From Chytriomyces cf. hyalinus JEL632 (taxonomy: Eukaryota; Chytridiomycota; Chytridiomycetes; Chytridiales; Chytriomycetaceae), in the NCBI GenBank assembly GCA_025435555.1, contig JAIWWG010000085.1, forward strand, positions 62,001 through 126,000: DNA of 64,000 nucleotides. Reading direction: 5' to 3'. Position numbers and translations under genes: made by a program. Under the pieces are notes generated by a model. That model was not told where the DNA came from. It searched no databases and saw only the letters and a list, made by a program, of their open reading frames with translations. This document shows positions 1 to 64,000 of this stretch, in pieces (within the stretch, counting starts at the first letter, position 1; every line of letters begins with the position of its first letter).

Positions 1-3000
1 TTTGCCTCGCTGTTTGCTGTCTTCAACATTACATTCCCAATGGATGACAGTCTCCGGCGTATTTACTCTGGCATCATTGAAGGCCACACCAGTATTTTCA
101 CGGACAGTGTCAATACGGTCGCAAAAAAATTGACAGGAATGACGTTGAAGTTATACTCCGAAATTGTCAAAAATCTGATGCCAACGCCGTCCAAGTTTCA
201 TTACATTTTCAACCTTCGTGATATTTCTCGCATCGTCGAGGGCCTCTGTTCAGCCACACCCGACCATTTTGATAAGGGAAAGCAATTTGCAAGGTTATGG
301 AGGAACGAGTCCTTGCGAGTCTTCTATGATCGGCTTGTCACGGATCAGGACAGAATCTATGTCAACAAGTTGATCAACCGACTGGTGCTTGATAACTTTG
401 AATCGGATGAGGAATATATCACCAAAAATCCGACACTCTTTGGAGATTTCAGACATGCCATGCACGAAGAAACTGCTAGGCTTTACGAGGATTTGCTCGA
501 TTTTGCAGCCGTCAGACCAATCTTCCAAGAGATTTTGGAAGAATACAACGAAAAATATAACAAGATGAACTTGGTTCTCTTCGAAGATGCTCTCGATCAC
601 TTGACTCGTATTCATCGCGTGATTCGAATGAAAAGAGGCCATGCATTGCTGGTTGGTGTTGGAGGTTCCGGAAAGCAGTCGCTGACACGACTTGCCGCCT
701 TCACTGCCGGTTATCAAGTCTTTGAAATTGTACTCACTCGAGGATACGGCGAGACAGAGTTTCGCGAGTCGTTGAAGGGTCTTTACAACATGCTGGCTGC
801 CGGAAAGAAAACCGTCTTTATGTTCACAGACGCGCACGTTGTCCAGGAAGGATTCTTGGAGCTCATTAACAACATGCTCACATCAGGAATGGTTCCAGCG
901 CTTTTCGAAGATGACGAAAAGGAAATTCTGTTGGGTTCTGTTCGCGATGAAGTCACAAAACTTGGACTGTCTCAAACCAAGGAGAGCATGTGGCAATACC
1001 TTGTCAGTAAATGCAGCGATAATCTGCACATTGTCTTGGCAATGTCTCCTCAAGGAGATAAACTTCGTGAGCGATGTCGTTCGTTTCCTGGCCTGGTGAA
1101 CAACACGCTCATTGACTGGTTCCCGCCCTGGCCGGAGCAAGCTCTTTTTTCCGTCGCTGACGCTTTCTTGAAGGACAGTCTGGTTGTGCCCGAACATCGT
1201 ACTGCTATTGTCGCACATATGGTTGCAGTCCACCTGTCTGTCGGTGACGTCAGTCAGGCGTTTTTGCAAAAGTACCGGCGAGCCAACTACGTGACACCCA
1301 AAAACTACTTGGATTACATTAATACCTATAATCGGTTGCTTGAAGAGAACCGTGACCTGAATGGACGCCTGTGTCTGCGTTTGGAATCTGGTCTTGGAAA
1401 GTTGGACGAATCCTCGAAGCAGTTGGAGGTATTGAACGTCCAGTTGGCCGAACAAAACATTGCCGTTCGAAACAAAACCGAAGCCTGTAACAAGCTTTTG
1501 GAAGTCATTACCAAAAACACTGCCGAAGCTGAGGAGAAGAAGACCATGGCCGAGGCGAAAGGAATCGAGCTCGATGCTCAGAACGTGCAAATTGCGAAAG
1601 ACAAAGAGGAAGCCGAGTCAGCCCTTGCAGAAGCTTTACCTGCTTTGGAGGAAGCCAAGTTGGCCTTGAACAGTTTGTCGTCTTCGGAAATCACTGAAAT
1701 TAGATCATTTGCGAAACCGCCAAAAGAAGTTCAGAAAGTGTGTGAGTGTATCTGTGTCATCAAAGGCATCAAAGATGTTTCGTGGAAGAGCGCAAAGACA
1801 ATGATGTCGCAAGGAGACTTCAAATCATCACTCTCTCTGCTGGACGTGGACGCTATATCTTCCAACCAGATCAAGTCCGTCAAGGCCATTTTGCGAGAAA
1901 TGGATGTCTCAGTTGAACGAATGAAAGAAATTTCGTCCGCTGGTTCTGGCTTGCTCAAGTTCGTGCTTGCAGTAGTCGGTTACTGTAACGTTGCCAAGTT
2001 GATTGCACCAAAGAGACAGGCTGTGGCAGCCCTTGAAAAGAATTTGGCGCTCTCGAAGAACGAGTTTGATAAAATTACCAGAGAACTAAAGCGGTTGAAC
2101 GAGGAGCTGTCGAATTTGCAGGTATGAATGTCATTTCTTTCTTGCAAATAACAGGATGCTCACATATCGCATGTAGCAAAACTTTCATCAAGCCAAGTCC
2201 GAGCAAGCTGAACTAAAAGAAATGGCCGAAGTCATGGAAAGGCGCCTAAGAGCCGCTGATAAGCTCATTTCGGGTCTTGGATCTGAGCAAATTCGTTGGG
2301 CAAAGGATTTGGAATTGCTCAAAGAGCAACGCGTTCAATTGCTGGGTGATTGTTTGCTTGTTTCCGGCTTCTTGTCATACACTGGAGCATTCAACTGGGA
2401 ACTTCGAAACGAATTGATTTACAAACGATGGATGGTCGATTTGGCGGCAAGGGATGTCCCCATCAGCACGTCCTTCAGGGTGGAGAGAATTCTTGTCACG
2501 GACGTCGAAATGTCAAAGTGGGCTCAGGAAGGACTTCCAGCAGATGAGTTGTCCATTCAAAACGGTATTCTTACAACCAAAGCCTCGCGCTTCCCTCTGT
2601 GTATAGGTAAGCAATGTCGTTATGATTGGTTATTAATCACTGACTGAGGGAAAAATCAGATCCGCAACGCCAAGCAATCACTTGGATCAAGAAGCGAGAG
2701 AGTGCAAACAATTTGAAAGTTTCCTCATTTTCGGATCCCGATTTTCTGAAGCACTTGGAAATGGCCATTACCTACGGCTTCCCATTCCTGTTTGAGGACG
2801 TCGACGAGTACATTGATCCAGTCATTGACAATTTGCTCGAAAAGAACATCAAAGTGGCTGGTGCTCGAAGATTCATCGTACTGGGAGACAAGGAGGTTGA
2901 TTTCGATTCAAACTTCCGACTCTACCTCACGTCTCGTCTGGCCAATCCCACATACACTCCCAAAGTATTTGGTTCTGCAATGATTATCAACTATTCCGTC

Positions 3001-5825
3001 GCGTTTAAGGGTCTCAGCGATCAGCTTTTGAACGTGGTCGTTGGTCACGAGCGGCACGAACTTGAGGAACAACGTCAGCAACTGATTACTGACATGAGTG
3101 CAAACAAGAGTTTACTCAGCTCCCTCGAAGATACTCTACTGCGTGAACTGGCTGCTTCTACGGGTTCCATGCTTGACAATGTAGACCTTATTCGAACATT
3201 GGAAGAAACCAAATCAAAGGCCACCGAAATTGCACAAAAGATTGCTCTTGCGAATCACACGTCTGCGGAAGTCGAGATTTCTCGTGATGCATACCGCCCA
3301 GTTGCAAAGATCGGCGCAGTCTTGTTCTTTGTGATGGCAGAGTTGGCCACTATCAATCCCATGTATGAATATTCTCTGGGCGCGTTTTTGGAAGTTTTCA
3401 TTTCGTCGCTGCATAAGAGCAAGCCCGACCCTGTTCTCAGCAAACGATTGCTGAAAATTACTGACACGCTGAAATACGCGGCGTACAACTACACTTGTAC
3501 TGGGCTGTTTGAAAAACATAAGCTCATGTTCTCCTTTCAAATGACAATCAAATTGATGGAAGCCGATGGGCAGATTGACTCGTCAGAACTCAACTTCTTC
3601 TTGAAGGGCGATGTGTCTCTGGATCAAGTGTCGCAGCCCAAACCATTTGCGTGGATCCTCGATCAAGGATGGAAAGATTTGCTGAAGCTCACATCAATCA
3701 ATCCGATATTCAGCAGGCTCGCTACCGAAGTTGCAGACAATGAAAGTCACTGGAAAACCTGGGCAAAGTTGGAGGCTCCCGAGTCAGAGTCGATGCCGCT
3801 CGGATACTCTGAGAAACTGACTCCCTTCCAACAGCTTTGCCTGCTGCGATGTTTCAGGACAGATCGGGTGTACAACAGCGTGACTCACTTTGTGATCAAG
3901 AACCCAAATATGGGCGAAAAGTACGTCATGCCGCCAGTCATCAACTACCAAAACATTTTTGAACAATCTTCACCCACTGGGCCGGTTGTGTTCATTTTGA
4001 GTCCTGGTGCTGATCCTCAGAGTGATCTTCAAAAACTGGCAGAGAATCTTGGTTTTGGTGGAAACAGGTTTGTGCATGAAAACTTGAGCAAAAGGTGACT
4101 CTAAATATCCTCATCAACAGGCTTAAATTCTTGTCTCTGGGTCAAGGACAGGCGCCAATTGCACTTCAGCTTCTTGAAACTGCTGTCGCAAGAGGGCAAT
4201 GGCTCATGCTTCAAAATTGCCATCTGTTGGTAGAATGGCTGCGACACCTCGAAAAGGTGCTGGAAAAGATTGAAAAGCCTCACAGGGACTTCCGGCTCTG
4301 GTTGACGACAGAGCCCACGCCCCAATTCCCCATCGGAATTCTGCAACGTTCTTTGAAGGTTGTTACTGAACCGCCGAACGGTCTCAAACTTAACATTCGA
4401 AGCTCTTACTTCAAAATAACCGATGATGCGCTTCAAGACTGCTTGCATGACTCTTTCAAGCCGCTTGTCTATGTACTCGCCTTTTTCCACGCAGTTCAAC
4501 AAGAGCGGGGAAAATACGGGAAAATCGGATGGAATGTCAAATATGACTTTAATGAAAGCGATTTCAGAGTCAGTCTCACAATTCTGCGAACCTACCTCAA
4601 CAAGACGGCACTTACCCCAGCGGGGAAGATTCCTTGGACCACGCTGCGCTATCTCGTTGGAGAGACAATTTACGGCGGCCGTGTGACCGATGACTATGAC
4701 CGCCGTGTGCTCATGACGTATCTGGAAGAATACCTTGGAGATTTCCTGTTTGACACATTCCAGCCCTTCTTTTTCTTCCAAAGCTCTCAGGTGGAGTATA
4801 AGGTTCCGATGGGTGGAAGCAGAGACGATTACATCTCATACATCGAAACACTGCCACTGACAAACGCGCCGGACGTGTTTGGATTGCATCCTGACGCCGA
4901 AATTGGATATCTTACAACAGCTGTCAAAGACATGTGGGGACAAATCATTTCACTGCAACCGCGAACATCTGAAGGCAGTGGGGGAATCAGCCGTGAAGAC
5001 TTTATCGCCGGCATTGCCAACGATATCCAGACGAAGCTGCCTGTAACATTCGACATTCCAAAAATCTACAAAGGAATCGGAACGACACCGAGCCCGACGC
5101 AAGTTGTACTTTTGCAGGAATTGGAGCGTTGGAACAATCTGGTTGACCGCATGAAAGCCAGTCTGAAGGACTTGCAGCGTGCGTTGAAGGGTGAGATTGG
5201 AATGTCAGTTAAGCTAGATGAGGTTGCAAGCGCGTTATTCAATGGGACGCTGCCGCCCATGTGGCGGTCTCTTGCTCCGCAGACGGAGAAGGGTCTCGGC
5301 AGCTGGATGGTGCACTTTGAGAGACGACTCGTTCAGTACACGGGATGGATCAAAAATGGGGAACCTGCTGTCATTTGGCTATCTGGTTTGCACGTTCCTG
5401 AGGCCTACATCACAGCACTTGTGCAGACCACGTGTAGGAAGAATGGTTGGCCACTGGACAGATCGACGCTGTACACACAAGTTACTCAGTTCACAGATCC
5501 GAAGGAAATTACGGAAAGGGCTCCGAGTGGATGTTATGTGCAGGGTCTGTACTTGGAAGGTGCTGGTTGGGATGCCAAAAAGCAGGCGCTGGTACGACTT
5601 GACAATGGTGGACGTTTGTTACAAGAACTCCCAATTCTTCGAATCATTCCAATTGAGGCACATCGATTGAAGCTGGTCAACACCTTCAGAACTCCAGTTT
5701 ATACAACTCAGCTCCGGAGAAACGCGTCGGGGATTGGATGGGTGTTTGACGCTGACTTGTCAACAAATAACCACAACAGTCTGTGGATCTTGCAAGGAGT
5801 TGCCCTTCTTCTGAACACGGACTAG
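1..5825 (+). CDS. DNAH10: Axonemal dynein heavy chain, DNAH10-like, 3' part (partial at left edge)
   Basis: This is the C-terminal part of a flagellar dynein motor; the reading frame is open from base 1, so the 5' end lies outside the window. Four exons fit: 1-2121, 2177-2606, 2660-4067 and 4121-5825, with introns of 53-55 bp. The first exon enters near the end of AAA3 and carries the AAA4 P-loop [10 protein letters not shown] (about 650-685), then the stalk coiled coil and microtubule-binding region (about 1380-2120). The later exons hold the ITWIKKRE segment of AAA5, the LSLGQGQ motif and the C-terminal domain with [15 protein letters not shown], ending in LLLNTD. The third intron must start at 4068 (donor GTTTGT) to give the conserved join [14 protein letters not shown]. 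The C-terminal region looks closest to DNAH10, an inner-arm I1/f heavy chain; the exact class is inferred from memory of the family. It ends tail-to-tail with the next gene. Confidence 0.95.
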
Positions 5826-5911
5826 TACGCGTTCGTTTGGCGGCAGGAATTATTACTATTTATGATTGTCGTTTCTTTTTGAATGAAAATAAATACATTT
5901 CTGATAGACTT

Positions 5912-7636
5912 TTACTCCGCACGACTGCTGCTGAACAACCTCAATCGTCGCACTAAAACGGTGGCATTATACGGAAACACGCCAACTTTGTTTAGTTCTT
6001 CCACACGATCGGCCAATGACCCAATTAGTGACACGACCTTGACGTGTACGAGGGAAATGTCGCTTTGTTTGGTGTAATTGATCAGGAACTCGAGGAACTT
6101 GGTCTCGCTGCTTATCAGCAGATCAATCAGCGCACTCAAGTCCCAGCCAGTTGATTCTAGAAACTTGAAAAAAAAAGCGTGCGATGATAATGATGCGACG
6201 CAGCTTGCGAGTTTGGGTGTGTATCTGTTGGGGGAGAAAGCATGAAAAGAAGCTTAAAATTAACATGGAAGAAAGGTGGTGCAGCATTTAATAAATACCT
6301 TACCGGTTGCATAATACGAATGCCTTTCCATGTTGGGATTTCGCCATAGGTATCAGGCGAAGCATGACATTCATCAGGAAGGAATCGTCGTCACTCGCAA
6401 TCGCAAAAGAAATTTCGAGAAGGTTGCACTCTTGATCTGCACGTTGGATGCATAGTTGACTGGGTTGCGTCCGGAAATGTGAAGCAAAAAGAATGTACCG
6501 TTGAGCAGCCGGTCAAATTTTAGCATGCTGCGCATAATATCGCCTTCATCATTTTCTGCCTGAATCGTAACAACGAGATCGCTTTCCTCGGCGACTTCGA
6601 GATGATTCATCCAAGCATCAAGCGCCAACAGGGAAATGGATATTAAATGTCTGCACGACTGGCGGTCCAGCATTTGCTTCGGTTCTTTTTGCGCATGGAT
6701 TGATTGAGGATATTTATTGGAAGAGTCGTCGAGAGGAAGGGTAGACGAGCTTTGAATGATTGCTGTTTTCGAGTCGAACCAGAATTCGCAGGTTTCATTC
6801 GAAAAAGCAGGAAGCGGAGGGCCATTTTCAGAGGCAGATCGGACCAGTGATTCCGAAAACGGGTACAACACACTCAGAAGATGTTGAATATTCTGAGACG
6901 CAGAATAGTATGAGAAAAGCGATGAAGGAAAGACAGGTGGTACCCACCAAGTTTGAATTTTGTGACAAATATTCCAACAGTTCGAATGTCTTTCTTCTGC
7001 ACTGAAGGCTGTCCTTATCGAGCAGCGTACACAGCTTTTGAAATGCGATATGGATCGAATCAGTGTTTGCGAAAGTTTCTTGCGAGGTCCTCATGTTACC
7101 AAGTATGGGCTGGACACCATTTCATCGACGAATTTGGTCGTCATCAAAATTGGGTCGCTTGGATTGAAGGTATCGCAAGCTTCGACAAAGCAGTTGAGCT
7201 TGGCCAAATCAAGCAAGAATATAACGGCGAAAACTGCGCGACTTGTGCGCATGTAGGCTGTGGAAGACACAACACGCGCAAGCAGCGAAGACGAGCCGTC
7301 AGCAAGCAGAGCAGCAATGAATGCGCGGATGAAGAGTACGGCACTGCATTGTCTCGCCGTCTTGAGCACAACGTGAACTGCGTCGAAGTGGAGATGAAGT
7401 TCGGACAACTCCTCTGTCAAAGCCTCAGAGTCCGAATGAAGAGTACGCATTGTGGCTGTATGGCTGTTGCACTGGATGAGTGTGCCTGTAATGCGCTGGG
7501 CCATCTGCACGCCAGCCTTCGCTGCTTCGGAGTCTGCCTCTGATCCAGAGCCCTTGCGTGTCTCGCTCTGAATGAGTTTGACCACGCGTCGCGCCAGGTT
7601 GAACGAAGCCAGTACGGGTTCCATCGTTCCTGACAC
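5912..7636 (-). CDS. LINS1: Lines-like protein (LINS1 homologue)
   Basis: A minus-strand gene of about five exons. The last exon, starting near 6162, encodes LDLL-type segments ALIDLLISSETKFLEFLINY and, near the C-terminus, GVFPYNATVLVRRL. These match the conserved C-terminal Lines region (patterns like LLDFLISTETCFLEY and KGLFPYNP) as I know it. An upstream exon, joined across an intron with donor GTACAT near 6495, reads through ASDDDSFLMNVMLRLI, also typical of the family. The N-terminal exon (7636 to about 7097) is helical and less conserved. Animal Lines proteins act in segmentation and neuronal signalling; a fungal role is unknown to me. The start codon lies 87 bp from the divergent Ipi3 start, so the two probably share a promoter. 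Exon boundaries between 6870 and 7100 are uncertain. Confidence 0.72.
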
Positions 7637-7723
7637 CCAAGACTTTTCTGAGCAGCCACAAATTTATGTAAACAAAGGAACACGCTTTCTTTCTTTTTTT
7701 CGACAGGTAAATAATAAAGAACG
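7637..7723. promoter_or_regulatory. Probable bidirectional promoter, Lines-like / IPI3
   Basis: Only 87 bp separate the two divergent start codons. The interval contains a T-rich run (about 7686-7702) followed by an A-rich stretch before the IPI3 start. The promoter role is inferred from gene arrangement only. Confidence 0.4.
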
Positions 7724-9626
7724 ATGTCAGCGCAGTTCCAATTCGCCGTCTGTCACCCGACTGAGACTGCCTTCACCGTATGCGCCGCTGTCTCCAGCGC
7801 AGGCTCTGCTGCCGACGCCGCCCCAGTCGCCACGTATCGGTCATCGGCAACTGCTGCGTCCTCGTCAACATCAACAGTCGCAACAACCCCGTCCTTCTCA
7901 GCTGCTTGTGCAGTCTCAGCCACCGCAGGATTCTTGCTTGCGCTACCCACAAAAAGTATCGTATTGTGCTGGGTTTGGGGCAAGGAAGCGTCCCCTGCAT
8001 GCAAACTGGCCGTGCCTGAAGTGCTGTCTGCCTTGTGCTTCTCAAACAACTCGCTATGGGTCGTGGGTGGCGGTGTTTCAGGACGTGTGTACATGTGGGA
8101 GGTGTGTGCTGCCCCCTTTTGGTGTGCTCCTTTTTCTTGACACCAGTCATTTCAGATTTCAACGGGGAACATGGTTGCCATGTATGACGCGCATTTCAAA
8201 CCCATCAAAGTTATTGCTTTCTCAGCTGACGATTCAGCCTTTGTCACTGCCGGAGATGATGCGTTTGCTCATATCTGGCTTGTTGCGAGGTAGTCAAGAC
8301 CTATTACGCAAACCCTATCTTGCCCACAAATCTCACTTTCGCCGCCCTCTCCTTTAGAGTAACCAATGCGCTCGATCCAGGAGTAGCGTCGCAATCATAC
8401 ACGACAATGACGGGCCATTCTCTGCCAATTACAGATGCCGCATTTAGTTCCACTTCGCTTTTCAACAAATCGAAATTGTTCACATCGTCACTCGATAGAA
8501 GCGTGAAGGTAACTTCACGCCGATTCCATTCTTTTTCGATTACTTATCCCTTGGTTTCTTCCAGGTCTGGGATGCGACGACAGGATCGAATCTAGTCACA
8601 ATCTTATTCCCACGCGCTCTGACATGCTTGGCTGTTGATCCATTGGACATGATTGTGTATGCGGGGGCTCAGGACGGCATTGTATACTCTGCGAACTTAT
8701 TCAAGGCCGTCGCTTCGAATGATGCGGAGGACGAAGGTGCTGGCGCAAACGTGATGGGTCTGTCTGAAGGCGAAATGATCACATTAGATGATGGTGGCGA
8801 GTCTATTTTCAAGGGTCACAAGTTGAGTTACATTCGAGCATGCTTTTGCGTACTTTTAGCACTTATTTTGTGGAATATCTCAATAGAGGAGGCATCACGT
8901 CACTTGCCCTTTCTTTCGATGGAAAGCTGTTAATGTCTGGATCGCAAGACGGAAGCGCAATTTTATGGGACGCTCCCACTAGGCAGCAACTAAGGACACA
9001 CTACCTCTCTCCAGCAACAGCTGCCGCTGCAGCCAAATCATCATCAACTGTCCCGCCAGTGGGAAGGGTCCTTCCCGTCTTGAGGCCTCGTCAGACATTG
9101 ATGGCTGTCGGAGGACCGTCACGGTCATCCGGTGATACTGCAATGGCGGCCTTTCCTGTGTGGAAGCGGTTCCCTGCAGTCAATCGTGCCGAAGAACGGG
9201 GTGTCGATGTTGTTGTAAAAGGCGGAGGTGTGAAACCGGTCATTGGTGGCTCGGCCCTGTTGGATTCATGGGATGATTTGGATCTAAGCGTACCACCGTT
9301 TGATGAGGAGGTATGTGTACCAAAATTTTCAAGTGTTTTTTGGACGCTCACGAGGTATTCCACCTTGTCAGGACTTGTCAAATTACCCCAATGGCTACAA
9401 CACCCTACTGGATACCTCCGAACAAGTCGCAATGCGATTCCACCAGTTGTCACTGAGCTTGGAAGACGAGAAACAGTCTGAACTTGAACGATTGAAGGCA
9501 CAGGTGGAAAGTCTGACGGAACATAATCGCGCGCTGCGGGCATTAAATGACGACCTGTATGAAGCTTCATCCAAGCAAGTGGTGGAGCTGATTCGGGATC
9601 GGAAAAAGGCGCGGGTGACAGAATGA
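7724..9626 (+). CDS. IPI3: WD40 protein Ipi3/WDR18, pre-60S ribosome factor
   Basis: Six exons join in frame: 7724-8101, 8156-8289, 8358-8508, 8565-8821, 8887-9310 and 9372-9626. The product contains successive WD40 blades, for example VVGGGVSGRVYMWE, FVTAGDDAFAHIW, LFTSSLDRSVKVWD and LLMSGSQDGSAILWD. It ends in a charged coiled coil (LSLEDEKQSELERLKAQVE and following), which is typical of Ipi3/WDR18 rather than a generic WD40 protein. In yeast Ipi3 works with Rix1 and Ipi1 in the nucleus to process ITS2 and mature the 60S subunit. A long insertion rich in Ala, Ser and Pro lies between the last blade and the coiled coil. An AATAAA-like signal follows at about 9697. Confidence 0.86.
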
Positions 9627-9769
9627 GTTGGTACTATTTTTCTAAATATGTGAGATTCACATTGGACCTTTTGTGTTCTCGTTTCGCCTGTTTTAAATAA
9701 TAAAGGGGATGCATTTCTGCGCACTCTTCGGCACTTTATTCCGATTTAAGGTGTTTGCGACGGGAGAGA

Positions 9770-11958
9770 TCAGGAAGAACTAATGATTTGCAGCTTTTGC
9801 ACGACCGTAAGAATCAGTGCCCGCTCGGAGTTTGTCTCGGACGTCGCATCGCCCGTGTTTTCGGCATATTCTTTTTTTGAAACAACAAGGATATCAGGAC
9901 TCTCGAAACTAAGCCAGAAACAGTTTGCGTATGCTCACCCTCAAGAACTTTTATGAAAAGATCAAAGTCCTTTCCTTTTCGGTTCAACAAGAAGGCCATA
10001 TGTTCACGTACCTGGAACGATCAAAATTTTTCAGAACAGGTATTGAAGGACAAACAAAGCTGCAGTTGCAACAAGATACCAGATCCTCTGAAGCTTGGGT
10101 GCACAGATACCCAGCCACTAAATCAACAAGCTGTAGCGTAAACAACCCTTTATCCAGTCGATTCAGATACCGCATCTCGGCTGCGTCTACCTCTTCGTCC
10201 CCGTCATACCCGCCTGCCTCTTCACGCGCAATACGGTCGCGCTCAAATTGCATGTCCGCGGCATGCACGCGTGCTTGGTATTGCTCGTGCAATTCGAGGA
10301 GGCGCTCGACTTTTTCAAATTCGTTTTCGGAAAATTTGATACACAGACGCAACCGGTTTTCAGGAGTAGATGTTTTGAAGAGCGATGCAAGGATGGATAG
10401 TACGTGCTCTGAGGAAAATGAATTTGTTAAGGATGAATTCTATTTTTCTTTTTTGTCATTTGCCTTACCATCTTCTTCGCTGTCTGAGTGAGATTTGTAC
10501 GCTTTTTTGTATGCCTTTAGTCCCTTGTGCATGAAGATTGGAAAAAGCGTTTTGAGGCCGAGCGCGTCAATGAATCGGTTTGAGCAGGCGGCGCCTCCTT
10601 CACCGGTCATGGAGTGCGTCAAGACTTTAAGCGCCCGCATTCTCGACAGCTTTCGTTCCCTGGATAAACCAAAAAGAAAACGGACTGTTCATGAAAGAAA
10701 CTCCAGCTAGAGAATGAAGCACACCTCAGAATAATTATCATGAGCTCAACTCCTTCCTCCTCGAGGAAAGTTTTTTTCACTTCAGGTTCAGCCAAGGCCA
10801 GACATAATGCATCAAAAAAGTTCTCCATCATTTCGACCTCGTCCGCCTCTTTAGGGTCGCGTTTTCGGTACATAGAAATTGCCTTCAGCAGACTGGTAAT
10901 ACCCCCGAGGTTTGCAAGTTTCAATCGGTTTTCGCGCGAAGTTTGGAGAAGAATGGCGAGCAACTCGCTAGCGTATTGGCGGTTTGAATCAAATTGCTTC
11001 ATTCCGATACGGGAAAGGAGCCATGTGAGAAGAGTTGTGGAGGATACGACTTTTTCCGCGATGGTTGGATCAACCGAGATGAGGTTTTCGACGACGCCTG
11101 ATGTTGTCATCAGATGTTAGCTTTCATGGGATAATCCTTGTTTCAAGTCACGTAACTGAGGATATTGAAAACACCCTGCTTGTCGTCGGTTCCGTCCTTG
11201 AATTCATCAAGCCTGGAAAAGGATTGAACCAAAACGTCAAGGATTTGATGGCCCATCTAGTTCCATTGAAAAATAGCCGACGATCAGCAATACAGGCAAA
11301 AATAACGAAACAAATAGGCACCATCGTACCAAATCTGCCACTAAAGCCTTCATCCCTTCTTCACCCTCTTCCGACGCCTCCGCAACAACATCTTCGTCAG
11401 TGAGTTCACTCAAGACCTGGATGGTAGCAATAGCAATATCCGCATTTGGATGCTCAAGTAAAGCCATAAGAGAGGACACAGTTCCAAGCGACACAAGGTT
11501 GGGGTATAGTTCCGGAGCAGCCGAGACTCCCATAAGATTATGTAGGTCTTCATCGAGATCCGCTTCCGAGTCGATAAATTTAAGAGGATCGTCAGGATAG
11601 CGCACGCGCATTTCTTCATTGCGCGTGATTGACTTTTCGAGTTTAAGAACGTATCGCTTAAGGGTGGGCAAGTCGATTGTGGCGGGTGCCTGAATGCATG
11701 GCATGCAAACCAATGCGATGGAAACATAGAAACAGTGAGTCCAGTGACATGGAATTGAAAAGAGCGAAACAGGATGGGCACCTCCTCCGCCGAGTCAACA
11801 ATATCGAGAAGGTTACGGTGTGCCTCGGTCAGACCGTCTCCGTGCATGAACCTATCATCGTCCTCGTCCCCGTTGAATTCGTCATTATCGTTGTCCTCGT
11901 CGTTGCGCAGTCGCTTCAGGGCAGCGTCCGAGGGCTCTGCCGCCATCTTTCGCTTCAT
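9770..11958 (-). CDS. CTNNBL1: Beta-catenin-like protein 1 (CTNNBL1), spliceosome-associated ARM protein
   Basis: A multi-exon minus-strand gene. The N-terminus MKRKMAAEPSDAALKR and the acidic stretch after it resemble an NLS plus acidic leader. The next exon has the family-typical TLKRYVLKLEKSITRNEE, KFIDSEADLDEDLH and LYPNLVSLGTVSSLMALLEH. Later exons carry ARM repeats, such as LLTWLLSRIGMKQFDSNR, and the C-terminal part ENEFEKVERLLELHEQY. The final exon ends in LILTVVQKLQIISSS. In animals CTNNBL1 binds the Prp19/CDC5L complex and the NLSs of CDC5L and Prp31; a splicing role is expected here. Its start lies 160 bp from the divergent isomerase gene. Individual splice sites in the middle exons were not all checked. 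Confidence 0.88.
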
Positions 11959-12118
11959 GGACGCGGGACCAGAGGGCGCCTTTTAATCCGCAGTGATGGT
12001 TCGTAAGCGATTAGTTCGACGAAAGACGAATATCTCCACCTTGAAGAACTGGGTCACGTCCATTGCTTGCTTCCTTTTGGGGTGATTATTTCACTTTTCA
12101 GTTTTACTTTATTTGCTG
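11959..12118. promoter_or_regulatory. Probable bidirectional promoter, CTNNBL1 / ECI1
   Basis: This 160 bp gap separates divergent start codons. It contains a small open frame from 11995 (start MVRKRLVRRK) that could be a 5' exon encoding a basic leader, but the splices I tried did not join it in frame. Confidence 0.35.
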
Positions 12119-13070
12119 ATGCTTCAAACACAACGCATTGCAAACGGAAAGGTCCTCCGTCTTGGGCTCAATGCGCCGCCTGGTTCGTCATAATCAGCGT
12201 ACTTTGCACAAATGCGCTGACCCTCTGTCCAGTCAACGCGCTGACTCGTACAATGATCGCGGACATCCGCAAAGAGATTCGAGCAGCGAATGCCCCCGGC
12301 AGCGATGTCAAGGGTCTCCTTCTGGCCTCCAATCTGCCCAAGGTGTGCAAGTTCCTCTTCCCCCTTCTCATGCATGAATTGAATCGCGCGAATTGCTCAG
12401 ATCTTCTCGGCCGGGCTGGACTTGACCAGTTTCCGTCTCTCACAATCGAATACAAGGGAGCACATTGCAGAATACGTTCATTCGTTTGAAGGTCTTTTCC
12501 ACGAGCTCGCGGCGTCGCACGTTCCCACTGCCACTGCCGTTCATGGCGCGTGTCCTGCCGGCGGTACGGTCGTAGCACTCTGCACAGATTACCGTGTTGC
12601 ATCTTCAGAGGGTCCGCGTTTTTCCATGGGAATTAATGAGTCGCGGTCAGTTTAACCTCATCTCAAGTCTTGAGCACTCAAAACGAAAACATAATAGTGT
12701 CGGTCTTGTTCCCAACTGGATCCACCCCCTCCTTCGATCGACGCTTGTATCCGTTCGAATGGCAGACCGTTTGTCGCAGACTGGGCAACTCGCTACAACT
12801 CAAAAGGAAGCCTTGTCGCTTGGCTTTTTGGATACAGTACTTGAAGGAGCGTCCCCTGAAGCTGTCGAAGCTGACGCGGTCGAAAAGCTTCTTGAGCTTG
12901 GGGAGCAGATTCCATGGAATGCCCGCGTTTCGGCGAAACTGGGGGCACGAAAGGACCTCATTCATGCACTTAAGGAGGGTGACCCTGCGCTCGTTGACTG
13001 GATTACGGGTCCTTGGTTCCAAGATATTGTGGAAAAACTGATGTCTCAACTGAAGAAGAAGAAGAACTAG
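12119..13070 (+). CDS. ECI1: Enoyl-CoA delta-isomerase (ECI1/DCI type)
   Basis: Four exons fit: 12119-12182, 12233-12342, 12401-12645 and 12698-13070. The first join creates LNAPPVNAL, the crotonase-family N-terminal motif. The second creates PKIFSAGLDLTSF, the substrate-binding A/G-rich loop. Exon 3 contains AVHGACPAGGTVVAL, which forms the oxyanion hole. The third join gives NESRVGLVPNW. The order and spacing match mitochondrial delta3,delta2-enoyl-CoA isomerase, which moves double bonds so that unsaturated fatty acids can enter beta-oxidation. The product ends in KKKKN and has no obvious peroxisomal SKL-type tail. No clear mitochondrial presequence is seen with the start at 12119, so an upstream 5' exon may be missing. 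Confidence 0.86.
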
Positions 13071-13190
13071 GACTGAACATAGAGAGGGAACTGACTAACT
13101 GTTTGCGTTGGTTTTAAAAAAAAAAATGTCCTTTATTTTTTTCTTTTTGTTCCAGCCTAAAATCCTGACCCAAACGACACATCATTCAAA

Positions 13191-14413
13191 ATGCCGGTCG
13201 ATCCTAAAGATATCCGCAACAAGATGAAGCGGAGCGAAGTGGTGAACAAGCTCCGCATGGAAAAGGCGCGGGATAAGCTGAAGCGGAGAATGAAGACCCG
13301 CAAGGAGGAGGAGAACAATCCAGAACTGAAAGAAGAGCGTCTTGCCGCCAATGTTCCGCAGACTCTCGAAACACTTCGTGAGGAGGACGAAACTCTGGTT
13401 GCTGCCGACGACGAAGAGGTGTGTTTTTTTCCTTCCAGTCAGTGCTGTGCTTTCGAACGAACCTGCTCATTCTTGCCATCTGCAAGGTTTTCGCGAGTGA
13501 GGAAACGGACGAATTTGCATCGTACTTCAATGGAACACCTCCGAAGATTCTGGTGACCACCAGTCGTCGTGCGAATCCTGTTAGAATCGAATGTTTCTGC
13601 TCAATGACAGCTGTAAACTGACACGCAATTTAGGATACTTACGAGTTTGCAAACGAATTCTGCACTATCTTTCCCGATGCTCAATTCGTGAAACGCGGAC
13701 CTCAATTCGAAGTGAAAAAGATCGTGGAATTGGCTATTGGCAGAGAGTATACCGACGTGATTGTGATCAATGAGGACAAAAAGAAGCCAAGTGAGTGAAG
13801 CGAACCTCGGGACTTGCTATGTTTCTGTTGTTCATACGAAATCGAAACTAGATGCGATAACGGTGATACACCTCCCCAACGGCCCAACTGCGCACTTCAA
13901 ACTGTCCAGCGTCAAGTTAAACAAGGAAATTCGCGGCCATGGTACCGTTGGAGCGCATAAGCCGGAGCTAATCCTCAACAATTTCAACACGCGCTTGGGA
14001 CACTCAATCGGTCGCATGTTTGCATCACTGTTTCCTCACGTGCCCGAGTTTAAAGGAAGACAAGTAGCAACATTTCACAATCAACGTGACTTCATCTTTT
14101 TCAGACGCCACCGGTAAGCAATGTTTTTCTTTGCTCGCTAATTTTCCTCTTCTTAACTTTGCAATGGCTGGACCACGCAGTTACATCTTCAAGGATGGAA
14201 AGCGGTGTGACTTGCAAGAGCTCGGTCCACGTTTTACACTGAAATTAAAATGGCTGCAGAAGGGAACCTTCGACACGAGATACGGAGATTATGAATGGAT
14301 CTTTAAGGTGACTGTGGCCATTTACACAATTTGCTCGATTTACACGATTTACTCACGCATTTATTTTTCCTCAGCCGGAGATGGAGACTTCCAGGAGACG
14401 CTTCTTTCTGTGA
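13191..14413 (+). CDS. RPF1: Ribosome production factor 1 (Brix domain)
   Basis: About six exons, including 13191-13418, 13487-13579 and 13634-13790. The N-terminus is a charged helix ([15 protein letters not shown]). The Brix domain follows, with [46 protein letters not shown] and RRMFASLFP-type elements ([19 protein letters not shown]). The C-terminal exons give the RNA-binding sigma70-like motif [17 protein letters not shown] and the terminal [10 protein letters not shown]. Rpf1 acts in the nucleolus in 60S assembly and 27S pre-rRNA processing. The ends of the later exons (near 14113, 14182 and 14307) were placed by splice signals and frame. The stop lies only 50 bp before the next start. 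Confidence 0.88.
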
Positions 14414-14463
14414 TCTTGAAGTGGGGTCAAGCAATAAAAAATCCGTAATTGAAAGCCAGACGC

Positions 14464-15207
14464 ATGATTATGCAACGAAATTTGCTGAAACTGCGTGGGC
14501 ATGCGCGCAGTTTCTACAACCCCCCCAACAAGACGGCCCGGGAAGTTCAGGATCTCCCGCTCAGCCAATGGCTCATGCAATCGAATCAGTGGAGCATGCT
14601 GCCGTTTCGGCCTCTCGCGGTTCCACTGCAAGGAACAGGCAGCGAGGAGGTCCATCCCATCTCAACCACGTCAGCCTTCCTCAAAAACAGTCTAAATGTT
14701 GAAGATGAAAGTCGGTATGCCAATCACTTTCTCCGTGGTGACACGCTTTACGGACAAAACAAGATCGAGTATGGTCTCCAAGCATTCAGCAGAGAGCATC
14801 GGTCTCTGGTCAACATTGTGCGACTAGGCACTGGCCTGTCTGGTCACGATCGCATTGGGCACGGTGGTTTCGCTGCGGCTCTTTTGGATTCGTGTTTCGG
14901 AACCTTGTTCATGCTGGCGGCGGAGGGCCGGTACTTGGGTGTTACCGCAAGTTTGACGGTAGACTATCGCGCGGGGATGCCTGTTCCGGCGGATGTGTGT
15001 GCGCTTGCTTGGATTGAGCGTGTTGAAGGGAGAAAGTTTTACTTGAAAGGCGAGTTAAGGAGCTTGCCCAGCGGAGCCGAGTTTCAGGAGCCGGAGCAAT
15101 GTGATGATGGAAAGATACATCTTGGGTCGGGCTCGGTGTTATATACAGAAGCACGCGCACTGTTTCTCTCGATCGAAAGCAAACATATTGAACAGTTGAG
15201 AAAGTAA
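14464..15207 (+). CDS. Hotdog-fold acyl-CoA thioesterase (THEM4/PaaI-like)
   Basis: A single exon of 247 codons from the ATG at 14464. The second half has the hotdog signature RIGHGGFAAALLDSCFG, matching the HGGxxATLLD pattern of the PaaI/THEM4 families, followed by the beta-strand LGVTASLTVDYRAGMPVPADV. The N-terminus (MIMQRNLLKLRGHARSF) is basic and amphipathic, compatible with mitochondrial import. The predicted role is hydrolysis of acyl-CoA esters; the substrate cannot be read from the sequence. It follows RPF1 on the same strand with almost no gap, so transcripts may overlap. Confidence 0.74.
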   Translation: MIMQRNLLKLRGHARSFYNPPNKTAREVQDLPLSQWLMQSNQWSMLPFRPLAVPLQGTGSEEVHPISTTSAFLKNSLNVEDESRYANHFLRGDTLYGQNKIEYGLQAFSREHRSLVNIVRLGTGLSGHDRIGHGGFAAALLDSCFGTLFMLAAEGRYLGVTASLTVDYRAGMPVPADVCALAWIERVEGRKFYLKGELRSLPSGAEFQEPEQCDDGKIHLGSGSVLYTEARALFLSIESKHIEQLRK

Positions 15208-15596
15208 AGAAGGGACGTCTTTGTTTGTATTCGACTCTGTTCAGCTTTTGGACGCGTCGTAACTGGTTTCATAGCTTAAAACACGCTCTTCGTGAGGGGG
15301 CCAGCGTGGGTAGTCGTAGCGCCAGACGAGCTCACCAGCGCTGCCAAGCATAAGCTGATACTCGTCGCAGGAGCAGTCTGAACTGAAGCGCGCTCAGATT
15401 CCGCTGTGATGCATATATCGCGAATGCCGGACACCCATTGGGAATGTCAAGGAATGTCCAGGAAGAAGGAAGAAGAGCGTGGAAAAATGTGGAATTGAAT
15501 AGAATAAAAATTGCTGCGCTGCTTTGCACTTCAAAAAACGACATAAAAAGCCAATCCGTCTTTTTGGAACCACCAAGAAAACCCAAAAAACACAAC

Positions 15597-18001
15597 ATGG
15601 AGACCGAAACGTTCAGCTTCCAGGCGGAGATCAGCCAGTTGATGTCCCTCATCATCAACACATTCTACTCGTGAGTAACCCGCCTCCTTACCCCACACTG
15701 GCAACGTATTTCTCCTTTCATCCGCAGCATGAATGCTGCTTGTCCGAGATGCATCAACTCAACAACTGCGCATTCCAACCCATACTAATTCAATGAACCC
15801 TTTAGTAACAAGGAAATCTTCTTGCGTGAGCTCATCTCCAACGCATCCGATGCCTTGGACAAGATTCGATACGAATCCCTCACTGAGCCATCCAAGCTCG
15901 ACACTGAGAAGGACCTCTTCATTCGCATTACCCCCGACATTGCAAACAAGACTCTCGACATCCGTGACTCTGGTTAGTCTTCGAATTCTTTGGTTCTCCC
16001 TTTTCACCAAAAAAAGACGTTCTTTTTGCCGAAATTCTGAAAATGTTTCCATCCATTTCCACTATGATCCCTAGGTATCGGTATGACCAAGACCGACCTT
16101 GTCAACAACCTCGGAACAATCGCCAAGTCTGGAACCAAAGGTTTCATGGAGGCCCTTAACTCCGGAGCCGACATTTCCATGATTGGTCAATTCGGTGTCG
16201 GTTTCTACTCTGCATACCTCGTTGCCGACAAGGTGACTGTCATCACCAAGAACAACGACGACGAGCAGTACATCTGGGAGTCTGCCGCTGGAGGATCATT
16301 CACCATTGGTAGGCTTGAAGCTCATCGGACGACAATACCTTTTCGTTAACATAAATATGTAACAGCTCTCGACACTGAGAACGAGCCAATCGGCCGTGGT
16401 ACCATCATCCGTCTTCACATGAAAGAGGACCAGACTGAGTACCTCGAGGAGAAGAAGATTAAGGACATTGTCAAGAAGCACTCTGAATTCATTGGCTACC
16501 CCATCCAGCTCGTTGTCACCAAGGAGACTGACAAGGAAGTTGAGGACGAGGACGCTGAAGCTGAGAAGAAGGAGGACGAGGACGAAGACAAGCCAAAGAT
16601 CGAGGGATCGATGAGGAGGAGAAGCCAAAGAAGACCAAGACCGTTAAGGAAGTTACCAAGGAAACGGAGGAGCTTAACAAGACCAAGCCACTGTGGACCC
16701 GCAACCCAGATGACATCACCAACGAGGAGTACGGTGCCTTCTACAAGGCCCTGTCCAACGACTGGGAAGACCACCTCTCCGTCAAGCACTTCTCCGTCGA
16801 AGGTCAGCTCGAGTTCCGTGCTATTCTCTACGTGCCAAAGCGCGCTCCATTCGACATGTTCGAGCAGAAGAAGAAGAGAAACAACATCAAGTTGTACGTT
16901 CGTCGTGTGTTCATCATGGACGACTGCGAGGACCTTATTCCCGAATGGTTGTCCTTCATCAAGGGTATCGTCGACTCTGAGGACCTTCCCCTGAACATCT
17001 CCCGTGAGATGCTCCAGCAAAACAAGATCCTCAAGGTCATTCGCAAGAACATTGTCAAGAAGGTCCTTGAGATGTTTGCTGAGATTGCTGAGGACAAGGA
17101 GAACTTCAACAAGTTCTACGAGTCGTTCTCCAAGAACCTGAAGCTCGGAATCCACGAGGACTCAACCAACCGTAACAAGATTGCTGAGCTCCTCCGTTAC
17201 CACTCCACCAAGTCTGGTGAGGAGATGACCTCGCTCAAGGACTACATCACCCGCATGCCAGAGAAGCAGAAGAACATCTACTACATCACCGGAGAGTCCC
17301 GTGCTGGAGTCGAGAACTCCCCATTCCTTGAAGTGCTCAAGAAGAAGGGCTTCGAAGTCCTCTACATGGTTGACCCTATTGACGAGTACGCCGTCCAGCA
17401 GCTGAAGGAGTTCGATGGCAAGAAGCTGATGTCTGCCACCAAGGAAGGCCTTGAGCTCGAAGAAGATGAGGACGAGAAGAAGGAAATTGAGGAGCAGAAG
17501 GCTGCCTTCGAGGACCTCACCAAGCAGATCAAGGAGATTCTTGGTGACAAAGTTGAGAAGGTGGTTGTCTCAAACCGTATCGTCAACTCCCCATGCGTTC
17601 TCGTTACTGGACAGTTTGGATGGTCAGCCAACATGGAGCGTATCATGAAGGCCCAGGCCCTCCGTGACTCTTCTATGCAATCCTACATGGCATCAAAGAA
17701 GACCCTTGAGCTCAACCCAAGCCACTCTATCGTCAAGTCCCTGAAAGAAAAGGTTGCTGCCGACAAGAACGACAAGACCGTCAAGGACCTCACCTACTTG
17801 CTCTTCGAGACTGCCCTGCTCGCCTCTGGATTCTCCTTGGAGGACCCATCTGGATTCGCCGGCCGTATCCACCGCATGATCAAGCTTGGTCTGTCCATCG
17901 ATGAGGAGGAGGTTGCTGAAGTCGCCGCCGACAACTCTGCCTCTGACATGCCAGCCCTGGAAGAGGTTGAAGGATCCACCCAGATGGAGGAAGTCGACTG
18001 A
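15597..18001 (+). CDS. HSP90: Cytosolic HSP90 chaperone (apparent -1 frameshift near 16605)
   Basis: Exons 15597-15670, 15806-15972, 16075-16308 and 16366-18001 give a full-length HSP90. The GHKL ATPase domain has [46 protein letters not shown] and GRGTIIRLH. An acidic linker, the middle domain ([30 protein letters not shown]) and the C-terminal dimerisation domain follow. The protein ends in MEEVD, the TPR-cochaperone docking tail of cytosolic HSP90. Within the acidic linker the frame changes: the upstream frame reads KPKIEG and the downstream frame resumes at IDEEEKPKK, so one base appears missing at about 16602-16607. All else is intact, so a sequencing or assembly error is more likely than a real pseudogene. 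Codon use is strongly C-ending, as expected for a highly expressed gene. Confidence 0.94.
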
Positions 18002-18232
18002 TTGCATTTGCCTCTCCAAATCCCTTAACTTGTGTTCGAGTAAATACAAAAATGAATAATATGATCTTTACATTTGATGCACTTTATTTGACTGGTCCCC
18101 TGGAAAACATGAAAGGTGATTGCGAGAATGAAAATGAGGAGAAAAAGGAATAAGGGATAGTTGCAAACAAGGTGCTCCGTTTTCACATCGTGTAACTCAC
18201 TTTATTTACTCGCCCTCTCTGTTTTCTCCCTT

Positions 18233-19383
18233 CTAAGGCAGCATGAAGCCAATATTCTGATTCTTAAGCCCCCATCCGTAATACATGCCACCCCACTTTG
18301 CCGGTGCTGGTGTGTGGAAAAAGACGTACCCCGGCCACAGCAGCGATCGCAGCAAAGCGACAGATCCGGCGCGTTCGGCTTGAATAGTCCAAACACCTGG
18401 CAGAGTTGGTTGTTTTCAGAAACAATCAAGAATACTGCGCGTGAAGAGAGCACCTCTTGGTTCATCGCCCGATACTGAGTCAAAGATATCAATTGTTTCA
18501 TCGAAATTTGTGGCTCGCTCGAGCACAGTTTTTTTGTTGATGTTGAAGCCTTCGCGAAAGTGGCAATAGTTTGTCAGCTCGCCGAGTTCGGACTGCTGCA
18601 GACCTAGGAGGTAGTTGGCGTGATGATAAGAGCAGCGTGAGGAGGTGGAGGGTATTCATTGACGGAAACAAAACGTCACCTTTGAACATTGGGTTGAGCT
18701 GCAGTGTCAGGCTCCCGTCTCGGTAGTACGCTCCGCGAGGCACGATTTGAACTTCATAGTTCATGAGTTGGATCACGCCTGACAAGCGCTTCTCTTCGTT
18801 TACTGACTGTCCTTTTGCTTTCTGGAGAATAGAGGGAGCGAGATTAACGCGCGAGCGGGAAATATCCGATAACTTGAGCCAAGATTACTTCTTCGCCCTC
18901 GGTTTCTTCTGTCACTGTTGTCGTGCAAAACAGGTTAGAAGTGCTGCGACACGGAACCAAAAAAACGCGTTACCAAGAGTGTACTCGAACGAAGGGTCGC
19001 CCGTGAACTTTTTGTTAATTTTTTCAATCATGAGCATATCTTCGGGCGTGACTTCGGGAAGCTGCAGCCAGTTTGTGAGATCGACGCTGTTTTTTGAGCA
19101 GTTGAGAACTTGGTCCATTTACAAGCGCATATATTATCGGGACAGGAAGGGTGTACCTGTAGAAAAACTTTCTGTCGAACAAGTTTGATCCGGACGCCTG
19201 CGCAATCATGTAATCTTTCTGGATGCCCAGGATCTTTCCCCAGAAGGACAAGTGCTCCAGCTTTTCGGCCTCGGCCTTGACGCGGAGGGACGTCTGCATC
19301 ACGGCGCGTTCTTGCGCGTTGAGCGTGACTCCCGCCAAAGAAAAGTGGACTGGGATGTCGGCAATGTCCAATGGAACGGCCAT
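18233..19383 (-). CDS. RSPH9: Radial spoke head protein 9 (RSPH9)
   Basis: A multi-exon minus-strand gene. The N-terminal exon encodes EKLEHLSFWGKILGIQKDY followed by IAQASGSNLFDRKFFY. The next has TNWLQLPEVTPEDM and KFTGDPSFEY, then VIQLMNYEVQIVPRGAYY. The last exon reads LLRSLLWPGYVFFHTP and ends with GWGLKNQNIGFMLP. This order, and the LWPGxxFxHxP and terminal FMLP signatures, are those of RSPH9, a component of the radial spoke head that regulates dynein in motile 9+2 axonemes. It supports a flagellated zoospore stage. The divergent neighbour is the FUN14 gene, 333 bp away. Confidence 0.9.
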
Positions 19384-19716
19384 GTTTTAGTTTTTTTTGT
19401 TTGTCCTTGAAATAAATTGTCAGTGAAGCTTTTTTATCTTATGGACAAAGGACGTAACATGGCACTCAGAACGCAGAGTTACAAAGCTGGTTGCGCGTAA
19501 AGAATGCGACTTAGAGGAGCGCCAAAGGTATGGTCGTGGGGATGCGCGACGGTCTTTCTCGGGCTTAGCTTCTGATCCAGCTACACAAAGCTACCGTAGC
19601 CACTGTTTCCCAAATGAGGCTTCTCTGCTGTCATCGCGGTCTGTCGAATGCAGCCCAGTGAATTCTCAAGTCAAACGTTCCCTTCTTTTTGATAAAAAAA
19701 AAACCGATCGTGAAAG
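19384..19716. other. Intergenic region between RSPH9 and the FUN14 gene
   Basis: A 333 bp gap between divergent starts. It contains poly-T near the RSPH9 start and an A-run just before 19717. I see no coding potential and no convincing RFX-type X-box. Confidence 0.4.
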
Positions 19717-20254
19717 ATGGTAACGCAGACTCCCAAACCCGACGACAAGAAACCCGCCACCGCCGCAGTCCTCACACAACCAGCAAACGTCTCCGAAATC
19801 TCTTTCGCAACGTACGTAGCCTTCCCTTTGTTTCTTGTGCTCTCTCTAGCGCGCAACGGCAGAACTAACAGGCCCATGTGTCTTATCCAGGCTGCTTGGT
19901 CTCTGCTCCGGGTATGCGGCAAAGAAATTTGCGAAAGGCGCCGGATTCGTGATTGGTGCGTCGTTCCTTGCTTTGCAAGGGCTGGCAATGACTGGCGTCA
20001 TCACGATCGACTGGAAGCGTATCGAGGGCGAGGTGCGACCACATATACTGCTCCCAACACATCGATCGCATTTGCTCACAAAGTCTTTTTGGCTTGGACA
20101 GGTCACCAAGCGCTTGGACGCGGACGGAGATGGAAAACTGACCACAAACGACATCAAGGCTGTTGGTCTGCGTCTTGTGCACAACCTCAGCAAGGACTTG
20201 CCATCGGCAGGAGGCTTCTCAGCCGCCTTCTTTATTGGCTTCAGATACGGCTGA
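19717..20254 (+). CDS. FUN14-domain membrane protein with an EF-hand-like loop
   Basis: Three exons: 19717-19811, about 19891-20030 and about 20101-20254. Spliced, the protein reads through LLGLCSGYAAKKFAKGAG and FVIGASFLALQGLAMTGVI, the glycine-rich helices of the FUN14 family, and DWKRIEGE before the second intron. The last exon has LDADGDGKLTTNDIK, an EF-hand-like DxDxDGK loop common in fungal members, then a Gly/Phe-rich final helix ending FFIGFRYG. FUN14 proteins sit in the mitochondrial outer membrane; FUNDC1 is a mitophagy receptor in animals. No LIR motif of the FUNDC1 YxxL type was identified in the short N-terminus. An AATAAA signal lies at about 20293. Confidence 0.82.
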
Positions 20255-20331
20255 TTGATGCTGGAGAAGTACCCAGCCGCGTGTTTGACCCAAATAAATC
20301 AATTTCCAAATTAAATACGCCCACCCTTTAT

Positions 20332-22898
20332 TTACTCGGCTATTGCAAGAAGCGGCCCAAACACGTCCGCGTCCAGAGACAAAAGCAAGTCAGTATCATC
20401 CCTCATCGCGTCCCCGCACACTCTTTGCAGCAAGGAAACGAGCCCCTGCAGGGCTGACCGCAGATTTCCCCGAGCTAAATAAAGCAAAAAGTGAAAAAAA
20501 ATAGAGAAGGTCAGAGACATGCGGCAACAGAATGAATGCAGGCCTAAACGAACATGAAGTGGTCTTTGAGTTGATCAAACGCGTATCCTTTTCTTCCGCT
20601 TTGGAGGCGCGATCAAGGTGCACCCAAGCGGCAGCACATGCTTTGAGTATGACACAACAGTACAGGTGAATGCTACACGAACGAATTCGGCCAAAGTTAG
20701 ACCTTTGACGGCTGAAAGTAAGATTCAAGGAACGTACCGAGGCCAGCAGGTGACAACCACAGATTCTAATGAGTGACAGCAAAGCAGCTGAGTCTCGAAA
20801 TCATGCTCATGCAGTTCGAGGACTTCAGATATCAAAACCACAACAGGCTACGAACGTTCATGCACGAATGATGAGAAATTCTCCTGTTTTCTTGAAGGAA
20901 GAAATATCAAGTGCTATTCACCTCCAAATACTTGATTGAGCATGTCTCCAACTGGTCAAACAAGCCCGGCACGGTTCGCAGTATAGACTGTTGGGCAGCA
21001 AATAAAGCGCGTGAAGTCAGTTTCGTAACGTTAACAGCCATTCTGACATACCCGAATAATCTCGAGCTTCCCTCCAATCGCTAGTCGGAGACCTCGTATA
21101 ATTCCTTCCTCCATGATGATGGACAGTTTCGCGACGCTCTCTCGCGATCCTTTCAGTTCAAGTGTGTCAACAAGTTCAATGATTGCTGGATACGCTTCCC
21201 GTAATACTTCGGGGGAGGAATGATGAGATAAACAGATACGCAAAGTCTTGATGCAAAACAAGAGCATTTAGAGGAATGCTACACAAGAGGCCATGAAGAT
21301 ACCTACCTCGAAAAAGACATTTCCAAGTCCGCTGACACGGATATCCTGTGCCGTCAACTTTTTAAGAACCACATCTCGAAACATCCGAATCCCTCGGGAT
21401 TTATAAATAGGGTCATAATCGTCCATCATTGCCAAAACGGTTGGAATCACGAGATGCTGTACTGGAATACTTTCGGAATCCTACATTCATGAAGGAACTG
21501 AGCCTTGCCCCATGCGCATGCGCAATAAACACGAACCTTCAACTGAGAACAGACCCATTCAAACACTGAGACGCATTCAACAACTTCGTATTTCCATGGC
21601 TGATTCTCAAAAACTTGTTGATGGTCCAGATCCCGATTTTTCTTGGTCTTTTTAACACCAAATGACCCGCGCTCTTCTCTCCGAATCACTTCCCGCTTGG
21701 AAGACACAGCGATTTGAAAATGCGGTTTTACATTTTTCTCCAGGATTTCCTTTGCATACTTTGCAACCGAGTTTTTGGACCCATTTTGATTGAGAACGAG
21801 CAGCAGATCTTTGGATATTTGCGAGCGGTCAGCATTCTCATTAACGGCCGCCCCTAACTTCAACTGCGCTAACCTGCGGCTGATTTTTTCCCGTCTTCAG
21901 AGGTCCATTTCGAGCCTGAGTCTCCAAGAAACGCCGCGCATCGAGTAAGCAACTCCACATATGTTTCGCTTTCGAGCCCAGTCTTTTGTTCGATCAATTT
22001 AAAATTAGCTTCTCGCATGCGCTCGCGATTTTCGAATGAGTTTTCGAAAGCTTACCTCAGAGATCCGCTTCAAAGAACCAGAAATAATCTCTATTAAGTG
22101 TTTTGCATCTACTTTGAATGCATGAATGCGCTTCCATGAGTTGGAATCCGTCACTGTCAAAGTTTTTTTGTGAGTCGTTTGCCATTCGCGACAAAACCGA
22201 GACAACATACACGTTTGAAGGTCACTCGAGAATACTTTGGGAACGACAAGATATGTGCATAGGGTACGGAATACGTTTTCGACAGATGCTGAATCGATAC
22301 TTTCTTCGCAATGGTGCCCAGAGACAGGTTCGCATTGTTCAGCAACGTCACGAATCACCGCAATGCAGGCAGATTGAAACTAACGCAATCGAAAAGTGCG
22401 GGGCTGATTAAGCTTGGACACAAGACTCCCGCACAAAGATTCACACAAACATTCGGATCAGTTGACGCGTCAAGACTGCTGAGCACCAACGCAGCTAATC
22501 TAGGAGCAAATAGAGCATCACGACCTCCAGCCACTGCCAAAGCATGTCTGACCTGCCTGTTCAATCACGAGCCGAAAGAACCACATCAGCAAGCCATTGA
22601 ACCTCGAGCAAACACAAAACTAAGCAAAAAACACCCACGCCATGCCCGCTCGCACCTCTGTATCGCCGCAAACCGCTCGCTGCTGCTGAGCCACCGTCGC
22701 AAGTGCTCGCACTGTTGCTGCAAAGGGTTGTCCCTCTCCACATGCTGACATGGCATTCCCCAGTCCAGCGAGTGCCCCGCCTGTTGTGAGAGCTTCAGCA
22801 GTCGCGATTGTGTCGCCGCTTTCGTGGATGATGCGCTCGATTCGTTTGCAGTGTCCAAGGAGTGTTGCTTCGCTTATGGCCTTGTCTCCCACCATCAT
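20332..22898 (-). CDS. TTI2: TELO2-interacting protein 2 (TTI2)-like, TTT complex
   Basis: A minus-strand gene with many small exons. The N-terminus starts MMVGDKAISEATLLGHCK and is helical. The central exons contain ENQPWKYEVVECVSVFEW and then IPTVLAMMDDYDPIYKSRG, which resembles the TTI2 signature (PP.L.L.DD..P..K..G). They continue with LRICLSHHSSPEVLREAYPAI-type HEAT helices. The C-terminal exon ends in DADVFGPLLAIAE. TTI2 acts with TELO2 and TTI1 and with HSP90/R2TP to stabilise PIKK kinases. The assignment rests on one strong motif and overall helical HEAT-like character, so an unrelated ARM/HEAT protein remains possible. It is tail-to-tail with the FUN14 gene. Confidence 0.6.
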
Positions 22899-23087
22899 GC
22901 TTTATTTAAAAGATGTTCGCGGTCAAAGTAAATACGTAAAGTAACTGCCCAACCTCACAACACGAAAACAACGCGGATATGACATAATTTGAAGAGGTTT
23001 ACTCGAGCTAACAAACAATGAGAAAAAAGGGGTGGTTTGCTCCCCTCAAAAGGAAATAAGCAAATGATCCCAAACAACAAAGAAGCT

Positions 23088-26000
23088 TCAATCCGCAGAT
23101 ATGCTCATCTGATTATCAAACGAGCTGCTGATATACTCCACATCTAAATCCCTTCTCAGCGCATCGGTGCCAGTAGCAGCAGTCTCGACACCCTCCTCGT
23201 CGTCATCTTCGTTCCACTCCAAATACTCCCGCTCAATCACGCGTTTGGAAAGAAGCAAATGACACGGATCGAACGGAAAAAAGGCTTCTAGACAGGAATT
23301 TCCGAGAGTGTCTTGTGGGTTGTAGACTTGCTGCACGGCTTCAAACGAGGATTGGTCTTGGTAACTCATGGCCATGGAAGCTGCGTTTGAAAGTCGGTGT
23401 CTCTCGGTTGGAGTGGTTTTGTCGTCGCCCTCGCCATCATTAACCAGAGCATAATCCGCGAAAGAAGTGGACATGTGCGATGCAGTTTGGTAACTCATGT
23501 TGTTTGCGCTTCGGTTATCTTTTCTGATTTTCAGAGGAATTGCAGTTCGTGCTGGTTGCTTCAATGTTGCGTGGTGACTCCCAGGTTTCGGGGGCTGCAA
23601 ATGATTTTGGTTTTGGACGGGATTTTGAATGTGGGTGTAACAATACATCATGTCAAGTTTGTGGGTGATTTTTGCAAACTCAGCAACGACAGTTCGAGTG
23701 CAAACCTGAAAATGCGCGCGATGACCTTTAGACATCAAAAACAAAGAATAAAAACAAGAAAAACTCACTTTCAAAGGCGCAAATTTGCTTGCAACAACCT
23801 TCGGGAATCCGTTCATTTCGACAGGAAGCCTTCCATAACTCCCAAACTCACTCGCAGACCCGCCTGGGCCACCTCCGAGGCCAGACCCGCCTGCATTCGC
23901 AGCCTCCACAATCTCTCTCCACCGGAAGCAAAATACATACAACAGCGCTTGAACAACGCCATAAAACACGGCATGCGTTTTACCCCCATCAGCAATTACC
24001 CCACCATTCCCCACTTTTACGGACGCTTCATACGTCTCAACATAACCAAGCGCCCAACCATTCATCATTTTTATACAATATAGAACGGCTTGCACATCCA
24101 CGAAGCGTGCCCTTGCGACGAAACTGCTCAAATACGCGCTTGCCGCAACGCGAATAATTGCGGGACAGGTGGAGTCAAACGTTTTCTGGGCTAACAGCAC
24201 GAGAAATGCTTCAGTACATGCACTGGAAAGACTTGCAGCGTGAAAGTACAGGAACTGGATGTATTTGCACTGATGTGTTGGCAAAACGGTTCTCTCAAAG
24301 ATTTGCAAGAGGACCGTAAAGAATTCTAAAAATTGCTCAGAACCAGACGCAGCTTTAGGGGGTCCGCCCGAAAATGAACTTGACTGGGAGCCGGCACTTG
24401 AATTGGAACTCCCCCGAAATGAAGGCGGGCTAGAGTGCGGACTTTTCTTTTGAGATTTAATTTTCGAAGGCAATCCGGAGGAAGCTTCATCACTTTCAGC
24501 AGAATCAACAGATTCGGAAAAGATGGTGCTCAGGTGCGTCATCAAAAACTGAAGCATAGAGTCCAACCTTCCTGACATGATTCGAAAATCCGTAACAACG
24601 ACAGGAACAGTTTCATCATCATCTTCGTCTTCATCGTCATCGTCTGAGGTATCACTCCCGTCAGAATCAGCACTTTCGAGTGGATTAAAATCGTCATCAT
24701 CCAAACGAAGATCATCCGGCATCGCCCCAACCCGACCAGCAGTGGCAAACGTTTTCGGCGACATAAATGACATCATATCCGGATCAACAGATGCAGAGTC
24801 AATTTCGAAGCAATGCGCCAAGACGCTATTGTAGTCATCTTCATCCAGCTCGTCAAGCGCACCTTGAATTTCAACCTATTAACCGTGATCGCGCATAAGC
24901 GAATATTGTCGGCACTGTCCCAACACACATTTTTTCACTCACGTCCATTTGCATCAATCGATCAATAGCCAGTGCCCATACTGAATTCCGTAATACCGGC
25001 GCGTATCCGACAATACGCATGAGATTTTTGAGGTACCAAACGTTCACAGCGACATGCTCAGATTTGTGAGGGAAATTTTCAACAAGAACTGTTGACATAA
25101 ACGTGAGACCAGTTGGAATGAGACGAATGACGGAGCTGAGAACTGAATGAATGCGGTCATACTTCGTGGAGAGGACGGCTGGTGATTCTCTGCCTGTCCG
25201 AGCTGTGTTGAAATGTATTAGTCGATCCATTCTTCGAAAACACTGCGTCAACTGTACAGACGGAAGAAACCAACCATCGCGCAATGCAAGAACCAGAGAA
25301 TTGACAACGGGTTGTACTAGAAAAGCGTGAGCTGATACCAAGTTTTGCACCAAATGGGAATAGTCAGCCAGCATCCTGGATGTATACTTCGAATCCAAAT
25401 CTGAGTCCGAAAACCACCGTTTGCACGAGAGGATTGCATCGACTAGTGGTTTCGAAGCAGGCGCTGACATGAAAGATACGTTCATAGCCAACGCTTCGAG
25501 CCAAACTGACAGTGATCCTGCAGCCACGCGCCACTTATTTTTCGAATTTGACGGCTGGGTCGAATTGGGCAATTGAGAGGAAGGGTAACCTGGCGCACTT
25601 GAAACTACATGCACGAGCCATGAGACAGCGAGCGATTGAGCATATAGACGAGAATGTGAGTGCCTGGAATGAGGTGGCCAGTGCGCTTGTTGATGTGCTT
25701 GCGATTGAAACTGGGACTGTGGGTGCAGTAGTGAGGGTGTGCTGGAGGCGCGAGCCAGCGAGGCGGGCGGAGGGGAGGGCGAGAAGACTTGTGACAGTGC
25801 TGCTGCGGCTGAGTCACAGTCACAGTCGATACATAAAATAACGCTGGATCCATCTGGCAGAGCGAGGGTCAAATCTTGCGCAGTGTCCGAAGCAGTAGCG
25901 CTTGCACCAATGTTCGTGTTGTTAGTGCTGCTGGTGTTGCTGTTGCTGTTCCCGTTTGTCGACATAAGCGCACTGCTGCTTCGACTCAGTTTTGCCATTG

Positions 26001-26091
26001 GATTCACTTCCTTTTTCAGCGCGTCCATTTTTGACACTGCCCCTGGTTCGCTTCTTATGTCTGTGCTCAGCTCCCCTCTTTTTCGCGACAT
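23088..26091 (-). CDS. RRN3: RNA polymerase I transcription factor Rrn3 (TIF-IA)
   Basis: Three exons; introns lie at about 24870-24943 and about 23707-23768. The start is taken as the ATG at 26091 (MSRKRGELSTDIR). The N-terminal 150 residues are low-complexity Ser/Asn-rich. The HEAT-repeat core includes SHLVQNLVSAHAFLVQP, IHSVLSSVIRLIPTG and AVNVWYLKNLMRIVGYAP. After the first intron comes VEIQGALDELDEDDYN, then an acidic tract, QCKYIQFLYFHAASL, and the C-terminal signature LEAFFPFDPCHLLLSKR. Rrn3 bridges RNA polymerase I to core factor at rDNA promoters and is regulated by phosphorylation; the Ser/acidic tracts could serve that. Residue order and length fit the family. Confidence 0.92.
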
Positions 26092-26216
26092 CACTTTTAT
26101 AAATACTTTTTCAGGTAATAATTTAACGCCGATGAAAGAGAGAAGAGGTGTGGAATATGTTTTATTGAGGACCCCTTTTTTGTATGCCAGCACTAGCTAA
26201 TGACAACTGCCGAGTG

Positions 26217-27105
26217 CTAAATAAACGGATTGGCAATCTCCTCAGTCCCATCCATGGGAGCAATCAGAATCACACTGGTTCCGCGAGAGACAACCAAACC
26301 CAACTGACGCGTCGTAATTGTGCCAGGAGCCTGTCCATCCGATCCATCTACATTATTGACAGCAGGAAAGGGAGAGTTGAATTGTTGAGTTTGATGGATC
26401 TCGACAACCAGCCGAAGAAGACGAGCCACTCAACTGGAATATAACTGCTCCTCCGTCTCGTCCAGAACAAGATTCAAAAGAGGATCGAATCCTTTCAAAA
26501 TTCCCGTCACTGGACATGGAAACGTTATTTCTTTCCCACTATGAGCGAAAAGAAACAATGAATTACCTTCTCGCCCAGCGGCAAATTTCACCTGAATCCG
26601 CTTGTCCATGTATTTCGCCATATCGAGAATAGATTCCTGCGAGTATACGGCGGCGGTGAGAAATGGGAAGTAACTCTAAAGGTTGTGTAGAGGGCACACT
26701 GCAAGTCTAAACGTCCTAGTTTTCGAATGTGTTCGCACGCATAATTGCATTCGTTTCATCGTGGAGTCCATTAACAGTCCATGTCATCCCATATCAGGAC
26801 CATCGTGGGCACAGTTCATTCCAGCCCATTCTCCCGACATATTCGAAGCCAAATTGTGGCCCAGGATAATACGAAATGAATGCATGCAATATAATCACCT
26901 TTCTTGGTGTGCTTGGACCGCCAGGGAAATTCGGCGCATTCTTCCCACCTCGGCCGCCACCACCACCGCCTTTGTTGGCTCCGTATCCGCCGCCGCCACC
27001 GCCGCCACCTCCACCACTGCCTCCACCTCGGGCACCGCCGCGACCACCCTGTTTAGGCCCGCGTTGCTGCTGCTGCTGTTGCTGCTGGGCTGGTGGTTGC
27101 TGCAT
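26217..27105 (-). CDS. LSM7: U6 snRNA-associated Sm-like protein LSm7 with Gly-rich N-terminus
   Basis: Three or four exons. Exon 1 (27105-26899, 69 codons) encodes MQQPPAQ, a run of eight glutamines, an RGG segment and a long glycine tract, then PSTPRK. A large intron of about 260 bp leads to ESILDMAKYMDKRIQVKF (from 26636). After a short intron comes TGILKGFDPLLNLVLDE, the Sm1 motif. The final exon has RQLGLVVSRGTSVILIAP, the Sm2 motif, and ends IANPFI. LSm7 is part of the LSm1-7 (mRNA decay) and LSm2-8 (U6 snRNP) rings. A short RG-rich leader is normal in fungal LSm7; this one is unusually long. Confidence 0.9.
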
Positions 27106-27461
27106 TTCAGAATCTTTTTCCTTTTTACAATTTACGGACTTATTCAAGATAAACGCAGCTTGACGAGAAGGCCATGACTTTGACGTTTGGGGCAACCGCG
27201 CGAACAAGCGTTCACGTTCTGATTCGGCACCTGTGAGCCTCAGAAGCATTTCCGCACGTGTTCTTAATTCCGGACATGTGCTCGGGACGTGATTGGAAGA
27301 ACAAGATTCTGCGAAATAATCTTGCCCCGCTCAATGTTCACTGCACTTAATTACGTCAATATCCAGGACACCCGCTCCACAGCCCCGCGATACAAGGAGC
27401 CAGCACACACATATACTGCGAGTTTGAAAACCTTGCCTCGAGCAACACTCCGCCACCTGTC
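27106..27461. other. Intergenic region between LSM7 and LEA2-like gene A
   Basis: A 356 bp gap between divergent starts. The LSM7 reading frame stays open upstream to about 27249, which could be 5' UTR or an alternative N-terminus. I see no other gene. Confidence 0.4.
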
Positions 27462-29343
27462 ATGAGCTCATATACAAACGAGGAGCAACGGCTCACCGAG
27501 CCAACCGGCGACTCACGCATCGCAAGCCGGTCTTCTACTCCCGCGTTACAATCAGATGTCTCTGTACCGTCTGTTCACAGTTATTCTCAAGAAGGGGTGC
27601 AACCTTCACATTACCCCACACTGTCTCAGCAGTATCCGCAAGAGCAGTTCAACCCATACCAGCAGCACGGCCTTCCTCCACCCGGGTACGACAATCCTCA
27701 GATTCAGCACGCGTCCCAAGACCAATACTACGCCAATTTTCAGGCAATGTACGCGCCAGGTGGACCAGCCGTGGACGCCTATGCCAAGCATCAAATGATG
27801 TACAATCCCAACTCACAACCGCAACAACTGTACGCCCACCAGCACGCTCAAATGAATGGCATATACATATCAGATGCGTCTGGGAAAGATGGCAAGCTCT
27901 CAGACGCATCGTACAGCACATCGGTTCGAGCCTCCAACCACTTGTTCTCACCCCCAGCCACCAATCAACACACCAATCTACCAGCGTCAAATTTTGCTCA
28001 CAAACAACAAGAAGTCACCGCTGATTTGCGGGATGAATGCCAGCCTCATGCCAAAACCCCGAAAAAATTCGAACGGTTTATTTATTGCTGCTCATGCTGC
28101 CCCAAAACTCGCAGGGGGAGACTTGTCTGCGGCATCATCCTTTCGCTAGTGCTTATCGCATTCGCCGTCATAATTTATTTCTTCTTTCCAAGGTAAATGC
28201 TTGGCAGACTCAACAAACTTGGGAGTTTTGTTTTTTCTGACCCCCCTTTCAAAAAAAAAAAAAAAGATTCCCAGAAATCAAAGTGAATTACGTCAACCTT
28301 ACTTCTCTGGCAGACACCGCAACGCCATACAGTGTAATGAACGCTGAAAAAAAGATATCTGCATGACTGAAGCTGACTTTTGCAACCACTTTTTTTTGGT
28401 CAACCAGTTCACTTACAAAAACCCCAACGACCCAAACCTAAACGAAATCGTTTTGAAAATGAACCTCACAATGAGCGTCGGAACCATGAATCCCAACATC
28501 TACGGACTGGACGTTGACGCAATCAACTTGATTGTATGAGGCATTCCATTTACAGAGAAATGTCCATGTGTGTATTTTCTGACACGTTGTTTTTTTTGCA
28601 GGCAAACGTGGTTGTGAATACGACATATGTGTACAACCCGCTCTTTACCAACCCACTCACTACATTCGGCGCGCTGGTTCAGCTGGCAGGATCGCCTCGC
28701 ACTGCAGGGAGTGCAGATGCCAATTACAGGCCTTCAAATAACTCTCAAATCGGAAGCGCAACGCATGGAAAGATTTTTTTCCCATCCAAGACGTGGGTCA
28801 ATTATACAATGATTTTCGAGTTTGTGTATACGCCGGATCCCGTTGTTGGCTTGCTCAAGGTACCCACCTAAAGAACTTTGATTTTCATCTGGAAAAAAAA
28901 ACTTGTTTAACTAAACACACGCACACTGTCGTGTTTAAAAAAAATTTCCTTGTATGCATCAAAAATGCAGGATCCCACTATTCTGGAGCTTGCTGATGTC
29001 TGCGGTATCACGTCTCGGTACAAGACCGAAGGCGCCAACAGAACCCTGCGAATCCACTACGTAGCAACAAGCACGATCGAAATCCTGAAACCAATCGGTT
29101 ATGCACCACAGATTGCGAATGATTTAATGATTCGGTGTCCATTCAGTAAAAGCCAGGTGGACGAAGTTGTGGAGGAGGTACAAAGCGGAGTGAGTGTATT
29201 TGATGCGATAAGCCATGTGTTTGGAGGTAGTACCCACACGTAGTTTTTTGTTCCCATAATCTCTTTTGGAGTTTTTTTGCTAACAAATTCGAGAATTTGC
29301 AGAATCGAAAAACTCAACAGCAGCAGCATCCAGCACCGCATGA
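27462..29343 (+). CDS. LEA2-like single-pass membrane protein, paralogue A
   Basis: Five exons. Exon 1 (27462 to about 28192) encodes a disordered Gln/Pro/Tyr-rich tail, then YCCSCCPKTRRGRLVCG and one membrane helix ending FFPR. An intron after PR (phase 2) leads to FPEIKVNYVNLTSLAD, then FTYKNPNDPNLNEI and MNPNIYGLDVDAINLI. The next exon starts ANVVVNTTYVYNPL and includes SKTWVNYTMIFEFVYTPDP. After LLK an intron leads to DPTILELADVCGITSRY and ILKPIGYAPQIANDL. A last small exon (about 29302-29343) gives ESKNSTAAASSTA. The architecture equals plant NDR1/HIN1-like proteins: cytosolic tail, Cys cluster likely palmitoylated, helix, and external LEA2-like domain with sequons. Function unknown. If the last splice is not used, translation stops at 29243. 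Confidence 0.78.
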
Positions 29344-29629
29344 GTTGCCATCAGGGCCCTCATGCTTCAAGAAATGTCAGACAAGCCATATTTTTATTTG
29401 GATGGATATTTATTCAGTGGGGGGTTTTTGAGTGGTTTTCAAAATGAAGAGATGACCACTCTACTATTTTACTTTCTGTTTGTTTTACTACTTTTTATTG
29501 TAAAGTGCCCTAATTATTGCTGATTATTACTGCTATTTTTGCTGCTATTATTTACCAGAGGAAGCCAGTTCTGAATTGTTTTGAAGGGCCAAAAAAAAAC
29601 GATGGAATGAAATTTTGGCCGGCTCCCAA

Positions 29630-31498
29630 ATGAAACTTTCGCAAACAGACACGAAACAAAAAGAGTCCAAATCCAAACAGACAGTCCCCAGAAATAATCT
29701 GCTAACTCAAATCATGCAAGGACCTTCAGCCCCATCTCAATCAGGACACTTCAACCCCTTCGAGATTCGGCCAGCCGAGCAGGAGAACATGCATCGCCAC
29801 CAGCAGAACCAACAACAACAACAACAACAATACTATGAACAGCAACAGTACCAATACTCTCAGCAACAGTACCCTCAACAAGCGTACGATCAACACCAGC
29901 AACAACAATACGCGCAACAGTACTACCAGCAACAGCAACAGGATCAGCTTTACCAACAGCAGCAGCAACAACAGCAACAGCAACAGTACGACAAGCAAGT
30001 ACTTCATCAGCAACTTTACGACCCACAACACTCACAAAGGCAACCGGCACCTGTTGAACATTTCCAAGATATGGATCTTAGGGATGAAGTTCCTTCAAGG
30101 TTAAATGCAAGTAGCGTGACACCGCTCCATCATGGATCCAAAACAACGTCACTTCATCGTCGTTTCAGCAGCACGGTGGCTGTTTCTAGTTCATCTCCTT
30201 GGAGCAAGGTTGAGCGGTACTTGTGCTGCTGCTGCCCGAAAAACAAGACCCACCGCATCATTTGCATTGTCGTGACGGTGCTGATTTTGATTGCACTAGG
30301 TGTGGTAGCTTACATTTATATTCCGCGCTACCCACAAATCACCGTCAACACGATCGATCTGTCTTCGATTGGCAAATCCAACTCTCCTTACTCCTTCACA
30401 GTGAAAAAGGAAGGTGACCTGAACACGCTCAACTTTCAAATGAACTTGACAATGAACTTGATGGCATACAACCCAAACGCATACGACTTTAACGTGGACC
30501 AAATCTCGCTGGTGGCTCGGATGATGGTCAACACGAGTGTGGTGAATGACCCGTTGCAGACTTCACCGTTGACCAGTTTTGCAAGCCTCGCGCAAATGAT
30601 CAAGCCACCTTCAAACACGGACGGGTACATGGGCCTGACGAACGCAGTTGTAGGAACGTCTTCGCACGGTTCCATTGTCTTTCCAGCAAAGACGACCATC
30701 AACTTTACAATGGTGTTTCTTCTATCGTACTCGCCTGATCAAAAGCTGGGTCTTTTGAACGATCCTACCATCAAAGAAATTGCAAGTGCATGTGGTATTA
30801 CAGACAGACGGTCAAGGTCGCGGCCAATGCGCATTCATTACGATGCAGACAGCATGATTGGGGCTTTGAAACCGCTTGGATTTGTCCCACAGATTTCCAA
30901 CGACTTGCGCATCAACTGCCCGTTTTCGCAAAGTCAAATTAGCGCTGTGGTTACAAAAGTTCAGCAAGGGAGTTCCATCATGGATGCGCTGTCGCAAGTG
31001 TTTGAAGGAGGCGCTGCAGGCCCACCCCCTGAATTGAACCCAACACCTCCTCCTCAAGATACCTCGTCTGAGTCCACACCAGCGCGGAGCTCGGCAAGTG
31101 AAGCCACTGACGGACGGTCTGTCGCAAGCACAACGGCAGGCAGACAAAATGGTGACAACTTTGACATTCCAGCTGCCACTACAACTGGAAATCGGGTAGC
31201 TCCATCCACTGGAAACGGGTTCACGATTGAGACCATCGTTCTGGATCCAGAACAAGGTGTCTCTTCCATGGAGACAGCCACCAGCACAGAGACTGTAAGA
31301 CCAATTTCAACGGGCGTTGCAGTTCTGACTTCGGCGGCAACTGGTAGTCCAATTGGCGGCGATACCAGACCAGACCAGACAGGCGCAGGCGGGTCTCCAG
31401 TGACTTCAGAGTCAGGACAATTGTCGCGTCAAAATGGTGGATCGATTTTAAATCCGGGAAATATTAGTTCTCTGGTGAACGTTAAATTCAGACGGTAG
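29630..31498 (+). CDS. LEA2-like single-pass membrane protein, paralogue B (intronless, polyQ)
   Basis: A single open frame of 622 codons from the ATG at 29630. The first 150 residues are dominated by polyglutamine (about 29800-30010) with interspersed Tyr, Pro and His. Next come YLCCCCPKNKTHRIICI, the membrane helix and the join IPRYPQITVNTIDL, where all other paralogues have an intron. The LEA2-like domain shows LMAYNPNAYDFNVDQ, MMVNTSVVNDPL, KTTINFTMVFLLSYSP, DPTIKEIASACGITD and LKPLGFVPQISNDL. A Ser/Thr/Pro/Gly-rich tail of about 160 residues follows the domain, unlike the short tails of A, D, E and F. Lack of introns suggests a retroposed copy or wholesale intron loss. An AATAAA signal lies at about 31553. 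Function unknown. Confidence 0.85.
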   Translation: MKLSQTDTKQKESKSKQTVPRNNLLTQIMQGPSAPSQSGHFNPFEIRPAEQENMHRHQQNQQQQQQQYYEQQQYQYSQQQYPQQAYDQHQQQQYAQQYYQQQQQDQLYQQQQQQQQQQQYDKQVLHQQLYDPQHSQRQPAPVEHFQDMDLRDEVPSRLNASSVTPLHHGSKTTSLHRRFSSTVAVSSSSPWSKVERYLCCCCPKNKTHRIICIVVTVLILIALGVVAYIYIPRYPQITVNTIDLSSIGKSNSPYSFTVKKEGDLNTLNFQMNLTMNLMAYNPNAYDFNVDQISLVARMMVNTSVVNDPLQTSPLTSFASLAQMIKPPSNTDGYMGLTNAVVGTSSHGSIVFPAKTTINFTMVFLLSYSPDQKLGLLNDPTIKEIASACGITDRRSRSRPMRIHYDADSMIGALKPLGFVPQISNDLRINCPFSQSQISAVVTKVQQGSSIMDALSQVFEGGAAGPPPELNPTPPPQDTSSESTPARSSASEATDGRSVASTTAGRQNGDNFDIPAATTTGNRVAPSTGNGFTIETIVLDPEQGVSSMETATSTETVRPISTGVAVLTSAATGSPIGGDTRPDQTGAGGSPVTSESGQLSRQNGGSILNPGNISSLVNVKFRR

Positions 31499-31835
31499 AC
31501 ACAACAGTCAAGGTACACGGATAGCTAGCAATTGAGGGTGTGACATATAAGCAATAAAAATACAAACAATGGGAACAATGGGGTGCGCACTTTTTTCATG
31601 AGGAAGAATGATATGGTCATCAATGCGCGCCATCGCTGGTGTCTGTCTCCATTTCTAATTGGGGGGTCAATTTTCCGGCTGTTTGAGTTTTTGGTGGGAC
31701 AAGGGCGAAAAGTGAAGGATTTGCATGTGACATGGCGATCAATGGAAATGTCGTGGTGCGCATCGGATGTGTGAGGGTGGTGGAGTGGATGGGTTTATTG
31801 GTGGGGTTGTTGGTTGTATTTTGCAGTTTCTCTAT

Positions 31836-31930
31836 TTATTTTCTTTTTATTTTCTTTTTATTTTCTTTTTATTTTCTTTTTATTTATTTTCTTCTTCTTC
31901 CTTCTTTATTCTTCTTCTCTGTTCCTCTCT
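31836..31930. repeat. Pyrimidine-rich tandem repeat (TTTTTATTTTC unit)
   Basis: Near-perfect copies of an 11-base TTTTTATTTTC-like unit run from about 31836 to 31890 and pass into a CTTCTT-rich stretch. The open frames here are artefacts of base composition. Confidence 0.75.
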
Positions 31931-32176
31931 GTTCTCCTCTGTTCTCGATCAGCTTCTTGTTCCCATGTCCGCAGTCGTCGTCGTCCTTCTTGTTCACTCT
32001 TCCGTCATTTGGGCTTTTTGGGGGGTGATTAAAAATCGTTTATAATTATTAAATATTTATGCGTTGGTAAAATGTTAAAATGGTAAAATGGTAAAATTGA
32101 AACGGAATTATTTCCGTGTGGCACAATCAACACCCACAAACCCAAAAGCAGTCTGTCTCTGTCTACCTTCAGCAAA

Positions 32177-32206
32177 TACCCCACCCATCCATCCATCCAT
32201 CCATCC
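32177..32206. repeat. TCCA microsatellite
   Basis: The tetranucleotide TCCA repeats about six times, ending roughly 30 bp upstream of the start of LEA2-like gene C. It probably lies in the promoter or 5' UTR. Confidence 0.8.
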
Positions 32207-32237
32207 GCTGCAACTACCACAAACTACTCGCACATAA

Positions 32238-34264
32238 ATGTCTTCAAGAACTGGACGCAGTGTCCGCACCCCTGCTGCTTCTAGAGGCAATCCAGACGAT
32301 GAGTACAGCAGCAGCACTCAGAGTAGCACCACCAGACCTCCGCCCAGGCCAAGGCAAAGCGATGAAGATGCAGATCGTTCCACGTCTCAGAAAGAGTGAG
32401 TGACTGTCACCCCCTGGGCCAATGCTCTCCGTCCCCCTCCCTCGCACCTGCAACGCCGCTGGAAACAAACGATATCCGATTTACTCGAATTGCGACTCCT
32501 CTCTGTCTATACATGCATACATGCATGCACTCTGACCAGCAATCCATTTCGCTTGCATGCTTGTATTGTCTCCTGGACTGTCGTTGCTTTGAAACAGCAT
32601 TGATTATTAATATTTTTATCAAAAATAATTAGAAGGAGCAGAAGATACGACGATGAAAACTCTTCACAGCGGAAACCTAGCGACAGGGATTATTCGCGAA
32701 GGGACAGAGAACCTTCTCAAAAGGGAAGAAGAGCAGATGAGCCTGCCTTGTACTCTTCATCAACTCAAAACAGAGACGACGAATACGAAATGACCCAGCA
32801 CTCTAATCAAAGAGGCTACGATGATTATCAGGATCAAAGAGACTACCAAGGTGGCTATGACGCTCGTGATGCCGGTGGAAATGGAGGCCAGCAATATCCA
32901 CAGTATTTGCCGTCTCCCTTCGATGATACCAAGAACGGACAGTATAGAAGAGATGTTAAAATGGACTCTTCGGGAAACAACCGGAGTGACGCTGAACATG
33001 GGAGCTTTAATGGGTACCAAGATTTCCCATTACCTCAAAAAGAAACTCCAGTTTGGGAAAAGTACCTATGCTGCTGTTGCCCAAAGAGCAAAAAAGGCCG
33101 AATCATTTGCGCATCCGTTGTTGCCGTCTTCGTGATTGCTCTGGGTGTTCTTGCATACTTTTTCGCTCCAAGGTGAGGCTGTCGGTTTTTTTTTCAACAA
33201 AAAAACAAAATGTCGCAACTTACTTATATATACGCGTTTCCAGATTCCCAGAAATCAAAGTGATTAATATCAATCTGCAGAACTTTGACTCGGGAGCGTT
33301 CACGTTTAGTACCCCCAACAACAATGGCAACTTGCATGAAATGAGAATCGGCCTCAATCTCACCATGGATGTGAGCACATACAACCCCAATATGTATGGC
33401 CTCAACGTGGAAAGAATCGACCTGACGGTATGTCGTTCAGAATTGAAGTTTTGTCTATTTACTCACCAAATTTCTCCCTTCGAAAAGGCTTTAATGATGG
33501 TCAACTTAACATACGTATACGACCCCCGCAAAACCAGTGCCCTTGCATCAGCTTTCCCAATGCTTGCTTCAACGGTCGCAAAAACCGGCAGCCCTCCAAT
33601 GGCAAGCCAGAAACAACCAGGCTACTACCCCTCAAACAGTTCCCAAATCGGAACATCCCTTGTCAGCGGCATCTTTTTCCCATCCAAGACGTGGATCAAC
33701 TACACAATGATCTTTGCGCTTGATTACACTCCGGATCCATACGTTGGTGTTTTGAAGGACCCAACCGTGATGGAGATTGCAGACGCGTGTGGGATTACAT
33801 CACGCTACTCACCCCCTGGACGGCCCATGAAAATCCACTACGACGCGCGTACGACAATCCCAGTCCTCAAACCGATCGGATACGCTCCTTCCGTGACAAA
33901 CGATATTTCCATCGCATGCCCAATCCAGCAAGCGCAGATTGAACAAATCATCAACGCCGTTCAGTCTGGTCAAGATCCAGTCACGGCGTTGAAGAATGCT
34001 TTGAGTTCGCCAATCGATTCGGCTGCAAATACAGGTGCAGCATCCACTGGAGCGGCTCCTGTCAGTGCTCCTGTGACTACGGCTGCTGCTGCTGCTCCCG
34101 TGGTGCCAAGTACGAATGCTGGTGGTGCTGCGTCACAGCCTGTTACCACGGATGCGGCGGCGGCTCCACCTGTTGCTGTGACTACTGATGCAGGGGCGGT
34201 TACCGCAGATCCAGTAGAAGCAGCTCCATCTGATGTTCCTGGCGAGCCAGCACCAGAAGGTTAA
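32238..34264 (+). CDS. LEA2-like single-pass membrane protein, paralogue C
   Basis: Four exons: 32238-32395, 32633-33172, 33244-33427 and 33488-34264. The first intron (237 bp) splits the disordered N-terminal tail, which is rich in Arg, Ser, Asp and Tyr. Exon 2 ends with YLCCCCPKSKKGRIICA and a membrane helix to FAPR. The conserved phase-2 intron follows, then FPEIKVININLQNFDSGAF and STYNPNMYGLNVERIDLT. The last exon has MMVNLTYVYDPRKTSA, SKTWINYTMIFALDYTPDP, CGITSRYSPPGRPMKIHY and LKPIGYAPSVTNDI, and ends in an Ala/Thr/Val/Pro-rich tail of about 80 residues. It is closest in sequence to paralogue E, 23 kb away on the other strand. The role may be at the cell surface or in organelle contact, but this is only inference. 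Confidence 0.84.
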
Positions 34265-34407
34265 ATTTTTGCTTTTATCAAGTTTTAATGGGGATACTTG
34301 GGGGAATGATGCGCGTATATAGTTTTTGTTTTGTCTTTTTTTGGCTTTGCAACAGTAATGTTTTGTTTGAAGAGAGATTTGTCTAGAATTAAGAATGTTT
34401 TCCCCCT

Positions 34408-35439
34408 TCATTGCGTCGGCGCACCAAGCAGCGCCGCCACCGGCACCGCAAGCGTCTGAAAATTCGCAGTACATCCTTGCAACTTTTCACTCCACAGCGG
34501 TGGAAGCTGGAAATACCGTCCATTCACTGTAAAAACCTCCTCCAATTTCGAAACCTTGCGTACAGTTCGACACAATTCTCCAATCCCAACTCCCGAAACA
34601 GCGTCCACATATCCAAGTGACGACGACGCTTGACTTGCTTCTGGGTTCGTGACGGCACTTGCAAGAGCCATGGCGCTGTTGATGATGAGGTTTGCGATTT
34701 GGGAGATGGATGTACAGGGTGTGCAGAAGGACATGTAGAGTGGAAAGACGCCGTAATAGATGGTTTGCCCTTTCGCGTATGTGACCGAGTCTGTAAATAA
34801 GAGGGATTCTTTGTGTTAGTCTTCCGCCCCGTCAAAAACAAGAATACTTTACTTCTATAGTAACAAAAATCGGTGCAACTTTCAAGATTATTCCACAAAA
34901 GTCCAGCCACACGGACGTAGACTGGATAATACGTGTTTTGGTTGGGTTGGATGATCCCCTTCTTTGCGAGGTTGATGAGAAACGGTTGAATGTCGAGCGC
35001 GTCATCTAGAACGGCTCCATTGTCCATTTCATAGAAATACGAGGTGTTGAAGGTTGCATCCTGCACTTGATACTCGGGCACTGTTTGCAATAAAAAAAGA
35101 AAAAGATTCAGAAAACGGACAACACGCGCGTTTTTTTGGTCCTGAAACTACTCAACTGAGCAAGTAAGATGACCCCACAATCTCACTATAGAATAAATCC
35201 ATAGGCGGCTGAACCAGGCCAACAATATGTCCTGCAGTTTTATGACCCCAGTAGATGGGCTGGATGGTTGGATTTTGCAGTACGTGTCCACCGGAATAGA
35301 CGACACCCGTTGCCGGTGGTGCTGCTGCTGCGTTTGTAAGATCCACACCAATTGTGACATTGCTCGCGTTTTGCGCAGTTACGCTTGTAAACAGGGATGC
35401 GTGGATGAGAATGGCAGCGAAAGTCAGGCAACCCTTCAT
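34408..35439 (-). CDS. Secreted protein, EXORDIUM-like (tentative)
   Basis: Three exons: 35439 to about 35156, about 35080 to about 34856, and about 34791 to 34408. The N-terminus MKGCLTFAAILIHASLFTS followed by VTAQ is a clear signal peptide. The mature start has ATGVVYSGGHVLQNPTIQ followed by PIYWG, resembling the GG.VL..P.V..I.WG pattern of EXORDIUM/phosphate-induced-1 and related fungal secreted proteins. Later parts include FYEMDNGAVLDDALDI, YAKGQTIYYGVFPLYMSFC and a Ser/Ala-rich C-terminus. Several cysteines could pair outside the cell. It interrupts the LEA2-like cluster on the opposite strand and is divergent from paralogue D. Family assignment is weak; secretion is well supported. 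Confidence 0.62.
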
Positions 35440-35621
35440 TTTCCTTCTTTTTGGGCGTAAATCCTGAAAGTGCGGCGGCTTTTATGGAAGCAAAATAATA
35501 ACTGCCAATTTAAAGTAAAAATAAAAAGCGCGCTCATTCATTTCACGACCACAAACAAATCTATTTTTGGGTTTTGACGTTTGAAGGAAAGGCAGTTTCA
35601 CAAAAATAACGTGAACTTGGT
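35440..35621. promoter_or_regulatory. Probable bidirectional promoter, secreted protein / LEA2-like D
   Basis: A 182 bp gap between divergent start codons, A/T-rich with A-runs around 35491-35525. The role is inferred from arrangement only. Confidence 0.35.
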
Positions 35622-37325
35622 ATGGCCCACTACGATCAAACTCAGTACAGTGGTAGGAACCAGTACCAGCAACAGCAGCAGCAAGGCAGCTACCAGCAAG
35701 GGTACGGCTACGAGGGCAGCAGCCAAGGCGGGTACAACGAGTACGACACCGGCTATGACCAGCAGCAGCAGCAGCAGCAGCAACAGCACAACTATCCTTA
35801 CCAACAGCAGCAGCAAGATGGTAACCACCAACAGGATCCTTACTATTACGGAAACTCTTCTCAGCAAAGGTAAAAAACCACTCAATGCTTGCAAAAACAA
35901 CTGTCTTCTGAGCAAAAAAACATGTGGCGCAGATACCCAGAACCATACAATTCAAACCAAGGCTATGATAGTGATGCAGACAGCAGTTATGAGCCACACC
36001 CCCATTCATCAAATCAAGTGAACCAGGTTCTCTATGATCCGTTTGCCCCACAAGTTTTGCACAAGAGAATGTCTGTTTCATCTCCCGCGCGGAACCGACA
36101 ATTTTACGATGAAGACGGAAGCCCAATGCCACCACCACAAGCCGCTCAGATGTACAATAACGGTGGAATGCCGATGCGGAGTAACACTGTGATTAGTGCC
36201 AAAGACAGTGCATCACATTTGATTCGAAACAACTCTTCTGGACACCGTGGGAGACCAACAAAAGCAAATCGACTTGGACTTGCAGAAACTCCAAAGGAAG
36301 AAAAGAGTCTGGGAACTAGCGTGTTAAATATCTTGTGTTGCTGTGTTCCGGCGCGACCGCTGTATCGAATCATTTGTGGTGTCGTGTTTTTGCTGATTGT
36401 TGCTATTGCCGCAATCTTTGGAGCAATGTACTTCCCGCAGTAAGTGTACATATGCTGTGTTTTGTATCTGTCGCTCATCAGCGTGTTCAGGTTCCCAGTA
36501 ATTCACGTCAATTCGATTGATTTGTCAAACTTGGCAAATGGCGCCTTCAACTTCTCCATCCCTGACGGCTCCGAAAACTTGAATCACTTGCAAATTCAGC
36601 TGGCGTTGAAGATGGAGATTGGGACGTACAATCCAAACTTGTACGGTCTTCAGGTCGATGTCATTGATTTGGTGGTGCGTGTTCTAAGTTTACCCCCCCA
36701 CACTCCTTATTTTTAATTGGTTGATCACTCATTGAATTTTTTTGTGATCCAGGCGCAAATGATGGTCAACACCACGTATGTCTACAATCCTTTGAAAACG
36801 CAGCCACTCACTGGATTTTCTGCTCTTGCTGGCGTTGTCGGACCCGCACCTACGGGTCGACAAAATTACCCAAACTACTTCCCCAGCAATTCAAGCGTGA
36901 TAGGGACGGGTCAAGTCAACAGCATTTACTTTCCGTCTAAAACCAACATCAACTACACCATGATGTTTCTACTCAATTACACGCCGGATCCTGTTGTTGG
37001 CTTGCTCGCGGATCCAACGGTGCTGGAAATCGCCGATGCATGTGGAATCACGAGTCGGTATTCACCGCCAGGACGGCCCATGAAGGTTCATTACAAGGCA
37101 ACGAGTGTGGTGAAAGTGCTCAAACCGATTGGGTACGCGCCAACGATTGAAAACGATATTCTGATAAACTGTCCCGTGAGTCCGGGACAGGTTGCCGCGA
37201 TTGTTTCAGCAGTTCAGGAAGGGAAAAGCCCGATTGCTGCGCTGCAGTCGATCCTCGGAGGAGGAGGCGCAGGCGCGCTGGCTGACGCGACTAGCGCAGC
37301 AGCTGAAATGGAAGGCGCTCGATAG
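35622..37325 (+). CDS. LEA2-like single-pass membrane protein, paralogue D
   Basis: Four exons: 35622-35869, 35933 to about 36442, about 36491-36674, and 36753-37325. Exon 1 is a Gln/Tyr/Gly-rich low-complexity tail with two polyQ runs. Exon 2 continues the tail and ends with ILCCCVPARPLYRIICG and a membrane helix to YFPQ. The intron after PQ matches the conserved phase-2 position. Exon 3 has FPVIHVNSIDLSNLANGAF and GTYNPNLYGLQVDVIDLV. Exon 4 has QMMVNTTYVYNPLKTQPL, KTNINYTMMFLLNYTPDP, CGITSRYSPPGRPMKVHY and LKPIGYAPTIENDI, and ends after a short Ala/Gly-rich tail. Its juxtamembrane cluster is CCC-V-P rather than CCCCP. It lies 117 bp upstream of the kinase gene. Function unknown. Confidence 0.84.
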
Positions 37326-37442
37326 AAATTTTCTTCACTGGGTAAAAAAATAAAAAGGGCTTGGCACAAGTTCCCAAAGTAATTGCCGGGGTTTGTGAAT
37401 AAATAAAAAAGAACCCAAAAAAAAAAAAGACGAGCCCTTGGC

Positions 37443-40400
37443 ATGACGGGCACGCTTGAGAACATGTCGAGCGGGTCCCGCTACTCGCTGCTCGAGAAGA
37501 AGGGCCAGGGCGCCTTCTCGACCGTGTTTGCCGCGCAGGTGCTTGCGGCCCCAGACCCCAGTTTGCATGCACGCCATCTGGCGCCAATGAGTCCACCTGT
37601 GCTGCGCCAGGGCATGCGAGTTGCTGTTAAACGTATTCAGAGAGGCGTGGCAGCCATGGTCGAGGTAACTTCTGCTTCACGTCTTGCGCACTGGATCGCT
37701 CCGCCTGTCTATTGCTGCTGACTAACCTCAATGCTTTAACCCGACCTCTCTCGTCTTGCTGCAAATTGCGGGTATTGCTATCCATCATAGAGTCGAAAGA
37801 CGCCGAGGGACAGAAACAAGCCCACAGACACCGACCAGTTCTCGTTCTTGGGTGCGACAAGCACAAATCTGCCGTCAGTCCCGGCCCTGCCCAACGACCA
37901 AGGCCTTGCTGAATGTGATCTGCTCCGACGGTTGACCTGGACAACGAATGTGTATGTCGGTGGGGTGAGGGAGGAGCACGATGATGCGTCAGACTCAGAT
38001 AACGACCACAACGTCACCTCGACATCGGATGACACTCTCGCAGACTATGGCAACGATCCCTCGTTCAATATATTCTCCGGCAAAACTCGACGCCCCTCTC
38101 GGGCTGTTGCCGATAAGGAGCGAATGCTTGGCTCTGGTGGCGGGATCGTCAAATTGTACGAAGTGATTGAGACGGTGGACTCGCTGTTCTTTGTGATGGA
38201 GTACTGCGCAATGGGTGAGCACTGTCGACCATTCAAACCTTGTTTGTCACAGCAACGCTTACAAATATGTTCTTGTGTAACCTAGATCTATTCCAAGCAA
38301 TCACTTCACGTGCCGGATTCCCTCCCCACATTGTGAAAGATCTTTTTACCCAGATCTGCAACGCAGTCCACTACTGCCATGAGAATGGAGTCTTCCATCG
38401 GGACTTGAAGCCGGAAAATATTTTGCTCGATACCAGCGATTATTCCATCAGATTGGCCGATTTCGGATTGGCAACGGATGAGGAGTGGACCACAAATATG
38501 GGTTGTGGAAGTCTTCGCTACATGGTTTGTGTATCTTTGATCGCTGCGCAGGCTTCTGCTAACCAAAATTTACAGTCACCTGAAAATCTTGGAATTCCGT
38601 TAGCCACACTCACACAAGACCTACCCCGCAATCGATCAGATCCTCCCGGATACAATACCCTCAAGAATGACGTGTGGTCCCTTGGAGTTTTGCTGATGAA
38701 CCTAGTATACGCAAGGAATCCATGGCACGGTCCAAAAGACCCCTTCTGTAGCAGACGATACCTATACAACCGTGAACCCGCCCTTCGTGAAGAATTCAAT
38801 CTCTCTCCAGAGTTTGATGCAATTCTACGCCGCTGCTTTGATCCTGATCCAGAGTTGCGATGTGGTGTTATAGAGTTGAGGAACATGGTCTGGAGGGTCG
38901 GGTCATTCACGACGAATGCGGATTCGCTGGATGAAAGCTTGAATGCGCTCTTGGCAGAAGGGCCACCTCCTGAACCGCAATTGTGGGGGCCGGTTAAGAA
39001 AGTCTACATGGGGATTCCGGGAGCTGGCGGGGCTTCTAACGCAGATGATCAAAGCGAAGAAGAACCTGTTGTGCTGGACACTGTTGTTTCTGAAGCGGGG
39101 AAATCAGGCTCTTCCGCCTCTTTATTTGCCGAGCAACATCGCATGCTGAGTTCCAGGCGTGTGTCTGGCCGAAACGGCACTGGTTTATCAGTGGCATCTA
39201 CGGATAATTCGGGTCCAAGTTTGACTGCCGAGCAGAAGAAAAAGTTGACTGTCTCCATGAGCGTTTTGCAGAAATTACTGGATTCCACTGCAACTGACGG
39301 GAGAGGGTCCATTACAGACGCCAAAAAAGGAGTTGAGATGAGATTGGGAGACTCAAAACTCTCAAGCCTCGGGACAAGTTCGGGTGACGAAGACTCCGGT
39401 GACGATGATGAGGATGACGATGACGATGATGACAAGGGAAACATATTTAAATCCATGAACGACGCCCACACTGTTCCAGCGTTCGAGGACAACATATTCA
39501 AATCTTCAAAATCGGGTATTTCTAGAGGCATGAGCAATCTGACAATGGGGAGCGCAGCGCGCGAACATACCAATCTTACTTCAGTGCGTACATATAACGA
39601 TCAAGGTGGTTTCTATGCTGCAAACAGTCATCAAGTGCCAAGTCCATCACAGGCATCATTTGGAAGAACCTGGCCCAACCAAGTCGATGCTACCGAAGGA
39701 AGATCTCCAACGACAAATCGACCAATGTACAATCAAATCCTGTCACCCCCAGTTTCTCCAAATCAAGGAGGTCTTCATGACAGCTCCAAATACCGATCGG
39801 CTCAGTTCCAATCTCTTGCCGCAAAAGCTGCCGCAGTACATCGCGCAGAAACCCAAAGCCCCTTACGATCTGGGTCTTCTTCATCGGATCAGTCAGGGTT
39901 AGAATATGATCCAATACTCTCACCCCACCTGAGCGGCGCTCAAACGCAGTCACAACAGCAACAGCAACAGCTGCAGAACATGAATCACTTTCAACCATAC
40001 CAGCATGATATTCAGCCTTCTAAACCCGTGTCAGCGGTTGCTGGATCACCCACTAGTAGTAGTCATAGTGGAGGGTTCCGCTCCAGAATGAACTCTTTGG
40101 AGCCGCACCACCATCACCACCAAAAACTACAACAGTTTCCCCAACAATTGCAGCAACAGCAGCAAGCAATTCACCTACCCATCACGCCCAGTGTCACTGT
40201 GCAAGCGCGTTCGCGAATGTATTCAAACGAACGGCAACAAGCACCGAATCCTTGGCCTCACGCCAACGAAAGCAGCAGTTACGATTACGACAGCGCGATC
40301 CAAGAAGGGCAACAGCAGCAGCAGTACTCGCAACTCAAATCAAACGTACCAGCAGATGCAGCACGTCCAAGGCAACACTCGAACGAAAAATTAAACCCAC

Positions 40401-40813
40401 CTCCATTCATTAGACCACGAATGCATAGTAACGATGTGGTGCTTCTGTCACCAATTGATTCAGCGGGGCGGTATGCACCGTCTTCTGGGTTCAGTGGTAA
40501 TGGTCGTGTGCGTTCCTCGAGTGTGAATAGTGGTGACGCGACTGCCGCAGTTCTTGCAGCGGGACATGTGTTTGGAGTTGGAAGTTTCGGAGGCGCGAAT
40601 TCAAAAAATAGAGCAGGCAATGGAGCAGCGGCAGTGAAGATGCCATGGGGAGGGTACGAACAACAAGTGCAAAATAGCATGAAGATGCCATACACTGAGT
40701 GGGCTGAGGGAGAAGAAGACGTGCGATCGCATCCGATGCATGACATGGAGCCAAACATGGATGACGAAGAAACGAGTGAGTATAACGGTGGACCGGGTGT
40801 GTTTCACCCTTGA
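37443..40813 (+). CDS. Ser/Thr protein kinase, Ran1/Ksp1/Vhs1-like
   Basis: Four exons: 37443-37664, 37791-38214, 38286-38524 and 38576-40813. The kinase domain starts with the P-loop GQGAFSTVFAA and VAVKRI. A long insertion (37791 to about 38130), acidic and Ser-rich, lies in the N-lobe before VKLYEVIETVDSLFFVMEYC. The C-lobe has HRDLKPENILL, DFGLAT, LRYMSPENLG and NDVWSLGVLLMNL followed by ARNPW. The last intron is 51 bp and free of stops, so retention would insert 17 residues before SPE. The NPW element and the activation segment fit the fungal Ran1/Ksp1 group, which controls growth and meiosis decisions. The C-terminal 600 residues are disordered, with an acidic run near 39400-39435 and polyQ/polyH tracts, and motifs like RMHSNE that may be phosphosites. 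Confidence 0.86.
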
Positions 40814-40915
40814 CAACGATTGCAAGCGTTTGGAGCCAACGATCATTTGAAACCAAGTATTTAGAAGAAAAAGATGTGAAGGGGGTAAAAATAAAACAGT
40901 AAATTCAGCTTGAAA

Positions 40916-42776
40916 ATGCAGACACTGCACGCGTTGGGTCGTCGAGATAGGAGTGAAGCATCAGTGCTCTCTGAAGCAGGGCGACTTTCGGTGCAACCAG
41001 AGAAACTCAACGGACACAGCGGATGTGTCAACTCGCTGGCCTGGAGCAATGACGGGTCGCTGCTTGTCAGTGGCAGTGACGATCTGCGTCTGAATCTGTG
41101 GGATCCCATGCTAGGTTCGCGCCCCGTGTGATATGGCCCATACGTTGGCCACCGTCATTACTAATGAACTTTGCTTTTGATCGATCTCGTGCAATGGCCA
41201 TCCCCTCCAATAGACTCTCCCCTGCTAGCGTCATTTCACACAGGCTTCTCACGCAACGTATTCTCAGCAAAGTTTATGGCAGGAGAACATTCAGCAATAG
41301 CTGCATGCGCTGCTGATGGGGTATATACCTTTTGAGTAAACTGTGGCGCAGGTTCGGGCATGTAAAATAACACAATATTTAAACCAGGCAGTACGGTTTA
41401 TCCGAGTCGCCGAATCACGTATCGAGTCAAACGGACTCTTCAAATGCCATTCAGACATGGCATTCGAAGTGTTGCCAGACCCTCAAAATTCAAACGTATT
41501 TCTGAGCTGCAGCGATGACGGCACAGTCAACCAATACGACACCCGCTTAGCATCCGAATGCGCATGTACAAACTACTGCAACTCCCATGTGTTGATTGAC
41601 GTGAACAGATCACACGCTCGACACCCTTCTACACGCGTACAAACTGGGCCACCACGCAAACGATACGCGAAAACACTGCGTCCTCAGTCGACAAACGACG
41701 CAGCTCCCAACGCGACCCGGAACCGCCGTTTCCCATTCTTTTCAGCACCTTCAGGAACAGGCGTAGCTGCAATGTCGATTCACCCGGTTCAAACACAATA
41801 CCTGGCGTTAGGATGTAGTGATGATATCGTTCGTGTATATGATCGGAGAATGTTGAAGCTTCCTGGAACAATCGACGCGGGTGGAGAGCAGAGTGGTGGA
41901 GAGTGTGGAGAAGTGTACAACTTTCTTCCTGCAAAGTTTGTGTACCGACCGACGATGGAAGAGAGCGTGCATGGCGGTGCGACTCATCGAGCCAGCACTG
42001 TACCGCATAAAATCACTAGCTTAAAGTTTGATCCATGCGGGTTGACGATGGATTTGCTTGTGAGTTATTCAGATGAAAAGGTGTATCTGATTCGTCCAAT
42101 GGATGGGGCGGAAGAATTTGAAAGCTGCAATGATTTGAATCGATCGTTGAGACTCCCTGAGGAGCGCGGCGAAAAGGATTTGATTCGAGGATATCAAGGG
42201 CATCGTAATCGGCAAACAATGATAAAAGAGGCGTACTTTTACGGACCTCGGTCAGAATGCGTCATGTCCGGCAGTGATGACGGCACGGTTGTTGTTTGGG
42301 ATAAAGCTACAGGAAAAATGATAAATCGTGTCAAAGCAGACAAGGTTTGTGGTCTTTGACTGTGTCTGATTTTTTATTGACTTTCATCTTCGTTTTATTT
42401 TCAGTCTGTTGTCAACTGCATCGCGCCAAATCCAAGAAATAATTCCATGCTCTGCTGTTCCGGAATCGACAACACCATCAAAGTCCTTCTCTCGACAGCA
42501 GAAACAACATGGCTCGAACAAAGTAAAGCGACCGAGTTGGCAAAGTCGGCAGATGGACAACGAACATCTAGTGAGTCTGGCTGGGATGATGATGATTATG
42601 ATGGCGCAGATGACGAGGATGAACATGATCAAGACGAGGATGAAGATGACGACGGACTACCCACAGTTGTTCGACCCGATGTTCTGCTCATGTACTTAGC
42701 GCAATTGGGTGTTGATATTGAGGAACTGATTGGTGGTCGAGGTGGTTCTAGTAGTAGCGAGGAAGAAAACGGGTGA
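40916..42776 (+). CDS. DCAF6: DCAF6-like WD40 protein (CUL4-DDB1 substrate receptor)
   Basis: At least five exons. Exon 1 has LNGHSGCVNSLAWSNDGS and SGSDDLRLNLWDP. A small second exon gives TGFSRNVFSAKFMAGEH (about 41240-41301). The large exon after about 41373 has FKCHSDMAFEVLPDPQN, FLSCSDDGTVNQYDTRL, YLALGCSDDIVRVYDRRML, IRGYQGHRNRQTMIKEAYF and CVMSGSDDGTVVVWD. The final exon (about 42404-42776) has SVVNCIAPNPRNN, SGIDNTIKV and an acidic tail followed by PDVLLMYLAQLG. The CHxxxxxEVLPDP, DTR and GHRN.xTMIKEA elements are characteristic of DCAF6/DCAF8-type proteins, which recruit substrates to the CUL4-DDB1 ligase; YDTRL and YDRRM supply WDXR-like DDB1-contact motifs. The join between exons 1 and 2 (41113-41240) is unresolved and may hide a further exon. 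Confidence 0.82.
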
Positions 42777-42967
42777 AAATTCCGTTCAGTGATCAGTTGT
42801 ATATTTTTGGTCTCCCTGATATCTTGTTCGCTAGTGCAGCATTAAATTGTAAGATTTTCAAAGCATGTGGGGGCAGCAATTGTATTTCTCTATATTATTG
42901 ACATCCTGCGCACATCAAGCCATCTTCGTACTGAAAGACGATGGGGCACATGTGTTGCGTTCTATTT

Positions 42968-44085
42968 TCAAAACTCCTTCTTGGAATCAATGCTGAGACC
43001 TCCTGGTCCGCTATTCACGAGCAGTAAAAAGCCGCCCATCACGCTGAGAGTCTGTTGTTGTTTGGGAAAAGTCTCACGAAACTATGGTAGCTCCGCAAGA
43101 AACAAAAGCACCAACCTGAAAAAAATCAAACTTTTGGAAATCCCTTTGAGGGTCCTCGCTGCAAAATGATAACGGACATGGGGAAAAGAGTGGGTTAGAA
43201 TCAATCAAGCGCAGTGCTCAAGAACATAAAAAAAAAAAACTCAACTGATGCAGGGTCCACCAATTGTTCAACAGCACATTGCTCACGCATAGAAACGTAA
43301 GCAAAATCCACGCGGACCATTTGGCCTTGAACCCAACAACAACCATAACACAGCCAACGAAACTCAACGCAGCCACCACGCAACGCGTCATTGTCATTTC
43401 TCCAGCAATCATGAAACTCAGAAACAGAGCCACAAGAAGACTTCTTCCAAATAGTTGCAGAATGTTGGTCTTGTTGCCTTTTAACCCACCCTGGTGGATG
43501 CTGCTTGTCAGCAGAGGCGCAAATAGCTCGCGCTTTTTGGCGGCGCTCATAGAGTCAGCCAGGAGCATCAGGAGCCCGCCAGACACTGAGATGGAGCGTA
43601 GCATCCACGATTTGTTGAAGAAGAGTCCGTATCCGTAGCATTGGGAGAGGACGATTCCAAAGAGACCACCAACAGCATACTCGGTATTCTTTTTGAGGAT
43701 TGCAAGGGTCGAGCAGATGACCATGACAATTACGTTGGTTATCAGGAAACTGACGGTTCCGTAATGTGAGAAATCTGGTTTTGGTGGGCATTGGGTTGTG
43801 AGTGTGTCCGAGGTAATGAGAGAGGTTAGTAAGCTGCCTTACGCTGGTCATATTCCAGGTGGTACTCCTGGTCATCCCAACGAGTGCTGGTTGCAATTTG
43901 GGTTAGTTAGTTTTGGTCGGTCTTAGGGTTTGTTGACGGCTGTTTTACATGATGCGCATTGAGTCTTCCAAAAACGTTGAGCAGAGCAGGAACCTGGCAA
44001 GCGTGGGCAGATGCGGCTTGATGTACTTCGCACTGTGTTCCAGAGCCGCGTCGAAGCGGTCGATGGCATTTCTTCCTGCTTCCAT
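42968..44085 (-). CDS. SURF4: SURF4/Erv29-type ER cargo receptor
   Basis: Several exons on the minus strand. The start at 44085 gives MEAGRNAIDRFDAALEHSA and LARFLLCSTFLEDSMRIM, the conserved SURF4 opening. The next exon has TRWDDQEYHLEYDQ. The long exon contains ICSTLAILKKNTEYAVGGL, FNKSWMLRSISVSGGLLML, several hydrophobic helices and LCVSNVLLNNWWTLH. The last exon reads QTLSVMGGFLLLVNSGPGG and ends DSKKEF, with a lysine-rich C-terminus resembling an ER-retrieval signal. SURF4/Erv29 cycles between ER and Golgi and packs soluble secretory cargo into COPII vesicles. The acidic stretch of animal SURF4 is short here. Confidence 0.9.
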
Positions 44086-44442
44086 TTGTGCTTAGAGGGA
44101 TGCTGAGGATGGATAGAGATATGTTAAATCGTGTACGACATAGGACTAGTCCGCCACTGCTTCAGAAACTCACAAGAACTGTTTCAAGAGTTGTTTTGTG
44201 GGTTTGTTTGTATTGACTACTTTTTTCTGTTTGTTTGTTGACAAGCTTTGTCGCTGGAATTGTCAGATTCTGGACTGTTTGCCAAATGGACGCGCGCAGT
44301 CACACTGCAAAATTAAGTACCCACAGCATGCAAACAAAAAATGAGTGAGCTGAACAACCCATTTTGAAATGGAATTTATGAAATGGGTTTATTCATAAAA
44401 ACTGGGTCGCTCAAATTGCCCAAATAAAAACAAACACTCGAA
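44086..44442. other. Intergenic region between SURF4 and the CAX exchanger
   Basis: A 357 bp gap between divergent starts with T-rich runs (about 44190-44240) and A-rich runs near 44430. I see no coding potential. Confidence 0.4.
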
Positions 44443-46168
44443 ATGGCGACCTCATCATCAGAAGAACAAGCTGCCAAGGACATTGGTGCGTCTCTCTCCT
44501 CAACCCTCGTTGCCTCGTTGCCTCGATCCTCGATCCTCAATCATCCTGCCTGCACTCTCCCGGTGACCCATGCGCTATCTAACCGGGTCTCCTTCAGTCT
44601 CAGTACCAATCGATGCCGTCGCTACCGGTAGCACCGCCACCGCTATTGCCACTCACGACCACTCCAAAAAGAAGGTGGTCACCATCATGAGCAGTCTGTA
44701 CTCCATCTGGCGAAGAATCATTGTCTTCAACATCCTCGCAATCATTTTTGTGCCTCTCGGCATCCTCTCGTTTGTTCTGAAATGGGGTGCGTTTTCTTGG
44801 CCATGGGTTCAAATGTCCTTTACCAGCAACTGAACTTTTCATATGGGTTATCAGGTGACATTCCTACGTTCGTGTTGAACGTGTGTGCCATTATTCCGCT
44901 AGCAAAGTTGTTGGATTACGCAACCGACCAGCTTTCGATGCGAGTGGGAGAGACCATTGGAGGGCTGCTGAATGCGTAAGAGTCTCCCTTGCCACTGTGG
45001 AGACTGGCATCGCTAACCTTTGTCATCTGTTGACCAGCACGTTCGGTAATGCCGTTGAGCTGATTGTGTCGATCCTGGCGCTGCGCAAGGGCGAGCTGCG
45101 AGTGGTGCAGGCGTCGCTGATCGGCTCTGTTCTCTCGAACCTTCTTCTCGTGCTTGGCTTCTGTTTCCTGTGCGGCGGATTGTTGTAAGTCATAAATTGG
45201 GTGTCTGCAAAAATTGTGTGGCCTAAAAAAATCGCACTTTCAAATCACTCTCGACCCACTCAGTCCATCAGACAAGTCCGCAACGCTTCTCGACCGTTTC
45301 CAGCTTCTCGATCCCGACCAGGCGAACCTGAACATTGGTCTCCTGTCGGTCGTCTTTCTCGGATTCATCATCCCTGCTGCCTTCCACATTGCCTCAGAGC
45401 AGACCATTGGCTTCAACCCTGAAGAAATTGCAAACAAGACCCTTTCAATCAGTCGCGGCACTGCTATCGTCCTTCTCGTCACCTACATTGCCTTCCTCGT
45501 TTTCCAACTGTATTCCCACCGCGGTGAAACCAGGGTTGTGAGTGAACCCGTGCCTGACGTTGAGCGTGTCGATGCTCACGCAACAGTAATCGAAGAAGAG
45601 GAGGAGGAAGAAGAAGCCGAAACTCTGGCCATCATTGCCGTCGGTGCTTTAGTCTGTGTTACAGTCGTGATTGGTTTCTGCGCTGAATTTTTGGTTGACT
45701 CATTGGATGGTTTGGCCAAACAAGCGTCCATCTCAAAAACGTTTATCGGAATCATCATTCTGCCTATTGTTGGAAATGCTGCCGAGCACGTGACTGCAGT
45801 CAGTGCTGCAATGCGTAACAAGATGAACTTGGTCATCACTGTGGCTGTTGGCTCAAGTATCCAAATTTGTAAGTGTGATAAACCTCAACCCGTTTAAATC
45901 ATTGAAATTAAATTCCCGTTTTATTAACCTTGTATTATTTACAGCTCTCTTGGTCGCGCCAGTGCTTGTTCTCATTGGATGGATGATTGGGCAGAACCTC
46001 AGCTTGGACTTTGAAATCTTTGAATCCGTTGTTCTATTTGTCACCATCTTTGTCACGTCCACTCTGATTTCGGATGGCAGGACAAACTGGCTCGAAGGAT
46101 GGATGCTGCTTGCATCCTACGTTATTCTCGCAATCGCGTTTTTCTACACGAACGATGTTGCTGAGTAA
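44443..46168 (+). CDS. VCX1: Vacuolar-type Ca2+/H+ exchanger (CAX/Vcx1)
   Basis: About six exons. The first is short and ends AAKDI; the spliced product continues with [19 protein letters not shown] and [16 protein letters not shown]. Further joins give [19 protein letters not shown] and [19 protein letters not shown]. The latter holds the first cation-binding c-1 motif GNAVE. A loop exon has [18 protein letters not shown]. After an acidic run of eight glutamates (about 45595-45618) comes [16 protein letters not shown], the c-2 motif. The last exon completes helices ending [12 protein letters not shown] proteins load Ca2+ or Mn2+ into the vacuole using the proton gradient. The acidic loop between the two halves matches the family. 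The start at 44443 lacks the long autoinhibitory tail of plant CAX1. Confidence 0.93.
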
Positions 46169-46376
46169 CGAAGGGGAAACATGGGACATAAAAATAATAC
46201 AGCCAAAAAAAAAACAACAACTTCAGAATAAACTGGCTTCATTTTACTATCTCATTCGATTTTATTTACTGGCTGCGTCATCAAAGTTTGGCGAGTTGAG
46301 TTGGCATTGTTCGTGAATAGCATGAGATTATTTGGCACACACACAAGCGAATAATTCGTGATTGGTAAGATAAAAA

Positions 46377-48471
46377 CTACAGGTACACCATCCCCGCCCC
46401 TCCAATTTGACCCACAGTCAACCACGCCTGCGCTTGAGGATCGTACGCCGGTACAACAGGCATATAAACCATTGTGTTGACCAACGGCACAAGCACAAGA
46501 CCCGCCGTGAAATAGAACAACAGACCAAACGCAATCGAAAAGGGCAACGCCGGTAAAGCCTTTTGCCAAATCACGAGCAAGAAAATTGTGAAATTGAGAC
46601 CAGTGAGGACTCCGATCGTTACGGCCATGGTTGGGACCCAATCTGATAACGCTGTGAAAAGTGAACAAAAAGAAAGGGTCAGGACAAACAAATTTTTTCG
46701 GTACGGGGGAAACAGTAAAAGTAGAAGAAACAAACCTGCTCGCGATGCCAATACACTGTAGAACACAAAGTCACCCAACCCAAGCTTCATACCCCCATCT
46801 TGCTCTTCTTCTTCATCTTCGTCCTGCTCATGCGGCCTCCGGGATTCCACGGCACTTTGATTAGTCGACTGCGGTTGTGGTTGCGGCTCGCGTTGTTGCT
46901 GTTGTTGTTGCAGTGACGCGCGAATTCTTCTTTGCTCCTCAAAATCCACCATAGGCACTTCTTCCACTTTTGCTCCATTGTCGAGACCTTCTCTCACACG
47001 ACTGCCCGTGCTGCTACCATTTTCAGAGACATCCACGCCAGCTGTTCCGGTATCAAGACGCTTCTCTTTTCGTTCAGCAGGTGCAGCCATCATTGTTGTT
47101 GGACCTGCGCTGTACAAGAGTGCAGGGATTTCGCGGTTTTGAGTTTTTGAAGTTTCAATCAGGAGACGAAGTGGACCGTAAGGACATAAGACGGCAATCA
47201 AATCTAAGAAACATAGTGTCAAAAAGACTTTTGAAAAGATGTCAATCCACAAAAACGCACCCCAAACGGCAAGAAGAGCCAAAAGAATCCAAGTTGTAAT
47301 TGTGGGAATCGAGGAATTTGTCAACATAAACGCCATCATACTGCTGATCACGACGAGGTATGATTGCTGTAGCCAAAGCGGCCCTTTGCTCCAGAAAACT
47401 GACATGATTCCAACTGCAGCAAAGTTCCAAATGAAGAAGGCAAATGTGATGTAGTCCAGTGGAAGCAAATTGAGCCATAAAAATGTGACGCTAATAAAGT
47501 ATCCGAAGACACCGAGAACACCGAGAATAATGAGCCCAAAGACGCCGTACAGGATCTTGATATGAAACGGAAAGAAAAAGTTCAGTTTACATAATTCCAG
47601 TCACACATTGTTGATGATCCTTGGTGAGGCAATTTACCTTCATACAGTTGAAGTAGAACAAGATAAAGATGACAACAGTTGCTCCGACGACACTTCCCAG
47701 GGTTTTAAGAGCCATAAGCAAGTCCGCCTGCTGCTGGGCGCTGTCCTCACGCATTGGATTGCTGACAGCCCCGTTTTGACCAACCAAACTGCTCACACCA
47801 CCGTAATCGAGCGCATAAATGTCGGGAGGAGGAGTGCTCGCATGTCCACTGTAGTATTGCGCAGGGGGATTGAGAAGCTTGACCCACATGATGGCAAAGA
47901 AAACGCATGCAACGACGGGTTTGAGAATAAGGTAGATTTGGGAAAGATAGTATTTGAGATCGTCGATGGTATCGTTGTCTAATTGCGTTGCGGAAGTTGC
48001 AAAAGACTTTGGGAGAGCGAAAGCGAATCTCGAATTGGAAGAGTTGTTATGCGGCTGATGAGTAGGGTTGGCAGATTGAGGCCGCAATTGTGCTGTTGAG
48101 TTAACTGTTGACAAGACGGGTGACGGAGCGTTCGCATGTGCAATTGAGACGGATGATGATGCTGAATGCGCTACTGAGAAGCCGGAGAGCCTTCCGTGGT
48201 TGTTGGCAATGTTGTTGTTTCGGGATTGGAGAGGTTGCTGTTGAGATGCGCCCTGCTGTGCGTGAGATTCGGTCCCAATTCTGGTACTGTCGTTGGATGA
48301 CGCAGCCTGTCTCTCGGCGGCATGTGCTTGTCTATGCATGGCCCAATCGCTTTTCTGACAGGCAACGGAGCAGTACATGGCGGGTGACAGCGAGGAAGCC
48401 GTGCACAACGAGCAGATGAACAGCGCAGTCTTTGAGCAGTGGCTGCACTGCTGGGGCGGAGACGAGGTCAT
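46377..48471 (-). CDS. PSEN: Presenilin-type intramembrane aspartyl protease with N-terminal MYND zinc finger
   Basis: Exon 1 (48471 to about 47635) encodes a complete MYND finger (C9, C12, C20, C23, C34, C38, H46, H50), then a long Ser/Gln/Asn-rich linker, then DDLKYYLSQIYLILKPVVA and a second hydrophobic helix ending YFNCMK. Splicing to about 47564 gives ILYGVFGLIILGVLG, then LPLDYITFAFFIWNFAAVG and GPLWLQQSYLVVISSMMAF. A stop-free 57 bp intron (47204-47260) is removed to give LLAVWDLIAVLCPYGPLR, so the first catalytic Asp sits in WD rather than the usual YD. A Gln-rich acidic loop precedes LGLGDFVFYS, the second catalytic Asp (GxGD, about 46770-46785). A second stop-free intron follows SRA. 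PALPFS is the PAL motif. Presenilin is the gamma-secretase catalytic subunit; the MYND finger is not part of known animal or plant presenilins. Confidence 0.9.
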
Positions 48472-48566
48472 GGATGGGTGAGCCTGGGGAAGTGTCTATC
48501 GTCTAAATGTGATTGAAGCTGATCAACTTCGAATTAACTTTTGTTTTTACTGGGGTGAACACGTCT
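48472..48566. promoter_or_regulatory. Probable bidirectional promoter, presenilin / PPR gene
   Basis: Only 95 bp separate the divergent start codons. No specific element was recognised; the role is inferred from spacing. Confidence 0.4.
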
Positions 48567-51500
48567 ATGCAGTGGGAACAGCTGCACAAGAGAGCTAACG
48601 CGCTATCGTCCGCTGCACACTGGTCCAAGCTGCATTCGCTCGGACGTGGGCATGTGATGCGGTGAGTTTGGCCCTGTCCTCTGTCGCCGTACGTGCTGTG
48701 CTGACTCTTCTCCCGCAGTCTCTCTTGGCCCCATGCCATGTATCTGCGTCCAAACACAGCGATACATAAATACGCTCTGTCGACACACATTCTATGGTTG
48801 AGAGCTGCCGCGGCCGTCGATCCATCTGTTCGCATTCCTTTTATCAACTTGGCGAAACAAGTGGCATCTCCCTTCTCACCCAATATCCTGCCGCATCCCT
48901 CAACCGAATCCAGCAATCAGTCTATTCCTGCTTCTGCCACCGATTCGTGGTCCCACATTTTCGAAGGAGTCACAAATAAATCCGCCGTCTCGGATTTGGA
49001 CCACATATCCAGTCTCGGCATTCATCCCGAACTCACGAAAGCTGAGCACAAAGCAATTACTACCACCATTGTCTCTCTTCTTTCAGGCAATCCATTTGGC
49101 GCAGAGGTTGACCAGGTGCGGGTCTATTCGGCGCTGTATCTCGCTGGGATCCTGCTTCTGAAATCAGATCCAACGGGTCCGAAACCACAAATCGACTCAA
49201 AAACCATGACGCGCCTTCTACACCATCTCTTTTCTCTATTTAATGCAAATGCGGTTTATCTCGACCGTAATTCCGACGCATATCGCTACTACATGTCACT
49301 CCTCGATTGGTCAATGGTCCATCCAAACGTGATTGATGGCCTCTTGCGCAACACAACACCCGCAACTGCAATTCTGGCCATGTCAATACTGCACCACTTT
49401 ATTGACACATACTCTAAAGTGGAACCCACAGCTGCCCAACCAAAGTTCTCTCTCTCAACCTCAGCCATCAACGCAATATTTTCAAATTTGCCTACCGAAC
49501 CAAACTCACTGCTTCAGCCTAACGAAAATGGCGAGTCTGATCAGGCAGTATTAGATTCCAAACACAACATTTACCCGCAAAACCTGAGCCATATGGCGTC
49601 CATACTCTTCATTCGCCTCGTTACGCGTAAAACTATCCCCGTCCATGTGGCTTTAAACCGCGGTCCGGACGAGGAATCGACATTCCATTTGTTTGTGAAC
49701 TGCCTCGGTTTTGGCCGCGACGGAACCGGTGCGGAAAGAAATGAAACTGAAGCACGAGTGCAATCACACGCAGACTTGCTTAGAGACTGTGAAGAGATGC
49801 AGCGAAAACGAAAAGGTGTTCTATTTTGGGAAGCGCATGTTGCGCTTGCGAATCGATGGCTTGAAGTTTGCGACAGGCGGTGGAACCGATTATTGGATCA
49901 GCCGTTGGAAAAAAATCAAGTGCGTGACCTTGATTGGATGATTGGGAAGGCAGTGTGGCATGTGAATCGGGCGCGGTTCATTTTGCTCAAGTACAGTGCC
50001 AACGAAAAGCGCAATGTTTTGACTGCTAACGGCGATGCTGTGGAAACTAGCGGTGTTCCTAAAAGAAAGCTCCAAGATTTAGAGGCAGATGACTCGATGT
50101 ATGTGTTGTCTGACTTTGAAATGGTACGCGCGGGACTCGTTGATGGCAAGTTACTGGCATCTGCAGCCAACCAGCTCCTTCTTGCGCATCTGAAAATTCT
50201 TCATGCCAAAATGCGACTCGAGCCGAAACGCGCGCACTTCGGAGACACACCTCGACAAGTGGCGCGAGCCCGGAAAGGGGCAGTACAAGCTATTTCAAGA
50301 GTGGTTCTGGGAGAATTCGGGTCGGATACGTTTGTTTCTGGAGAAGTTTGGGAGTACCTCGGCAGCGCGTTTGGTGCTGGCAAGTTGCATGTTGTGCGTT
50401 ATATCCTGGAAGAACAAAGCAGAAACAATGTTCATGTGAATGTGACGAAGACTGAGGAAGCGAGAACGGGATGGCGGATCCTAGCAAATCAAACTTTGGG
50501 CAATTGGAGTCAAGAAGTTGAGCGAATGGAACAAGAAAATGGCGGCAATTCCGGCGGCTCCATCCCCGTGGCTGAACTTTATCGATCCATTTCTGAACGG
50601 TCATTGCGGGATTCTGTGACTGTAACCATTCTTGTCCGAGACGCGCTTGAGCGGCTAAAAGACGCGGAGGTTGCTCGCCAGATTTACACTGAAGCGCATC
50701 AAGATGGCTTGTTTCGTAAAGGCGATATGGATTTGTATCCATCCCTGCACCTAATGCTGAAACTGTACGCGGATGAAGGAAATGAGGACGGAAGTAAATG
50801 GGTCTTGGGTGAATTTGCGAGGAATGATATTCCCGAAAACCACATCACAATCACGTTGTTGGTGACGGCGCTAGCGAGGCGTGGAAAATGGTCCCAGGCC
50901 ACTTCATATTATAATGAATATCGCAACAACGGTGGTACGGTGGACACAAGTTTCTTTCAAGCCATTGCCAAAATTGTGTCTGAACAAGGCCAGCCATGGG
51001 CTGTCGACGAATGGATTGGTCGTATGAAAGAGTGTGGGCTTCCTGTTACGTCGGTAATGCGATATTATGCAATACAGGCTCTAGTGGAAAATCATCGGGG
51101 GCAATATCCAGATTTGAAATATCTTGTCGCCGCTGAGAATCAACTGGATTTAATGGAGGAGGCCTTTGCTCGAAATCCTCGTGGAATGGACGCTGTTGCA
51201 ACGCCATGTTCGTCAGCCACATATTATTCTTTTTTTTTTTTTTGACTTGCCATTCCTAATTCCAATTTTTTGCACTTCCTTGATGGTAATGGCAAATGCT
51301 TGGATATTTGCGCTACAGACAGTTTGATCATGAAGGGATACGCCAAAGTGCAGAATGCACTCAAAGTGAACGAACTCATGAATCGGTTCACCTCAAAATA
51401 CCGAGAAACCCACACTGGACTTCCAGGTCTAACACTTACATTCATTTCAAGTCTCGTTCACTGCAATCAGTGGTCCGAGGCAAAAGAATACTTGCTTCAA

Positions 51501-52673
51501 TCCAGATGCGACTGGGGAATGGATGGGCAAGGATACTTCCAACGGTCGGTCGGCACCCTTATTCAGAACGCATCCATGTCAGACCTCCCGTACCCGTCGA
51601 GCCCAGAACGCGAAAAACTTGTAGCGAGTGCGGACGTTTCGTTGTTGCGCGCGTTCGGTCTGCAACCGTTCATGCACACTGAACTGGACACTGCCGTTCT
51701 CATTGGACGAATCCAAAGAACCCCGCATCGGCTGCAAGCCGTGTCAACGTATGCTATGGATTACTGGAAAGAACGGCAAGCGGCATCCACTCGATTCCCA
51801 TGTTTCCTCTTGCAAGAAATGACACGGATTGTGATGGCAACTCGCACAGCAGTGTCTGCAGAAGAATGGTTGAACGAGTTTGAGAAAATGGAACCTTTGA
51901 CCAGCGAAAATCTATTTCTGCAAAGCGCGTACTTGTCCATCTGTGCAAGGGACGAAAAGGCAGATGTTTTGAAAGCGTTGCAACGGGTATTAGATCGCGT
52001 TCTTAAAACACCAAGCGGGATTCCATCTCAGGAGTGGTGTGATTCAATTGCTATAATGTATACCACTGTCGCTGGTCGGTGTGCACGCGACGGAAATGCA
52101 GAGGCAGTGGAACGCCTTCTAACCGAGGTCAAGGAACTCACATGTAATAATGCATATGTCTTGAGCCATCAACACTTCGAATCGATACTTTTGAATGCGT
52201 ATGGTCGGTCTCGACAGATTGATCGAGCGGACGCTGTTTGGAGGGACTGTGTTGAAAAGAGTCCGACTGGTGTAGCGGGCCTGGCCGAGAGCTTTGTTTG
52301 CTTGCGGTTGGACAGTTTTGGCTTTCGAGGGGATCAAAGCGGGTTGGAGGATGCATGGAACATGTTGCTGCGACTTGCAGATGAGAATGCTCAGGGAGGC
52401 ACGACGCGTTTCTTTCTCACAGAAAACCACTGCAACTCGTACATTGAGGCTTTAATTCGACTTGGAAAATGCGAGGCGGCTGTAAATGTTGCCAAATGCG
52501 TGGGGCAAGATCCAAATCAGAGTGATTCTGTGGAAGTTAGTGGTCGAAATTATTTATCCCACATCTCGCCCACTCCAAAAATGTTGCGCACAATTCTAAG
52601 CGGTCTTGACGGCGCTGGGCAGGAGCAGATGAGGGTAGATTTTAATGCTTGGCGACTTGCAAATTGGCAATGA
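48567..52673 (+). CDS. Large PPR-like helical-repeat protein, probably mitochondrial
   Basis: Three exons: 48567-48661, 48719-51207 and 51319-52673, giving about 1,310 residues. The start at 48567 gives MQWEQLHKRANALSSAAHW, a basic Ser/Ala-rich leader compatible with mitochondrial import. The product is helical throughout. Its second half has PPR-like 35-residue units, for example DSVTVTILVRDALERLKD, ITITLLVTALARRGKWSQA and, across the second intron, TPYSLIMKGYAKVQNALKV. The second intron (51208-51318) is 111 bp with a 16-T run and an atypical GTTCGT donor. PPR proteins bind organellar RNA and act in its processing or translation. No close named homologue was recognised, so a TPR-like or other helical solenoid remains possible. 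Confidence 0.7.
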
Positions 52674-52745
52674 TATAAGTTATTTTGCTGTGACAAACCT
52701 TTGAAATATATAAAAATCAGGAAACACATTCACTAAACTGGGGAA

Positions 52746-55700
52746 ATGGACCGCCGCAGTGCCGACAGCCCGTCCTGGCTGGTCATGGCCAAAAAAACAC
52801 TCGTTGCAACATCCCCAGCAGTTGCAATCCTGCGAGAACGAATTGCCGAGGAGCTTCGAGCGCGTTTGATTGCACTGAGCCGATCGAGGTTTGGTTGGTT
52901 CAGATACAAGAGAGGAATATCCACTGAGACAGCGTAAACAGGGACACGCGGAAGCTGAGGGAAGGAGAGAGCCCAGTTACTCCGCATGTGCTTGGGTCCA
53001 TGCGTAAACACGATCGGGACGCGTTGCTGAAGGGAATCGCGGACGCTCTGCTGAGCGAGGGCATACGAAGTGACTCAATATCTGAGAACGGGGTTTGTTT
53101 GCAAGAAACTATGATCATTACAGAGATCAGCTAAGCGAACAACAGGACGAGTACAACCTGCGCTCTCTCTGGACCGACATTCGAAAAGCGGCGGATGCAA
53201 CTTTGGATGATCAACTCGGTGTTGCCGTTGCAGCAACGCTCATGCAAGACAGACAGTTTTCTGGTTCAGATTCCTTGCAAGCCAAGGTTCAATTTTTGTC
53301 GCATGTATCACGCAAACACTGACGGAACGCGTTTTTCTGACATTCTCAGCTGAAACTTGCGCTCAAAGAATCTGAAATGGGTATCATGAGTCTGTTGAAC
53401 AAGTGGCCCGATTCGCGCATTTCCCTGCGAGGATGCGTAAATGTTCCCTTGTCACGGGATTTGAGACGCGTTGCATGGCTGACGTGCCTATCAGACGAAG
53501 ACACTGTCAAGGGTACGATATCTCGTAATGCTGGGTTGCTTTAGTTTGCTCACACCACTCTCATTTCAATGCTGCATTCAGATTTTTACAAGTACATCAA
53601 TTCCGATCGCGTTACAAAGAATGCGGCCCTCATTGACTCACAGCTTTTCAACATGTAAATACTGAATAGAACTTCTGCGCTTCATACGCACAGGGTGTTT
53701 TAATGCTATCATCCCCCCTAGATGCCAGTCATTACTGGGATCAAACCCATTACTATACCCACTCGCAAGTCAATTCAGAGTTTTAAAACGCATGGAACAA
53801 GCGTTAGCCTTCTTGATCCACGAATCGTCCATCCCACACCTGCGAAAACTGAAACTCGACATGAAACCCATCGCAAAACTCTCCGCATCAAGCGACCCAC
53901 CTACTCCACACCCAGAATTCTCGAAATTTCACGTATTGGAGGAAGGAAGCTTACGGCGGCGGCAGATGCTGTTCATGGTGCCGTTCTTGAAGGTGCTGGA
54001 ACTGGACGACAGCGACGTTGCCATGTATGCCAGCCAATCCAAGCCGCAAAAAGGTAGTGATGAAGGATTGGATGAGGACGCCGAGTTTGTCCACGTTGCA
54101 GCGAAAGCCGCGGAAGGCGAATCAAAAGACTGGTTGAATGTGTTTTACGCAAATGAACACATGACCAAACGGCGGAAATGTGGGATTGGAATCGATGTGG
54201 ACCAAGCACGAACGGCGAGATTGGCCGAAGTTGTTGGAAGATTTTGGGCCGTTGTTCCGATGCACTGGAGAGAGGAGGGAGATGCCATGGTGCAGATTAT
54301 TGCAGGGGATGTAGAAACGTTCCTGAGCAACGAGGACACGGATCTTCATGCGCATTTAGGCAGACTGCTGGCACAGAGTATAGTCCACTCTGTTTAACTC
54401 ATTTATTTCAACTATCACTGAATCGAATCGAACGTGTGCCGTTCAAAGACAGCTTGCCTCACGACTTTTCAGGCTTTTCGAACCTAGTCAAACATTTGGT
54501 GGGGGACGCTTTTGTGGGGAAATGTAGCCTCGGCGTCCTTTGCTACATCTTTGACCAACTCATCATTGCCTCCTTCGAAAGCACGCAAGATGACAAGTTC
54601 CCGTCCATGGACGCACTGTGCGCATGGATGTGCGGGTCTATGATTCTGCTGATGCGGGACAAAATCATGAACTGCGAGGCTGTGAGTGTTTGTGGAAGCT
54701 TGTTCTTTCCAAAATCCTCACGCAACTGTATATATACAAAAAGGTGGCCGATCTAATGGCGCTTGCAACAGTACAACAAACGGCGCTCACAGTCGGCGTC
54801 CTTTCAACCACTCTCGAAGTCCATTTTCTTTCGAAATTTCGAAAAAGTCTCCTTAACGTGATTCCTGTGGCGCCTCCGTTCATTGATCTGCCAGACCACA
54901 TCTTTGGGTTCGATGGAAGCCCGCAGGCTCTTCTTCCAGTCGAAAAGAAGAGTCCCGAAATGTATGCAAAGCTGGGTCTACATCTTACGAACGCGCGACG
55001 GTTGAAGGATGGGTTATCTCCCGTGGGTGAAGACGGTGCACATGCAATTGGCGAAGATGACTTGATTCTGGCGGAGATGGAGGAGTATGCCCTGCTTAAA
55101 GAGTTTTACATTGTAAAGAAGCGGAAAGAGAGAAGGTTGCGCGAATTAATGCGAAGTAAGTTTGCTCAATTTTCTTCGATGCGGCTTATTTATGTTTGGA
55201 CTGATGACCGCGTTTTTTTTTTATCGGAAAGAGTGGAAAGCGCTGTCAAAATGTTTGGGTTTATGGGCAATCTACTTCAAACGCGTGCACGGGCGCATCG
55301 ATGCCAAACTGAAAATCAAGCAAGAAAAAGCGCGAATCGAAGCCGAGCGACTTCACAGAATCCAACGTAAAATCGGCTTTATCCACCTTGACCAAACTCC
55401 ATTCCGTAATAACTGACATGCTGCGTGCGCATTAAAAAACAGTGGAAGAGGAATTGGCACGGCAACTCGCCGACCAAGAACTCGCCCGCGAAGGTTCCCT
55501 CCTATCAAAACTGTTTGATCAAAGCGGATACGACCAAAACCACGTGTTTGGAATCTGGGGTGGCGATTTGGGAGAAAACGAGGACGATGACGGATTCAAT
55601 ATTAAAAAACCTCAAGACGCGTTTGCACTCACGGATGATCCGCTTTTTGCCGAAGAGGTTCGGCGGCAGGAAGCGTTACGATTGGCTGAATTGGAGGAGG

Positions 55701-56759
55701 CTGAGAGGAGGAGGAATCAACTCAAGAAGCCAGAGTTTGTGCAGCAAACAATGATGGTGACGCTTGGAACGTGAGTATTCTGTTCTCTGAAACCAGTACT
55801 TTTTATTTTGTTTTTGTTTTTGTTTTTTAACAACAATTTCATAGCTACGTGGGTGAAGAGCAGCTACATCTGACACCTCTGGGAAAAACTCTGCGAGAAA
55901 TTTTCGACAAGATTCAATATGGTAACCATCACCAAAATACCGAATATTACCCATGTTAACTCGCGAGAACACCAAAAATATTTTAGTGCTGCAGGGTTAC
56001 TTTTCATTCAACTCAACCACAATGCATTTGATGGCTCACGCTCTCAGCTTCCAACAACAATTTGAAAAAGATGTGGCGTCAGTTTTAAAACAACCAGCCG
56101 TGCGCTCAGGGTCCATCATGAAAGATCTTGCCGCATTACGACCGAGGAAGTTGAATTACGTTTTGGACACTGTTGAAAAACATCGAGTCAAGAGGTTGAA
56201 GGAATCGATCGATGGGAACTTGGCAACTGCTGACGACGAAAAAGTCATGTTGGCGCTGGAAGATAAAGCCTATATCAGGGAAGCATCTGAGTGAGTTTTC
56301 TTTCAAGACTTAATAATCTCAAGCGAAAAATATGAAGCCGAGCTCTTGTTGCACACAGCTACGCGCCGGAGGTTCAGGTTGTGAAGGCGAAAGCAAAAAA
56401 CACGCAAGGAAGAATCACCAACAGATTGCCTGGAGTCATCTTGAATGTGCTCGATCGGCTCCAAATAGGTTCGTGTTACATTGTGGTTGCTGTTCCTTCA
56501 AAACTTCTTCTTACTCTCCTTGAAACGCATTCAACTGGCAGTGATTGATGGGGAGAAGGAAACGCGTGATGCAAGTTGGCATTTATCTCTCCAAGCGGAG
56601 CAAGACTTTAAGCAAGCTGAACGAGAAGCATGGCAAGATGTCATGGATCGACCTTTTAATGGAGGAGAGCTCCGCGAGTTACTCAGCGGAGGACCTTCTT
56701 CATCTCAAAGGGAAAGATTCGTGACACGAGTTGAAGAAATATTACAACAGAGTACATGA
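52746..56759 (+). CDS. Unidentified multi-exon protein, possibly TBC-like
   Basis: I read this as one gene with about a dozen short introns, though two adjacent genes cannot be excluded. The start at 52746 gives MDRRSADSPSWLVMAKK; the first intron (about 52889-52941) joins LSRSRDTRKLREGESPV. Exon 53350-53512 reads SRISLRGCVNVPLSRDLRR followed by VAWLTCL, resembling the opening of TBC Rab-GAP domains. Later exons have LPHDFSGFSNLVKHLVGDAF and LGVLCYIFDQLIIASF (near 54460-54590), then MALATVQQTALTVGVLS. The C-terminal third is charged coiled coil, such as EEVRRQEALRLAELEEAE, ending VEEILQQST. No arginine/glutamine finger pair typical of active TBC Rab-GAPs was found, so the TBC idea is weak. 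The function is unknown. Confidence 0.5.
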
Positions 56760-56831
56760 TGAAAATATATTGGGGGTTCGCGGTTTTTTGAAAAAAAAAT
56801 GCCAACAAATGTGATGAAAAAAAAAAAAAAC

Positions 56832-58114
56832 TCAAGAAATAGGCGAGCTTAGCACCTGTTTCAGTGCAGTCATGGCATCTTCACCGTTCTGAACAGCAAT
56901 AACCACGGCTTGGATTTGCGACTGCCCAACGGGACAGTTGATTGAAATGTCGTTTGATATGGATGGCGCGTATCCAATTGGCTTCAAAGCTGGAATGGTA
57001 CTTTTTGCTTCATAATGAATTTTCATGGGCCTTCCTGGTGGAGAATATCTTGATGTCACACCACAGATGTCGGCGATTTCTTTGATGGTCGGATCGCCAA
57101 GGAGTCCAACGTAAGGATCTGGTGTGTAATCAAGGACAAAAATCTGTATTTCCAATGCACTTTTAGCCTTTGGTGCGATTCATGAAGGGAAAATATGACG
57201 TACCATTGTGTAGTTGATCCAGGTCTTTGGAGGAAAGTAAATGGTGCCATAAGTAGCTGTTCCGATTTGTGAATTGTTGGATGGCAGGTATCCAGCCGGA
57301 ATACTTGAAGCAAGAGGTGGTTTTCCGTTCTTGTTGATCAAGGCCACCAAAGGCGGATAGGCAGACGCCAGGTTACTCGTTTTGCGCGGATCAAAGACAT
57401 AACTTGTGTTGACCATGACTTGAGCCTGGAAACAACACACGATTCAATAAAAACGGATGGCAAGTATAACAAGGTTAAAAGTAGACTCACTGTCAAGTCT
57501 AGCTTGTCTACTTGTAAACCATAAAGGTTGGGATTGTATGTACTCAAATCCATGCTCAGGTTCAATCCAACTCTCAGTTGGTTCAGGTTTCCGTTGTCGT
57601 TGGGCGTGCTGAAAGAGAATGCCCCAGAGGCAATGTTGTCCAAGTTGATGTTGTTTACTTCGATTTGTGGGAAGCTGTGCCGAAAGGATTTTAGATAAGC
57701 CACATATATCACAACTTGACAAGTGACACATCCAAAGTCTTACCGAGGAATGAAGAAGAACAGCAAAACTCCAACAACAATCAGAACCAACGCTGTTACA
57801 GTTCCACAAATGATGCGACCTTTCTTTGACCGCGGACAACAATAGCAGCAGCGGACTTTCCGCGATGAGTGATCACCATGACGCTCTGCAGCAGCATAGA
57901 ATGCGGACGGATCTGTGCCTTTGAAGAGTGGATCGTTTGAGCTTCTGCTGAATGCGCTTTCGGCATCGTGACTGTGTCTGTGGCTGTGGCTGTGCAGCTG
58001 CGAGTCGGTGCCGTAGCTGGGTGAGAGGGATGAGGGACGTAGACCTGCATGGCTGGAGAGGGGAAGGGCCTCGGAGGGAGTGGCAGTGGATGCGCGGAGT
58101 GGTTGGTAGTCCAT
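56832..58114 (-). CDS. LEA2-like single-pass membrane protein, paralogue E
   Basis: Four exons: 58114-57744, 57674-57491, 57425-57204 and 57143-56832. The N-terminal tail is short and rich in Ser, Pro and His (HSHSHRHSH). The juxtamembrane part is CCYCCPRSKKGRIICG, followed by the membrane helix ending FFIPR. The phase-2 intron after PR leads to FPQIEVNNINLDNIASGAF and STYNPNLYGLQVDKLDLT. Exon 3 has VMVNTSYVFDPRKTSNLAS and ends KTWINYTM; the intron after this Met is unique to E. Exon 4 has DYTPDPYVGLLGDPTIKEI, CGVTSRYSPPGRPMKIHY and LKPIGYAPSISNDI, and ends ALKQVLSSPIS. It lacks the long C-terminal tails of B and C. It is the nearest relative of C despite its distance and opposite strand. Confidence 0.86.
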
Positions 58115-58288
58115 ATTGCGCGCTTAGTCGTGGCTGGTGGTTTGCGAGTATTTCTAATGGAGTCCCTTCACGCAACAAAAATAAGAGCGTTTGCGGACAC
58201 TTCGCAACAAGGTTCGAAACTTGGCCCACAGCTTTATTTGAACCTTTTTCTAAAAATTTATTTCAAAAATTGAGTTGTCTCGCTTTTC

Positions 58289-59465
58289 TCACCACCCAAA
58301 CACTTCGCTCAACGCGTCAGAAATGCTCTTGCCCGCGTTCACTTTGTTCTCGAGGTCGCTTAGGTTCTCGACGGTGATGTCCAACGGACACGCGATGGAC
58401 CCACCGCTTTGCGTTGTCGGGTAGATCCCGAGCGACTTGAACGCGCCAATCGTGGCTTTGGCCGCGTAGCTCAGAGCGATACGTCTCTTTTTACCGGTGC
58501 TGACTCCACAGGCCGCCGCAATGTCAATGATGGTAGGATCCTTGAGAACGCCCAAGTACTTGTCCGGAGAGTACACAAAGTTCAATGTCATCACAAACGT
58601 GACATTTGCCTTGGAAGGCAGATTAAGCACCCCATTTTGCGCAGTACCGATTTGCGGGTTGTAGTTGGGTACGTAGTTGTCTGGCGCAGTAAAGAGCGGT
58701 TTTCCAATCAGTTTCTGTCCATCGTACCCAACAACACCGGCAAGCGGCTTGGCTCTCTCCGTCTTCCACACATCCGTGTCAATCACAAGATTTACAGTCA
58801 AGTCGAGGCCGTCCAACTTGAGGTCGTAGATGTTGGGGTTGTAGAGAGAAATGTTCATTTCAAAGGCAGAAGAGAGCGTCATTTCATTCAAGTTCTTGTT
58901 GTCGTTTGGGTACGTGATCTTGAAGCCTTTTGCATCGCCACTGACGCCGTTGACGTAGTTTTCTACCATTCTGCAAAAGAAACACAAATTATTAATCGCG
59001 CCGTCACCTTGGCAACAAAAAGGACAATTCAAATCATCACCTTGGCATGAAGAAGAACAGAATCACTCCCAACGTGATCAAGACAACAGCAGTAACAGAC
59101 CCGCAGATGATGCGGCCCTTCTTGCTTTTAGGACAGCAGCAGCACAAGTACTTTTCGTATGGCTTCTTGTCCCCTTTGGTTTCAATGTAGTTTTGATCAT
59201 TGGTATGGGTGTGGAACTCGTCGTCTGCGAGGTAGGCGCGAGAATTGGCAGTATTTGGCTGATCGGGAGAGGATCTGGCACGGTTGATGTCGGATTGACC
59301 ATAGCGATCGTTGGCTTGAGAAGACACGTTCTGCCAGTGGGATGCCGTGGAGTCCATTTCGTAGCGTTGCTGTGAATTTGGAGCTTCGTTGCTCAGGTAA
59401 CGGTCATGGTCGTAGCCGTTGTTGTTGGTGTTGAAGGTGGGCTTGGTCTGATTCTGAGAAGACAT
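58289..59465 (-). CDS. LEA2-like single-pass membrane protein, paralogue F (divergent)
   Basis: Two exons: 59465-59041 and 58970-58289. The N-terminal tail is rich in Asn, Gln, Ser and Tyr. It leads to YLCCCCPKSKKGRIICG and a membrane helix ending FFMPR, nearly identical to C and E at this point. The phase-2 intron is kept, but the second conserved intron is absent and the LEA2-like domain is one exon. The domain shows SLYNPNIYDLKLDGLDLTV, KANVTFVMTLNFVYSPDK, LKDPTIIDIAAACGVSTG and SISDALSEVFGW. The SRYxxxGRPM element is replaced by a Lys/Arg-rich stretch. This is the most diverged copy. It lies 174 bp downstream of paralogue E's start on the same strand, so E and F form a tandem pair. Confidence 0.84.
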
Positions 59466-59573
59466 TTTCCCCAGCCACGCTAGTCATTTCCGAATTTCAT
59501 AACAACTGTTGAATAGAGTGGTTTTAATCACTGACCAATCAGAAGGCGGCATCACCAACAACCCCTTCGCAGA

Positions 59574-61391
59574 TCAACCCCACACATTCCTCAGCACCTC
59601 GTCCTTCTCCGTTTCTGAGATCCCATCACTCTCCGCGTGTGACTGCGCGTCTCCTTCATCCCGATCATTCCCCGAATCAGCAGGCATCATATTCGGCGCG
59701 ATATTTGGCATCACAACCATTGGCACTTGCATCTTCAAAATCTGTTCAGCAGGAACAAGTCCAATCCCAGGCAAATCCACCATTGGAACTTGCATGTCAG
59801 GGTTATCTGGAGATCGCATCATGACAACAGAAAGCATAGGAGGTGCTGGAATGTTTGGAGGCGCTTGATTGGATGAAGATGGCGCTTGAGGTTTGACAAT
59901 TGGCATTGGGAATCCCCCCATTGGATTCATACCTCCTGGAACTGGGAGACCCAATCCGCCAAGAGGCATCAAAGCAGGATTGATAAGTGGTGGTGGTGCT
60001 GGTGGTGGTGCTGATTGTCGGGCTGGGGGTTTCTCTTTTTCCAGACTCGTGATACCGTGCCCGTTGCATGTTGCGCAAACTTGACAGTAGAAACAGCGGA
60101 GAGTTGGAGGCGCGTCATGGGGACGGAGCAAGTCATCTTCGGCAGCAGGGTGAAAGAATCCAGCGAGATTACAGTCTGAACATGGAACTTTGTCGGCATC
60201 CACTTTTCCTTTCCCTGAACATGCTGTTTTTTTTGTTTTTTTTTTGCATTAGTGTGCGTTGGAGTTACTAAAATGTATCAACGATATCCACCTTTGCAAT
60301 TGATGCATTGCTTGCACCTCACGTTTAAACCTCGTTCGTGCTTGGCCGCCGACTCATGTTTCCAACCCTTGCCTTAGTTCAACAAAAAAAACAAACAGAT
60401 CAGAGATCAGCAACCACAACTCACAACCAACAGACACATGAACAGATTCAAATACATACCGCTGCATCGCGGACATGGAACCGTCGGCTTCACAGCTTCC
60501 GTGAAAGCTTCCTCCGCCTCAAATTGGATAAGCGTTTGCTGCGCCGATACATGCCGTGACTGCAGATTCTTTCGATTTTGTTGATAATGCGCCGAATCCG
60601 ATGCGAAAAGGGTATCGAAAAACGGACTGCTCCCAGTCAGAGTCGTCCTTTGTCGAGGAGCAGGTAGCATTCCATTGTCGTCCAGTCGAACAACGGCCAA
60701 GTTTGCAGGCAGATCGAGTGGGTTTTCTGTGAATACGGGAGCGGCTTGTGGGAGGTTTTTTGCAATGTTTCTTGGAATGCCTCCAATACAATCTGGTGAT
60801 GATGATGTGTCAAAGGGGATTTGCAGCGCGATCGATTGTGTTTTCGATATAATGAAAAGAAGGGGCAGTTACCTTTACAATCGTAGCAAGAGCTACATTT
60901 GATGAATTCGTTTGCATTGTGCCTGTCACCGTTGGGTGGATGAACGAAGCCACGGGCTTTCGAAAACCAGACATCGTCGCATCAGTAACAGGAACCAACC
61001 ACAGCTTTGTTTTGCGAATCAAAATAGAAATCAAATGCACCTTTGCATGTTCGGCACGCGCTCTTGCCGACAACGACGCCGGACCCGGAACAGACTGTGA
61101 AGGAGCCGGTCTGTTTAAGTATCGACACAAACCCCACATGGAAAGAAAAGACAAAAGCAAACGATGAAGAAAGACACCCACCGGAACAGTCTCTGCACTT
61201 TTTGCATCGAGTTCTCCTGTCCGGCTTATCGTGTTTGTCCGCAGTATCATGAATGTACCCGTAGCCTAGTGGGGTTGCGTTCAGTTTGGAGGGATGCGAG
61301 TTTACAGCTAATTCCTGCGTCTTTTACCATCGCATTTGGGGCACGCCGATCGTGCGTTCATGTTGGACAGTTGGTTCAGAGCTCGAGACAT
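59574..61391 (-). CDS. Four-repeat CxxC/His zinc-binding protein (uncharacterised)
   Basis: A multi-exon minus-strand gene starting MSRALNQLSNMNARSACPK. Spliced, it contains four copies of a unit CxxCxxxGxxH-(n)-CxxCxxC. Copy 1 starts CPKCDGYGYIHDTADKHD and ends CKKCRDCSG. Copy 2 is CRTCKARGFVHPPNGDRH to CSSCYDCK. Copy 3 is CPRCSGKGWKHESAAKHE to CKQCINCKG. Copy 4 is CSDCNLAGFFHP to CQVCATCNG. A spacer of about 120 residues separates copies 2 and 3, and a Pro/Met-rich tail with VPMVDLPGIGLVP-type repeats ends the protein. CxxCxGxG units recall the DnaJ zinc domain, but the His and the paired CxxCxxC differ. The units probably bind Zn2+. No named family was recognised. It lies 47 bp downstream of BBS5 on the same strand. 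Confidence 0.72.
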
Positions 61392-61438
61392 TTTGACTGC
61401 AGTTTCTTGACGTTTTTTATTTTTCACAAGGGGTCCCT

Positions 61439-62831
61439 TCACATTTCATTCCATACGCTGTCGGCTGTGTATGTGGCCCCCCTTTCCCTCACGACTGCGA
61501 GGCCGAGCGATGCATCGAATATAAACTCGGCCTCTCCTGAAACCTCTCCAAGCTGCTTATAGGCATCCAATCTGTGGTGTTCCGCTTCGTCCACTATCAG
61601 CCCCTCGTCATCCTCATGCTCACCAGCAAGCGTTGCCAGACTTTCTCTTCCATTGATTTCAGAAGCAAGCAAGGCATCTTCAACAGCTGAAAAAGAGCCC
61701 TGGGAAAAAAATGAATTCGATGAATTTCCAACTCCTTGATTCCATGTATAATAGAAAGCAGACTCCACACCTCAAATTGCACCCCAAAGATGGGCATTTC
61801 CAAGTAACTCTGACACGCAGCTCGCAATAGCGCAACAACATCCTTCAACCTCTTAACGTCTGATTCACTCGAAGAAGCAATCTGAAACCCGAATTTGTAA
61901 CTTGACGCTTGGGAGGATGCATACGTCTCGATACACATTGCTTGTCCGTATTTCGAGTTTCGGACACTCGAGCTTGCGATTTGGAGGTATGGAATGGACA
62001 CATTGGAATCATTGTCGATTGTGCAGTACCATACAACGCGAATGTTTGTGAAAATCATTCGACCGACTTTTCCTTGATCGTTGGAAACGTTCAAGACTCT
62101 TGGCAGCTTTTGGGAATGGGATTCTTTAGCGGGGAGGTTTTTTTTTTCCTGCATCGAAACAATCGAAAAAACACGACCCTTACCTGTCCATGAATGCTCT
62201 CATATTCGAGCAGATCCAACTCTCCGCCTGTGATGATGGCGCTTTTTACTTTTAATTCTCGGTAGATTTTCGACTTGTTGAAGGATTGGTGAATCCTGTC
62301 AGCAACGGATGCGAGCGACAATTCTGGCGCACAACTTGAATTTGTGCAGGGCGTTCGAAAAACAAATTGGAATCGAGTTCCGGCAAACTTTGCTTCGACT
62401 TGAAGCGATTCCGAGTGTCCGTGAACGACGGATTCTGATTTGGAGGTCATCAGCGACTGTACCGTGTTTAAACCGATGGCTAACATATATATCGCGTGTT
62501 TTGTGAATGACATCGGGGAACTTGATATAGCCTGTTTCTTACACAAGTTTCCGCGTTTGTTGGCACTTGATCTCCAAATGAATCTGAGTGTTGTGATCTG
62601 AAGCGATCCCGGCTCTCCGGCGGATCCCTTCACATCGTGGACATCTGAAAAAGCGCCAGCGGAAGACTCGCCGGCACACAGTTTCAAGTGGCTGTGGGTT
62701 GTTGTGTGTCAGTGGTAATTACACTGCACACACACGCACCTCTCGTTCGAGTCGATGCGTATCTCCTCCTGCTGCCAGTGCGGACACTGACTCGCGCTGC
62801 TGCTGCCGTGACCCTTCAGCCACGAAAACAT
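61439..62831 (-). CDS. BBS5: BBS5, BBSome subunit
   Basis: About six exons. The start at 62831 gives MFSWLKGHGSSSASQCPHW and QQEEIRIDSNER. Following exons have KLCAGESSAGAFSDVHDVK, GSLQITTLRFIWRSSANKR, the first PH-like (DM16) repeat, then FAGTRFQFVFRTP and KIYRELKVKSAIITGGELDL. The second DM16 repeat is VGRMIFTNIRVVWYCTID, NVSIPYLQIASSSVRNSKYG and YKFGFQIASS. The C-terminal exon has EAEFIFDASLGLAVVRER. This order and the paired NxRxxW motifs identify BBS5, the phosphoinositide-binding subunit of the BBSome, which moves membrane proteins along cilia. The tail is shorter than in animals. It supports a ciliated life stage. Confidence 0.93.
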
Positions 62832-62971
62832 TGTGTGACAAGCACTTTAAAATAAAAAAATTGATTGCCTCATTGATTTTGCCTCCAAAATAAAATCACC
62901 GCCTCATCGGCAAACGCATAAATAGAACGAAACCAACAGTTCCTCTTGAGAAAAAAAAGAAACGCACGCTC
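62832..62971. promoter_or_regulatory. Probable bidirectional promoter, BBS5 / repeat protein
   Basis: A 140 bp A/T-rich gap between divergent start codons, including an A-run at about 62952-62959. No clear X-box was found. The role is inferred from spacing. Confidence 0.35.
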
Positions 62972-64000
62972 ATGACACGTATAACAGTTCTACCCGGGCA
63001 GCGCATCCAACAGGCGTCAGCCCCGCTCAAGGCACAGCAGCAGGCACCAGCTGCCCCGAGACAGCAACAGAAGGCTGCTCCACTGGTAGCACTAAACTCA
63101 ATCTGCCAACACTAGGCTCTGATAATCGACTTTTCTTGCAGAGCAAACCCGACAGCGCAACCCACTATCGTGGAAAAGAAAATAGCCCTCCATCAAACAA
63201 ACTGTCCCAACCACCCAAACAAGCCATGGCCAGCAACCCAAATGCCAAAGTTCAAGCTGCCCCATTAAAAGCAAGCGCTCCCCCCACTCCGGCCAAGTTG
63301 TCCACGGCTCAATCCAAAGCGCATCCAGACTGGTGCACGGACGACAAATCCATGCACGAACTCAACAGTGAAGAAGACGAGCTCTGGTACATGCAGTACC
63401 TGTTTGGAGCACCACCAAGTCCAACAAAACAATCAGCGAAACCTGCCACGAGGAGCAACAAGACCAACTACAAGGCTCGGATCATAGTCGCTTTAAAGGC
63501 TCCTCGAGCCGCAAGACAACAAGTGCGTCGTCGCCAGACTGGTAAAAAATCGCAACAACTGTCGCAAAAGGAGAGCCAGGAAATCCGGCAGTTTGTAAAC
63601 ACACTTTTCAGTGGATCAAGCAAGTCCAAAACCAACTGGAAGCTGCGAATCGCACATGCCAAGAAATGTCCAGTCGTGCGAGGCCATAAACGTGCTCAAC
63701 AGGCCAAGAAGAGACCAGCGTCGCCAGCCGAGAAGGCTGAAATACAACGATTCGTGAACTCGTTGTTTGACAGCCCAAACAAAGCCAAGCAGCAGCAGCC
63801 GATCCGTCAGCAACAGCAACGTGCAAAAACCAACTTCCGCGCAAGAGTATTTGCGAGCTTGCATTGCGCACGCGTACCCAAGAGCGAGCTTTCTCGCAGA
63901 GCGCCTCGTCCAAAAGTAGCACTCACGCAACAAGAAAAGACTGAAATTGCTCAATTCGTGCGCACCTTGTTCAACACAGGAGGACCCGCCAAAGCAGCAA
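62972..64000 (+). CDS. Basic protein with internal tandem repeats (partial at right edge)
   Basis: Exon 1 is 62972-63085 and exon 2 runs from 63142 past the window end without a stop. The product is strongly basic, Gln/Lys/Ala-rich and likely disordered between repeats. Units begin with TNYKAR (63463), TNWKLR (63631) and TNFRAR (63829), each followed about 35-45 residues later by EIRQFVNTLF, EIQRFVNSLF or EIAQFVRTLF. An earlier partial unit ends MQYLFGAPPSP (near 63390-63425). The spacing is 168 and 198 bp. Ser-Pro sites follow two of the units (PPSPTK, FDSPNK). The pattern of a short hydrophobic helix in a basic background suggests repeated binding motifs, perhaps nucleic-acid or histone related. 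No homologue is recognised. It is divergent from BBS5. Confidence 0.7.

Follow-up and report, generated by a model that had tools for sequence, protein, structure and literature searches.

The window, by which we mean the whole stretch of 64,000 nucleotides analysed here (C227:62001-126000 of an assembly of 37.8 Mb and 242 contigs, which was searched as well), carries on its minus strand a presenilin gene whose first exon also encodes a predicted zinc finger (Table 1). Gamma-secretase, an enzyme familiar from Alzheimer's disease, makes its cuts through the presenilin subunit. A convergent gene of the sodium/calcium-exchanger family (45196-46168, 72.3 bits on a 233-codon frame) lies about 200 bp away from the stop codon of presenilin. 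On the other side, two long plus-strand frames, 48705-51242 and 51246-52670, share one register with a single stop between them; the second scores 33.2 bits as PPR and the first, weakly, 15.4 (cut-off 25). An intron is likely here, because a T-rich run closes the first frame.

Table 1. Features of the presenilin gene and of the gap upstream of it, in window positions
Feature	Position	Strand	Description
Presenilin gene	48471-46377	minus	4 exons (GT-AG splicing), 623 aa; TM numbers from the PSEN1 alignment
Exon 1	47638..48471	minus	start codon, zinc finger, linker, TM1, loop 1, TM2; residues 1-278, one open frame, donor AAG^GTAAAT
Predicted MYND/C6H2-type zinc finger	48322..48447	minus	residues 9-50; ligands C9 C12 C20 C23 C34 C38 H46 H50
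Linker	47956..48321	minus	residues 51-172, 122 residues, low complexity, Met-free; S/A/N/Q-rich by eye
Intron 1	47556..47637	minus	82 bp, GTAAAT...CAAG; contains a stop codon; removal connects TM2 with the following helix
Exon 2	47261..47555	minus	TM3 to first half of TM6
Intron 2	47204..47260	minus	57 bp, in frame, stop-free; GTGCGT...TTTCTTAG
Exon 3	46736..47203	minus	TM6 catalytic Asp377, PYGPLRLLIE, large loop, GLGD (Asp521), from the alignment with human PSEN1
Intron 3	46652..46735	minus	84 bp, GTTTGT...TTTTCACAG; after splicing, PSEN1 match regained on both sides
Exon 4	46377..46651	minus	TM8, PALP, TM9, C-terminal extension, stop codon
Intergenic space	48472..48566		95 bp, presenilin ATG to ATG of divergent PPR-like gene (modelled)

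An earlier, sequence-only reading of this locus had proposed a first exon followed by downstream exons but made no mention of the 57-bp intron 47260-47204, with which the model now has four exons. This intron splits the codon of Asp377. When it is spliced out, ...AVWGAFLWIDIFSKVFLTLCFLDLIAV... becomes ...AVWDLIAVLCP..., by which the catalytic WD motif of TM6 is regained; the Pfam presenilin score rises from 311.3 to 352.5 bits, and PSEN1, which leads the PDB matches, gains as well (155.1 to 193.8 bits).

At the higher score the spliced protein covers positions 1-407 of the 408 of profile PF01080 (E 3.6e-105, this and the other Pfam E values being those of one protein against the library; cut-off 34.3) and is thus a full-length family match. 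Exon 1 alone reaches 24.5 bits (E 1.4e-5, residues 173-278, profile 1-88), which is under the 34.3 cut-off for the exon alone. Alignment with PSEN1 places the catalytic motifs at W376-D377 in TM6 and G518-L-G-D521 in TM7, and PALP at residues 566-569; GxGD and PALP, which had been assigned to downstream exons, are indeed found there, in exons 3 and 4 respectively. The chytrid protein shares with PSEN1 and PSEN2 (MEROPS A22A) the whole presenilin domain, the Y/WD and GLGD aspartates, PALP and the large TM6-TM7 loop. It differs from both by its N-terminal zinc finger and 122-residue linker, and from PSEN1 by a C-terminal extension past the end of the alignment.

The genome search found one presenilin; a weak fifth match (C161, 21.6 bits) is below the cut-off and has two internal stops. 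Matches over the Pfam cut-offs were obtained for the other three subunits: three for APH-1, one of them reading through a TGA, one for PEN-2 (profile 51-93 of 93) and two for nicastrin, all of these being partial, exon-level matches on C171, C188 and C219. None of the 14 prokaryote controls matched any of the four profiles. The ciliary protein IFT57 was matched at 127.5 bits (3/14 prokaryote controls also matched, all below the cut-off), and matches to the chitin-synthase family were numerous, with a profile that is non-specific, 4 of the 14 controls passing the cut-off; both agree with a zoosporic fungus.

Merenyi et al. 2023 is said to be a study of gamma-secretase in fungi, and we know of no role assigned to the enzyme there. 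Fungi had been thought to lack gamma-secretase until recently, and the enzyme of early-diverging fungi has already been published (PMC10406608); an older survey gave it as absent from four fungi (PMC2770060). A presenilin with a MYND or similar finger was not described in any of the open-licence papers listed, as judged by title and opening of the abstract, and nothing there contradicts the sequence-only reading, which knew of no animal, plant or slime-mould presenilin with a MYND finger. Relatives were also sought by pattern scans. The two scans of viral contigs, with 3 and 29 matches, yielded none, and of the 66 pattern matches in genome contigs four loci qualified, three of which are archaeal presenilin homologues (L047-L049). 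These share the GLGDF motif at 30-32% identity, and no finger was seen by eye in their three open frames. The fourth, L046 (5693-5908), is a eukaryotic-looking presenilin fragment with 49% identity on a contig that carries the label of a MAG from a Porticoccaceae bacterium; the neighbouring genes look eukaryotic too, and contamination is the probable explanation. It says nothing about the presenilin N-terminus, because the fragment begins at TM6.

The candidate finger itself reads C9-x2-C12-x7-C20-x2-C23, Y33-C34-x3-C38-Q39 and W43-x2-H46-x3-H50, with all eight zinc ligands intact, as are the aromatic residue before C34 and the tryptophan of W-x2-H. It passes the cut-off of Pfam zf-MYND (PF01753, 22.7 bits) with 28.4 bits in the full protein (E 1.7e-6), 30.0 in exon 1 alone (residues 9-49) and 37.3 in residues 1-66, and fails that of zf-C6H2 (PF15801, 30 bits) with 20.5 bits in the full protein and 25.6 in residues 1-66. 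The MYND ligand scheme is described as C4-C2HC (PMC3555993), from which the finger departs by a histidine, H50, in the last place; the C6H2 ligand set is present, and ten residues separate ligands 4 and 5. The sequence-only reading had called this a complete MYND consensus. The motif letters are as it gave them, but the full consensus is not there, and the phrase is too strong, since the last histidine in place of cysteine and the ten-residue loop both recall the C6H2 finger of MetAP1.

Other fingers in the same genome provide a scale for this comparison. There are at least 18 zf-MYND matches, the presenilin finger and at least 17 others. Among these 17, ten fit the full-ligand pattern (last ligand Cys or His), and all ten, which amount to eight distinct fingers (L025-L027 are identical), end in Cys and have five residues between ligands 4 and 5. 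By eye, three of the seven that do not fit (L014, L023, L028) also have Cys last, two (L015, L022) have neither Cys nor His there, and two (L024, L029) are so divergent that the last ligand could not be placed. L022 (C206:152277-152387), a MYND-like finger in a 256-codon frame with one terminal hydrophobic segment, is possibly, by eye, a tail-anchored membrane protein. Three MetAP1-like copies or fragments (L031, L032 and L033, on C190, C13 and C33) have an apparent intron within the finger, and with the splice proposed for it the MetAP1 finger of this genome reads C-x2-C-x7-C-x2-C-x9-C-x2-C-x7-H-x3-H and scores 42.1 bits as C6H2 and 18.6 as MYND; eight of the genome's MYND fingers score 30.9-49.8 bits as MYND and at most 19.3 as C6H2.

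Measured against this scale the presenilin finger is, as far as its residues tell, an intermediate between MYND and C6H2 that lies nearer the MYND side. It shares with the MYND fingers of DEAF1, CBFA2T1, BS69/ZMYND11 and SMYD proteins the spacing of the first four cysteines, a YC-x3-C-Q-K-x-D-W core and a Pfam score over the cut-off, and differs from them by its terminal His and by a loop of 10 residues against 5 in the ten loci compared. With the MetAP1 finger it has in common the C6H2 ligands, W-A-x-H-x3-H and the 10-residue loop, which is that of human MetAP1, whereas it reaches 25.6 of 30 bits and is followed by no aminopeptidase. PDB matches came from both families: a COBW-protein/MetAP1 fusion (E 0.001), MetAP1 (0.0036), SMYD2 (0.0039) and DEAF1 (0.0054). 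Pairwise scores were highest for two MYND fingers, L017 (87) and L020 (79), then for human MetAP1 (76, from a fragment lacking the first Cys) and for the genome's own MetAP1 (53). A six-frame genome search with zf-C6H2, in which MetAP1's own finger is split by its intron, placed the presenilin finger at the top of six matches (25.2 bits), none of which reached the cut-off. Both pure classes were set aside, a plain MetAP1 finger because Pfam favours MYND and a plain MYND finger because of the His ligand and the long loop. For residues 1-60 AlphaFold returned a poor model made of helices only (pLDDT 64.5), which lends no support from structure.

The sequence-only reading had placed the finger and the first two presenilin transmembrane helices in one exon-1 frame, and this holds, with Pfam zf-MYND at residues 9-49 and Presenilin at residues 173-278 of 278 codons open from the start codon through TM2. 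Before TM1 the in-frame methionines are residues 1, 32 and 45 only, the next being M195, inside TM1, and an in-frame stop (TAG, 48498-48496) lies nine codons upstream of the ATG. Because of this stop, the Met-free stretch 46-194 and the 95-bp gap, translation that leaves out the finger would have to begin at a non-AUG codon, at M195 or in an upstream exon overlapping the neighbouring gene. The linker (residues 56-165) has a codon-usage score of 0.205, where training frames average 0.20 (sd 0.095), wrong frames of the training windows average -0.13 (sd 0.14) and the linker's own other frames range from -0.38 to 0.03; this score is typical of coding sequence, yet no proof, since the highest wrong-frame score is 0.211. 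The synonymous-codon z of the linker is 2.9. Codon usage of the finger is uninformative (synonymous z 0.6, p 0.30; 0.006 in frame against at most 0.091 in the other frames). A genome search with the N-terminal exon brought up no further copy of it, the other two matches lying at E of about 0.05. Furthermore, the chance that one of 18 MYND matches, itself a lower bound, falls in exon 1 on the same strand and in the same frame is about 6.6e-5, a rough figure for 37.8 Mb that ignores the post-hoc choice. A reading as separate genes is unlikely, there being no start codon between the finger and TM1. On these grounds the fusion, as a property of the gene model, is very probably real.

The opposite case would be an error in this model, with a transcript that starts downstream of the finger or loses it by splicing, the finger lying on a separate short transcript. 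To our knowledge presenilins elsewhere have no such finger, which would fit an error, as would the 23 donor/acceptor pairs, with four weak donors, that a relaxed splice scan finds in exon 1; one of these donors, at 48359, is located inside the finger and takes part in nine pairs, of which three preserve the frame. Against it stand the absence of in-frame methionines after residue 45 and before M195, the linker codon usage at the training mean, the 95 bp left for any upstream exon before the divergent gene, and a strict splice scan that gives no candidate intron in exon 1, by a rule uncalibrated on real introns and blind to donors such as the GTTTGT of intron 3. We regard such an error as very unlikely. 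A neutral or recent accretion, in which a MYND-type exon was captured and the finger does little or something species-specific, is easier to entertain and still rather doubtful: the finger is known from a single genome, the linker is long and of low complexity, and MYND matches are common in this genome, but decay would probably have removed some of the eight ligands, the aromatic residue or the tryptophan, which are all intact in one frame.

A different function is also conceivable, namely that the finger acts as in MetAP1 and connects the protein with factors bound to the ribosome, or with ZNG1, a zinc chaperone, and not with PxLxP adaptors. The C6H2 ligands would suit this, as would the loop, equal to that of human MetAP1 and close to that of the genome's own MetAP1, the top PDB match, which is the MetAP1 finger of the COBW fusion, and the leading though sub-threshold place in the zf-C6H2 search. 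CobW-family matches are present in the genome, and MetAP1 is described as ribosome-associated and served by ZNG1 (PMC10642216). The Pfam comparison points the other way, 37.3 bits for zf-MYND against 25.6, the reverse of the preference of the genome's own MetAP1 finger, and the nearest fingers in pairwise comparison are L017 and L020, ahead of human MetAP1; nor was a PxLVP (ZNG1-type) motif seen in the six CobW loci, all gene parts, that the nine matches represent. We therefore consider a MetAP1-like role unlikely.

The explanation that we favour, and hold to be reasonably probable from the sequence evidence, is a single-copy, chytrid-type presenilin with an N-terminal MYND/C6H2 finger, the catalytic subunit of gamma-secretase with a cytosolic docking module. 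In this view the protein would supply the active site of a normal gamma-secretase. The N-terminal tail of presenilin is cytosolic, so that the finger, as the sequence-only reading had supposed, should face the cytosol, where it would sit on a flexible tail and remain on the N-terminal fragment after endoproteolysis. PXLXP peptides are ligands of known MYND fingers, and by analogy the finger might dock a proline-containing, PxLxP-like peptide, although PxLxP binding is not to be assumed, given the last His and the long loop. The peptide could be carried by a cytosolic adaptor or by the tails of substrates, and cleavage would thereby be localised or coupled to the partner.

More tentatively, a clade of zoosporic fungi may possess a catalytic subunit with a MYND/MetAP1-type finger that couples intramembrane proteolysis directly with a docking partner or with the zinc/ribosome machinery. 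If the finger is indeed a built-in adaptor, it could be used as bait for its partner, which would open a way to the role of gamma-secretase outside animals and plants, and the fusion would represent one way of directing an intramembrane protease.
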